DNA of 64,000 nt. It comes from Panopea generosa (taxonomy: Eukaryota > Mollusca > Bivalvia > Adapedonta > Hiatellidae). Shown here in pieces: positions 1 to 64,000 of the stretch. A program made the position numbers and the translations under genes. The stretch is from positions 558,001-622,000 of the forward strand of contig CM055901.1 in assembly GCA_029582155.1 (NCBI GenBank), read 5' to 3'. The first letter of the stretch is position 1. Each line of letters opens with the position of its first letter. The notes beneath the pieces were generated by a model. It had not been told where the DNA came from, made no database searches, and saw nothing but the letters and a program-made list of their open reading frames with translations.

Positions 1-2105
1 GAATAAAAAATCCCAATGCTTTCTCTTAGATGTTTTGCACACGCTTAAAATGTACAAAGCTAACAGCTACAGCAAAGTCATTATCATTAAAAAGTCTTAT
101 TCAACCGAGTGAGCATCAAAAATAAAAAAATATGAATAAAGCATGAACGGCAATTACTTCTCAGATAAATGTGTGTCAATAAAAATGTCCGTACAAACAA
201 GTTCTGTCAAACTGTAATTGCCGATCTCGACTTCTCTAAAATACACCTGAAAGTAAGGAAAATACTCTCGTGTGTCTGTGTGCTTTCTCTCTAATCCATT
301 TACACTGCTATTGTTACTTCGAATTATACACAAGTATTGTTTTGGGATGATAAAACAATGATTCAGTTTTTCTGTGACGCCCATTACTTGGCTGAGTGGT
401 TGACAGACAACATACTTACCTCCATATTTTTGTTTTATGTAAAATCTGCACTGGTATCAATGATGTAGTACACATAAAACGGTCTCAGGCAAATTTTAAC
501 TCCTGATAAAAAAGTCCCCTAGATCGTTTGGATTCATGACCCGGCATACGCCAATTACCGAATTGACGGACATTTCGATTCCCGACATAAATTTGAATTT
601 AACAGCTTTGTCATTGTTATATGCAAAGTGTGTTATTTTAAAACCTAAGATGGAAATATGCTTTCCAAACATGCGGATGTTATTTGATCATCACAACACG
701 ATTAATATATTATTTTTAATGCCGACAACTCTTCTTGTTTTGACTGATGCCATAATAGGCGTATGCATCAATTTCAAACAAGTTTTTTTTATCACTTGTA
801 GCATATTCATTTAATAGTTATAATTAATAGCTACAAGTATTATTTCTTTTAAATGTTAGCAAATGACATACTGTTGTCAAATGGATTAAACGGTGAAAAT
901 TTGGCCCTGATTGAAGTCCCCTCATTTCCCAGCCAAAATGGATGACGTATATTCCTTGACATTTCAAGTTCCAAATACAAATTTGTTCTATTTTCTGAGA
1001 ATTGAGTCAAGATATTGTTTTTTATATCTGAAGAATTAACAAATAACAAATTGAAAACATAGTTTTTTATTCACCTTATTTCTAATAGAAAATACAATTT
1101 AAAAAGTGACGGTCATTATTATTTCTAAATAACTGAGAAGGGCCCAATTATATAATATTTTTTCAAAATAAATATAATTTTCTAAAAGTTAATTTCCTTT
1201 TTCCATAATTGTTTAATCGTCCGTTAAAGAAACATAAACAATGACGGGAATACCACCGTAAAACTTGGACCGGTCAATATTTAAACTGGTATAGTATTAA
1301 AATATTGCATGCACGTCTCGATACCTTATAGAAAACAAAATAAAAAGTTTTTCAGATAGAGTAGGGCCTATCATCTGTACATTTTACACAACTTTTTTGA
1401 AAAGTTTCATGATTTCCACATTTCATCTTTATATATATATACAAACAACCTAGAACTGGGTATATATATCAGTGCTATTGTTGCATTGTACATTTGTTTT
1501 TGCAGATGTTGTCTTGTAACTACAATATTGCTTCACGGAAAAAAATTATGTATGTGATCATTATCTTCTATGCGACTGCATCAATATAGTGTTGCAAACT
1601 CCACTGACTGGTTCACTGTACTTCACTGTAAACAAACACGTGATAATGTGTGATAAATATGACAGACCATTGTTTGTTGGTGTAAATCAACTTAAAGCAA
1701 TGTTGGTTATAATAATAAGAACTTATAATCATTTCAGTCTGAATAATCAAGGTGTAATTGATGCGCAAATACATGGTCACAGTTCGGAAAATGTAACAAG
1801 CTTGCAAAAACTAAGCGAATTAGTTGAGATTTTCGATCAATTCATCAATTATTATACCACGCGTTTTTAATGATTCTGTTTGAAAATACCCATTTTAAAT
1901 TTAGGAGCCATAGAAAACTGGGCAATTTTAAAATAAATGAAGCAAAAGGGTGACATTTTGGGTCAAAAATAAAATTATCTTTAGACTTTCATTTTTTATG
2001 TCGTAATAAAGTACATATACTGTAGTTTACAAATGTATCAAAAACTTGCACATAACTTGAAAAACAATCTTTTAATGAATGTTTTATTACAACTTTATTT
2101 TCATT
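1..2105. other. AT-rich non-coding stretch, no gene recognised
   Basis: No open frame here resembles a known protein. On the minus strand a good splice-donor-like sequence (GAG followed by GTAAGTATG) lies near 410-420 just after an ATG, so a small 5' exon is conceivable, but the sequence upstream of it is not open. The short plus-strand frame at 536-814 has no recognisable domain and is probably chance. A short AT microsatellite lies near 1,430-1,445. Confidence 0.5.
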
Positions 2106-2107
2106 TA

Positions 2108-2267
2108 AGGATTAAAAGCCGACTTTTGAGTTTTCATCAGGTGATGAAAAACATTAGGTTAGTTTAATGTTGCCGAGAAGCCCTTTGGGCTTCCGGCTTC
2201 ACAAACATTAAACTCGCCTAATATTTTTCATCATCCGATGAAAACTCAAAACTCGGCTTTTAATCCT
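2108..2267. mobile_element. foldback MITE (long palindrome) flanked by TA
   Basis: Two arms of about 70-75 nt are inverted copies of each other, reading AGGATTAAAAGCCG inward from the left and its complement from the right. The centre, near 2,175-2,195, is itself a small hairpin (AGCCC TTTG GGCTT). The dinucleotide TA lies at both outer edges (2,106-2,107 and 2,268-2,269), as expected for a Tc1/mariner-type target duplication. No coding capacity. Superfamily assignment is inference. Confidence 0.65.
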
Positions 2268-2489
2268 TATATTTACATTATATTCTCCAGCTATTTTAGA
2301 TAAAACAATTATGTTATTTTCGTAATTTTGATATTTAGAAAGCAAATTATATGCATTAAACTGCAAAGCAAATGTCATGAATGTAACGGCAACGTTGTCA
2401 ACATACTGAATAGGTGCACGCATTTGTAGGGCAGCTTACGGCAAACGTCACATGAAACTAACGGTGACGTCTCACCAGCAAAACAAAAC

Positions 2490-2545
2490 CATGTAACCAA
2501 TGAAATGCAAACTGGTCCTTTTAGCTCCGCCCAGCTATAAGTGTT
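2490..2545 (+). promoter_or_regulatory. promoter-like motif cluster (weak)
   Basis: Within about 50 nt there is a CCAAT box, an octamer-like ATGCAAA, a GC-box-like CTCCGCCC and a TATAAG, in the order and spacing seen in many animal promoters. No gene with a recognisable product follows on the plus strand, so this may be chance or part of an unrecognised repeat. Confidence 0.15.
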
Positions 2546-3123
2546 TTTCATTGGGAAATGAAATGCAGTAAATCTATGTAGTTCATACAGGCCGATTGCA
2601 ATGGGAATGAAAATATTTTGTACAATATGACAAATATTTTTAAATTACTCACAAAATGAGTAAAAATGAAAAGACAGTGTTTTTGTTTGCTACTTTTGAT
2701 CAAATATATATGAAATATGTTCAATGAAGTTTCTCTTTAAAAATAGATATTTTAGAAAAAATGTTAATTTTTTACTAATTTCTGCCTATTTTTTTCTGAC
2801 TCTTTCATTTATTTTTTAATTTTAACAAATTTATGCATAAAATAATTGTATAAAAAGCCTTTCATGACAAATTTTGAAGCTTCATGAGATGGCATTTAAA
2901 ATCTGAGATCACTTGATGGATTCATATTGATTTACTGCTGTGTGCAAGTAAGTAACACATACTTTTTTATGTATTTGTTACACTTGTAACCCAAAAAGCC
3001 CAAAAAGGTTCTATAGAAAAATATATTTTAATTTATCATTATATACAATCTATAGTAGAAAATATATTTCAGTGTTTAAAGACAATCCTAAATTATTGTT
3101 AAAAGTCATTATTAAATAGTATT

Positions 3124-4963
3124 CAGGGTTTCCCCCAGAGTCATAACGCATGTTGCATGCGAAATCCCTTCAAAAGATTTGGTTGATAAGCGACATCCCT
3201 TAAGTGGCCTGACATGCCTTCCGAATCGTAGCGACTACCGTTAGATAATCCCATTACACAAGCCCATCAGTAATTAAACAAGTGACCCCCTGATCAATTG
3301 ACCTATTTCACAGACTTTGTCAATCACTTGCAAGGGGAACTGGAGGTGTGTACAGGTAAGCCAATCAGAACGAGTTATTTGAAGGTTACTTCACCTCAAT
3401 GTAGAAAGCGGTGCCTGTGAAAATCTTGATCCGAGATTGTTTTTCACAAGATATAAAATCGACTATTGACCAAGGTGTCGGCATTACCTTTCAATTGATT
3501 CATTTACCTCCCAGTCACGTGAAGTCTTTGTAAATCGGAATGAAACACTTAAAAAAGTATGTCATGGCCATTTTTCTGATCAAGACAACTAGAAATAGAT
3601 CGCAGTGTATAGTAAGGGCTTTATGCAAGTAAGCAAAACAATGAAATCGTAAAGGGTTTTCTCAGCAACTTATTTCAACAAAGCTAGAATAAAATCCTCA
3701 CTTAAAATGGTTTATTTTGTACATAAATTGAAGAAAAAATACGACTGCCCACCGGATGTTAACAAATTTGAGAAACCCGGTCTAAAAGTAGACGCCTTAA
3801 AAAGTTGGATCCTAAAATATCGGTGCATCGGTTATTGCAGTCCCGTTTATTAGGGATGTTTAAGACTTAACTATAAATATTTCCTTTTATAAAATTTATA
3901 TTTATTTGGAAATACACTGACACCTTATGGAATTACAGAATCCAACATTAAAAATGCAAACTTCTCAATTGTATTAACTTTGAAATATGACAAGTTGTCC
4001 ATTTATAAACACTCCTTTACTATATTTTTATGGCAATAATATTCTAATATTGGGAAGAAACATATATTTGAAATGCCCATTAATGGATAGTTGGATAATC
4101 CAAGTGTCTCAGCATCTTATTCCAACAAATAAAATCCCCACTTAAAACGGTTTAAATTTTTAACATAGATTAAAGCATTTTCGTTCATTGGAAATACCTG
4201 GATGTGTTGACGGTCAAAATTTGGGTACTGTGGTACCGTTTATGCAGGATATTTAGGGGATAGGGAAAAAAAGAATTTTTAAGAATAATCTATTTGTGTT
4301 TACTTTTATAAAATTGGTATTCATTTGGAAATACACAAATTCTATATGAAAAAAATATAATTTGCTTCTATATTGAATCAAACATTAAAACATATAAATT
4401 GTAACATTCAAATATGACTAGTCACCGAGGACTTGCATAGAATAGGATAGGACACTTGTATTGGATAGGAAACTTGCATCTCAACATTAAATGTTGATGA
4501 AATAGCCCACAAAGGATAAATTATTTGGCTAGGTATTGAAGCTTGAAGGAAAATGTATCATAATTAACTTTATTTTAGCTGCAGTATAGATATTTTGTTA
4601 TCAAAAGTGTTTCAGCAATTTTAAACACAAATTTCTTGGAATGCTATTGTTTTGATGAGAATATCTCTCTGCAATGCAAGAATTTTGAATTTTTGAATTT
4701 GAATTTTGAATGGAAGTTAAGATAATTGAAAACGAGATTTTGTGTAAATACACTAACGTTCACAAAGTCTCAATCAGTTGCATTCCCTTCTCTATATAAT
4801 TCCTTGCCAGTCATCCATTAAAAAAACTTTAAATTTCTTTGTATTAATTTTATTGCAGCAATATTCTAAATAGAAACACATACTTAAAAATGCACCATTC
4901 ATGAGTGACAAACTTAAAATAAATCGACACACATGCCTTCAAATATTCCTTGGGGGAACCCTG
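3124..4963. mobile_element. non-autonomous hAT-like element with 5-bp target duplication
   Basis: The left end begins CAGGGTTTCCCCCAGAG and the complement of the right end begins CAGGGTTCCCCCAAGG, giving terminal inverted repeats that start with the CAGGG typical of hAT transposons. The pentamer GTATT is directly repeated outside both ends (3,119-3,123 and 4,964-4,968). The 1.84-kb interior has no transposase frame. It contains a degenerate internal duplication: about 3,660-3,990 resembles 4,110-4,420, with shared motifs such as CACTTAAAA and TTTGGAAATACAC. Another CAGGGTT-ended element with a 5-bp duplication lies at 52,280. Confidence 0.6.
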
Positions 4964-4968
4964 GTATT

Positions 4969-6705
4969 TGTATAAATATTTTTTTTTGGAGGCCACACAT
5001 TGGATCTTATTACATTGCTAAGTTAAACTTTAAACTTTAGAACTAGAAGAAACAAGTTATAAACAGGAATAAACGGCCTGCATAAGTTCCTTAGGCCAAC
5101 ATTTAAGTGTTTAACTATATCAAAATTTTATTCTGATTAACAGGAAAAACTTCATCATAAAATTGAAACATACATGTATACATTGAAAAAGTGTTACACT
5201 TGTGACATAACCAGGCAGCATTTAAAGACATTATTTTATTAAAATACACTTTTAAATGTCTCACTGATTTGGTTGAAACATTTGAGAACGACCTTAATTC
5301 TAATTAGTAGAAATCAAGAATGTTATTAATATTTTTTTGTTTTTAAAGTAATTCATTCAATACTATTTAATTGCAAGTAATTTTTTATCTTATAAAAGAA
5401 GTTCATATACTGTAAAAATGTCCTAGATAAGCTTTTTGGGGTCAACATTATAGGGTAAGATAACTTTAAGCATTATGTAATCTTTCTCCGAAAAAGTGTC
5501 AGGCAAAATAAGTTACATATGTGCGTACAAGAAACTGTTACACCTGTGACAAATTAGTTCAAAAATAAAATTGTTTTTATAAAATACCAAACTTGTGTCA
5601 TTGATATTGTTTCAATTTTGTCATACGATTGAAAATCAACTTATACTTGAAAGAATATGCATTGCATGTCAATTTTGAAGTATAAAGTAACAATACCATT
5701 GATTTTTTCTCTCAAAGAAACATTGAAATGATATATAACAAGAAACAATACCTCTGGTTGAAATTTTGGCAACTAACTTTTAAATGATCTGGCTGGTATT
5801 AATTTTATTTGAGTTTTAAAAAGTATACTGAATTGCTGTAAAATGTTTACACTTGTGATATCGCTTATGATCATATTGTGATGCATACACACTTTACTGC
5901 ATAAAAATATAATCACTAATGATCTGTGTGTGATGAAATAAAAAATAATACAAATTATGTTGTTGGTGAGCATAACAAATAATGCTATACATCTAAACAC
6001 TGAATGTTACACTGACATTTACATATGACCTGTTTTAAAGTATTACAACATCTTCAAAAACAAGTAAATGTTGAAGGAAATAGTTTTTACACATTAGCCT
6101 TGATAGGTATTCAGCTGTATATATGCTAGGAAACAATGCCTTTTTATAGTTAATGTATATTTTTTCAAGAAATATAACTTTTTCTCGCGGTAGTTTTTAT
6201 TTGAAAGTGTGCAACTGAGTTAAAAGAGTTTCATGTTATATCTGACCATTTTATAATGGGACCCGAGTGTACTGGTTCTGCCAACATTATAATTAGCATA
6301 AGATTACCTGTTTACACTAATTTTTGAGAATAATAGTTTCTTTAGCATTTATTTGTTGTCTCTTATTTTATTTCAATGGAATATGTTTTCACCAGTTTGC
6401 CCATGAAAGTGTTGGTTGTATATACTTTCCTAGTAAAATCCCAAAATTAATACAGTGTATTGAATATAAATATTAAGTCTGCACTCGTACTAAAACTGAT
6501 ATCAGTTTGTTACTAGACACACATAAAACACTTTGCTATATATCCAATAAGTATATTACTACTGTCTACATGTTACATTTCTAGCACTAACAGTTTTTAC
6601 ATTTAATAATAATCTCCATATTGAATTGGTACTTTTACTGTTCTTCCACTTGTGATATATGGATTATTTTGACATTTTCTTAACAGTGAAAGAATAATCC
6701 TTCTT
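4969..6705. other. AT-rich non-coding stretch
   Basis: No gene recognised. Variants of the string TTACACTTGTGAC recur here (near 5,195, 5,540 and 5,850) and also near 2,980, before the hAT-like element, which suggests that an older repeat was split by that insertion. The small minus-strand frame at 5,773-6,000 has no recognisable domain. Confidence 0.4.
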
Positions 6706-6708
6706 CAA

Positions 6709-8261
6709 ACTATACAGAAGATTTTTTTTTTCAATCTGAAATTCAAGATGGCCGCCATTACTAAAAATAGTCCAAAACTTAAAAAATCTTCTTCTCATGA
6801 ACGGCCCAACAGATTTTCAAAATGTTTATGTAGTAATGATGACCAACTATAGTTTTGTTAGATTTGTTCAAATGGTGTCCCTAGGGTTAAAAATGACCCC
6901 GCCCCGAGGGTTCAATTAGGGGACACATGTCATAATATTTTTTTTTTTTTTTTTTTTTAAATGGAAATGATTTTGCCTATATCTTCACAGAAGCATTGTT
7001 TGGTGTAGGAGGTTCAGATTTGTAAAAATGACTGGGTTCCACAGTCTTAAGGGGTCAGGAGGGGCCCCATAAGGGTAAAAATTCGGAAATACTAAATTTG
7101 TTTTCTTAAGAACTGGTATGTCAGATTTGTTCATATTTTGCATAAATTATCTCTATGTGTAGGGGTTTGATTGCAGATAAGAATTTAGAGGCTAAAGTTT
7201 ATAGGGGCCCTGTAAGGGGACTTAGAATTTTACATAGGGATACTATGGGAAAACAGAAAATTCTCTTTTTCTTTCATCTGTTATTAAACCACTAGGCTAA
7301 TTAAACTGAAACTTCACATGGGTGTTTCTGTTGCATAGAAGACTATACAGAAGATTTTTTTTTTTTTTCGATCTGAAATTCAAGATGGCCGCCATTACTA
7401 AAAATAGTCCAAAACATAAAAAATCTTCTCATGAACGGCCCAACAGATTTTCAAAATGTTTATGTAGTAATGATGACCAACTATAGTTCTGTTAGATTTG
7501 TTCAAATGGTGTCCCTAGGGTTAAAAATGACCCTGCCCCAAGAGTTCATTTAGGGGACACATGTCAATATAATATTTTTTTTTTTTTTTTTATAAATGGA
7601 CATGATTTTGCCTATATCTTCACTGAAGCATTGTTAGGTAAAGGAGGTTAAGATTTGTAAAAATGACTGGGTTCCTATGTCTTAAGGGGTCAGGAGGGGC
7701 CCCAAAAGGGTACAAATTGGGAATTAGTAAAATTGTTTTCTTAAGAACCGGTATGTCAGATTTGTACATATTTGATGTAAATTATCCCTATGTGTAGGGG
7801 TTTGATTGCAGATAAGAATTTAGGGACTAAAGTATATAGGGGCCCTGTAAGGGGACTTAGAATTTTACATAGGGATACTGTGGGAAAACAGAAAATTCTC
7901 TTCTTTTTTTTCATTTATTCTGAAACCACTAGGCCAGTTAAACTGAAACTTCACATGGATGTTTCTATTGCATAGGAGAATATACAAAAGATTTATTTTT
8001 TCTATCTAAAATTCAAGATGGCTACCATTACTAAAAATAGTCCAAAACTTAAAAAATCTTCTTCTCATTAACGGTACAACAGATTTTCAAAATGTTTATG
8101 TAATGATGACCAACTATAGTTTTGTTAGATTTGTTAAAATGGTGTCCCTACAGTTAAAAATGACCCCGCCCCGATGTTTCTATTGCATAGTAGAATTTCA
8201 AAAAGTGCTATGGCTACTATGAGTCAGTAGAGGGTCCTCAGGCCCTCTTGGGCCTCTTGTT
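6709..8261 (+). mobile_element. tandem-repeat-bearing non-autonomous element (635-bp units), 3' end CTCTTG
   Basis: Two full units and one partial unit of about 635 bp are repeated head to tail; their common start, a CTATACAGAAG-type string, is at about 6,709, 7,342 and 7,980. Each unit has a poly-T tract, a segment containing AAGATGGCCGCCATTACT and a segment containing TAGGGGCCCTGTAAGGGG. The right end is GGCCCTCTTGGGCCTCTTG, the same as in copies at 16,675, 23,667 and 49,953. The usual left end (AGCTCTACTGGCC) is missing, so this copy is 5'-truncated. Short open frames inside it occur in several copies and are not genes. Confidence 0.65.
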
Positions 8262-8639
8262 AATAAATGTCTCCGGTTCCTTCTTAGTTCACCATGTTCT
8301 GTCTTAACATTTGTTGTGTATGTGGTATACACAGGAACACAAAATAATACTATTGAAATAATGGAAATAAAGTGAACGACACAAAGCGTGTGTTCTAACT
8401 AAGATGTTTGATGCTCAGTATCAGAGTAGCAAGTGAAATAATTGTATGGAAACACATGTAATTATAAAAGTAAATTATAAGAGTATTTCTTATTCTAAGT
8501 AAAGGGAAGTAACTACAACATAGAATATGCTAAAGAGAAATCATGAGTTGTGAACACAGTATAGATGATAATACAACAACATTGTATAATCTTGGTGTAT
8601 CAGCTTTATTTACGACCACATCTTGTTCCAATGATGACT
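8262..8639. other. non-coding spacer
   Basis: AT-rich sequence between a repeat element and an integrase remnant. Nothing recognised. Confidence 0.4.
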
Positions 8640-9090
8640 TTTCTTCCTTTTGTTATCAAATTTTCAATTCTGGTAATGCCTTGGCATTTCTTTCATAAAA
8701 CATCTTTTAATTTTGTTGCTTTTGATTCAATTTTTGTTTGATTTTACCTGTTTGTGTCACTGTAGGTTTTAGTTGTTTGTGAGTTTGTAGATTTGATCTT
8801 AATCTTCTGTGCAGGCGAAGCTAATCCATCAATTGGCATATTTCTATAATTTATAATAGCCTTATAAGGATCTTTTCCTTCTTTGTCACATTTTTTAAGG
8901 ATTATTTTTATTGTTTGAACAGTTTTCTCAATAAGTCTATTTGACTGTGAAAATCTTGGCGATGATGTTTGGTGTTTAAATCCCCATTCTTTTTCAAATT
9001 TTGCAAATTATGCTGATTTGTAGTATAAATCATTATCTGACAGTACAACAATCAGCAAACCGTGACGTGCGAATATTGACTTATATATGT
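8640..9090 (-). pseudogene. Ty3/gypsy-type integrase core remnant
   Basis: The minus strand translates, with one in-frame stop, into a run resembling the second half of a retroviral-type integrase core: an SDN motif carrying the middle acidic residue, then FAKF.KEWGFKH, SPR.SQSNRL.EKTVQT with the glutamate, and a YRN...DGL.SPAQ segment. This order is typical of Ty3/gypsy LTR-retrotransposon integrases, which join element cDNA to host DNA. Only about 130 residues remain. No RT, protease or LTR is recognisable nearby, so this is a dead fragment. Confidence 0.7.
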
Positions 9091-9954
9091 GAATTATAAC
9101 GGTTACTGTTCTAGATGTCATATTTTCTAACTTTACTTATTCAAAATATCAAGATTGATAGTCTACTACTAATATATAATTTTAACCTTTCCATTGGAAC
9201 AGATCTGTTAAACACAGTATTTGGCCCACTTGGTGTCTCACCATGGGTCAAAATCCAACTGCGTTTGTGTGATACAAAGTTGCTATTTTCTGAAAGATAA
9301 TTATTCAACGGGTAAAAAAAAATTGGTTTAACTATGCAAAGACAACAAATACTGTTTTTATGCAAATGTTCTGCACAAGTGTTATGGACACTACAGGGTG
9401 TGTAAAAAAACATTAAAACCTTTATTTTTCCTGAGACAACATATTTAGACCATAAACAATTTTATGAAAATAATAAATTTTCTAGTGTAACAAAGATCAA
9501 AACAAACCAATTCTCCTGTTTCTAAAAGTCCACAGTAAACACTATTAATTAAAACAAGTAATACATTCCTCACTGATAGAAAACAGAGCAAATAAAAGAC
9601 CAAAACAACTATTGAAATGTACTCCTTGGAGGAACAAATAACAAATTTACATAGGATTACCATTTACAATTAAGATGTCGACAAGCAATTTAACATTAGA
9701 AATCCACATAGAAAACGGTTACGGACACTATATTTATTTTATTTCTAAACTGCATTTGTAATCATTGTTGCATTGATATATGTGTCTATGATTTCTTTCT
9801 CATTTCATTTATAATGACTAATACATGGCTAAAAATAAAAATAGATATATAACAACTCTCAAATTTTACAAAAATGAAATTCTACCTCAATTTTGATGAA
9901 AGTAATCGATTTTTGGACGTTATAATTTAGGTAAGGAACAAATATATTAACAAT
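9091..9954. other. non-coding sequence with a repeated GGACACTA motif
   Basis: The string GGTTACGGACACTA occurs at about 9,717 and again at about 11,418 in the same orientation, with a GTTATGGACACTACAGG variant near 9,379. These may mark ends of an old element, but I could not define borders. Short overlapping frames at 9,115-9,663 are not recognisable proteins. Confidence 0.3.
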
Positions 9955-10860
9955 GGCATCAGCAACTTCCAGCTTCTATAAGTATCAATTCTTGCTCTGA
10001 TAAAATCTTGAAGGTGGCTGGGAAATTGATCAATGTCAGCATTTTTCTTAGGAAGGGCTTTTGCTTTCTGAACACTTCTGTATTTTGTGGCTCTGGAAAC
10101 CGTCTGTTACTCTATTCATATTCAGTCATTTTCATTTCGACATCCATTTTTTGCAGTATATTGTAGTGACCATTCCTTCATTTTTATGCACATTTGCCTC
10201 TGCTGTGTTTTTCCTAACTGTATCTTTCTTCTTTTTTTTAGCATTTTCAACTTCTTGGTTTCTGATATTTGACCTTTGACCTTTATCACTTATTGTTTCC
10301 TGTGATTGTTTACTTTTAACCTTCTTTCTGTATCTTCTAATTTATTCTGCTTTAATATCTCTCGTTGTATTCAGTTTGTTTTCATTTGCTTGAGCTTTCT
10401 ACATTAACCTACCATGTCTCTGTCTTTCTCTGGGTCTTCTGTGGCCGAGTGGTCTAAGACGCCTTCTCAAGATCACTTACCGCTCACCCCTAAGGTCATA
10501 GGTTGGAGTCCCGCTTGCTCCAAAAGTTTTATGTGAGAAAGTTTCCAGTTACTTGCGGAAGGACGGTTGTCTACTCAACCTGAGGTCTTCTATCACCACC
10601 AGTAAAACTGGATATGCCATATATAACTTGAAATGAAAATTCTTTCTCTGTCTTTTAGCTTTATTTCATTGTGTTTGTCATTATCTAACTTTTAGTGTTT
10701 CGTCAGTTTCCCACTTTAAGTGTTTTTGTTTTTTTTCATTTCATGCCTGCATTTCAGCATCTTTTCTCTGTTTTTTCAATTTAATCTGTTAATCTTCTGT
10801 CTCTCAACTTCATTTTGGAGGCAGTGGGACAGTGAGTCATCTTTCCTTCCACAAGCTAAC
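9955..10860 (-). pseudogene. remnant of a lysine/arginine-rich ORF, split by a SINE
   Basis: The minus strand from about 10,860 to 9,955 reads as broken lysine- and arginine-rich coding-like sequence. Near 10,105-9,960 there is an uninterrupted run containing KYRSVQKAKALPKK followed by DIDQFPSHLQDFIRARID. The upstream part is charged and helical-looking, with several frame breaks. The tRNA-derived SINE at 10,428-10,644 interrupts it and has duplicated 11 bp of it. The family is unknown to me; DNA-binding or mobile-element origin is a guess. Confidence 0.35.
10428..10644 (+). mobile_element. tRNA-derived SINE with 11-bp target duplication
   Basis: The head resembles a Ser/Leu-type tRNA: A-box-like TGGCCGAGTGG (about 10,442) and B-box-like GGTTGGAGTCC (about 10,502). 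The body contains CCAGTTACTTGCGGAAGG, a segment also recognisable in the SINEs at 13,893 and 20,407. The direct repeat TCTCTGTCTTT at 10,417-10,427 and 10,645-10,655 brackets the element exactly, as expected for LINE-mediated retroposition. Confidence 0.75.
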
Positions 10861-12188
10861 ACAGTATTTAATCATTTATTTACTGAAAAGTTTATGACAC
10901 TATTTACTAAATAACTGTTTTTATTCAGTATATTTACAGGATGTTATTATCTTATATTGTAATGCAATACTAGTACAGATTTCTGTACTAATTTAATGTT
11001 TTTTGTATAAAATCAAAGTCTGGTTTTGACCTGATATAAGGATGCTAAAATTATGTAGTAGCTGTAACCTTTTTAAAAATATGAACTTTTCTCAGTGACA
11101 GTAAGTCACATGTGATGATGCAGTTTTCATCAGAAAAATTTTCAATGACCACATTCTTGGAATTTCCATGTTGTTCAAAGATGATGCAATACAGAAATCA
11201 ATGTAAACTCACAAACAGCTTAAAATTATGAAAAATATTACCTAATTTGCTAGGTTAACTTATGACTGCATTTTTTGGTGAACTTCTTGTAGTACTTAAT
11301 GGCTGAGAAATTAAAAACAAAAAAGTATTTGTTTCATCATTGCAACATTTACCAGGACAGGTTTGTGTAATAATTTCAAAACATTCAGTTTACTAAAACT
11401 CAAAATAAAATACCCTGGTTACGGACACTACAGAAATTTGTTTGTCCAACTTCTATTGTAGCGTAATGAGGTTGGAAATACAAGTTCACAAATTAGTTGA
11501 GATTACAAATGTTGATTATAAATTCAATATAAAGTTATTACAAGTCTAATTCAAAGCTACCACAAGTACAATTCCTAAAGTTGTTTCAGTTCTTAAAGTA
11601 ATCACAAGTTTTATTTCTAAACTTAAAAGTTAACGACGCGCAGTCTAATTTAGTTTGGTCAAAGTGACGCAGCCTAATAGTATCTCGAAAACCGACTCCT
11701 TGTGTCGGTAAATTTGGTCGTTTATATACCGTTAGCCTTACATGGTTGTCAAGTTGTTTTCGCAATAAAACAACCCTTATTAATTGCTTATTGCTTGTTA
11801 ATTGTTGGTTGTGCCTACAACCCACGTCTATTTTTAGCTAAATGTATCACGCGTCCATGTCCACCATTAGCTGTGACAGATTCCTTGTTTTAGTTAATTG
11901 CTATGGCGGAGCGATGTATGCGGATACGCCTGTCCGTGACTAATAAGTTGTTTGATAAATGGATCGAGTGAGCAACGTACAAATAACCCTATATTCTGCA
12001 TTTTTTATGCAAGCTTTTATTTTTCATTTCAATCTTATAAATCCGTCTTGCTACAGAAATCCAAATTATTCTTGCTATAGAAATCCAAATTATTCTTATA
12101 AATCAATGTTGGATTCCTGACTTTGTTACACTGTACAATAATAATTATGCAATTTTTTGTTAAGTTGTATTTAATAAAACCATTGGGG
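10861..12188. other. non-coding spacer
   Basis: AT-rich sequence. The region 11,580-11,890 is slightly richer in GC and has overlapping short frames on both strands, none recognisable. A short tandem repeat of an AAATCCAAATTATTCTTG-like unit lies near 12,055-12,100. Confidence 0.35.
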
Positions 12189-13791
12189 TTTTTATGCTCC
12201 CCAAAGGGGGGAAGCATATAGTCACCGCTTCGTCTGTCCGTGCGTACTTCCCCAAATTCTTGTCCAGGCTATTTCTCTACAACCTCTGGTTGGAATTTTA
12301 TGAAACTTGCTAGGATGCATCATTACCAAGTGCAGATGTGCATATTGTCTTTGTTTTCTGGTTCGATGATTTTTCATGAAGTTATGGCCCTTTGATTTTA
12401 TCTGTGACCAAATTCTTGTCCAGGCTATTTCTCTACAACCTCTGGTTGGAATTTTATGAAACTTGCTAGGATGCATCATTACCAAGTGCAGGTGTGCATA
12501 TTGTCTTTGTTTTCCGGTTCAATGATTTTTCACGGAGTTAATAGCCCTTTTATTTTGTCTGTGACCAAATTCTTGTCCACGCTATTTCTCTACAACCCAA
12601 TATTGGAATTTTATGAAACTTGCTAGGATGCATCACTACCAAGTGGAGATGTGCATAATATCTTTGTGTTCCGGTTCTATGATTTTTCACGGAGTTATGG
12701 CCCTTTGATTCTGTCTGTGACCAAATTCTTGTCTGCGCGCTCTTTCTCTACAACCTAATGTTGGAATTTTATGAAACTTTCTAGGATGCATTATTACCAA
12801 GTGGAGATGCGCATAATTTAGTTGTGTTCCAGTTCGATGATTTTTCATGGAGTTATGGCCCTTTGATTGAGTCTGTGACCAAATTCTTATCCTGGCTATT
12901 TCTCTACAACCTCAGGTTGGAATTTTATGAAACTTGCTAGGATGCATCATTACCAAGTGCAGATGCACATATTGTCTTTGTTTTCTGGTTCGATGATTTA
13001 TCACAGGGTTATTGCCCTTCGATTGAGTCTGTGAACAAATTCTTGTCCGCACTATTTCTCTACAACCTCGGGTTGGAATTTTATGAAACTTGCTCAGATG
13101 CATCATTACCAAGTGCAGATGCACATATTGTCTTTGTGTTTGGTTTGATGATTTTTCACGGAGTTGTGGCCCTCTGATTCTGTCTGTGACCAAATTCTTG
13201 TCCCCGCTATTTCTCTACAACCCCATGTTGGAATTTTATGAAACTTGCTAGGATGCATTACTACCAAGTGGATATGCGCATATTGTCTTTGTGTTCCGTT
13301 TCAATGATTTTCACAGAGTTATGGTCCTTTCATTGAGTCTCTGACCAAATTATTGTCTGCGCTCTTTCTCTACAACCTCAGGTTGGAATTTTATGAAATT
13401 TGCTATGTTTGTGTTCAACTTCGATGATTTTTCACAGAGTTGTGGCACTTTCATTCTGTCTGTGACCAAACTCTTCTCTGCTCTATTTCTCTACAACCTC
13501 TGGTTGGAATTTTATGAAACTTGCTAGGAAGCATGATTACCAAGTGGAGATGTGCATATTGTCTTCATGACGCTATTTCGCTACAACCTCTGGTTTTAAT
13601 TTTGTAAAACTAGCTAGGATATGTGCATATTGTCATTTTGTTCCGGTTCAATGATTTGAGAATGAATTCTGTCAAGTGCAGAGCCACATATTGTTCCTGC
13701 TTTGCAGTTTGCTATTTTTCAACCAAGTAGCCATCAGCACTAAGGGAATATTGTACAGAGTCAAACACTCACTTGGGGAGCTTCCATCTTG
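12189..13791 (+). mobile_element. tandem-repeat-bearing element, 156-bp units (about 10 copies)
   Basis: The left end is TTTTTATGCTCCCC, then AAA, then GGGG and GAAGCATA, a small terminal hairpin followed by CGTCTGTCCGTGCG. The core is about ten units of about 156 bp, measured from successive CTCTACAACC positions (12,275, 12,431, 12,588, 12,746, 12,902, 13,058, 13,213, 13,368), decaying toward the right. The right end has TCACTTGGGGAGC then CATCTTG. The same core occurs at 19,558 and, inverted, at 51,754-56,270. Architecture resembles the tandem-repeat-containing MITE-like elements reported in bivalves; the superfamily is not established here. Confidence 0.75.
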
Positions 13792-13892
13792 TTTATGAAT
13801 GCATTACAAAATAAGCTTATTTAATTCATTTCATATGATTTAAGTATGTTATATCCATTTTTCTATGCTGATAACAATAAGGTTATGTCAAA

Positions 13893-14176
13893 TGATTGAT
13901 TGATTGGATATTTAGGGTCATTTTTATGCCATCAAGGGCTAACAGATGATAAGTTAATCTAACCACTGTTTCCTGGGATAAACCAGTACTCAAGCACACT
14001 CCATCTCCGCAAGTAACTGATAACTTTCCAACTTGAATCAGTGGTGAGAGACGAATAATAATGAGACACAATGTCATATATCAATCATTACGGAGATTGT
14101 TGCCGAGCGGGAGATTCGAACTCATGACCCCTGGATTGATAGTCAGAGGTATAACCGACTGAGCTAAATGGGCCTG
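13893..14176 (-). mobile_element. tRNA-derived SINE
   Basis: On the minus strand the head contains A-box-like TAGCTCAGTCGG and B-box-like GAGTTCGAATCTC, followed by a body with TTACTTGCGGAGATGG and a tail with GATGGCATAAAAATG and CAATCAATCA. A second copy of the same family is at 20,407-20,692. The tRNA-like part lacks a coherent cloverleaf continuing to a CCA-type end, so it is not annotated as a functional tRNA. Confidence 0.7.
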
Positions 14177-14179
14177 GCA

Positions 14180-14960
14180 GTTATGTCAAAGAAAACAAGA
14201 AACAGAAGAATCAAATGAATTTACTCCATGAGTAATATTTTCATTATTCTGACATTGATTCTTATAAATTTGCTACCATTTTTTGCGTTACTCATTTTTC
14301 TACATGTTGAAAAACATTTGGAATGTAAATCTGTGTTTTAAGAATGTATAATATTAAGTTGAAGAATAAGTTTTTTCAAATGAGACTTTAAAAAAGGCCA
14401 TTTTTTGGACTTATTTTGGTTTGTAGAAAAAACAACGCTTTGTTCCTTACCTTTAATACTCTGTAGTCAGTTAAAGTAAATACAATCACAAACTTTGAAT
14501 GTTTATTTTGAAATCATTCATGGATTTTGTATCTGTTAGAGAGATATAACATGAAGTAAAATCAAACAGGCCCAATACCGTATTTTAACAGTATGGTAGT
14601 TCATTAATTGTGGTATTGATGGTTCCTTTTTTATGAATTTCTATGTACCAAGCATATACTACAATTGCTTATATTGTCATGAAATTCTCAATTCATTTCT
14701 GGCCAAAACATTGTTTCTGAAGCCATTGTTTTTTGTTTTTTGAATACCAAAGTGCCCTTTGTGTAGCTTTCTAAACATGCCTTTTTAGTGATTTTGGTAT
14801 CATTATCACATATAAAAGTTAATCTCTGTATGTGAAAAATGGTTCGAGTTCAGGCTGTTATTCATCTTTTGTTTCTGGCCAACCATTTATTATTACTTCT
14901 TTCAATGCCATCATCGTGTCATCATTTGTTGTGTGATGATTGTTTTTCTTCAATCTTTGA
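14180..14960. other. non-coding spacer
   Basis: AT-rich sequence without a recognisable gene or repeat border. Confidence 0.4.
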
Positions 14961-14964
14961 TCTG

Positions 14965-15212
14965 CACTTGGTAATTTACAAATCACATGATGTAAGTGTA
15001 ACTGAATGTCATTGTCGAAACCTGCATTCTCACAGTTATTCAAATATGCTTGACTTAAACAAATCGCGCTTGAAATCTTCCTGGGTATAACCAGCACTAA
15101 ATATATATGGGAAAAGTGTCTTGCTTAAGGACACCACAAATAGCCGAAGATTAAACCCACGACCCTCCAATCATGGATTCAATGCTCTACCACTGGACTA
15201 CACGCTCCACAT
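14965..15212 (-). mobile_element. tRNA-derived SINE fragment
   Basis: The minus strand starts GGAGCGTGTAGTCCAGTGG (A-box-like TAGTCCAGTGG), then GTCGTGGGTTTAATCTTCGG (B-box-like). The body carries AAGCAAGACACTTTTCCC. The 3' limit is uncertain. The overlapping open frames on both strands are incidental. Confidence 0.55.
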
Positions 15213-15844
15213 TGTTCCCAGGCAAACATTATTTTTCTTTTTATATTTTCTTTTGAAAAAAAAAACATTATTTCCATTTTACTACCTAACTAATAGAAGA
15301 TTCTCAAGCATAACTGTAATGTCTCATAAAGAAACCTTTTACAATCAAATTGATTTCCCAACAATTAATAATTTGTTTTTCAAACTTTTAACATTTACTT
15401 GTTCAAGGAAAAAATAGATAACTGGTAAAAATTACTTTTCCCTCTAGAAATCAGCACAGCACAAGACAAGCTTTAATTAGAATATTTCCAAATGTACCCT
15501 TCAGTCATATTTTGATTGGAATATTTCTTTATATACCATTAACATGTGCCATATATCTTACATGTAAAGATTAGAAGAAAGAGGGATAATTGATGCTAAA
15601 ATAATCTACCAAAAATATCTAATAACCACAAGCCATGTTGGACATGGCCAATCCCCCCGCCGAAGTAAATTCTTGTACTGTCCACTTCCTGTCAATGCTC
15701 TCTATTATTGTATGCAAGGTATGCTAGAAACAAGGGAAAGTAACAAGGGGGAATAATTCTGCAAAGACAGAAGAAAGAGTTATGCTTCCTGCACTTCCTC
15801 AATGTCCTCTATCATTGTGTAAAATATCAACAAAATCCCTTAAA
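15213..15844. other. non-coding spacer with an old repeat fragment
   Basis: No gene recognised. At 15,640-15,840 strings such as GCACTTCCT followed by CTATCATTGT resemble the 147-bp repeat family seen at 45.4 and 47.9 kb, so a diverged fragment of that family is likely. Confidence 0.35.
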
Positions 15845-16670
15845 GATAAGATAAGAGAAGCTGCTTTATTTATAAAGGGTGACACATTTAGTTTAAACTA
15901 ATCTTCCGTGAGGCCCTTTATTATTTACAAGTCGATAAACAAAAATGAAATACACATATACATGAAATATTCAGTGAAAACAATGCTAAAACATTTCTTT
16001 TCCCACACGATATTCACACATGTACACATTCACTTCAAGATAACAATACATGTCAACATTCAAAATGGTTATTACATTTATATAAGACAGTTGCAGTTTG
16101 TTATTATTTACATGATTATGTATACACTTGTACAGAAAATAAATTGAGTTATGCATTTTTGATCCGTCTGATTAGATTGCTTTGGTACGCCATTACAGAA
16201 GTTTTGTTTTTTTTATATTTTCTGCTACATTATTCCATATTATTGGACAAGGGTATGTTAGACTTTCTTTGTTCGGTTAAGGTAGTATGAAGTTTTTTTG
16301 AAGAATTTGACCAAGTTACAGGTGCATTTTTATTTGTTTGTCTGAAGTAAAACATTTCATTGCTGTAGGCTGGGGTTATTGACTTTGCTATTTTGTACAT
16401 AAATGCTTTCCGGAAATATATCCTGTTAAAAACTGTTAGTATTTTTAACTCCTGCAAGCTTTCTAATGTGTTTTCAACATTGTAATCCGAGATGATTTTG
16501 CAAGCACGTTTTTCGAGCCTAAATATTCTATTTAGGTTCATTTGACAGGTGCCGCCCCATACAACATTACAGTAATCTACATGAGGTTGAATATACGCTT
16601 TATAAAACTGAACTCTATGGTCAAGGCTAAGATATTGTTAATTCTTGACAGAAGCCAAACGTTTGATAAT
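15845..16670 (-). pseudogene. LINE ORF2 C-terminal region and 3' tail (decayed)
   Basis: On the minus strand, from about 16,660, the translation carries DHRVQFYKAYIQPHVDYCN then VVWGG, followed by NRIFRLEKRACKII and a segment ending at 16,230. This order (thumb region, then the conserved YC..VWG and QKRAARII-like motifs) is typical of the region after the RT domain in CR1/Jockey-type LINEs. Downstream is a 3' untranslated stretch ending in a short TTATCTTATC-type repeat near 15,845-15,860, a plausible LINE tail. The element continues upstream at 17,588 beyond an inserted repeat element. Confidence 0.65.
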
Positions 16671-16674
16671 TTTT

Positions 16675-17582
16675 AGCTCTACTGGCCAAAGGCCAGAAGT
16701 GCTTTTGCGATGGCGCGTTGTCCGTCGCATGTCGTCTGACGTCTGTCATCTGTCGTATGTTAGCAGCTATTTCTCTGAAACCACTAGGCCAATTAAACTG
16801 AAACTTCACATGGGTGTTTCTATTGCATAGGAGTCTATACAGAAGATTTATTTTTTATCTGAAATTCAAGATGGCCGCAATTACTAAAAATAGTTCAAAA
16901 CTTAAAAAATCTGCTTGTCATGAACGGCCTTTTCAGATTTTTAAAATGTTTATGTAGTAATGATGACCAACTATAGATTTGTTCAAATGGTGTCCCTAGC
17001 GTTAAATATGACCCAGTCCCGAGGGTTCAATTAGGGGACACATGTCATAATATTTTTTTTTTTTTTTTTTTTTTTTAAATGGAAATGATTTTGCCGATAT
17101 CTTCACAGAAGCAATGTTTGGTGAAGGAGGTTCAGATTTGTAAAAAATGACTGTCTTAAGGGGTCAGGAGGGGCCCTTAAAGGGTAAAAATTGGGAATTA
17201 CTAAATTTGTTTTCTTAAGAACCAGTATGTCAGATTTGTTCATATTTTGCATAAATTATCCCTATGTGTAGGGGTTTGATTGCAGATAAGAATTTAGGGG
17301 CTAAAATTTATAGGGGCCCTGTAAGGGGACTTAGAATTTTACATAGGGATACTATGGGAAAACAGAAAATTCTCTTTTTTTTTCATTTATTCTGAAACCA
17401 CTAGGCCAATTAAACTGAAACTTTACATGGATTTTTCTATTGCATAGGAGACTATACAAAAGATTTATTTTTTCTATCTAAAATTCAAGATGGCCTATGT
17501 TTCTATTGCATAGTAGAACTTCAAAAAGTGCTATGGCCACTATGAGTCAGTAGAGCATCCTCATGCCCTCTTGGGCCTCTTG
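16675..17582 (+). mobile_element. tandem-repeat-type element, AGCTCTACTGGCC...CTCTTG (inserted in LINE)
   Basis: The left end is AGCTCTACTGGCC, AAA, GGCCAGAAGTGC, a hairpin near the terminus. The right end is GGGCCTCTTG. Runs of T flank both sides (TTTT before, TTTTT after). Interior sequence matches the 635-bp units at 6.7-8.26 kb. It separates two parts of one minus-strand LINE, so it inserted after that LINE. No TIR or clear target duplication other than T residues is visible. Confidence 0.7.
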
Positions 17583-17587
17583 TTTTT

Positions 17588-18050
17588 ACATAAAATTATG
17601 ATCTACTTGATTTTTCCAAGTAAATATTCCAAGTACTTTATCTTAAGATATCATGCTGAGATTTTCACTATTAAGATCAAATTTATGTCTTTGACATCTA
17701 AACAAGTACGTTTTTGATGTGTAATAATAAGCATGACTTCTGTTTTGGAAGTATTTATCAGCATTCCATTTGAACTTGACCACTCTTTAATATATTATGG
17801 AAGTTGTTATGTCATTTCTCTGTTACCACTAGATTAAAACAATAATTTTTTAGCTTTACAGATACATGCGGCCATTTTTGTCATTGTTTTTTTTTTCTCC
17901 CATGGGTGTATTAACGGTCAAAGCAAGACATATAATTCCGCGGAATTCTGGTTATTTATATTAATAGTTTGTAGATTTGATGAATTTTCATTTAAAGTAA
18001 TTTCACTTCTTCATTGACACTACCACATATAGTTGATAAATCGTATTTCT
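17588..18050 (-). pseudogene. LINE RT fragment (decayed)
   Basis: The minus strand around 17,830-17,600 translates, with breaks, to W.SSSNGMLINTSKTEVML and a later LGIFTW-like segment. These match the positions after the FADD box of LINE reverse transcriptases where a W...N.M.IN..KTK motif is conserved. It is continuous with 15,845-16,670 once the inserted element is ignored. The RT palm with its aspartates is not recognisable, so it is heavily deleted. Confidence 0.5.
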
Positions 18051-18249
18051 CATCATTTGAGGTACAGAGTATACCGGTAGTCTGTTCTTGAATACTGTTT
18101 CATCAGCGGTAATATTACACAGTTTATTTGTTATACATTATTTGAAGTAAGACATATGCAACGAGTTTTGGAACAGTCAGCACATATATCATTTAATATG
18201 TTAAATCTATTTATTTTGTGAAATTGTAGTTCATTTGTTTGGTGTATAT

Positions 18250-19062
18250 TTTTGGCGTATTTGCCAAGTTCTTATAGGTTCCAACAGTTTTTGTCCTTGT
18301 GACCTTAAAAATTGCACGAGAAACATCTAATTTGTTCTCTGTGATGACAGTCCTAATGGTCACATAATTTTGCAGGCCACATTTCAAACATTTATCAGAA
18401 ATGTTTTGTTTCGCGCAATACTCTTCGTCTGGTGTTTTCTTGGTAAATGTCTTGTCCCTGTTAGCCTGCCGTGTGTGTCCAGAGTCACTCTGAGTGTGTT
18501 ATCTGTTTCCTCCTCCCAGTATCGGGTTTAGGTGTAGTTGAATTGGCCAAGTACTTGAAATTCTCAACTATGTGTATGTGATCATTTATTTTGCCCAGTA
18601 GTCTCTTTACACCAGACTGGGACAGATGGATCCAGTCACGTTCACCAAAGAAATGTTTCCGTAGGCCATTATAGCGGTCATAGGATCAGCTGTTCACATC
18701 TATGTAGACAGCTCCATGTGTTTTACTGAGAGATTTGATATCATTTATCTCATCTGTTTGTGCATCTCCTCATGTGCACATATTACATAAATAGACCATA
18801 CAACATGGATTCTCATTTTGAATGAGTTAAATGAGCTGGTCATATTTTTCCTCAATATATTTAAGTCCTGGATCAGTTGATTTGGTAGCGTCGTTACCAC
18901 TCACATAAATAATAACGCTTGTACTCTATCGCAGGTTGAACATTGTGATTTTATGACTGTTTCAGCAGTCACACCAGGGAAGGGATGTACAAAGACATTT
19001 CTCAAAAGTCCCTTCTGGTTAACACCCGACAGAATGGAGTCTCATAATATGTATCAATTGTA
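18250..19062 (-). pseudogene. LINE ORF1-like remnant with SGNH-hydrolase-type domain
   Basis: Reading the minus strand from 19,060 gives, in shifting frames, DSILSGVNQKGLLRNVFVH, then a GND-type segment, then GERDWIHLS-like sequence followed by SGV.RLLGKINDHI. These are the block I, block III and DxxH regions of SGNH/GDSL esterase-like domains, known in ORF1 proteins of some CR1-type LINEs. A Cys-rich segment (C.KQNISDKCLKCG) follows near 18,400. Stops and frameshifts make it non-functional. Linking it to the adjacent RT fragment as one element is inference. Confidence 0.5.
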
Positions 19063-19065
19063 TCC

Positions 19066-19345
19066 GAAGTTGTTTTTTATGCCCCCCCACACCCCTCACC
19101 ACCACCATATTTTTGGGGTGGCATATAGTAATCGCAGCGTTCATCCGGTATTTCATTTCCGGCCTGTATCTTTGTCATGCATAGATGGATTTTGTTGATA
19201 CTTGGTACAAATGATCAACATAACATGAAGACATGTCGCAAGTAAAACCCACACCCGTACCTCAAAGGTCAAGGTCACAATTTCAGTTTGTTTGAATACA
19301 CTTTGAATCTGGGTGAGATTTCGTGTCCGGTCTGAAAAGATAATG
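19066..19345 (+). mobile_element. terminal fragment of a tandem-repeat-type element
   Basis: Begins TTTTTTATGCCCCCCC and closes a terminal hairpin with GGGGTGGCATATAGTAATCGC. The inverse of this end is at about 63,375-63,425. The following sequence is the non-repetitive subterminal part of such an element. The right boundary is unclear. Confidence 0.45.
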
Positions 19346-19557
19346 GAAATATTTATGTATAACTTTTAACTACCAGGTAATTCTATTTTAATATGTGTTG
19401 GTGACTCAATTACATTTCATCTAAACAAATATACACAGGGATTTATAATCGGATAGTTATAGGTACAGGTGAGCTGTGTGATCTTAATTATAGATACAAA
19501 AATATTGATCAAATATAAAAATTAATGATAAAGAAAAAAGTGTTGGTAGAAAATTAT

Positions 19558-20042
19558 AATGCTCTCCCAAATCCTTTTTGCGCTATTTCTCTACAACCCC
19601 GTGTTGGAATTTTATGAAACTTGCTAGGATGCATCATTACCAAGTGCAGATGCGCATATTGTCTATGTGTTTCAGTTCGGTGATTTTTCATCGAGTTATG
19701 GCCCTTTGAGTCTGTGACCAAATTATTGTTCGCACTATTTCTCTACAACCTCATGTTGGAATTTTATGAAACATGCTAGAATGCATCATTACCAAGTGCA
19801 GATGGGCATATTGTCTATGTGTACCGGTTCAATGTTTTTTCACCGTGTTATGGCCCTTTGATTGAGTCTGTGACTAAATTATTGCCAGTACTATTTCTCT
19901 ACAACCCCATGTTGGAATTTTGTGAAACTTGCTAGGATGCATCATTACCTGCTATGCAGTTTGGTATTTTTCAACCAAGTAGCCGGTACAGAGTCAAACA
20001 CTCACTTGGGGAGCGTCTATCGGTTCCACCAATATTTTCTTG
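19558..20042 (+). mobile_element. 156-bp-repeat element, short copy (3 units)
   Basis: Three units of the 156-bp core (CTCTACAACCCC then TTGGAATTTTATGAAACTTG, and GCATCATTACCAAG) are followed by the family right end, TCACTTGGGGAGCG ... ACCAATATTTTCTTG. The left end ATGCTCTCCCAAAT is a degraded form of the hairpin end at 12,189. No coding capacity. Confidence 0.7.
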
Positions 20043-20406
20043 TTTTGAATATTAGATATTAGATGGGTAAATCCATCTATTGAATACCACAGTTGTTTGT
20101 CTAGTTCTGGGTATTGCTATTATGGGATATCTTCCACTGGATTAGTTGATCAATTGGCATTTAATAAAAGTTTATGTTAGGGATGATTGGATTAATGAAG
20201 GATAACCTGGGGACGATGGCATCCAGAAATCCGCTGACAAGATTCACCGAGAGAAAGGTGTTGAGGTCATCCATTCATTTACATTTTGGTAAGACTTGTT
20301 TATATGTATATAATTTTTTGTTTGATCAGATCATTATTCTGTGTTGATGGAATATGCAGGCTAATTACTAAGTTATTGATATTGTTTATGCCTACCGATA
20401 CAACTG

Positions 20407-20692
20407 TGGCCTTGTTAGCTCAATCAGTAGCATGTCTGACTATCAAGTTGGGAGACGTAAGTTGGAATCCGCGTCTGGCATTAGTCTCTGTGATGATTGA
20501 TATACAACATTGCATCTCATTGTCATTCATCTCTTACCGCTGATTCAAGTGGGAAAGTTACTTGCAGAGATGGGTGTGTGCGAGTACTGGTTTACCTACC
20601 AGGATCTCAGGAAAATGGTCCTCTGTTAACACTCAATGACATTAAAATGCCGCTAAAGCAAACTGATTATATTCTGTGTTGATTGATTATAC
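20407..20692 (+). mobile_element. tRNA-derived SINE
   Basis: The head GGCCTTGTTAGCTCAATCAG contains an A-box-like TTAGCTCAATCAG. The B-box-like AAGTTGGAATCCGC lies about 45 nt further. The body (GTTACTTGCAGAGATGGG, GAGTACTGGTTTACC) and the tail (GACATTAAAATGCCG) match the SINE at 13,893-14,176. The open frames 20,286-20,682 run through it and are not genes. Confidence 0.65.
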
Positions 20693-20699
20693 AGGTAAA

Positions 20700-22255
20700 T
20701 TAGTAAGTGATTGACGTATCTATACTATGTGATACATCACAGATAGTTACTATGGATACGTTACTACGTGTAGAAAATGGAACAGCAAATAAATATCTTT
20801 TTAGATAAATAATCTTTTTATATTTTCAAATGGTTATAATGATTATTTTGACAATGACAATAATGATATTAAAGTAATGAAAATAAAAGTTATAATGATA
20901 CTATAATAATACTACATACGTAGTTGGTGTTCTAATGGCAGAGAAACCAGCCATAGATTGGTCAGGTCGTAGATTCAAACACTCCCCAGGGATGTGAGGT
21001 GTGTTCTTGAGAAGGTCATGCTTTCTATGCATAATACATTAATCTGCACGCTTATACAAGTCTCTATAATTTAGTCTTGTATAAGTTGTAAAAACACCAC
21101 AGTCAATGTAAAACAAATGAGTTTCAACTTCTACTACTACTGCTGTTGTTATGATTAATGATGCTGCTGATGCTGGTGCTACTGCTGCTACAAATGATAT
21201 TAAGATTAACTGTGGTGATAAGAATGATAATAAAAATGAGTATTTTGGGAATAACTTGACATCTATCATCAGTACATCTCCTTTACAATGTAGTCTACAA
21301 TACGTCAAGTGTCAAATGTGCTTCTATTAAAATGATCTCTAGTAATTTTAGGATATTATGTCTAGTTTCCCACAAATCTTCATTTATAATAGAATGATGT
21401 TCTGCTTATCTCTTTACTTTGAGAACAAAGATGTGAATATTCTCTAGTATTAAAACAGAGGTAAAAAAAAAATAAGATAAAAAAAAGTAAAATGAAACTC
21501 AGTTTAATCAATGCCTGGCTGCAGTCTCTGTGATAACTGGTCATGAGCTTTTTTTTCTGCAGCCATGAGTGTCCCACCTCTGAATATATGGGGAAGCAGT
21601 CAATGACTTGCAGAGACACTGAATGTGTCTAAATGAACAAGTTAACCGCTTAGTAAGAAACGATGTTTAAGGATGCTGACCATCGTTCATGTAATCAAAA
21701 TACTGTCGAATAAAGGTGACCAACCCAATAACCCCCACCCAATACCCCATCACCACCACTGCAATACAAATAATTGTTCATATATCAAGTCTTTTACAAA
21801 TTACTAACTTTTGGGTAATTTCAATTAAACATCTTATATATTCTCCCGAAAAGACAGAACAATGTTTGCTTTGATTTAAGTTAGAGAGAGAGAGAGAGAG
21901 ATAAAATAAAATATGATGATATACTGAGAGAATAAAAATGAAGGCGAGAAAAGAAGAAAAAAAAGAAAATATTTGGAAGACGAGAGAGATGAAAACATTT
22001 ATGATATTTATAATATAGGTTATAAATATTATGTTGTAGACAGGCAGACAACTGGTGTTGGTATTTTATGGTGTTTAGCATCAATTTTTCAGTCATATCG
22101 CAATGATGTCTACTCGAGACAGTATTCTGAATGCTGCCACTCTGTGGCAGACATATGATATTACAATACCCCACCCAGTCACATTATACTGACACTGGGC
22201 CAACTAGATCCAGAAGTATCTTCTAAATGTTTAGCTGAGAAGCTTTATGTACCAT
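20700..22255. other. non-coding spacer with microsatellites
   Basis: A possible decayed tRNA-like head lies at about 20,935-21,000 (GTAGATTCAAAC as a weak B box). A trinucleotide-rich patch of TACTACTACTGCTG then GATGCTGCTGATGCTG lies at 21,130-21,190. A GA microsatellite is at 21,883-21,901. The minus-strand frame 21,881-22,174 includes that microsatellite and a poly-lysine stretch and has no known domain. Confidence 0.4.
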
Positions 22256-22261
22256 TTTTCA

Positions 22262-22335
22262 CGTCTTTGATACGAGTGGCAGGGTATGGAACTCGCGACC
22301 ATGAGAGACAGATGCTCTACCACTAAACCAACACT
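22262..22335 (-). mobile_element. tRNA-like SINE head
   Basis: The minus strand reads TTGGTTTAGTGGTAGAGC (A-box-like) and GTCGCGAGTTCCATACCC (B-box-like), about 74 nt in all, resembling a Glu/Asp-type tRNA but without a sound acceptor pairing. Taken as a SINE head, not a functional tRNA. Confidence 0.4.
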
Positions 22336-22554
22336 GTGGTATTTTTAGACAGAGAGGGACATAGACAGTTTGGTATGGAGAAATGAGATAAAGAGATTGA
22401 GAAGATGTGTGTTTTTACGGATGATAAATGAAAGGCGTATTGTAGTGTCACATGACAGTCTCTTGTATTGTGTCAGTGGTGCATTTATTAACTGCATTCA
22501 TGGTCCTGATGAGATAATTTGTTTGCTGCTGTTTTATTTGTAAGAAATTAATAT

Positions 22555-22740
22555 AGGGTGGTGGTAGTGCAGTGTTAGCCATTCACACCAGGGGTTGCAG
22601 GTTCAACCTCAGGCTCGACCCCACAAACAATACCCAGTACAAGGTCTGTCCCTGGGAAAACATACTCAGGAGCGGCGTGATTCATATAAGCTCCGAGTTT
22701 ACTTCTCATTCAAGCTCAAATAAGTTCGCATGAACTAAAA
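22555..22740 (+). mobile_element. tRNA-derived SINE-like repeat
   Basis: Starts GGGTGGTGGTAGTGCAGTG (A-box-like) with B-box-like GCAGGTTCAACCTC, followed by about 120 nt of body with TACCCAGTACAAGG. No target duplication found. Confidence 0.4.
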
Positions 22741-23250
22741 CAAATGTACACATTGTGGCAGGATGTCTCAAAATAAGTCTTTTTTTTCTCATATTACATG
22801 AAGAAAACTGAAATTTTTACCCATATCTGTACGATTTATTCACTTCTGGTATTGTGTTTGGTATATTATTGTAAGATATTACAGAAATGGACAAATAAGA
22901 TATGTGTTAAAATGTATTTTGGCTGGATGCAGGTATAAAATACTTCTATCACACATTCAGTCAAATCTATAACACAAATCAATTTATATGCGACTTGTTA
23001 AATTGATTTTTGGAGTAAATTTTCTGCTGCTCTGATCTATTCAAGAATGCCGGACATGCTCCTAAATTACTGTGCCTCTCTGCCATTGGGAAATATGGTG
23101 GACAAATTTTTATTAAATTGGTTGTCTAAATCCCCATCCACAGAAATGACACCTTAGTCTAGGATATCACATATTTGGTCCGTGTCTATTTTCACAGCCC
23201 ACAGAATTGTCAAATTCCTGCTCTCTCGAAACTCCATTTTAAATCTGGGT

Positions 23251-23385
23251 CCTGCGTGGCCATGTGGTCTGACGGCACTGTCGATGCAGACGTGAACTCT
23301 GCCGCATTGTGCGGGAGTCTCCCGGAATCAAAGAGAAAGTCCTGACTCCCAGACAGGAGTCAAGAACTCCCGCAATCACAAATCC
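23251..23385 (+). mobile_element. tRNA-derived SINE fragment
   Basis: TGCGTGGCCATGTGGTCTGA has an A-box-like core, and a B-box-like GGGAGTCTCCCGG follows at about 23,315. A short inverted pair of GACTCCCAGACAGGAGTC lies at 23,345-23,362. Limits uncertain. Confidence 0.35.
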
Positions 23386-23666
23386 TGTGTATTTTATTTT
23401 CACTCAGGCCACACTTAAAAATATCTCTGTTTCCCCTTCCCCTTTATATTGCATTTATTAATTGTGCTCAATACTAACTGCATTGCTTGTAAAAGTGTAG
23501 GATTGAAAATTAAGAAAAACTGTAAAAATGAATAGTATTTATATAACATTTATATATAATAAACTGAACTGTGTTTATTTTGATTGACAAAATGAAACTA
23601 TACAATATGACAAGTATTGAAAAATTGGACAGCAGTTACTTAAAATGCCTACAGGACTATATCAAG

Positions 23667-24081
23667 CAAGAGGCCCAAGAGGGCCTGAGGACGCTCTACT
23701 GACTCGTAGTGGCCATAGCACTTTTTGAAATTCTCCTATGCAATAGAAATATTGGGGCGGGGTCATTTTTAATCCTAGGGACACCATTTGAACAAATCTT
23801 ACAAAACTATAGTTGGTCATCATAACTACATAAACACTTTGAAAATCTGTTGGGTTGTTCATGAGATAAAGATTTTTTAAGTTTTGGACTATTTTTAGTA
23901 ATGGGGTCATCTTGAATTTCAGATCGAAAAAAAAAAATCTTCTGTATAGTCTCCTATGCAACAGAAACATCCATGTGAAGTTTCAGTTTAATTGGCCTAG
24001 TGGTTTCAGAGAAAGTGCTGCTAACAGACGACAGACAACACGCCATTGCATAAGCACTTCTGGTCTTTGGCCAGTAGAGCT
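23667..24081 (-). mobile_element. AGCTC...CTCTTG element, short copy
   Basis: On the minus strand it runs from AGCTCTACTGGCCAAAGACC to GGGCCCTCTTGGGCCTCTTG and contains a single internal unit segment. Same family as 6,709, 16,675 and 49,953. The overlapping frames on both strands at 23,662-24,100 are repeat shadows. Confidence 0.7.
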
Positions 24082-24375
24082 AAAAATGAGCTGTATATAG
24101 AATAAGTATTAATCTGTTGGCATTATTTAATATAGCTCATTGGCATTTTTAAATGCAACAGTTTTAGTAACTGCAGTCAAATTTTCTAGTATTAGTCATT
24201 CTATATAATTATACAGTTTCTGAATATTGTTTACCAAAATAAACTAGCAGAAGTAGTACTAACTTGCCCTGATCAAAGATTCACTTGCCCAGATTTTTAT
24301 TACCAATACACTTTGCGGTATAATATAAGGTAACTAAACATATCTGATTTTGAAATTCACTCATCAGTCTTAAAT

Positions 24376-25177
24376 ATGGACGACACGACTATCATGGATA
24401 GCAGTCAGAGCTTACTTCAAGCTCAGTTTCCAGTCACTCTCACTGACAATGGAACACAACACCACCGTGCTACTTGTTTTACCCCTCATGGTTCTTTCCC
24501 AGTTCAGTTACCATCATTATCAGACTGTGAAATAACTAAAATAGGCATGAAACTAACAGAAATTATGTTCGCCAACATCGAAGTTATTGTAAAAAACATT
24601 GTGGCGAAAACAACGTCAGCAATAACAAAACAACCTCGGCAATAACGGATGAAATGAAGACCATCAAGGAAGAAAATGCTTCTTTAAAAACAAAGCTTAG
24701 CACGGTTGTGGAAAACATGGACGAGTTACAGCAGTACAGCAGACTTAACTGTGTAAGAATAGCGAACATCGCTGAGGAGTCGGACGAGAACACAGACTCT
24801 ATTGTGATGAAAGTTGCAGAGCAAGCGAATGTTAAGATACACCGTCTGACATAAACAGATCACATTGTGTGGGCAGGCACGATCGCAACAGGAAAACAGC
24901 GCATGAAACTGCTGTAAAATTTACATCTTACAAAACGCGAACAAATTTTATAAAAGGTAGGAAAACTCTCCATGAGAAAAAACAAATCGTTTATTTAAAC
25001 AAAGACCTAACTATGCACAGACGAAAATTAACATATAAATGCAGACAAATTGCTAAAAACAGTAACAGTGGTAATGTTGGGTCCTGGACATGCGATGGCA
25101 ATATATTCGTCAAGGACAGAACAGACAAGATTACCAGAATCGATTCATTGTGTGGTATTGATGCCTTGAGACCATAA
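24376..25177 (+). pseudogene. LINE ORF1p-like coding remnant
   Basis: Three consecutive frames together form one ORF1-like protein of about 265 residues with breaks at about 24,640 and 24,855. An N-terminal acidic/polar segment (from 24,376) is followed by a coiled-coil-like stretch with LKTKLSTVVENMDELQQYSR, a segment with NCVRIANIAEESDENTDS, then after a frameshift DINRSHCVGRHD and VKFTSYKTRTNFIKGRK and finally WTCDGNIFVK. This coiled-coil plus RRM-like order is the usual layout of LINE ORF1 RNA-binding proteins. It may belong to the LINE whose ORF2 begins near 27.8 kb, but the 1.5-kb spacer left after removing the MITE is long, so that link is unproven. Confidence 0.6.
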
Positions 25178-26298
25178 ACAACAGAACATCCACTTGCGCA
25201 CGATTATAGTTTCTTTATATACGTATACATACAGGTATAATTACAATTCTGATGTTTCTTTTATTGTTATTCATTAATATATTGGCAAGAATTCATTAAA
25301 CACCAAATTGTACTAGATAATTTATTGGTTTAGCATAGTTATCGCCCATGATGTCCCCTTTCCAGGTCAAATTCTCTTTATAAAACAATCTTCTTTAGAA
25401 TGCTTTACCTTTTACATATAAATACATCCAACCAATCAGGTTTCACACCAACTAGATACAACATGTTCCGTTAGAACTCATCAGTATTTTATTATTCCCA
25501 CATCTATCACGATAATGATAATTTCCAAACACTTGTAATCCACCGGAGTCGTGTTGTACACCCAGAATAATTTTTACTTGGAGCACGTGGAACATCATGT
25601 GTAACTGTCAATCAAAACCAGTTGTGACCAACTAATATCGTGCATCCCGTGCCACCGTCAGACTATATTTACACTTAGTTAGGTATTCTGTATGCACACT
25701 GTATATTTTAAGATTGATATAACAAAACAAATAAATGGATATTCATACATTAAAATAATTAATTAATTGATCATACACTTAATTACTCTTAAGAACTGGT
25801 AATTTCATAGTTACAGTTCGTCGAATTTAAGTTTATACATAAATCAAATTTTATAGGTCATATATATTGTATATAAGAGAAAAAAAGCATAGACTCAGGG
25901 AATTATCTAGATTAGAACTGAAGTACATTTAATTGTAATAACATACCTAGTTGTAATTATGCTAAATTTATTTCATTAACTTTGCTATGTTACTATGTAT
26001 TTTTCTTCTGATATAAGTATATATTTAACCAATTTTGATAACATTTGATATGTATTTTTCATTTTATTTATATATAATTTTGATAACATTTGATATGTAT
26101 TTTTCTTTCTTTATATGTTTAATACTTTGTTATCTACAAGTGCATTTCTGTTGGTTTTGTCTCGTGCTAAATTCTGTATTTATCCAATGTTTGGTTCATA
26201 TATCCGTCTTCATAAGTTTGTTAACGTTGCGGAATATTCAATTAACTTTATATAGGAACTATCACAAATTAAGCAGAGTATTACTTAAATTTGTAATA
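25178..26298. other. non-coding sequence between LINE ORF1 remnant and MITE
   Basis: AT-rich. A short tandem duplication of TTTTGATAACATTTGATATG occurs at about 26,033-26,100 and creates the apparent open frame at 26,035-26,397. No gene recognised. Confidence 0.45.
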
Positions 26299-27362
26299 CA
26301 GTGGGACCTCGCTAATCCGTACTCCTCTAATCCGGAAATCTCTCTAAACCGAACATTTTTGTCGGTCCCGAAATTTTTTATTCTATTTTTATTGTAAAAA
26401 TACCTTGGCAATCCGAAACCTTTCTATTCCGAAAACCGTACTCGTTCGAAAGATTTCTTTCATTAAATTACTATATATTTTACCTTTCGGATTCGAACTT
26501 TGTCTCGGCGGATTATTGATATTGACAATACATGACCGCTAATCAGTTTAATCCTTGACACTTAAAAAGGTGTTGACAAACAAGAAGATGTTCGCCGCTT
26601 GTTTACCGGGACGGTGTGTGCGTTTGATCATATAGACCGTAACTAATCAGCAGAAACAATTGACCCCTGCGGTGTTTATCACACCACATGCCCGATAATG
26701 CGACTTTGGAAAACCTCTTATGCATATTCAACTATCTATTTTTATTCCTCTAATGTGATTGGTTGATAGCTTTGAATATAAATTAATCTATTTTTAATAA
26801 CCGCTCTGATTGGTCGGATATCTACAACCAAGGTACACGTTTCTTACCACCTACCTTAGCAAATATTAAAAAAAAGACTGACGTAATTCGCGGGTGTCCC
26901 TCAAGTTCTCCATTATGAAGAGTATAAACTTATCTCCCTTTGCCAAAATGGTGACGATTATGGTTTTGCAGATAATTCGCGATCGATCGCGTTATGTATA
27001 ATGTCAGCATTAGGTTCTTTATGTTGAATATGCTTGTTGTGTTATTTTTTTAAACATAATTATATGTTCATTATCATTCCAATAATATTCCAATATGAAC
27101 ATTTCAAAACATTATAAACTGGTTGCATTCAAAGTTATGAAAATATTTAGTATGAAAACAAAGCATATATATATATGTTTAACAATGTTTTACTTACTTC
27201 CTTTTCAGTAATCCACTTTAAATACTGATAAAAACATGTACAATACATGCAAAACATATCTGTAAGTTTTGAGACATATTGATAAGCGTCTAAAAATAGA
27301 AACCTTTCTAATCCAAATTTTTCTTCTGGTACGAGCAAGTTCGGATTAGAGAGGTTCCACTG
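26299..27362. mobile_element. pogo/Tc1-mariner-like MITE, TA target
   Basis: The left end is CAGTGGGACCTCGCTAATCC and the complement of the right end is CAGTGGAACCTCTCTAATCC, with TA immediately outside both (26,297-26,298 and 27,363-27,364). The CAGT-G-ACCTC-TAATCCG type of end is characteristic of pogo/Tigger-like elements. Degenerate subterminal copies of the end motif occur at about 26,405 and 26,435. No transposase frame in 1,064 bp. Confidence 0.75.
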
Positions 27363-27364
27363 TA

Positions 27365-27801
27365 ATTATATTTCATGCGTCTCAACGCTATATTAGTGAC
27401 ATAAGCATTATAACGGAAAAATATGTATATACCGATTCAAATTGCTTTCCATACTATACCGCTCTTTAACAATGATCGATATGTAATGTCACCACATATT
27501 ATGAAACACATCATTTTACTCATATTCTTTTTATTCTTAAAAAATTGTCAAACGAAGAAAATGAATATTTGTACTGATCATTTAATCTTAAGTACAGCTG
27601 TACTTAAAACCACTATATATTATTTCTACTTTATTTTATGCATTTTTTATACCCTTCTATCGACTTTATTGAATCCACAGACTAGGTTTGGTATTTCTTT
27701 TGTGACTCATTACTTTTAAGTGCCAGTGTTGCCGCTCCTTTATCTTTTGTTACTTGTCCATGTAATTATTTATCCCAATGGGTAATGATTTGTCTTCTTA
27801 G
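27365..27801. other. non-coding spacer upstream of LINE ORF2
   Basis: AT-rich sequence. The frame 27,423-27,719 is hydrophobic and unrecognised. It may be part of the 5' or inter-ORF region of the LINE that follows. Confidence 0.35.
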
Positions 27802-28532
27802 AGAGCGACAATTGGCATATTCAACACTAAAAGTCACAGAATTTTTATCAAACAAAACGTATACTGGTATCCTTCAACAGACATTAAACTAACTTTACTC
27901 CCGTTCTTTTCAATATCATATTATTCAAATCTACTTACACATGTTACATTGGAATCTACCTTAAACAACCAATTCTCGATTGTCATTGCTTTACTTTTAC
28001 TTTCTGCTGGAGACATAGAACAAAATCCTGGCCCAGAAAATCAAGACTGTGCCAACTGTCTCTCTGTCATGCATCTAAATATCCGTAGCATAAGGAATAA
28101 GCTCGAGTATATCAAAGATAATTTCCTTGATTACGATGTTATATGTTTCTCTGAAACTCGTATTACTCAAGATATTTCTCCACCATATATTGAATTGGAC
28201 AATTTTGAACAAAATATTTACCGTAAAGATAATACCGCCTATTGTAGTGGTTTATTGATATACGTTTCGAGCTCACTTATCTCAAAACGTCATTTAGCAC
28301 TCGAAACAACGACAATTGATCTTATTTGGATTGAAGTTAATTTTAAAGGGGAATCAATATTAGTTTGTAATGTTTATCGACCACCAAATTCACCAGTTTC
28401 CTTCTGGAAAGACTTAAATATATCTATTGAAAAAGCTCTTGAATATAATCCTAAAATTATCATTGTAGGGGATATTAATGAAGATCAATTAAATATTAAT
28501 AGCAAACAATTAAAACATGATTATCAACAGCT
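27802..28532 (+). pseudogene. LINE ORF2, N-terminus with 2A-like motif and APE endonuclease
   Basis: The frame is open from just after a TAG at 27,799 but has no in-frame ATG before the endonuclease; a TTG at 27,949 is the nearest alternative start. A hydrophobic stretch (IVIALLLLSA) leads into a 2A-like GDIEQNPGP, followed by an apurinic-type endonuclease: HLNIRSIRNK, FSETRI, the VYRPPNS motif and GDIN. Such endonucleases nick target DNA to prime reverse transcription. The domain is cut by the MITE at 28,537; the sequence resumes at 28,774 in a frame shifted by one base, so an extra small indel exists at the junction. Confidence 0.85.
28009..28035 (+). other. 2A-like ribosome-skipping motif
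   Basis: Codons here read GDIEQNPGP, matching the D-(V/I)-E-x-N-P-G-P consensus of 2A peptides, at which the ribosome fails to form the Gly-Pro bond and so releases the upstream chain. 2A-like sequences are known at this position, ahead of the endonuclease, in APE-type non-LTR retrotransposons of several invertebrates. The hydrophobic run just before it could act as a signal-like segment. Function is inferred from the motif. Confidence 0.85.
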
Positions 28533-28536
28533 TTAA

Positions 28537-28769
28537 CCCTTTACTGCATAGATACACGTTTTCCTGCACCAATCACAGAAGGCCTTTGAAAACAGTGCTG
28601 GAAGAGTTCAGATTGCTCATAACGAGGAATCTGAACACTTCCTGCACTGTTTTCCACTCTGTCAGTTAATGTAAACATAATTCACCCAATAATTCAGAAG
28701 TCTTCTATATTAGATGTCCAAAGGCGTCTATATTAAAGGTGTCCCAAGACATCTATATGAAGTAAAGGG
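28537..28769. mobile_element. piggyBac-like MITE (TTAA target) inserted in LINE ORF2
   Basis: TTAA lies at both edges (28,533-28,536 and 28,770-28,773). The ends are inverted repeats CCCTTTACTGCATA and, on the other strand, CCCTTTACTTCATA, one mismatch in 14. TTAA duplication plus CCC ends are the piggyBac hallmarks. It contains a second inverted pair around GTGCTGGAAGAGTTCAGATT and its near complement ending AACACTTCCTGCACTG. Non-coding, 233 bp. Confidence 0.85.
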
Positions 28770-28773
28770 TTAA

Positions 28774-30537
28774 TAATGTAATAACAGAAGCAACCAGAGT
28801 AACTGATAGGTCCTCTGCTCTCATCAATCCAATATTAACTTCAGATAACATAACTGTTTTAGATAGTGGAATTTTTAACACACCAGTTTCAATTAGTGAC
28901 CATAAAGAACAATCTTCTGCTAGCAAAAGGAAGGTATGGATATACAAAAAAGCTGATTATGAAAAGCTTAACTTTTTAATTTCTAATGAGAACTGGTTAT
29001 TTATAAATGAACTTAATACAAATGAAGCTGCTTTGCAGTTAACTGAAAAACTAATAAATTTAATGAAACAATGTATACATTTTAAAGAAGTGCATATAAG
29101 GGCAAATGATAAACCATGGTATGATTCGGTAATAAGAACTTTCTCTAGAAAGCGTGATCGTCAAAAAGTAATAGCCTGTCATTCAAATAGTAGACAACAA
29201 TAGTTAAAATAGAAAAAGTTACGAAACAAAGTTAATAATTTAAAAAATCATGCAAAAGAAAGTTTCTTTAGCAACATTGAAGATACTATTAGTGGGACCT
29301 TTATTGACAATCCTAAATATTATTGGAAACTAACAAAAATTCAGATGTGATATCGCCACTGAAATCAACAATAAACGGTGTTGAAACATTCTGTTTTGTA
29401 GATTATGAAACTCGATTAAATAATTACTTTTGTTCAGTTTCTAGTGTAAATGACAATGGTGTAAACCTACCAACCTTCGAACTGTTTTCTAATAATACTC
29501 TTTCTCAAGTCGTTCTAACGGAGGAAGAAATAAACAATATTATACAAACATTAATTACAAATAAAGCTGTCGGGGAAGACTTAATAAGTCCTACAATTTT
29601 AAAAAATACTTGTAATACTATATCAAAACCACTTTGCAATCTTTTTAACAAATTTCTAAATGAATGTGTATTTCCAAGTTCTTGGAAGTCGGCTATAGTT
29701 ATGCCACTGTTTAAAAAGGGGGATTCCGATTGTGTTTCAAACTACAGACCTATATCTTTACTAAGCTGAATTGGCAAACTTATGGAAAGGACCATGTACA
29801 AACACATATAATCATCTCTTTGATAACAATTTGATATATAACAATCAGTCCAGTTTTCTAAGAGGCCATTCCACAGTTTATCAATTACATGTAATTGATA
29901 TATACCACCATATCACTCAAGCCATGGATTCAAAACTACATACGTGTATAATGTTCTGTGATATTTCAAAGGCATTTTATCGTGTTTGGCGGAAAGGTTT
30001 AATATTCAAACTTAGACAGAACAGCATTTCAGGTTGTTTGATAAAATGGATTGAAAGTTATTTAAATGAGAGGGTTCAAAAAGTGTTTGTTGGTTCTTCT
30101 TATTCTGAAGTATTTCTCGTCTCTTCGCTGACGATACCTTGTTAGTATTTTCTGCCCGGGATGTAAATAATTTAGAAGGTATTTTAAATCATGATCTGCA
30201 GAGCATAAACAATTGGTCAAAAAGATGGCTGGTCAACTTCAATCCAAATAAAACTGAGGCCATGTTCTTTAGTTTACAAAAATATATTAACAATCCTAGA
30301 TTAAGTTTTGATAACACACCTGTCAATTTTGTAAATCAACATAAACATTTGGGAATAACTTTTAGCAGTGACGGGAAATGGCATCAGCACATTGATAACA
30401 TAACTAAATCAGCATCAAAACTCTTAGGTATAATGTGCAAACTTAATTATCAAATAAAACGTAAAACACTCAAACAAATTTATATATCTAATTTAAGACC
30501 AATACTAGAATATGCTTCAGTTGTTTGGGATGGATGA
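28774..30537 (+). pseudogene. LINE ORF2, linker and reverse transcriptase (degenerate)
   Basis: After the MITE the frame continues with ITEATRVTD then SISDHK (end of the endonuclease), a linker with KPWYDS then RKRDR, and the RT: FKKGDSDCVSNYRPISLLS, IGKLMER, the motif-A block FCDISKAFYRVW, WIESYLNER, then a catalytic ADDTLL segment and NKTEAMFFS, HKHLGITF, and RPILEYASVVWD. Nonsense or frame breaks occur near 29,200, 29,325, 29,769 and 29,815. The Asp expected after SKAF is Tyr. Between EVFLVSS (about 30,120) and ADDTL the conserved GVPQGS-type block is missing, an internal deletion of roughly 100 nt or more. Jockey/CR1-type affinity is inferred. Confidence 0.8.
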
Positions 30538-30993
30538 ATACACAAAGGTGATACCCCTGATTATCTCAGTACTCTTTTTCCAAATACAGTAGGATCAATT
30601 AATAATTATGGTTTGCGTAATGCGGACAATTACGTTATCGTTAATACAAGAACTAAAATTTTCTCTAAACCTTTTGTGCTGTCTTCCGTCTTACTATGGA
30701 ACACTTTACCTACTTCTGAAAGAAATATAGAATCTCTTAGTAATTTTAAAAATGTTATAAGTAAATCCTATTTCAACAGAAGTGAAATTCCATCATATTA
30801 TTTAGTTGGTACACATCAATTTCCCGTTATCCTTGCCCGACTTAGAAATGGATGTAGCGACTTAAAATCAGATTTGTTTTCTAATCACTTAGTAGAGAAT
30901 GAAACTTGCTATTGTGTCTCAAGAAGAGAGGATACTGAACATTATTTTTTTCAATGTAATAGATATAGAAATGAACGACTTCACCTCTTCTGA
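30538..30993 (+). pseudogene. LINE ORF2, C-terminal domain
   Basis: Reads GDTPDYLSTLFPNTVGSIN then NADNYVIVNTRTK, SSVLLWNTLP and a terminal Cys/His cluster CYCVSRREDTEHYFFQCNR, the CCHC-like motif at the C-terminus of many Jockey-clade LINEs. It follows directly on VVWDG with an in-frame stop, whereas the LEKIQ...AARI-type region expected between them is absent, which indicates a second internal deletion. Ends with a TGA at about 30,994. Confidence 0.75.
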
Positions 30994-31850
30994 GCAACTC
31001 GTAGGTTTCATCCTTTTAGCTGTAACACTATGTTACTAGGTCATCAAAGTTTTTCAGAAGAGGACAATACCATATTATGTTTGGAGGTTCAAAAGTACAT
31101 AAAAGATACCGGTCGTTTTAACTGAATATAATACGAGATTGTGAAATGACATACTTCAAAATCAGGTCTGGGAGTCATATTTATATATATATATTTTTTT
31201 TCTAAATATTTTTCTCCTTTTTTATTTGCAGTTGTTTATTATCATTACCTTATTGTTTCTTAAACCATAAAATTACTTTATTTATGGTATTTAAAGAAAT
31301 GAATATTTAATTCTCAATTACATACTCTTACTTTAATATCTGTTTTTCCTTTTAACATTTATTTCAAATCTTATTTTTAGAACATACTTATTGAAATAGT
31401 AATGTTAACTATTTTTCAGCTTAGACCGAGTTACCCTACAATTAACATGACTGCCCTGCCAATATTATTGTACTTCATTTGCATGAGGGACGGGCCGTAA
31501 CTAATGTTGGCAGAACTTGTGGCCCAACCCTCTTGCTTCTATGTGTTTGTAAATATTTATAGCATAATTTTTATGTAAGGTTTGCTCCCATAACATTATG
31601 CATATATAAATCACAAGTTTTAGGGTTTGAACAAGACCGGAGAAGTGAGAGAATTAAAGGGAGAACTGACTATGTCTCTAAATGTATGACCAACTTACTA
31701 TGTTGTACTTAATCTTTGTTTTTTATTGACTATCATTTCTGTTCTATCACTCTGTGGCAGTATGGGAGCAGGTGTTAATTCAAAACATTATTTCAAATAT
31801 CTTTCTCTTTTCATATGATTACTTAATGTCATAACATACAACAATGGCAA
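30994..31850 (+). other. probable 3' untranslated region of the LINE and spacer
   Basis: Non-coding, AT-rich, with a TATATATA run near 31,181-31,192. The LINE 3' end could not be fixed; no poly(A) or clear microsatellite tail was found. Confidence 0.35.
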
Positions 31851-31869
31851 TGTCAAGACTACAAAAATA

Positions 31870-34180
31870 TTCCATTCATCCAAGAGAACTTGGCAGTCTG
31901 TGATCTTGATTGAAAAAGCTTAAAGAGAATATTACATAAATGCTATAAAAGAAAATTAATCCTCAGGAACAATGTGGAAATATATTAATGATCTGAAAAA
32001 AGGAACATCTAAACCAAAACATATAAAAAAATAAAAACTGTAAAAAAAATTTTCACATCTGAAGAACTTATTGCAAATGAATTAAACAGCTTTTTCACAA
32101 ATATCTCTAATAAAATTCCAAAGTGCAATACAGCCTTTGAGCTTGATAAACTTAAAGAATTTGTTAAAAATAAAACACAAATAAATACTGAATTTTCAAT
32201 AAGAAATATTTCAACAGATGAGGTTCTGAAATACATAAACCAGCTTGACCCTTCAAAGTCAACTGGTCTTGATGTTAAATACTAAAAATTGGTGCACCTG
32301 TCCTTGCTAAATCAATTTGTCACATTATAAACATTAGAATAATGACAGGAGTAATCCCATCAGTACTTAAAAATTCAGGAGATATTCCTATATTCAAATC
32401 GGATGATGATGACCCAGGGAATTACAGACCAATATCTATTCTACCAACTCTATCAAAAATATTAGAAAGGCATATAGCAAACCAATGCATTGAATATCTT
32501 TAACAATACAGTTTAATTTATAAACGAGCAATCAGGATTCAGGAAAGCTCATTCCTGTCATACTGCTTTGACCAACCTGACTGATATATTACTGCATGAA
32601 ATGGGCAGTGGGCATATCACAGAACTTATATTTATAGATTTTAAAAAAGCCTTTGATTTAGTTAACCATGACATTCTTCTTACAAAACTGAAATGTTACA
32701 ATTTTGACAAATGTACTTTAAATTGGTTTAGTTCTTATCTAAATGAAAGGTACCAGAAAGTGCAAATTGGTACTAAATATTCAAAATCCAATCGAATTAG
32801 GAGTGGGGTACCTCAAGGATCTATACTTTGGCCATTGTTATTTATAAAGTTTGTAAATGATTTGTCACTTTATGTCAATAATGCTAACACAGATATATTT
32901 GTAGATGATGTGACATTGTTTAACTCTGGTAGTAATCTCAAACAAATACAAGTAAATAGTAAGCTTAGTCTTAAACAAACAGAACAGTGGGCAAATCAAA
33001 ACAATGAATGAATGAATAGGGTTTTACGGCTTACCAACACATTTCAGGTTATTCGACGCCAACAGGAAGGAAGATTCCAAGTTCACTCTACATGTACAAA
33101 AACAAATTAACACACAGATTAAAAAAAAACATCAACAAATGAATATGCAGAATAAACCTTGAACCTCGATACCTGCAGAACTGCAGAGTTCCAGCAAGTT
33201 CTATCGTGTTACACATTTTGTCGCTTCTTACGACATGCATAAGCCACAGTGATCCTATTCTTGCCATCACTCATGGCTCCCTGGAACTACACAGGGGTTG
33301 ATTATTTAACCACAATAGTGAACATAACAAAAAATGATAAAATGATCATGGCACCCATTCGGAGGATTTCTTCCCCTCTGCAAAGATCGACAGTGATTCT
33401 ATTCTTAGCCAGAACCACATGGGCTAAATTAAAACAAAATCAAATCAAAATGTTAATAAATGAAAAGAATACTAAGAGTATGGTTGTATGCACATCATGG
33501 AGAAACTGCTCAGGTTACAATATCAGTAGAAATGGAAAAATCCAAAAGAGAACAGCTAGAATCATTCTTGGTATGCCAAATGATTCTCCATCTAAACCAT
33601 TGATTCAGGAACTTAAATGGTTAAATAATGCAGAAAGAATATATTTTCATAAAGCAATACAAGTTTATGAATGTGTCAACAAGCTTACTCCAGATTATCT
33701 TACATCTTTTTTTCAAACGGCTAAATCATCTTATGAATTAAGAGCTTGTGCAAATGGGGATATAGTGATTCCTAAATATAGATTAAACAAATACAAAGCC
33801 TTTACTATTCTGGGGCTCTCATATGGAACTCTATAACCTCAAGTGTATGACAAGCAAAGAATACTAAAAAATATAAAAAGAAATAATATGCAACTTTCTT
33901 AAGTAACTCTAACTATTACAGTGGTAGATTAAATATCTCAATATTCCTACAAGACAATACAATATCTATGCTATAAAATTGTCATAACATTGTATATTCA
34001 TGAATATCTTAGAAATGCAATGACTTTAATTAAGTTTATGATTGTATGTTTATTTAGTATTTGAATTTATTTATTATAACTATGCTTTGCTTTGTTGATG
34101 GCCTCAAGGGAGAACAGTTATTGTAATTGATTGAGTTACCATCGTTAAATAAAGAATTTACTATTATTATTATTATCTAG
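31870..34180 (+). pseudogene. second LINE fragment: RT and C-terminal region, 5'-truncated
   Basis: Starts within the linker (KYINDLKKGTSKPK, SEELIANELNSFFTNISNKI), then RT blocks: DPSKSTGLD, SDDDDPGNYRPISILPTLSK, the motif-A block FIDFKKAFDLVNHDIL, RSGVPQGSILWPLLF, FVDDVTLF (FADD in most relatives), and after an insertion MLINEKNTKSM. The end carries QKRTARIILGMP and a terminal CVNKLTPDYL segment stopping at 33,836. Stops near 32,280 and 32,500 and other breaks make it inactive. It ends with AATAAAGAATTTACTATTATTATTATTAT, a LINE-type ATT-repeat tail at 34,150-34,177. It differs from the LINE at 27.8-31 kb. Confidence 0.8.
33002..33440. mobile_element. SINE-like insertion with 10-bp target duplication
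   Basis: CAAATCAAAA flanks the insert at 32,992-33,001 and 33,441-33,450 and is continuous with the LINE reading (EQWANQ before, MLINEKNTK after). The 439-bp insert begins with (ATGA)n then GGGTTTTACGGCTTACC and contains TCGCTTCTTACGACATGCAT, strings of a kind common in molluscan dispersed repeats. It may be a composite, since ATTCTTGCC/ATTCTTAGCC appears twice (33,252 and 33,400). The open frame 33,249-33,836 begins inside it. Confidence 0.65.
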
Positions 34181-34689
34181 AAAAGTGCAACTAGTAGACT
34201 ATATTTCAAATATTAAAAAGACAATTTATCTTAATTGTTGTTTTCAATACTATATTTAAATCATGATATGACTGCGGTCATATCAGTATGTTATGTTGTT
34301 GGGAATGCATTTTGTTTTATATTTCAGTTTGTGTTCCTGTTACATGTGTAAATAAAATGTGTACTTGTATACATATTTGTGTGTTTTACGTCATTGTTTA
34401 GATATATACTTTTAGATTTAAAACATACTTATTATTCATTGCTATGTTATCATCCCCGAAGACAATATAGTTGTGCAAAAACAACCATTTTTGCGGGTTC
34501 TTTCTATAATACTAGGAATCTACTTTAGATTAAATTGTTAAGATGAGTGTAATCACTTGAACACAACCCAAGATTTGTGTTCAATAGTCTACATATTCAT
34601 ATAGTATATGATAATATTTATATTCAATACATTGTCATCTGTAGTAAATATACTGTTATTCATATTCAATACACTGTAAACATATAATG

Positions 34690-35160
34690 AAAATACTGTT
34701 ATTTGTATTCAACGCACCATCACCTATTGTAAATGAACTGTTATTCATATGCAATGCACCATCACCTATAGCGAATATACAGTACCGCACTGTCATCTAT
34801 ATTTGACGTAATGTTATATACATTCAATGCACCATCACCTATAGTGAATATACAGTACCGCACCGTCATCTATATTTGACGTAATGTTATATACATTCAA
34901 TGCACCATCACCGTACAGTCATCTATATCTGACGTAATGTTATAAACATTCCATGCACCATCACCTATAGTGAATATACAGTACCGCACCATCATCTATA
35001 TCTGACGTAATGTTATATACATTCAATGCACCATCACCTATAGTGAATATACCGTACTGTATTGTCATCTTTATTTGACGTAATGTTATAAACATTCAAT
35101 GCACCATCACCTATAGTGAATATACTGTACCGCACCGTCATCTGTATTAGTTACAACTGG
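34690..35160. repeat. 73-bp tandem repeat, about 5-6 units
   Basis: Units contain CAATGCACCATCACCTATAG, TGAATATACAGTACCGCACC and TTTGACGTAATGTTAT. Successive TTTGACGTAA/TCTGACGTAA positions are about 72-74 bp apart, with one shortened unit near 34,915. More diverged units extend upstream to about 34,600. Each unit carries TGACGTAA, a CRE/bZIP-like octamer, but a regulatory role is untested. It lies just downstream of the Ig gene's 3' end. Confidence 0.75.
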
Positions 35161-35176
35161 TGTTTATATTGAATGC

Positions 35177-35206
35177 CCTTTTATTCATATTCAATATACA
35201 TTTATT
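35177..35206 (-). terminator. candidate polyadenylation signals of the Ig gene
   Basis: On the minus strand AATAAA occurs at 35,201-35,206 and 35,180-35,185, about 355-380 nt beyond the stop codon at 35,560, a normal distance for a 3' UTR. No other gene on this strand would need them. Confidence 0.4.
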
Positions 35207-35559
35207 TCAAGTCAGTGTCTTGTTTCATAATAAATGTACACGTTTCCGTACGTCTTCACATTTAACTTTGCCACCATTTTGCATTGAACCTTTCATCTAC
35301 TTTAAAAGTTACTTATGGCAACGTTGCAAAATTATATTCCAGTTGCAAAATTATAATTTAGTAGAATCATTTATATATAGCTCAGTAAATACACTCATTT
35401 TTCGCAAAATGGTGACAAAAACCTCTTTACATAGTAATGCTGTTGTTGTTGTTGTAGCTGTTGTATATATTCTGAAGACGCTTTTATCCAGTTTTGTATT
35501 TAGATCTCCGTAACTTTGAGCAATTTCTTTGTATTGTTTAAGTGCATCCCATCAAAAAA

Positions 35560-35681
35560 CTATAACCATAAACAAATTAAAACGTGGAAAATTGTTACAA
35601 GGCTCGGGGTATATATTGAAATTGTGCTGTAATGATGCAGTTCATTTGCTCTGTTAGTGCCACTGGCAGCCTGTCCTTCAC
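35560..35681 (-). CDS. terminal exon of GPI-anchored IgSF gene (omega site and hydrophobic tail)
   Basis: The minus strand shows a polypyrimidine acceptor TTTTTTCTGTTTTAG, then an exon whose first two bases complete a glycine codon begun by the stalk exons (phase 1). It encodes EGQAASGTNRANELHHYSTI and so on for 39 residues and ends with a hydrophobic run LVTIFHVLICLWL directly before the stop. A small-residue cluster (ASGTN), a hydrophilic spacer and a terminal hydrophobic stretch are the layout of a GPI-attachment signal, which is cut and replaced by a lipid in the ER. Proteins of the lachesin/IgLON family are commonly GPI-anchored. The cleavage residue is not certain. The exon is separated from the nearest stalk exon by an intron of about 4 kb holding the 34-bp minisatellite. 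Confidence 0.75.
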
Positions 35682-36019
35682 CTAAAACAGAAAAAACAAC
35701 ACTAAAATCATCAAATTCTTACACAACAGAATTGATAAATCAGAAAAAAAACCACACTAAAATCGTCAAATTCTAACACAACAGAATTGATCAATCAATC
35801 AAGTAAGGTTTTGATATTATATCTTATAAAAGTATCCTATGGACGAACAGAAAGGAAGTAGCAGCTCATTATTATAGATATTTATTGATATGTGCTATCA
35901 ACATATTTACTTGACTAAACACATATTACTTAAGTCCATGTTGACTGGAGGACTTTTTAACTGTTTTTCAAACCAAATTGTGTACACTCCCAATCTATAA
36001 TCAGAATAATGAGCGCTTA
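35682..36019 (-). other. intron sequence of the Ig gene
   Basis: Non-coding intron sequence immediately upstream of the terminal exon. It holds a short direct duplication (ACACTAAAATC then TCAAATTCT, at about 35,699 and 35,753). Only degraded minisatellite follows. Confidence 0.5.
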
Positions 36020-38826
36020 GTCCATTGTTAGAATGCTGAGCCAAGTCCCCGGCAGGACCATATGCCCAAGAATTGGTAGTCCCCGGCAGAACCATGTGCC
36101 CAAATATTGGTAGACCAGAAGGACCATATACCTAAGGATTGAAAGTCCAGAGCAGGACCATGGGTCAAAGGATTGATAGTCGCCAGCAGGACTATGTCAA
36201 AGGATAAGCAGTCCCCAGCAGGACCATGCTTCAAAGGATTGGCAGTCACAAGCAGGACCGTGTCAAAGAATTGTCAATTCCTAGCAGGACAATGTCAAAG
36301 GATTGGCAGACCCCAGCAAGACAATGGGTCAAAAGATTGGCAGTCCCTAGCAGGACCATGTCAAAGGATTGGCAGTCCCCAGCAGGACCATGTTAAAGGA
36401 TTGGCAGTCCCTAGCAGGACCATGTATCAAGGATTGGCAGTCCCTAGCAGGACCATGTGTCAAAGGATTGGCAGTCGCCAGCAGGACCATGTGTCAAAGG
36501 ATTGGCAGTCACTAGCAGGACCATGCATCGAAGGATTGGCCTTCCCTAGCAGGACCATGTATCAAAGGATTGGCAGTCCCCAGCAGGACCATGTCAAAGG
36601 ATTAAAAGTCCCAAGCAGGACCAATGTATCAAAGGATTGGCAGTCCCAAGCAGGACCATGTCAAAGGATTGGCAGTCCCCAGCAGGACCATGTCAAAAGA
36701 TTGGCAGTCCCTAGTAGGATCATGTATTAAAGGATTGGCAGTCCCTAGCAGGACCATGTATCAAAGGATTGGCATTCACTAGCAGGACCATGCTTAAAGG
36801 ATTGGCAGTCCCCAGCAGGACCATGTCAAAGGATTGGCAGTCCCTAGCAGGACCATGTATCAAAGGCTTGGCAGTCACCAGCAGGACTATGTATCAAAGG
36901 ATTGGCAGTCCCCAGCAGAACCTTTTGTCACAGGATTGGCAGTCCCTAGCAGGACGATGTCAAAGGATTGGCAGTCCCCAGCAGGACCATGTCAAAGTAT
37001 TGGAAGTCCCTAGCAGGACCATGTCAAAGGATTTGCAGTCCCGTGCAGGACCATGTCAAAGGATTGCCAGTCCCCAGCAGGACCATGTATCAAAAGGATT
37101 GGCAGTCCCAAGCAGGATCATGTATAAAACGATTGGTAGTCGCCATTAGGACAATGTATCAAAGGTTTGGCAGTCCCTAGCAGAACAATGTATCAAAGGA
37201 TTGGCAGTTTCCTGCAGAACCATGTGTCACAGGATTGGTAATCCCCAAGCAGGACCATGTGTCAAAGGATTGGTAGTCCCTAGCAGGACAATGTATCAAA
37301 GGTTTGGCAGTCGCCTGCTGAACCATGTGTCACAGGATTGGCAGTCCCTAGCAGGACCATGTATCAAAGGATTGGCAGTCCCTAGCAGGACCATGTACCA
37401 AAGGATTGACAGTCCCAAGCAGGACCATGTATCAAAGGATTGGCAGTCCCTATCAGGACCATGAATCAAAGGTTTGGTAGCCGCAATTAGGACAATGTAT
37501 CAGAGGTTTGGTAGTCGTCAGCAGGAATATGTATCAAAGGATTGGCAGTCCCCACCAGGACCACGTGTCATAGGATTGGTAGTCGCCAGCAGTATCATGT
37601 ATCAAAGGTTTGGCTGTCCCCAGCAAGACACGTGTTAAAGGATTGGCAATACCCAGCAGGACCATGTATCAAAGGATTGGCAGTCCTCAGCACGACAATG
37701 TATCAAAAGATTGGTAGTCCCCAGCAGTACCATGTGTCAAAGGATTGGCAGTCCCCAGCAGGACCACGTGTCAAAGGATTGGCAGTCCCTAGCAGGACCA
37801 TGTATCAAAGGATTGGCAGTCGCTAGCAGAACCATGCGTCAAAGGATTGGCAGTCCCCAGCAGGGCCATGTCAAAGGATTGGCAGTCCCTTGCAGGTACA
37901 TATATCAAAGGCTTGGCAGTCGCCATCAGGACCATGTATCAAAGGATTGGCAGTCGCCAGCAGAACCATGTGTCACAGGATTGGCAGTCCCTAGCAGGAC
38001 CATGTCAAAGGATTGTCAGTCCCCAGCAGGACCATGTCAAAGGATTGGCAGTCCCCAGCAGGACCATGTATCAAAGGATTGGCAGTCCCTAGCAGGACCA
38101 TGTATCAAAGGATTGGCAGTCCCCAGCAGGATCATGTATCAAAGGATTGGCAGTCCCTAGCAGGACCATGTATCAAAGGTTTGGTAGTCGCCATAAGGAC
38201 AATGTATCAGGTTTGGTAGTCGCCAGCAGAACCATGTATCAATGGATTTGCAGTTCTTTGCAGGACCATGTATCAAAGGATTGGCAGTCCTTAGCAGGAC
38301 CATGTATCAAAGGAATTGCAGTCCCCAGCAGGACCATGTGTCATAGGATTGGTAGTCCCCAGCAGTACCATGTATCAAAGGATTGGCAGTCCCCAGCAAG
38401 ACCACATGTTAAAGGATTGGCAGTCCCCAGCAAGACCACGTGTTAAAGGATTGGCAGTCCCCAGCAGGACCATGTGTCAAACGATTGGTAGTCCCCAGCA
38501 GGACCATGTGTCAAAAGTTGGCAGTCTCTTGCATGACAATGTATCAAAGGATTGGCAGTCCCCAGATGGACCATGTGTCAAACGATTGGTAGTCCCCAGC
38601 AGGACCATGTGTCAAAACGACTGGCAGTCCCCAGCAGGACCATGTGTCAAAGGATTGGCAGTCCCCAGCAGGACCATGTATCAAACGATTGTTAGTCCCC
38701 AGCAGGACCATGTGTCAAACGATTGGCAGTCCCCAGCAGGACCATGTGTCAAAGTATTGGCAGTCCCCAGATGGACCATGTATCAAAGGATTGGCAGTCC
38801 CCAGCAGGACCATGTGTCAAAGGATA
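36020..38826. repeat. 34-bp minisatellite, about 80 units, in intron
   Basis: The consensus unit is AAAGGATTGGCAGTCCCCAG then CAGGACCATGTATC (34 bp). A 32-bp variant lacks two bases (ATGTCAAAGG instead of ATGTATCAAAGG). The first 170 bp are degenerate. Because 34 is not divisible by 3, the frame shifts by one every unit, so translation cycles through three peptides over 102 bp and all three plus-strand frames stay open for long distances; these apparent proteins of up to 185 residues are artefacts. It lies in the Ig-gene intron between the last stalk exon and the GPI exon. Confidence 0.9.
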
Positions 38827-39734
38827 AGTACTAGGCCACGAAGACCATTTTTAGTATGTACATGTTAAACAGAAAACCTGATACGGGTGTTTGCTTGGTA
38901 AATGAATGAATATATATGTTATTTTGGCGTTACGGATGTAGACCTATTTCAGAACTTTGAGAAAAAAGTACTAGCATAAAAATCCATCATTCTATAGGTA
39001 TCTATAACTATGTTTTTATTGATAGATAAAGTGACATAGCAGTTTGACGTTTTCAATTTAAAAGGTACTCAAATCAAGCACCCGCAGCAAGAATATGTGT
39101 TATATAGTTCGAATTAAAATTATCTAGCTTATGAGTATTATATGTCTGATATTAATTGTATTTATTGTGACTTGCAACTCTGAACTAGTTTGATGGTTGG
39201 GTATTGTTAATTAGTTAATGCTTCTACTTAATGTTTTTACAAGAATATTCTTATTTGGCTTATATGAATGTTCTATAAAACTCTGATTTTTTTTAAAGGA
39301 ATTGTTGCCATCATTATCTTGCATGTTACTCAAAATTATTTTTGTTTTGCTTTTGGTTGAATTTACTAAGCCATTCTTTAAATTTCTTAAGCATATTAAT
39401 AGCAATACAAAATACACTTGTGTTGCTCTTGTTTGATATAATTATGGTTTTAATTAATGACGAAAACAACTGATCACTGCATGAAACAAAATGCAAAATA
39501 AATGGAAATCAAAGCTGTTTAATGATGATATCCTCAGACACAGCACCGATATTTATAAACGCAACATTTAGGTTCTTTGCCTTCACAAGCTACATTTAAC
39601 TAACATTTGTATTTCCATCACGATATAAAACAACCTTTTTAATGTTAAATGAATTTATACACAACATAATTGTTCAAGGAAAATTATTCATGATAAAGTA
39701 TGTAGGTGTTGAGAGGGATCATCAAGGTCTTTAC
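38827..39734 (-). other. intron sequence of the Ig gene
   Basis: AT-rich, no repeat or exon recognised. The small minus-strand frame 39,211-39,417 lacks splice signals and known motifs. Confidence 0.45.
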
Positions 39735-39950
39735 CTGGCATTAACTTTTGATTTACGCCCTGTCCAGTATGATCTATACCCGCTTGTCCCTGCACATTGA
39801 TGTTGTGTTTCGGTTGGTTTACCACTGGTTTCAACGTAAAGCCATTTTTGCCAAAAGAGTCTTTGTTTGAAGGAAAAAGCGTGGAATGGAGCAGCCCTGG
39901 TGTTGTGTGTTTTGTCTTCGTAGTCTTAGTCTTGGTGAGAATGGCGTAAT
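39735..39950 (-). CDS. IgSF gene stalk exon, copy 1 of 4 (most 3')
   Basis: Minus-strand exon of 216 nt between acceptor TGTCTCTTTCAG and donor CCAG|GTAAAG. With the split codons it adds exactly 72 residues, starting (G)AT = D and ending MPG with the G split, so it is phase 1 at both ends. The peptide is K/T/P-rich: TKTKTTKTKHTTPGLL, FPSNKDSFGKNGFTLKPVV, then a Gly/Gln-rich NVQGQAG segment. No Cys and no N-glycosylation sequon; Thr/Ser/Pro content suggests an O-glycosylated extended stalk between Ig domain and membrane. It differs from copy 2 by a few residues (PKHN for PKHT, GIDH for GRDR, GQG for GQS). Confidence 0.7.
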
Positions 39951-40093
39951 CTGAAAGAGACAGATACATAAAACAATGTATTTTATATAGATATAGTTTT
40001 TCATTGATATATACCAAATTTAAATGTTTTCTAAAAGAGAGAGAGAGAGAGAGAGATATAGAGAGAGAGAGCCAATATCATCAAGGTCTTTAC

Positions 40094-40309
40094 CCGGCAT
40101 TAACTTTTGATTTACGCTCTGTCCAGTACGATCTCTACCCGCCTGTCCCTGCACATTGATGGTATGTTTCGGTTGGTTTACCACTGGTTTCAACGTAAAG
40201 CCATTTTTGCCAAAAGAGTCTTTGTTTGAAGGAAAAAGCGTGGAATGGAGCAGCCCTGGTGTTGTGTGTTTTGTCTTCGTAGTCTTAGTCTTGGTGAGAA
40301 TGGCGTAAT
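40094..40309 (-). CDS. IgSF gene stalk exon, copy 2 of 4
   Basis: 216 nt, same splice sites and phase as copy 1 (donor CCGG|GTAAAG). The sequence around it, including part of the intron, is repeated with a period of exactly 359 bp relative to copies 1 and 3. A GA microsatellite at about 40,037-40,071 separates it from copy 1. Protein keeps the K/T-rich start and GRDRTGQS near the end. Whether copies are spliced together or used alternatively cannot be seen from the sequence. Confidence 0.7.
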
Positions 40310-40390
40310 CTGAAAGAGACAGATACATAAAACAATGTATTTTATATAGATATAGTTTTTCATTGATATATACCAAATTTAAATGTTTTC

Positions 40391-40427
<37 letters not shown>

Positions 40428-40429
40428 GA

Positions 40430-41257
40430 GCCAATATCATCAAGGTCTTTACCTGGCATTAACTTTTGATTTACGCTCTGTCCAGTATGATCTCTACCCG
40501 CCTGTCCCTGCACATTGATGGTGTGTTTCGGTTGGTTTACCACTGGTTTCAACGTAAAGCCATTTTTGCCAAAAGAATCTTTGTTTGAAGGAAAAAGCGT
40601 GGAATCGAGCAGCCCTGGTGTGGTATGTTTTGTCTTCGTAATCTTCGTCTTGGGTTGAATGGCGTTATCTGAAAGAGACAGATACATAAAACAATGTATT
40701 TTATATAGATATAGTTTTTAATTGATATATACTAAATTTATACTTTTTCTAATAAGCATTACTATTGCATACAAAGTATATAATGCACTAATATTATGCT
40801 TACGAAATAGTTCAGACCGTAATGTCAGTCATCCGTAGACAACACAGTTTAATGATTCATTTTCAGGGCTGTAATTCCAGCATTTATTATCCGATTTTGC
40901 CAGTTAAAAAACTTATCCGAGACATAATAGTTGATACAAATTGTGTAAGTTTGGTGAGGATCAGATTAAAATTGGGAATGCAAGTGTGCACACTGGGTCA
41001 AAATAAAATATTTTTGACGATTCAAAGTCCATTCATTAACCCAGCATGTATAACCCGATTCAGCTAATTTAAGTAATTGTCTACCGGTAAGATACCATGA
41101 TTACATCTATTAAATTATTGTAAAATTCTAATTAAGATAAAATTAAATGCTAGAATACACACAGGGTCAATTAATTTTTGACAATTCTAGTGACATAACC
41201 TTGGTACTGTATATCTTAGACATAGCATCATACTCTATATGGTATTGAACTAGTCAC
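40430..41257. repeat. segmental duplication, block X (pair with 41,591-42,406)
   Basis: The exon copy 3 plus about 590 bp of upstream intron (minus-strand sense) is repeated at 41,591-42,406 around exon copy 4 with scattered mismatches and small indels; the two blocks are offset by about 1,161 bp. Both end with TATGGTATTGAACTAGTCAC. It shows how the fourth stalk exon arose. Confidence 0.8.
40453..40668 (-). CDS. IgSF gene stalk exon, copy 3 of 4
   Basis: 216 nt, phase 1-1, acceptor TCTCTTTCAG and donor CCAG|GTAAAG. Begins DNAIQPKTKITKTKHTTPGL and has LLDS where the other copies have LLHS. A GA repeat at about 40,394-40,432 lies downstream. It sits at the edge of an 0.8-kb block duplicated at 41,591-42,406. 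Confidence 0.7.
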
Positions 41258-41590
41258 TATCTAATCATATATCTATAACTTCTACAAACACTTTACTTCT
41301 GTATTATTTAACTGGAATACGATTTACGACTACTTAAACATCTATAAATATGTATTAGTCTTCAAACATTTTCTTGACGTATATTTTTAATATTTTTGTC
41401 AAATAACTATTTGTGAAAAATAGCAATGCTGAAGTTAAAAGGGTTGATGAAAGCTAATTAGAAAGCAACTAAATCAGAATCTAGAGAAATGAAAAGCTCT
41501 ATCATGCAGTTCACTAAACATACAGACAGTGACTAGTGTGCCATAGCATTTATCTGTTAATCCTTTCTTTCTAACGTCATCGTTCTGAAA

Positions 41591-42406
41591 GCCAATATCA
41601 TAAAGGTCTTTACCCGGCATTAACGGTTGATTTACGCTCTGTCCGGTACGATGTCTACCCGCCTGTCCCTGCACATTGATGGTGTGTTTCGGTTGGTTTA
41701 CCACTGGTTTCAACGTAAAGCCATTTTTGCCAAAAGAGTCTTTGTTTGAAGGAAAAAGCGTGGAATGGAGCAGCCCTGGTGTTGTGTGTTTTGTCTTCAT
41801 AGTCTTAGTCTTGGTATGAATGGTGTTATCTGAAAGAGACAGATACATAAAACAATGTATTTTATATAGATATAGTTTTTCATTGATATATACTAAATTT
41901 ATACGTTTTCTAATAAGCATTACTATTGTATACAAAGTATATAATGCACTAATATTATGCTTATGAAATACTTCAGACTGTAATGTCAGTCATCTGTAGA
42001 CAACAGTTTAATGATTCATTTTCAGGGCCATAATTCCAGCACTAATTATCCCATTTTGACAGTTAAAAAACTTATCTGAGACATAATAGTTTATACATAT
42101 TGTGTAAGTTTGGTGAGGATCAGATTAAAACTGGGAATGCAAGTGTGCACACTGGGTCAAATAATATATTTTTGACGATTCAAAGGCCAATAACCCAGCA
42201 TGCATTACCCGATTCAGCTAATTTAAGTAAGCGTCTAAGATACCATGATTACATCTATTAAATTATTGTATAATTCTAATTGAGATAAAATTAAATGCTA
42301 TAATATACACGGGGTCAATTAATTTTTGACAATTCAAGTGACATATTTTTGGTACTGTATATCTTAAGACATAGCATCATACTCTATATGGTATTGAACT
42401 AGTCAC
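41591..42406. repeat. segmental duplication, block Y (pair with 40,430-41,257)
   Basis: Contains stalk exon copy 4 and its upstream intron. Short indels relative to block X (for example near 42,000 and 42,190) show the duplication is not brand new. Confidence 0.8.
41614..41829 (-). CDS. IgSF gene stalk exon, copy 4 of 4 (most 5')
   Basis: 216 nt, phase 1-1. Begins DNTIHTKTKTMKTKHTTPGL and ends NQPLMPG where the others have NQKLMPG. It is the first stalk exon after the Ig-domain exon at 43,382-43,675, whose last codon (G..) is completed by its first two bases (AT) to Asp. Slightly more diverged from copies 1-3 than they are from each other, so the 1.16-kb duplication that made it likely preceded the 359-bp tandem duplications. 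Confidence 0.7.
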
Positions 42407-43381
42407 AAATAATTGTTACCATGTCAAAAAATCACTAATTAAAGGGCCATAACTCAACATTTACTGGGGCAATCAGGCTAGTTACAGAAGCCAACCTGGA
42501 CATCTTGCAAAAATTGTGACCAAACTGGTAAATATATGTATGTATATATGTATGATATTTCGGCACAATTACTTGGTTATCGAGATGGTTTGACCAAGAC
42601 TGTTGATCAATATACATTGAAAACTAAATAGCAATTCCTGCATTGTCCACTAGCTATCAAGAAGAAAGAAACAAAACCAGAATAAATCAATAAGTATTAG
42701 CGCTTTGTTGGCGAAAGCATGCCAATAATAATAACAGATGATGTTTTCAAATAGAAAATAAAAGTAATGATAATAATAGTATTTAATACTGACATTACCA
42801 GTTGAGCAGTTAGATTAACAAGTTCAATATGTCTGTACTATGGATCAATGTGTTACGGTAGAGAGTTTTTAAATAATTATTTAATATCACCAATGTCGCC
42901 GATTGGTGAAAAACTGCCCAGGGCCTTTGCCGTCAATTGGTGACGTAGATACTCTTTTTTGGATCCGCATAACACATTGTGCAACATACCAAGGGAGGTA
43001 ACACAAAGCGAAAATGCAAAAACAAATCCGGAAAAACAGATTTTTTTTTTAGATTTTTAAATGAAATTGAATAAAATCTATATTTAACCATTTTATCAAA
43101 ATATATTTGAAAGATTTTCAATATGAACTTTAATAATGTTTTAGTTTTTTTAAACATTATCTTAAATATTTTAATATGAAACTAAATAATTCTCCTTGCA
43201 TATAAAATGTATGTGTAAGTATCACAATTATCATATTTTTATACAAATGTCTCCTTCTTTCATTATCATTTGATAATTATTACCATTATCTTTATTGTTC
43301 TGGTTTCTTTTTTAAATAATATCATACTTAATCTTAATAAATACACAATATTTTTGGAACTGGCAAAATGTTTTCCCTTAC
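42407..43381 (-). other. intron sequence of the Ig gene
   Basis: Lies between the Ig-domain exon and stalk copy 4. AT-rich, with TATATGTATG-type repeats near 42,532-42,550. No exon recognised. Minus-strand frames at 42,435-42,617 and 42,933-43,157 have no domain or splice support. Confidence 0.5.
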
Positions 43382-43675
43382 CGTATAAAAGCATCTTTTC
43401 ACTATCATATGAAATGCTATTTCTAGCATAGCACAGATATTCGCCGAAGTCATCTTCCCGGATGTCCTTAATGTGCAGACTCAAAGTCTTGCTATTCTTT
43501 GTGCCACTAAACAGCTCCACCTGGTACTTATTATTTGGTTTATGGTCTATCCCAATGCCTTCCTTCATCCAGTACATTAATGCATGAGGATAGGCAGTTA
43601 TTTCACAGTCTAATCTTGTGTCCTCTCCTACATACTGTCCAATACGCTTCTTAGGGAGTGACACTTCCGGTGCAA
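43382..43675 (-). CDS. C-terminal Ig (I-set) domain exon of lachesin/IgLON-like protein
   Basis: Minus-strand exon of 294 nt (98 codons) between acceptor TTTTTCACATTTCAG and donor TATACG|GTAAGG, phase 1 at both ends, as typical of Ig-domain exons. Protein: APEVSLPKKRIGQYVGEDTR, then the B-strand Cys (LDCEITAYPHA), the core Trp (MYWMKEG), a long CC' region, and D..EDDFGEYLCYARNS with the F-strand Cys and the D-x-G-x-Y-x-C pattern, ending with KMLLYG. The VGQY...AYP...W signature and the final LYG are typical of the third Ig domain of lachesin, DIP and IgLON adhesion proteins. A short peptide-based match, so the subfamily is not certain. Confidence 0.85.
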
Positions 43676-43829
43676 CTGAAATGTGAAAAGTTTTTTTGAT
43701 TTTATCACGTTTTACGCTAATTGATAGGGACTGAAATCTCTCAAAAGAAACATGTTATCACATCACGATATTTTGATAGGAGCTATGAATGTTTATTTGA
43801 ACCCGACCAATTGTAACGCGATTTTGACT

Positions 43830-45070
43830 ATGGAATGAAACCTCATCAACCATAACACACTTTAGCTATGAAATGTGTACTTAAACATAACAAATTATAA
43901 CGCACTTTAGCTATGAAATGTGTACTTAAACATAACAAATTATAACGCACTTAAGCTATGAAGTGTGAACCTAAACTTTACCAATTACAACACACTTTAG
44001 CTATGTGACCCTAAACCTTACCAATTATAACACCAATTATAAGCACTTTAGTTATGAAATGTGAACCCTAAACTTTACCAATTATAACGCACTTTAGCTA
44101 TGAAATGTGAACCTAAACCCTACCAATTATAATGCACTTTAGCTATGAAATGTGAACCCTAAACTTTACCAATTATAATGCACTTTAGCTATGGAATTTG
44201 AACCTAAACCTTACCAATTACAACACACTTTAACTATGAAATGTGACCCTAAACCTTACCAATTATAACGCACTTTAGTTATGAAATGTGAACCCTAAAC
44301 CTTACCAATTATAATGCACTTTAGCTATGAAATGTGAACCTAAACCTTACCAATTATAACGCACTTTAGCTATGAAATGTGAACCTAACCCTTACTAATT
44401 ATAACGCACTTTAGCTATGAAGTTTGAACCTAAACTTTACCAATTACAATGCACTTTAGCTATGAAATGTGAACCTAAACTTAACCAATTAGAACGCACT
44501 TTAGCTATGAAATGTGAACCTAACCCTTACCAATTAAAACGCACTTTAGCTATGAAATGTGAACCTAAACCTTACCAATTACAACGCACTTTAGCTATGA
44601 AATGTGAACTTAAACCTTACCAATTATAACGCACTTTAGCTATGAAATGTGAACCTAAACCTTACCAATTATACGCACTTCAGCTATGAAATGTGAACCT
44701 AAACCTTACCAATAATAATGCACTTTAGCTATGAAATGTGAACCTAAACCTTACCAATTATAACATACTTTAGCTATGAAATGTGACCCTAAACCTTACC
44801 AATTATATGCACTTCAGCTATTAAATCTGAACCTAAACCTTACCAATTATAACGCACTTTCGCTTTGAAATGTGAACCTAAACCTTACCAATTATAACGC
44901 ACTTTAGCTATGAATGTGTATTTAAACCTAACCAAATATAAAGCATGTTAAGCTATGAAGTGTGTTTAAGCCCAACTAATTATAAAATACTTTAAGCAAT
45001 GAAATGTGTACTTGGACCTAACCTATCATAACGCACTTTAATCTATGAAATATGTTTTGAAACCAAACCA
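43830..45070. repeat. 45-bp tandem repeat, about 27 units, in intron
   Basis: Unit GCACTTTAGCTATGAAATGT then GAACCTAAACCTTACCAATT and ATAAC, 45 bp. As 45 is divisible by 3, some stretches stay open and give a 15-residue repeat (44,417-44,629), but neighbouring units carry stops and indels, so it is not a gene. It lies between the two Ig-domain exons. Confidence 0.9.
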
Positions 45071-45300
45071 ATTAAAACGTATGCAACATCTGACTCATCT
45101 GAAAATTTCCTTTCAGAGTTTAGATCAGAATACTTAAATTATAATTATGTCAGAACAGTCACCATCCAGTGAGCACAATGCATTAATCTATACATACACT
45201 ACCATACAGTTTTAAGAGAATATCAAGTAAGGATACACGTATTTCTTTTTTATAGTGGGTCTAGCAAAGACCGGCGAAATGTTTCGTACATTTTGATATA

Positions 45301-46498
45301 CAGTCAAACCTGTATAAGCAGTCAACTCTATTAAACAGCCACCTGTCTTAAGCAGCCACATTTGTTATTTCCCATGTATATGCTTTCAGAGCAAACTAGA
45401 CCTATCACTGAAGGTGATGAATACCCCCGAACGCCGCCATGACAGAAAATGGTTAACCATTGTATGAAGTTTTATTAAATTATATCCAATAGTTTTAAAG
45501 TTATGCTCCAGACAAAAAAAATACTTAATAAAAGAGAATGTTATGGATTGAGTTTTTTGTATTGTTAATTTTTTTATGGTTTTGTTAAAATTAAAAACGG
45601 TCTTTTTAATTATTGTGCAGTGTACAAGCTTTCATGGCAATCAGTTAATGTTATACTTTTTCGAGTTATGTTGAGGGACAACAATTTTATGGATAAGAAA
45701 CAAACAAGAGCACTAGGAATACAATATCGAACCTGCTTTGCTCGAACTCCATGTATTCATCAACTTGGGTCTTTCATGAACTTTATTAAACTGTTATCAC
45801 TGATGGCTTTTTATGAAGAAGACAGTTTACACTTGTGGGTTTAGTGCACTTTATAACATAGTTCTGAGTGGAACTGCCAATGACACTATGAAATGAAATT
45901 CCATCCAGTACTTTAAAAGTAATGCTCCAGACAAGGGAAATATATCAAAGGGCAATAACTCTGTAATTAGCAAGAATAGAGTTATGTTTCCTGAACACTG
46001 CACTTCCTGTCATTATATTCTACCATTGTACGAAGTTTGATGAAATTCCATCCAGTACTTTAAAAGAAATGCTCCAGACAAGGGAAATATATCAAAGGGC
46101 AATAACTCTGTAATTAGCAAGAATAGAGTTATGTTTCTTGTACACTGCACTTCCTCTCATTATATTCTACCATTGTATGAAGCTTGATGAAATTCCATCC
46201 GGTACTTTTCAAGTTATGCTCCGGACAAGAAAAAATATCAAAGGGCAATAACTCTGTAATTAGCAAGAATAGAGTTATGTTTCTTGTACATTGCACTTCC
46301 TCTCATTATATTCTACCATTGTATGACGTTTGATAAAATTCCATCCAGTACTTTTCAAGTGATGCTCTGGACAAGGAAAATTGCAACGGACAGACCGACC
46401 GATAGACCGACCACAGGGTGACTCCAATATACCCCCTCAAACTTCGTTTGTCGGGGGTATAAAATTAACCTGTTTTTTGCTTAAGACAGGGTTGACTG
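45301..46498. mobile_element. pogo/Tc1-like element with a nested repeat element, beside a splice donor
   Basis: The left end CAGTCAAACCTGTATAAGC and the complement of the right end CAGTCAACCCTGTCTTAAGC are inverted repeats, with TA outside both (45,299-45,300 and 46,499-46,500). Only about 130 bp of it is its own sequence; the middle is a separate 1.07-kb element (45,393-46,463). The right edge is 14 nt from the splice donor of the exon at 46,515. No transposase. Confidence 0.7.
45393..46463. mobile_element. 147-bp-repeat element, copy A (3 units)
   Basis: Begins AAACTAGACCTATCACTGAAGG...GATGAATACCCCC and ends with a GACAGACCGACC-type microsatellite, then TTCGTTTGTCGGGGGTATA. The end inverts to TATACCCCCGAC, resembling ATACCCCCGAAC near the start. 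The core is three units of 147 bp (TTAGCAAGAATAGAGTTATG at 45,966, 46,113 and 46,260). It matches copy B at 47,851 including the non-repetitive head, where a 63-74 residue frame recurs in both copies without being a recognisable gene. Confidence 0.8.
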
Positions 46499-46514
46499 TA
46501 TACGGTTCACTTAC

Positions 46515-46700
46515 ATTCAACAAACACCATCATCTGCCGGGTGACGGCTGGCCACACGTTGTTGTAGGCCACACATGTGTACATACTATCACAGTAGCGC
46601 GACAAGTTGTGTATGATAAGCACCTCCCCTGTCATCCCAATACCTATAAAAACCGGATATGACGTATTAGTATCATTGTTGTTATGAAACAGATATACCT
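46515..46700 (-). CDS. C-terminal half of the preceding Ig domain of the IgSF gene
   Basis: The minus strand encodes SYPVFIGIGMTGEVLIIHNL then SRYCDSMYTCVAYNNVWPAV and TRQMMVFVE, with the F-strand Cys in Y-T-C-V-A-Y-N and the G-E-V-L-I-I E-strand signature of lachesin-like domains. The donor is GTTGAAT|GTAAGTG. Splicing to the exon at 43,675 makes a TTT codon and the run VEFAPEV, matching the usual link between Ig domains 2 and 3 of this family. The 5' limit is uncertain: AG sites near 46,700-46,712 are possible acceptors, since in this family the domain is often split. The other half was not found in the window. Confidence 0.75.
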
Positions 46701-46731
46701 TTCTACGGCAGAGTAATGCTTGAATTCTCAT

Positions 46732-47240
46732 TCATCATTACAACCCTTTTGTGAAAACTATCGCTCATAAGCGGTCGCCTTAGAAACTATAAGAGATAAA
46801 TATTTTGATAGAATTTAAACAGGCTGTTTAAAAACTTATTTTTGGTGTGTTCTTTGTTTTAATATCGTATTGTTTGTTTATTATTTAATGGATGTTATCT
46901 ATTTGTATTTTTTTATTTGAAAGTACATTGTTTATACATGAAAGAGTTATAATATTTAAATGCAAATTATAACTTGTTTAACTTTCTTTGCTTTCAAACA
47001 GAAATAATAAATCTAAATATTGTAAACGATGATTGAGAAATGTTTTATCCATGCGAGGCGTTGAACACAATGATCATTGGTTATTATTGGATTTTTCTAA
47101 TGGGCTTTGTTCATGTCAAGAATGGTTGCTTTCATTAAAGGGATTATATTGGCAAGTAACACAAACACGCTGTTAATCCAGACTTATCCTGTGTGCAGTG
47201 TACACAAAATAATGTTTATGTATTGATGTATAACCTTTAT
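46732..47240 (-). other. intron sequence of the Ig gene
   Basis: AT-rich sequence upstream of the Ig exon. No exon recognised. Confidence 0.4.
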
Positions 47241-47437
47241 TTACTTGAAAGTTATCAAATTAACAGTAATTGAATATTGGCCAAAACTTGTGTAATGTTT
47301 ACATTGAACTCCATAAACTTCCGGAACAAAGCCTCGAAAACGAGTCTTCACGATGTTACCCGATGATTGATCGGAAACCTGAAAGCGGTTTGTTGAAAAT
47401 GGCAAATGTAAACAAAAACAAAAACGTGGCTTCAGAA
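47241..47437 (-). CDS. possible alternative terminal exon with Ig-like ending (weak)
   Basis: After an acceptor-like CCGCTTTCAG the minus strand is open for 45 codons: VSDQSSGNIVKTRF, then VPEVYGVQCKHYTSFGQYSI and TVNLITFK, then a stop overlapping AATAAA. The Y.V.C....FG...TVNLI pattern resembles the F and G strands of an Ig domain. If used it would give a truncated, unanchored protein. No B-strand Cys or Trp is visible, so chance is quite possible. Confidence 0.25.
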
Positions 47438-47850
47438 ACCCCATGTTTGTAATAAAGAGGTAATGCAATTAGACACTTAAGACGCGTATATCTCTAAATT
47501 ATAAGTGTATCTTCATGCTGGGCGTGTGTATTTAGGACAGGGAATTGACGGTAATATGCCAATATAATCCTTTTAAAGATTGTAATGGACAATTCAAATA
47601 TTGTCTCTGTATCAGTGGGTTTTTACAACATATATGTTAGTCGGGTGGGTGTGTTAATTGCTTTAAAATAGTTAATCAAGGATTGAAACACAATTATTGT
47701 AAGTTGAGCCTAATAAACTCAGAATTGTTAAAGTTACAAAGGAAGCTTAGGTAAACGCAACATGCTGTTTTAATAATAAGAAGGATATATATTTAAAAGG
47801 AATAAATAAGGAAAATTAATGTTAAATAAACGTTAAATTGGATCATAAAA

Positions 47851-49592
47851 AACTAGACCTATCACTGAAGGTGATGAATACCCCCAAACACCGCCATGAC
47901 AGAAAATGGTTAACCATTGTATGAAGTTTTATTCAATTATATCCAATAGTTTTAAAGTTATGCTCCAGACAAAAAAAATTCTTAATAAAAGAGAATGTTA
48001 TGGATTGAGTTTTTTGTATTGTTAATTTTTTTATGGTTTTGTTAAAATTAAAAACGGTCTTTTTAATTATTGTGCAGTGTACAAGCTTTCATGGCAATCA
48101 ATAAATGTTATACTTTTTCGAGTTATGTTGAGGGACAACAATTTTATGGATAAGAAACAAACAAGAGCACTAGGAATACAATATCGAACCTGCTTTGCTC
48201 GAACTCCATGTATTCATCAACTTGGTTCTTTCATGAACTTTATTAAACTGTTATCACTGATGGCTTTAAAAGTACTTTAAAAGTACTGCACCAGACAAGG
48301 GAAATATATATCAAAGGGCAATAACTCTGTAATTAGCAAGAATAGAGTTATGTTTCTTGTACACTGCACTTCCTCTAATTATATTCTACCATTGTATGAA
48401 GTTTGATGAAATTCCATCCAGTCCTTTAAAAGTAATGCTCCGGACAAGGGAAATATATCAAAGGGCAATAACTCTGTAATTAGCAAGAATAGAGTTATGT
48501 TTCCTGTACACTGCACTTCCTGTCATTATATTCTACCATTGTATGAAGTTTGATGAAATTCCATCCAGTACTTTAAAAGTAATGCTCCGGACAAGGGAAA
48601 TATATCAAAGGGCAATAACTCTAATTAGCAAGAATAGAGTTATGTTTCTTGTACACTGCACTTCCTCTCATTATATTCTACCATTGTATGAAGCTTGATG
48701 AAATTCCATCAGGTACTTTTCAAGTTATGCTCCGGACAAGAAAAAATATCAAAGAGCAATAACTCTGTAATTAGCAAGAATAGAGTTATGTTTCTTGTAC
48801 ACTGCACTTCCTCTCATTATATTCTACCATTGTATGAAGTTTGATGAAATTCCATCCAGTACTTTAAAAGTAATGCTCCAGACAAGGGAAATATATCAAA
48901 GGGCAATAACTCTGTAATTAGCAAGAATAGAGTTATGTTTATTGTACACTGCACTTCCTGTCATTATATTCTACCATTGTATGAAGTTTGATGAAATTCC
49001 ATCCAGTACTTTAAAAGTAATGCTCCGGACAAGGGAAATATATCAAAGGGCGATAACTCTGTAATTAGCAAGAATAGAGTTATGTTTCCTGTACATTGCA
49101 CTTCCTCTCATTATATTGTACCATTGTATGAAGCTTGATGAAATTCCATCCGGTACTTTTCAAGTTATGCTCCGGACATGAAAAAATATCAAAAGGAAAT
49201 ATATCAAAGGGCAATAACTCTGTAATTAGCAAGAATAGAGTTATGTTTCCTGTACAATGCACTTCCTCTCATTATATTCTACCATTGTATGATGCTTGAT
49301 GAAATTCCATCTGGTACTTTTCAAGTTATGCTCCGGACAAGAAAAAATATCAAAGGGCAATAACTCTGTAATTAGCAAGAATAGAGTTATGTTTCTTGTA
49401 CACTGCACTTCCTGTCATTATATTCTACCATTGTATGAAGTTTGATAAAATTCCATCCAGTACTTTTCAAGTGATGCTCCGGACAAGGAAAATTGCAACG
49501 GACAGACCGACCTACAGACCGACGGACCGACAGACCGACCTCAGGGTGACTCCAATATACCCCCTCAAAACTTCGTTTGTCGGGGGTATAAT
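47851..49592. mobile_element. 147-bp-repeat element, copy B (8 units)
   Basis: Same head and tail as copy A, but eight core units: TTAGCAAGAATAGAG at 48,333, 48,480, 48,625, 48,771, 48,918, 49,065, 49,226 and 49,372; one spacing is 161 bp because of a partial duplication near 49,195. The tail is a degenerate ACCGACAGACCGACC microsatellite then TTCGTTTGTCGGGGGTATA. Not flanked by the pogo-like ends that surround copy A, so the element is mobile in its own right. Confidence 0.8.
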
Positions 49593-49952
49593 TATGATTT
49601 TACACGTAGCGATAAAACAAAATTTACATTGTGGTGTAAGGTAAGAAAAATAAATAAATTGCAAATGCTAGTTTAATAGTATTTTCTAACAAAATCTAAT
49701 TACAACATTTATTATTTAGAAAGTCTAAATAAAATTCTAAATATGTCAATTGCTTAAAAGCTGCCTATTTCACATATCTAATCTAAGCTAAATGCTGTCG
49801 AAAGTTTGATTTAGTGTGCAAAGCTAGACTCGTCCTTAAGAGTAGAGAGAGAGAAAATGCATAAATGACAAAGATATTTCTCTAAAGATGAAAGCTTACT
49901 AGAAAGTAGCGGTTAGCATGTTAAGAAGAAAAACACATCTATCAAAATAGAA

Positions 49953-50364
49953 CAAGAGGCCCAAGAGGGCCTGAGGACGCTCTACTGACTCATAGTGGCC
50001 ATAGCACTTTTTGAAATTCTCCTATGCAATAGAAAAATCGGGATGGTGTCATTTTCAACCCTAGTGACACCATTTGAACAAATCTAACAAAACCATAGTT
50101 AGTCATCATTACTACATAAACATTTTGAAAATATGTTGGGCCGTTCATGAGTAGAAGATTTTTTAAGTTTTGGACTATTTTTAGTAACAGCGGCCATATT
50201 GAACTTCAGATCGAAAAAAAAATCTTCTGTAGTCTCCTATGCAATAGAAACATCAATATGAAGTTTCAGTTTAATTGGCCTAGTGGTTTCAGAACAGATG
50301 AAAGAAAAAGAGAATTTTCTGTTTTCCCATAGTATCCCTATGTAAAATTTAGGCCAGTAGAGCT
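49953..50364 (-). mobile_element. AGCTC...CTCTTG element, short copy
   Basis: Runs on the minus strand from AGCTCTACTGGCCTAAATTT to GGGCCCTCTTGGGCCTCTTG. Same family as 6,709, 16,675 and 23,667, with a single internal unit. Confidence 0.7.
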
Positions 50365-51753
50365 AAAATTGGTGAAAACAAATGTTTTTCAGAATAAACT
50401 CATTTTCTGGTATTTTTCGAGAAACCACAGAAAACGGTAAGTAAACACGTGATAAAACAAGCATAATGTAAAATTGAAAAGTAAAAATGCTGTACACTAT
50501 GACGGAGACATACAGACTTCTCTTTAACAACAGGAAATATATTTCATTTAGTACTGTGCATCGATAGAGTTATCCTAATATTCTTTTTTTCTATTACTGT
50601 TTTTGTTTCAAAGATAATCTACAGCAATATTCAATCTAAAGCCTAGTTGTACACCACCAGCTCTATAAATGCAATTGAACAAAAATCTGGCCAGTCATGT
50701 GACATGTATTTATTTGATCACTTTATTTAAACTTCATCAAGTAGATATATTTTGAAATATATTAATAAGCCCAACATATAATGTCAGCAAACAGAGCAAT
50801 AGCAAGTAATAAAGAAACAAGTTAAAATTTAAAAATTTTTTTCTAAAATCCATTTTTATGTACAAATCAAACCTTATAAATGAAAAAAAACTTGTACGTT
50901 TTTATTTTATGTTCGGATGATTGAGTTTCATTTTCTACCAAAAACTCTACATAGCCTATATATTAATATGCTTCACACATTTCATTTGAACCATTCACAA
51001 ACTAGTTAACATTTGACCAATCAGATTAAGCTCTTTTACATTGTTGTGACGTAATTATCATTATTTCATCTATTCATGTCGTAATAAGTGACGTAATAAA
51101 ACATGTGATTAAGCGTATCTACATTGACACTCTAGTGTAACATTCATCAATACCGTCCATTTCTGTCAAAATGTGACCGTAGCCAATAACATTTCGGCCC
51201 TCATTAGTTTCCTGCACTAAAAAATCTGTAAAGATTAGATCATACTGTGTTAAGGTACATACATGAACGGTTATAATGAGGATACGATCATTGGGAATCT
51301 GACATTATTACATTATTGTTTGCAGTTTAATTAATTTCTGTTGAATTGAAATTACACTTCAATTTGTTGCAAATATGCTTAATGTGATGAAGTTTTTTGG
51401 TTTCTTGCTTCTGTACAATATATGACAAAAATTGTTATTTTTATTAATATTTATATTGTTAAATGTTAAAATCAATATAATGAACCCACGAAAGGTGTAT
51501 GTATCTTGCTGTAAAATATGAATTTGCTGAATTGACAAAGTTTCTACCATCTAAATAACATCTATTTCTATGACATGGCTTCTTTATTTATTTAGTTAAT
51601 ACTTTTTTCTACACATGTCCATAATCATAATGTTGTTTATTTTTTATCAGTCTAATAAACCCACAAAGGACTAACATGTCACAAATGAAGAAACAAAACA
51701 CAATGACTAAAATCTTTAAGTTGTTGAAGCATTTTTCATTAAAACTGAATAAA
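50365..51753. other. non-coding spacer
   Basis: No gene recognised. TGACGTAAT occurs twice (about 51,048 and 51,090), a CRE-like site. A minus-strand frame ending near 51,127 (after an acceptor-like TTTTTTAG at about 51,222) is open for about 31 codons but has no known motif. Confidence 0.35.
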
Positions 51754-52279
51754 CAAGAAAATATTGGTGGAACCGATGGATGCTCCCCAAGTGAGTGTTT
51801 GACTCTGTACCGGCTACTTAGCTGAAAAATACCAAACTGCATAGCAGGTAATGCTGCATCCTAGCAAGTTTCACAAAATTCCAACATGGGTTTGTAGAGA
51901 AATAGCGCGGACAAGAATTTGGTCACAGACTCAATCAAAGGGCCATAACTCCTTGAAAAAACATTGAACCGGAACACATAGACAATATGCGCATCTGCAC
52001 TTGGTAATGATGCATCCTAGCATGTTTCATAAAATTCCAACATGGGGTTGTAGAGAAATAGCGTGGACAATAATTTGATCACAGACAGAATGAAAGGGCC
52101 ATAACTCTGTGAAAAATCACCGAACCGAACACAAAGACAATATGCGCATCTGCACTTGGTAATGATGCATCCTAGCAAGTTTCACAAAATTCCATCATGG
52201 GGTTGTAGAGAAATAGCGCTAACAATAATTTGGTCACAGACTCAATCAAAGGGCCATAACTCCGTGAAAAACACATAGA
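51754..52279 (-). mobile_element. 156-bp-repeat element, 3' part (left of hAT insertion)
   Basis: Inverted copy of the element at 12,189. It starts with the family right end CAAGAAAATATTGGTGGAAC and GCTCCCCAAGTGAGTG, then about three units. It is interrupted at 52,279 by the hAT transposon and resumes at 55,558. Confidence 0.75.
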
Positions 52280-52558
52280 CAGGGTTCATACAGATAAGGA
52301 CTGATAAAATTCAAGCACTTTTCAAGCACTTTTCAAGGACAAAATTTTCATTTATAAGCACTAAAATATATGAACTCGCCATACATACTTACATGTACTT
52401 TATAAGTTCCTGCAACTTGTAACTTGAAGCTGTCTCTCCCAATAAAGATAACTTTTAAAGATAACTTTAACAGATGAACACCAACGTATGTACAGCATCA
52501 AAAATGTTTTGTTTTTTACAAGTTCAGTAGTTCAACACAGACAAATACTCCCTCACCC

Positions 52559-53521
52559 CTAATGTTTTAACTGTTCAACCTTTGCATCCAACTTTTTAGC
52601 GATTTCTTCATACTGCACAAGTTTATCCTGTGCTCTTTTGCGATTAGCATTAGCTTGTGCAAGAAGTTCCCACTTCAAGGTCTTTTCTGCTTTTACAGAC
52701 AATTCATCTGCTTTCTTCACAAGTGATTCATGATCTAATTTTGTTTGCTTTTTTCTCTTTTTCAGATCATCAATGTCCTGTAGAACATGCTTTCTTTTCC
52801 TCTGCTCAAAATCTGACTTGTTCTTCTGTCTTTCCTGCTCTAAGTAGGTTTCATATTTCTGTCTTGCTGAAGATGCACTTACAAGAAGCTGATTCGTGAT
52901 GGGAACATTCAGTATTCCTCCAACATTTCTGACATAATCACAGATTATCCTCTGTGCAACAACACTTTCTTCCTTCAAGTTTTCACATTCAACTTTCTTA
53001 TTTACTGAAAAGCCACGTTCTACTGTTGCTTGTCCGTGAGAGAGAGTCAGCAGCAGCTTAACAATCTCCAGCAGCTTCCTGTACCTAGGATCTGACATGT
53101 GGTCTACAACAAACTTGTCCAGTCTATCCTTGTATGGGTCAAACTCTGTAAACTTCTCAGAACCGATAACTGGTATATTGTCAAGGAAGTCATTATATTG
53201 TTGCAAAATGACTTCACCATCACACTCATTGATCCGTTTTGTTGCAATAATCAACTTAATAAGTCTCTTGAATCTGTCCCTGCTGATATTTGTATCTCTG
53301 GCCATTTCCCTTGGGCATAATGATGCCATATTCCTAACTATAGAATAGGAGATAGGGCACTTTGCAGCTATTTTCTTCAACACTCCAATCACAAATGCCT
53401 TACACTCCATTCTGAATTCCAGGACTTCTTTTTCACTGACGGTTAAGCTTCTCAACTTTTCTTCAGCTTGTAAACCAATGTCCACTTTCTTGTATGTCAA
53501 TAAATTGGTCTTCTCCTCCAT
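52559..53521 (-). pseudogene. hAT transposase, C-terminal part (320 codons)
   Basis: Contains the hAT C-terminal dimerisation region: residues 147-180 read RYRKLLEIVKLLLTL then SHGQATVERGFSVNK, matching the S..A.VER.FS pattern that defines the family. Residues 215-320 are a charged coiled coil with a nuclear-signal-like KKRKK. The internal ATG at 53,521 is probably not a real start, because transposase-like coding continues upstream across a frame change into the frame that begins at 54,945. Together the parts give about 790 residues, within the range of larger hAT transposases. Confidence 0.8.
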
Positions 53522-53643
53522 ATCTATCCTTAGTAATTTTTTCTGCTGTTGTCGCCTGATCTAAAACTTCAGCTTTAATTACTTTCCTCATCAAACACTT
53601 CATGACTGCAGTTAAGTCGGTCACCAGAAAAGGCACCATGGGC

Positions 53644-54945
53644 TTATCTTTTTTGGAAGTTGGCTAGGAAAGGCTGCAATATGTATGCAATGGAACCAAA
53701 GAACTCCAACTTTGCTGTGATTAACTTATCCTTCACAGCTTTGCTAACAACAGCATATGACTTGTTTGTGGGTTTAGGCAACTCCTTTAATTGAATTTTC
53801 TTGACATAAAGTTCAACTGAAGTCCAAACCTTCAATGCCCTCTGGAAAACAGGAACATTTTCTAACCATCTGTGGTCTACAAATTTCAGTGGCATAAGTG
53901 TAGAGCCAGACACTTTCTGATAATCCTCTCTTCTGGCTGGTGAATCCTTAAAGAGGTAGTATAGGCTTCCCAGAAGTGAAGAGATTCCCCATTCTGTAGC
54001 AACTGCACCTGCCTTAAATGCATTGTGCAGTGTATGCAAGCCACATGAGCCAATATTAATTAATTCATGGCCATAGTCAGTCTTGATTTGACTTTGGATT
54101 GTGTTGAAAAATTTCCAATTGACACTTGGCCCATCCATACTAATCTGGATCATGTCATGGACATTTAACTTATCCGTGATCAACTCATTGAAATGTCTCA
54201 CCATGTCATCAGCAGTAGCATGGCCTAAAAACTGTGAGCCTAAATATCTGGTTACAACCTGCTCTGTGTCTGTGTCCCAATACCTGACATGAATGTCCAT
54301 CTGTTTTTCCTGCATTTTTTTATTCAATGATTCATCGAACAGAACCACAAAAAAACCTTTGACATTTGAAAGTATTAATTTTTTGAAGTGTTCTGCAAGG
54401 CCAAAGACACACAAGTAAGAAGTTTTCCTTTCTGCACATGTAAATTTTGCAGCCAGTGTGCTATCTGGGAACATAGCATGAAAAACATCAGTAATATGTT
54501 CATTGGATTTGTATGAGGCATGAGTGACTACAGTTTGCAATGTCCACAAAATTTCAGACTTCAGAACATCATTCTTCGAAACAAAGTTGGAAATACTTGA
54601 CGGGATGATTGAAGCAGCTGCGGTTGGAAGTGTAGCGGTATCAGCTGGGGGTGGAGGTACCATTAATCCATCGCCGCACATACTTGGTTTAGAAATACTA
54701 GATATTGTGTTAACCGTTTCTGTTTTTATCCCAAAAAACTGCAAGCCCATTGTCGGCACGGACGTTTCGTTTTTCCGGTGTCTCTCACTCTTTCCGTGCG
54801 ATTTCAGGGCACTCTCTCCCATGGCAGCAATGTCTATATCTTTCTTACAAACACTGCACCAAGCTTTTTTGTTATTCTGTGTTTCCTTGACCCACTTATA
54901 CCTACTTAGCCAGCCACGGCTGAATACGCATTTCCCCGGAGGCAT
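53644..54945 (-). pseudogene. hAT transposase, N-terminal part (433 codons)
   Basis: Begins with ATG at 54,945. Residues 29-56 form a BED/TTF-like zinc finger (WCSVC with C30 and C33, then H50 and H56), which binds the element ends. After a proline/serine-rich linker, D204 (VVLFDES) and D271 (SMDGPS) fit the first two catalytic acids of hAT transposases, which cut DNA through hairpin intermediates. Ends at a TAA just after a six-A run near 53,652; one extra A there would explain the frameshift, because the next frame continues in phase with transposase-like sequence. A second one-base shift before 53,521 is needed to reach the C-terminal part. Likely inactive unless these are sequencing errors. 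Confidence 0.8.
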
Positions 54946-55557
54946 TGTTATCTATTTATTATTACCATGTGCTCTTGATGAAAACGAGGCTCCAAGTCAT
55001 TGGGTTTCCCTAGATGACGTCACTAATTCCGAAACCAAGCAGCTTTTCAAACTCATTTTATTCTTTTTCTGTATATTGTGGATGTGATAAGGGTGATATT
55101 GGTAATTTTTCAGTACGGGTCTTGGGGGAATTATTTATCAAATGCGTTGCGGTCATGCATTTTTAAGGGGAAAACACGCCTTATCTATTTTAGAATTAGA
55201 ACAGGTGCGTACAAGGTTTCCGCACTGGTTTCCCGCATGCTACACTGCACAATGATGCTTGGAAACAGATTTATCAAACTGAGTAGTCTCCCTTCCCTTG
55301 CATATAGTAAAACACGGAGTAAAATAAATGGCGAAGATGAACGTTTCATAGTCTCCAGTTTTTTATTTTTTAAATTGAAACTCTTTAATATTCAAGCACT
55401 TTTCACTGATTTTTGTTCATTTTCAAGTACTTTTAAAGCACTTTTCCCACTGACATTAAAAACAAGCACTTTTCAAGGAGATTTTTAAAAAATAAGCACT
55501 ATTCATCTGAGAGGCTGAAAATCAAGCACTTTTCAAATCTGTGCGAACCTTGATAGA

Positions 55558-56264
55558 ACTGGTACACATAGACAATATGCGCATCTGCACTTGGTAATGA
55601 TGCATCCTAGCATGTTTCAGAAATTCCAACATGGGGTTGTAGAAAAAATAGCGCGGACAATAATTTGGTCACAGACAGAATAAAAGGGTCATAACTCTGT
55701 GAAAAATCACCGAACCGAACACAAAGACAATATGTGCATCTGCACTTGGTAATGATGCATCCTAGCAAGTTTCACAGAATTCCAACATGGGGTTGTTGAG
55801 AAATAGCACTGACAATAATTTGGTCACAGACTCAATCAAAGGGCTATATTCCGTGAAAAAGGACCGAACCGGAACACAGACAATATGCGCATCTGCACTT
55901 GGTAATTATGCATCCTAGCAAAGTTCATAAAATTCCAACATGGGGTTGTTGAGAAATAGCGCTGACAAGAATTTGGTCACAAATAGAATCAAAGGGCCAT
56001 AACTCCATGAAAAAGCATCAAACTGGAACACAGACAATATGCGCATCTGCACTTGGTAATGATGCATCCTAGCAAGATTCACAAAATTCCAACATGTGTT
56101 ATAGAGAAATAGCGCGGACAAGAATTTGGTTACAAATAGAATCAAAGGGCCATAACTCCATGAAAAATCATCAAACCGGAACACAAAGACAATATGCGCA
56201 TCTGCACTTGGTAATGATGCATCTTAGCAAGTTTCACAAAATTCCAACATGGGGTTGTAGAGAA
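55558..56264 (-). mobile_element. 156-bp-repeat element, remaining part (right of hAT insertion)
   Basis: About four and a half further inverted 156-bp units (GCGCATCTGCACTTGGTAAT, CTAGCAAGTTTCACAAAATT). It stops abruptly at about 56,264 in the middle of a unit (GGGGTTGTAGAGAAA), where DIRS-like coding sequence begins. The hairpin end of the element is missing. Confidence 0.75.
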
Positions 56265-57060
56265 ACAACTTTCACTTTAATATTCTGGAGCTTAAAGCAA
56301 GCCAGTTGGCATTGTTGTCGTTTTGCAAAAACCGAAACAACATCCATGTCAGGATATTAACTGATAACACAACTACATGTGCATACCTAAATAAGTTAGG
56401 TGGAAAGAAAAGAGACTTAAATGCCATTTCACGTAATATTTGGTTATGGTGTATTGCTCGTAGAATACATATAAGTGTTGCACATATACCAGGTCAATTT
56501 AACTTTGACGCAGATAGACTGTCTAGAAATTTCAATGATGACCTTGAATGGGCTTTAGACAAGATATATTTATTGAAATTGAACACATGTATGGGAAGCT
56601 TGATATAGATTTATTTGCTTCTCGGCTGAATGCCAAAATTGACACTTATGTGGCTAGAAACTCAGATCCTCAAGCTATTGCTGTAGATGCCTTTACATTA
56701 TGTTGGACAGATTTTTCATATATATTCCCCCCTTTTTGTCTAATCACCAGAGTGCTACAGAAGATTGTTCGAGACAAGACGGAAGCAGTCATGATCGTAC
56801 CGTTATGGACAACCCAGTGTTGGTGGCCGCAACTGTTGCGACTTATATGTCAGGATTGCTTCCAACTGCCATCTCCACAGACAATACTACAATTACATCA
56901 CAAACCAGGTGTACAACATCCCCTTCGGAAAATGAGGATGGGTATTTTTCGCATATCCGGACTGCCTTCAAAAAGCGCGGAATATTGAAAGAGTCTGCAG
57001 ACATCATTCTGGCCTCATGGAGAAAATCAACGCAAAAACAGTATGCTTGTTTTTGCAGAA
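56265..57060 (+). pseudogene. DIRS-like retroelement: RNase H and linker, 5'-truncated
   Basis: Starts inside the RNase H domain: FNILELKASQLALL (the Glu), ILTDNTTTCAYL (Asp), HIPGQFNFDADRLSR (Asp). Then a linker with DIDLFASRLNAKIDTYV and DPQAIAVDAF, a motif set found after RNase H in DIRS elements. The frame changes near 56,590 and again near 56,900. The reverse transcriptase itself is absent. Confidence 0.75.
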
Positions 57061-57880
57061 AGGGAACAATTTGATCCCCTTACACCAGATGAAGCTTCTT
57101 TTATAAAAATTTTTAACTTATCTTTATAAGTGCAACCTTAAATACAGTGCCATAGGAACTGCACGTGCAGCTATTAACAAATTCGTAGATATCTGTGGTG
57201 GAACAGATTTCACAAATTCCAGCCTAGTTGCAAAGTTCCTGAAAGGAGAATTTGTCAATAGACCACCTTTGCCAAAGTACACTAGAGTTTGGGATGTAAA
57301 TATAGTCCTCAAATATGAGGAGATGACCGACTCATCTCTTTTGTATTTGTCTGGGAAGTTATCTATATTGTTTCTTCTGTTGTCGGCACAAAGATGTCAA
57401 ACATTACATTTAATTTGCTTAAATGACATTTCAATATCTGATACAGAACTGGTGATAAGAACCAATCACTTATTAAAACAAACAAAACCAGGCCAACATC
57501 TGGACACAATAGTGCTGCAAAAATATGAAAAAGATGAACAGTTGTGCATTGTACACGTCTTTAAACAATATTTAGAACGTACTAATCATTTAAGGGGAAA
57601 TGTTGAGAGGTTATTGATCAGCAGCCAAAAGCCTCATAATGCAGTATCAATATCAACAGTATCCAGATGGGTAAAAATGATGATGATTAAGGCAGGAGTG
57701 GACTCGCATTACAGTCCACACAGTACTAGGGCAGTTACTGCTAGTACTGCTAATTATAAGGGTGTTCCCTTAGAAACCATTGCTAAAACAGCAGGTTGGT
57801 CAAATGCAAAGACATTTGCAAAGTTTTACAACAAACAAATTGATAATACAATGTCTGTTCAAACGGCTATTCTAGAGTAA
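56950..57880 (+). pseudogene. DIRS-like tyrosine recombinase
   Basis: An N-terminal SAM-like segment (FKKRGILKESADIILASWRK, STQKQYACF) is followed, after a frameshift near 57,110, by an open catalytic domain. Counting from M at 57,269, R42 (SAQRCQTL), H151-x-x-R154 (HSTR), W177 (GWS) and Y187 (FYNK) form the complete R-H-R-W-Y tyrosine-recombinase set, so the C-terminal half could be catalytically intact. DIRS elements use this enzyme rather than an integrase to insert a circular DNA copy. Ends with TAA at 57,880. Confidence 0.8.
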
Positions 57881-58062
57881 AGATGTCAATGTTAAGTATA
57901 TTACTGTGTATATATATTTTTTTTATTTCTACAGATATAACAATAATATGGCTATATAGGCAAAAAATGTTTTTGTTTTGTTGTATATTCATTTATATAT
58001 AGTTTTAGGAAGTATCAACTCTAAATCTCTGTGGAACCCCTAAGAAGTTATGCTGGAGATAA

Positions 58063-58366
58063 AATTATGGAATTAAACGAGACTTACCGACACAGGAGGG
58101 AAGTCGCAGTTTGATTCTGATTTTATTGACAGCAAACTTCTTAGGGGTTTACACACCCACCCTCCCATCCCGGGTTGTTTGATACTTCATAAACAGCCAA
58201 ATTGTTCAATCACAGACAATTTGGCTACCTCTCTAAAGACTGATTCTGCATAGGTAATGAGCTACGTCATCTCTGTGTAAACCCCTAAGAAGTTTTCTGT
58301 CAATAAAATCAGAATCAAACTGACACTTCCCTCCTGTGTCGGTAAGTCTAGTTTAATTCCATAATT
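58063..58366. repeat. 93-bp inverted repeat, probable DIRS terminal structure
   Basis: Arms at 58,063-58,155 and 58,274-58,366 are inverted copies with few mismatches, sharing CTTACCGACACAGGAGGGAA and TTTGATTCTGATTTTATTGA. The loop holds a small palindrome (CCAAATTGT...ACAATTTGG, 58,198-58,225). A partial extra copy of CCCCTAAGAAGTT is at 58,037. It follows the recombinase stop by 180 bp, where DIRS elements carry inverted terminal and internal complementary repeats. Confidence 0.7.
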
Positions 58367-58574
58367 AAATGTGGTAGTTTTCCAACATTTTTTGTATTGT
58401 TGACTGTCTATTAATGGCCGTCTATCTTCATCCTTTCTGAGCATATTGTGCTTTAAGGAAATCACATGATACAGTTGACAATTTCAAGCTACGTCGAAAA
58501 GTGCATACATTTGGTCATGCTTTCTAGTTTGGATACAATGTCTAGCATTGTTAAAGGTACATAACATCCCATTC

Positions 58575-58850
58575 ATCATATTTTGAATTATTATGATGCA
58601 CATACGGCACAATTCATTATTACTTGCATTATTGTAATGTGCATACGAATACGACATGATTCAGTATTTCTTGCATTATTGTAATGTGCATACTACACAA
58701 TCCATTATGTCTTGCATTATTGTAATGCACTTACGACATAATTCTTTATTACATATAATACAATATATCATTTCTTGCATTATTGTAATACAATTGCGAC
58801 ATATGGATTATTTCTTGCATTATTGTAACATACAATACACGTGTTTTAAA
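58575..58850. repeat. tandem repeat, about 50-bp units, 5-6 copies
   Basis: Repeats of TTTCTTGCATTATTGTAATG with variable ACGACATAATTC-type spacers. Non-coding; creates the small frame 58,656-58,880. Confidence 0.7.
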
Positions 58851-58869
58851 GCAACGGCGTTTGTCTTTA

Positions 58870-59899
58870 TTGTCACATAGTAATTTAGATAACAAAATTT
58901 TAATATCAATTAAGTACATGTACGACACAGTTAGCTTTACTTGCAGAATTATTCAATCTCAATTAGCAATGCCAACAACAGTTATAATAACTTGAATGTT
59001 AATTCTGATATTGTAATTACGTGTATGGATGAGTTATGGATTCGTTTCGCCGAGTGAAAAATTTATATATTTGGATTTAAATAATATAATGTTGTTTAAA
59101 CATGTTTTGTGGATTGAAATGGTATGGTACCCATCTAGAACTATCCTACAGCGCATACTCAAGCGTCAGTTTTATCTAAATTAACAATCCACATTTCTAG
59201 TCATTATCACAAAATTTTATATATAAAGCAACGGAAAAGCATCGTGTTTGTGTTATAAGTATGGCAGTTGCATTAAAATCGAATACTTATTGGTGAATTC
59301 CTTTTTTATAAGTTAAAGGGGAATATATTTTGTCAAACTCTGACCAAATTGTTATTGTTTCCATTGTAACCAGCCAATAGTGACGTGAATATTGACGTTA
59401 TTTTGAGACTATTTTTGGGAGGAGAACGCTTTAAAACGCTTTATCGATTTCACAAAAGAAAACTCATCTAGTCCGATTTCTAGTTGACTGAACCTATAAA
59501 AGAAGCCAATCTGTTTAAAAATAGGTTATGAAAAAAAATTGACTCATTACCATGTGGGCAATTTTGTGAATACACATAGATATGAACAATATAAAACATA
59601 GAACCGCTGACACATGTAAGATGTTGAACCACTATCTCGTCTTGTAACTATTCAAATTAAAAAGAAAACGATGATAACATGATAAAAGATGCATAAATTA
59701 TGAATTTATATCGTATAAATCATCCCCGGAGACAACGAATGCATAATGAATTCTGTGAATGATGTGTCCATATTCCCATAGTGTAAAGGATTTCACAACG
59801 CAATCTTGAAGAATATCTCAAAGTTATGAATACTTATGTTTTTGAAGAATTGCGGAAAAATAAATAAACCTTACAAAACATGAGTCTGCTTGAACTGTA
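58870..59899. other. non-coding spacer
   Basis: AT-rich, nothing recognised. A CCAAT box with TGACGTGA and TTGACGTT lies near 59,373-59,400 without an associated gene. Confidence 0.4.
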
Positions 59900-60780
59900 C
59901 ACTGCAGTCCCGTTATAACACGGTCCGATATAATGCGAATTCCGTTATAACACGGTTTTTGCTTGGCTCCCATTTTTTCGGCGGGGTGGAAAAGTCGTGA
60001 TATAAAACTTGAAAATCTGCGCGAATGATCAAATGACAACCAAACAATAGATCGTCGCCATGTTTTGATTTGATAACTGCTCATCTTCTACTCACCAATT
60101 AGCCTTGATTATAACGAACTATTACACCCATTACCTCATGGTGGTTTAAAGAATAGTTTAAGTGATTGATTCATGCCAGCATTGACTATTAACAGTTTGC
60201 AATAACCCCGAGTGCTTCAATAAATGCTGTCACGCGCCAAACACGGAAGCCATATTCAAACTTTGTTTTTATCGAGTGATCACGTGATAAAGCAACGAAG
60301 CGGTTGACAGGTATTAATATATCGCGGGTATCTTATTGGATCGTAAACACAAACTTATTTTTATCATTTTATTGTTGTTAATACTTCAGATATACATTTT
60401 TTAATATTTTAACACTATCAGCGTTGAGTTTAAATTGAAGCGCGATTTTTTATATAGACACCGTTTTTTCTCCTTCCGGGTTAAACGGAAATGGCTGCCA
60501 ATTTTAGAATAATCAAAACACGAAAACGTTTTTCTTTCTTTTCTTTTTTTTTTTTTTTTGTATTAATTTTATACATATCTAAGAGTATCTGTTGTAACCA
60601 AATACGCGTTGTAGCATATTACAATGCCAACAATACCATTCACTTAGAGTCAGACAGCACGATAGGTGTGAATAACCGACATCGATTTTTTTCGAGGTAA
60701 TTATCGCTATAACGCGGTCCGCTTATAACGCGGTTTCGTTTAGTGGACCCCAAGAACCGCGTTATAACGGAACCCGAGTG
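59900..60780. mobile_element. pogo/Tc1-mariner-like MITE, TA target
   Basis: The left end CACTGCAGTCCCGTTATAAC and the complement of the right end CACTCGGGTTCCGTTATAAC are inverted repeats, with TA outside (59,898-59,899 and 60,781-60,782). The motif CGTTATAAC.CGG recurs subterminally at both ends (59,950 and 60,705-60,755). No transposase frame; the short frames at 59,824-60,084 and 60,491-60,700 are shadows. Confidence 0.75.
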
Positions 60781-61084
60781 TATTTTGTGTATATGTGAGG
60801 CATTTAAATTGTTCACCATATAAGGCAGATATCATGCAAAACAAAATAAATGCGGTGAGAGTCATGGCTTTGGGTCTAGCGTAAATCCTAGGCATTGCTA
60901 TCTATCCTAATAGCTTTTCAAATTGTAAAGCGTTGGCTTGCTCGACACTTTGAACTTCATCAAATTTGTTTTAAACTAGAATATAACCCAGTAAAATGAT
61001 GACGTCACAAAATGATGGACACATGTTTTGTGGGTTTTTTTCATTCACTTTCGTTATGTCAGTTTCATGATTGTAATTTATACT

Positions 61085-62035
61085 AGAAATAGGTGAGTTG
61101 TGACATTCTTTTGTAATGTACTAGAAATAGGGGAGATGTGACTTTCATTTGTAATGAACTAGAAATAGGCGAGATGTGACTTTCATTTGTAATGTACTAG
61201 AAATAGGTAAGATGTGACTTTCATTTGTAATGTACTAGACATTGGTGAGAACTATCGTATGTAATGTACCAGAAATAGTTGAAATGTGACTCTTGTTTAT
61301 AACGTACTAGAAATAGGTGATATGTGACATTCGTTTGTAATGTACTAGACATTGGTGAGAACTTTTGTATGTAAAGTACCAGAAATAGTTGAAATGTGAC
61401 TCTTGTTTATAATGTACTACAAATAGGTGATATGTGACTTTCGTTTAAAATGTACTAGAAATAGGTGAGATGTGACTTTCATTTGTAATGTACTAGAAAT
61501 ATGTAAGATGTGACTTTCATTTGTAATGTACTAGACATTGGTGAGAACTTTCGTATGTAATGTACCAGAAATAGTTGAAATGTGACTTGTTTATAATGTA
61601 CTACAAATAGTTGATATGTGACTTTCGTTTAAAATGTACTAGAAATAGGTGAGATGTGACTTTCGTTTGTAATGTACTAGACATTGGTGAGAACTTTCGT
61701 ATGTAATGTACTAGAAATAGTGGAGATGTGACTCTTGTTTATAAAGTACTAGAAATAGGTGAGATGTGACTTTCGTTTAAAATGTACCAGAAATAGGTGA
61801 GATGTTACTTTCGTTTAAATGTACTAGAAATAGGTGAGATGTGACTTTCGTTTAAATGTACTAGAAATAGGTGAGATGTGACTCTTGTTTATAATGTACT
61901 AGAAATAGGTGAGATGTGACTTTCGTTTACATGTACTAGAAATAGGTGAGATGTGTCTTTCGTTTAAATGTACTAGAAATAGGTAAGATGTGACTTTCGT
62001 TTACATGTACTAGAAATAGGTGAGATATGACTCAT
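61085..62035. repeat. 38-bp minisatellite, about 25 units
   Basis: Unit AATGTACTAGAAATAGGTGA then GATGTGACTTTCGTTTGT. Some units lack one or two bases, and a variant with ACATTGGTGAGAACTTTCGT alternates in the first half, giving a higher-order pattern of about 150-200 bp. Non-coding. Confidence 0.85.
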
Positions 62036-62039
62036 TTCG

Positions 62040-63300
62040 TCACATAAATGCTTTTTTAAAGTTAAAGTTATAAAATAATTTGGTAATCATTAAAAACTTC
62101 CCAAAATCTTATATAAACAGTTTTCATCTTATTAAAAAGTTGAGGAGCCTAAGCAAGGATGAAGCGCGTGTTACAAAAGAGTATGTATCACCGGAAGTGA
62201 CAACACTGCTAGATTGCTCTCGTCTTTATTTACGTATTGCCAAGGGAGGTAAATATCCAGGGTTAATTTATAACATATCTGCCATGGATTTGTAATACTG
62301 ATAATGCGTTGTAATTGGTGTTGCCTAACTGTTAGATTACCATTTCAAACAAAAGTTTTAATGCTTCAGCTTTGCGTCTTTATATATTTCATAATGCATC
62401 TTGTCTCACTATCAATGTCAGGTTTAGAATACGACCAGGTTTTAGACGCTTAATTTCAGTACAGCACTTTATACACTAATATTCAGTTTCTCTTTGTGAT
62501 TATATGTTCATTACATAGTTTGAACAACACAATGTATATTCTTTAAAATGTGTAGGTGTGATTGAAATTACAAAAATAGTTATAATCAACATTTCTACAA
62601 AGAATATATTTTTCCCTTTCTTGTATCAGGTGAAATGATGTTATTGGTAAATATATACTTTCCCAGGCTTAAGTATATTTAATAGGAGTTAAAATAGGTC
62701 ATTAAAACATTATAATAACAGTTTGTCAGTAAACCGCTTTGTACATCTGTGTTGGGGTTGGTGTTGGGTTGATAATTCTGATATAATTGAGCATATGCAT
62801 AAAAATAAGTAATATTATTGACAAAAAGGAAATCAAAGTCATATAATAATTAATAAACGAGTATTCAAATCATTTAACAGTTCAATGGTCCAATATTGAG
62901 ACCCGTGATACAATTGAACAGCAGGATTATTATACACACCGGGAAAATTCTAAAACCATCACATTGGGAGATTACCAAGCGCGTTATATGCAGTTTCTGT
63001 GCACGACGTCAGATATGTCACATATAGATATTAAATCAACAGAAGAGACGTGGTGTATTTAACCATCGAGACAACGATTTTAGACAACTTAAAAATTTAC
63101 GACTCCCAAATTTCCACATTTTGCTTTAATGTTGTTTTTTTTGTTTCTTGTGTTGTTGTTATTTTTACTGTTTTGGGTTGGTAGGGAGTTTTATTGCCGT
63201 TTTTGTTGTTGTTTTATAAAAGATATATTTCTCTTTATTGTTATGATTTATTACATATAATCCTTTATTGTACTGATGTATGTAATAAGGTCATGCATAT
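62040..63300. other. non-coding spacer
   Basis: A plus-strand frame of 71 codons at 62,080-62,295 (with SKDEARVTKEYVSPEVTT) has no known motif or splice support. The rest is AT-rich without recognisable features. Confidence 0.4.
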
Positions 63301-63324
63301 ATTTTTTATTTATAAAATACCGGA

Positions 63325-63425
63325 CGGAAGAATGGACTGACGGACGGACGGACGGATGGACAGACAGACGTTGCGATTACTATATGCCACCCAAAAAATT
63401 TTTTGGGGGGGTGGGGGAGCATAAA
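63325..63425 (-). mobile_element. terminal fragment of a tandem-repeat-type element with GACGG microsatellite
   Basis: A GACGGACGGACGGACGGATG microsatellite is followed by GCGATTACTATATGCCACCC and a GGGGGAGCATAAAAAT end, the inverse of the terminus at 19,066. Only this end is present; the body is missing. Confidence 0.5.
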
Positions 63426-64000
63426 AATCTCATAATATTTCTTATTTATATAACAAAAACAGTTTACATTTAATTTAATAAGACATTATATGTAACTTTA
63501 CACTTAAACAATTATCATCATATGTTATTTAAACAATAATATTTATTTACCTATTAATTAATTATCCTTTTAAATGTAGTATATAAACATTACTTTGAGA
63601 GATAGTAAATACAAAGCTAGAAGAACCAGTCAAACATTCAGTACCTGTTTGCTTGAGCGTGTACACACAGGAATCGATGATTGTAAACGTACCAGCTTCC
63701 AAATCAAGTCCTGGGAGACAGTAAACAAAACAATTCAATTAAACAGACAAAAGGAAAAAGAATAGAAGAAACGTATAAAACATGCAGAGGAGCATGCAAG
63801 TGACGCAGGTGACAAAACATGGAGAGGCTACACATGTTTGTGATACAGTACTAGAGAACAATATGTACATTCGTGATATAACTCCACCATAGAATTGTGT
63901 CGTTCATATTCAATGGGCACATACCCGTGAATGGCTAAAGTAGTGCCGAGATATTGATAGTATGATGTCAGAAATAGCACAAATAAACATGAAATAGTCT
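63426..64000. other. non-coding end of window with one weak exon candidate
   Basis: At 63,645-63,710 (minus strand) a 66-nt stretch is bounded by a good acceptor (TTTACTGTCTCCCAG) and donor (ACAG|GTACTG) and is open in a phase-1 reading (LDLEAGTFTIIDSCVYTLKQ). It would be upstream of the Ig gene on the same strand, but has no Ig motif. Confidence 0.25.

Follow-up and report, generated by a model that had tools for sequence, protein, structure and literature searches.

We found that a gene for a three-Ig adhesion receptor of Panopea generosa contains four tandem copies of an exon encoding a membrane-proximal stalk, whereas its sister gene on another contig contains a single copy. The explanation that we favor, with moderate confidence, is a lineage-specific tandem expansion of a single old stalk exon in a relocated copy of the gene, with all four exons included to give a longer stalk.

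The DNA analyzed was taken from contig CM055901.1 of assembly GCA_029582155.1 (positions 558,001-622,000, forward strand). This whole stretch of 64,000 nt is referred to as the window, and all exon coordinates are window coordinates. C8 denotes the contig that carries the window and C13 the contig with the sister gene.

A three-Ig receptor gene with a stalk-exon array

The gene containing the stalk exons is on the minus strand, ~0.6 Mb from the start of the 76.7-Mb contig, and extends past the window end. Its exons and associated features, in the direction of transcription, are as follows.

77263-77369, minus strand: Ig1a exon, beyond the window
70813-71023, minus strand: Ig1b exon, beyond the window
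66624-66767, minus strand: Ig2a exon, phase 1-1, beyond the window
63645-63710, minus strand: candidate Ig2 cassette exon A, 66 nt, phase 1-1, from tblastn to relatives
51154-51225, minus strand: candidate Ig2 cassette exon B, 72 nt, phase 1-1, from a weak tblastn match to Ruditapes P0009
46515-46643, minus strand: Ig2b exon, second half of Ig domain 2, phase 1-1
43382-43675, minus strand: Ig domain 3 (Ig3) exon, phase 1-1; the open frame holding it matches Pfam Ig_3 (E 1.4e-11)
41614-41829, minus strand: stalk exon copy 4, Ig-proximal, 216 nt, phase 1-1
41524-41613, minus strand: possible alternative 90-nt 3' extension of copy 4 only (306-nt form), with a CYGTLVTVC motif and a GTATGT donor, phase 1
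40453-40668, minus strand: stalk exon copy 3, 216 nt, phase 1-1
40395-40430: AG/CT microsatellite in the 143-nt intron between copies 2 and 3
40094-40309, minus strand: stalk exon copy 2, 216 nt, phase 1-1
40036-40071: AG/CT microsatellite in the 143-nt intron between copies 1 and 2
39735-39950, minus strand: stalk exon copy 1, GPI-proximal, 216 nt, phase 1-1
35560-35681, minus strand: last coding exon, with a phase-1 acceptor and a GPI-signal-like C-terminus with a hydrophobic tail, EGQAASGTNRANELHHYSTISIYTPSLVTIFHVLICLWL followed by the stop

The presence of three consecutive Ig domains was indicated by three Ig_3 stretches in the joined C13 protein and by exons matched to relatives in both genes, and six of the six Ig cysteines were present in the C8 exons. 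None of the exons found for the C8 gene encodes the signal peptide. The last coding exon also aligned, and was open, in the sister gene, and the encoded protein is probably GPI-anchored. According to an excerpt of PMC10863630, most Dprs/DIPs were predicted to lack a GPI anchor although assays showed one.

Searching with the joined C13 protein (Ig1b onward) yielded 206 related proteins, the top annotated matches being LSAMP-like proteins of Ruditapes, Dreissena, Mya and Mercenaria. The best matches among solved structures were DIP-eta, DIP-alpha, DIP-theta, OPCML and neurotrimin; Drosophila DIPs and vertebrate IgLONs, for which we take wirin to be the family name, share the three-Ig architecture. 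By these matches, the gene is an LSAMP/lachesin/DIP-like three-Ig receptor. Candidate cassette exons A and B sit between the two Ig2 exons, and Ruditapes and Mya isoforms occur with or without matching segments. The best tblastn E values for exon A were 2.2e-4 in C8 and 4.5e-6 in C13, and the weak match of exon B to Ruditapes P0009 reached 0.021 in C8 and 0.006 in C13.

The four stalk exons

The first-pass annotation had described four exons of exactly 216 nt, with phase 1 at both ends, lying between an Ig exon and a GPI-signal exon that meet them in phase 1. Both the structure and the location were borne out by the coordinates, intact splice sites and open frames: TCTGTCTCTTTCAG directly precedes and GTAAAGACCT directly follows each of the four exons, the phase-1 frame is open in each, and the flanking exons are Ig3 and the GPI-signal-like exon. 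A repeat finder reported a 300-nt unit in four copies, three of which were 92-95% identical to the reference copy, and the four exons differed from one another at 7-16 of 216 sites. The array is ~2.1 kb long, with spacings of 359, 359 and 1161 nt. As adjacent homologous exons with the same phase and the same splice sites, the four are tandem duplicated exons, and no further degenerate stalk copy stood above background in the fetched C8 stretch.

The joined frame, from the Ig3 exon leaving in phase 1 to the last exon entering in phase 1, was open with four stalk exons or with none, and since all four share phase 1, any subset would remain in frame, in agreement with the annotation. Phase 1-1 is, however, common to the neighboring Ig2a, Ig2b and Ig3 exons and so is by itself no evidence of optional stalk-exon use. 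The proposal of a membrane-proximal stalk was supported, and its description as Thr/Lys/Pro-rich held for Thr (9-11 per 72 residues) and Lys (8-9) but not for Pro (5-6), which was no commoner than Gly, Asn, Gln or Leu. dN was lower than dS in 10 of 10 stalk-exon pairs (pairwise dN/dS ~0.28 to 0.80); this comparison involved no formal test, and purifying selection on the stalk residues is not claimed. A Pfam domain in the stalk was rejected (best E 0.15, with copies 4 and 3 joined).

Copy 4 differs from the other copies in its 3' flank. Both copy 4 (GTATGT) and the C13 stalk exon (GTACGT) are followed by a second donor in phase, which would add 90 nt or 30 residues ending in CYGTLVTVC. The 90-nt extension differed between copy 4 and C13 at 2 of 90 sites, compared with 30 of 345 in the surrounding flank. 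It is absent from copies 1-3, for which the downstream match to copy 4 ends after 27 nt in copies 2 and 3 (2 differences) and after ~17 nt in copy 1. A similar segment, ending in CSGTFLTLC or CSGTFVTIC, is found at the same place in Mercenaria and Ruditapes proteins, and the CxGxxxxxC motif occurred in 13 of 60 relatives' tails examined, several of which are isoforms of one oyster species. The GTATGT donor may be used in copy 4, and Mercenaria and Ruditapes may switch between two donors. By their flanks, the four stalk exons are not fully equivalent, and calling them interchangeable, as the annotation did, was too strong, given that the possible 306-nt form is kept by Ig-proximal copy 4 alone. 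Overall, its interpretation was partly supported, with respect to the stalk, the phases and a change of copy number in evolution.

A sister gene with a single stalk exon

Genome-wide, DNA and protein searches agreed on five stalk-exon matches, four at C8 and one on C13, although DNA match counts can be lower bounds. All five lie within the C8/C13 gene pair, and an origin of the stalk exon from a dispersed repeat or transposon was rejected on this basis. The matching exons of the C13 gene were fetched and contained a single stalk exon, and the C13 stretch was collinear, with gaps, with the region from ~34.3 kb of the window to the window end and ~8 kb beyond. By this comparison, stalk copy number has changed in evolution, with one copy in the sister and four in the C8 gene.

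A genome search with Ig3 gave 12 matches (a lower bound) including the C8 gene and its sister. Besides these two, five matches had E < 1e-11, all on C13; a sixth, at E 1e-7, lies beside one of the five and is probably the other half of the adjoining match's domain. Four weak matches (E 1e-4 to 9e-4) were on C1, C3, C4 and C13. Since the other strong Ig3 matches are all on C13, the C8 gene is likely a newcomer, and it looks like a relocated copy in which one stalk exon became four. The five further strong Ig3-like places on C13 suggest a gene family spread along one chromosome.

Thus, the genome provides its own control, a one-stalk sister versus a four-stalk gene, and this pair makes the effect of stalk length on an Ig adhesion receptor, as well as natural copy-number variation, directly testable.

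Stalks of related proteins

In the relatives, Ig3 is followed by LYDYSIHTK-like residues, then by a tail that varies and is often rich in Thr, and finally by a hydrophobic terminus. Tail length including the C-terminus had a median of 112 residues and ranged from 50 to 307 in 60 relatives, which are the junction-pattern matches among 119 proteins with the Ig cysteine motif, drawn from the best 120 of the 206 relatives. Strong internal repeats were detected in 1 of the 60 tails, that of the gastropod Babylonia P0032, and were short and of other sequence. The mollusc LSAMP-like/lachesin-like proteins Dreissena polymorpha P0004, Mercenaria P0007, Ruditapes P0003 and Mya P0005 likewise contain three Ig domains, a stalk after LYDY and a hydrophobic C-terminus, but each has one stalk, compared with four in C8; some mollusc LSAMP-like proteins also contain a CxGxxxxxC segment resembling the copy-4 extension. 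A structure model for the Dreissena relative was confident over most of the Ig part and had pLDDT < 50 at residues 329-407, and the stalk of this relative is predicted to be disordered.

Among 17 aligned relatives, 7 were "lgn" proteins, presumably from Logan assemblies, on contigs of 1.5-3.7 kb; as these contigs are short although the C8 gene spans > 40 kb, they are probably cDNA, and the stalk was present in 7 of 7. A query with the joined C8 protein from stalk to C-terminus returned no match at E <= 10 and no transcript, but it also missed known stalk-bearing relatives, indicating that this search was insensitive. Among the matches listed in the literature on stalks, exon duplication and mollusc Ig genes, no such array was described in titles or the starts of abstracts.

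Frame retention and rapid change of the Ig domains

We compared the C8 and C13 genes for signs of decay. In 16 chosen noncoding intervals, 767 of 9,219 aligned sites differed (8.3%; 3.6-12.5% by interval), and 18 of 105 indels were multiples of three. At this intron rate, ~10.4 frameshifts would be expected in 1,098 coding nt (Ig1b to Ig3, the GPI exon and one stalk exon), but none was seen (P 3e-5 for both branches together and 0.006 if C8 took half). The coding length changes between C8 and C13 numbered three, each of 6 nt, and the five stalk exons contained no indel (P 0.014). Nonsense codons were also absent, which is weak evidence (P of none 0.07-0.26).

The Ig domains nevertheless changed rapidly while the frame was kept. 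For the Ig plus GPI exons, dN was 0.108 and dS 0.093, and 59 of 75 Ig exon differences were nonsynonymous (expected fraction 0.743, P 0.43), a near-neutral ratio; these selection tests cover Ig1b to Ig3, the Ig part reached in C13. At 53 Ig residues that differ between the copies, relatives were better matched by C13 at 46, by C8 at 4 and by neither at 3. Of the 93 positions that are invariant in the 17 aligned relatives, 10 were altered in C8 and 1 in C13; for the 49 nearly invariant positions, the counts were 12 and 3, respectively. The C8 changes include several conserved residues of Ig1. The C8 branch carried ~54 nonsynonymous changes, compared with 22.5 expected if neutral change were equally shared (P 1e-8) and 45 if all neutral change fell on C8 (P 0.11); the placement of changes on this branch rests on the 17 relatives, chosen from the best 120 of the 206 found. 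By these estimates, the C8 branch is at or above the neutral rate with the frame kept, a pattern that suggests either selection for change or relaxed constraint without loss of the frame. The fast Ig change also suggests that a conserved receptor of neural type can become free to take on a new role.

Growth of the array and use of the stalk exons

Copies 1-3 are spaced at 359 nt by 143-nt introns with an AG microsatellite, both flanks of copy 4 are in common with C13, and copy 3 has the upstream intron in common with it. A 251-nt stretch is identical in copies 1 and 2, and the 7 exon differences between them all fall in the adjoining 70 nt, with 3 further differences in the microsatellite. Within the exon, copy 3 sides with C13 at sites 23, 28 and 44, but it is copy 4 that does so at sites 185, 204 and 205. 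Although informative sites are few, these clustered and mosaic patterns are consistent with unequal recombination or conversion whose breakpoints lay within exons. The mosaic differences within the array also make it plausible that stalk copy number varies between individuals.

The 251-nt identity of copies 1 and 2 might arise if the assembly had falsely repeated a single exon. We regard such an artefact as very improbable, since the copies differ from one another at 7-16 of 216 sites, their spacing and flanks differ, and the ~2.1-kb array is within the reach of a single long read. The near-neutral N:S ratio and the loss of conserved residues would agree with a decaying duplicate in which the extra exons are neutral and useless. 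Against this distinctly unlikely account stand the lack of frameshifts, as far as a rate from 16 chosen intervals allows, the restriction of coding length changes to 6 nt while 18 of 105 intron indels were multiples of three, and the indel-free stalk exons.

Regulated splicing would set stalk length by joining anywhere from none to all of the stalk exons, as the annotation had it, or by choosing a single one; it is somewhat less doubtful than decay but still unlikely. The shared phase, the second phase-compatible donor of copy 4 and C13, whose added segment is present in some relatives, and CT-rich tracts in the two short introns (copies 1-2 and 2-3) are compatible with it. In an excerpt of PMC9013439, tandem exon duplication is linked in many cases to mutually exclusive choice, and the exons described there and for Dscam in an excerpt of PMC3236188 are likewise tandem, similar and phase compatible. 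However, those mutually exclusive exons (e.g., of Dscam) encode parts of Ig domains, whereas the C8 exons encode a predicted disordered stalk, and their phases would let several be joined, compared with one per transcript in a mutually exclusive cluster. Moreover, the isoform pairs Ruditapes P0003/P0009 and Mya P0005/P0010 differ in the Ig2 segment and share the same stalk, although other isoforms may be hidden by the 90% identity clustering of the protein database. The flanks closest to the exon (14 nt before, 10 nt after) are the same in all four copies and offer no hint of differential regulation, although the final exon bases show slight differences.

Tandem expansion with inclusion of all four exons therefore remains our preferred explanation. 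The distribution of matches suggests that a gene of the C13-centered family was copied to near one end of C8. There, judging from sequence comparison, the stalk exon would have been duplicated with flanking intron and as a 359-nt exon-plus-short-intron unit to reach four, the order of these steps being less certain. The C8 copy stayed in frame while its Ig domains quickly changed, perhaps under selection for change. Default inclusion of all four exons is the simplest and most likely reading, although intact frame and splice sites do not establish use of every copy. It would produce a stalk of ~288 rather than 72 residues, disordered, basic and rich in Thr, so that the stalk of the C8 protein may be lengthened roughly fourfold and the rapidly evolving Ig domains may be held further from the membrane. 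The mosaic differences suggest that unequal recombination is still reshaping the array, and copy number may thus vary between individuals. More tentatively, and with low confidence, a wiring-type receptor relocated near a contig (perhaps chromosome) end might now serve as a rapidly evolving recognition receptor, with its reach determined by a recombining stalk array that differs in copy number among individuals.

Neighboring features

Two minisatellites lie in introns of the gene: a 34-nt repeat of ~83 units in the last intron (36044-38825), with a related array at the matching place in the C13 sister, and a 45-nt repeat of ~27 units in the intron between Ig2b and Ig3 (43838-45051), which is present in the sister too. 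LINE-like fragments were detected at 27802-33011 (plus strand), with one match to an endonuclease family (27802-28536) and one to reverse transcriptase (32517-33011). Two long open frames at 52559-54951 (minus strand), without a confident Pfam match, are possibly a transposase-derived pair, and an open frame at 57107-57880 (plus strand) matches the phage-integrase (tyrosine recombinase) family and is possibly derived from a mobile element.
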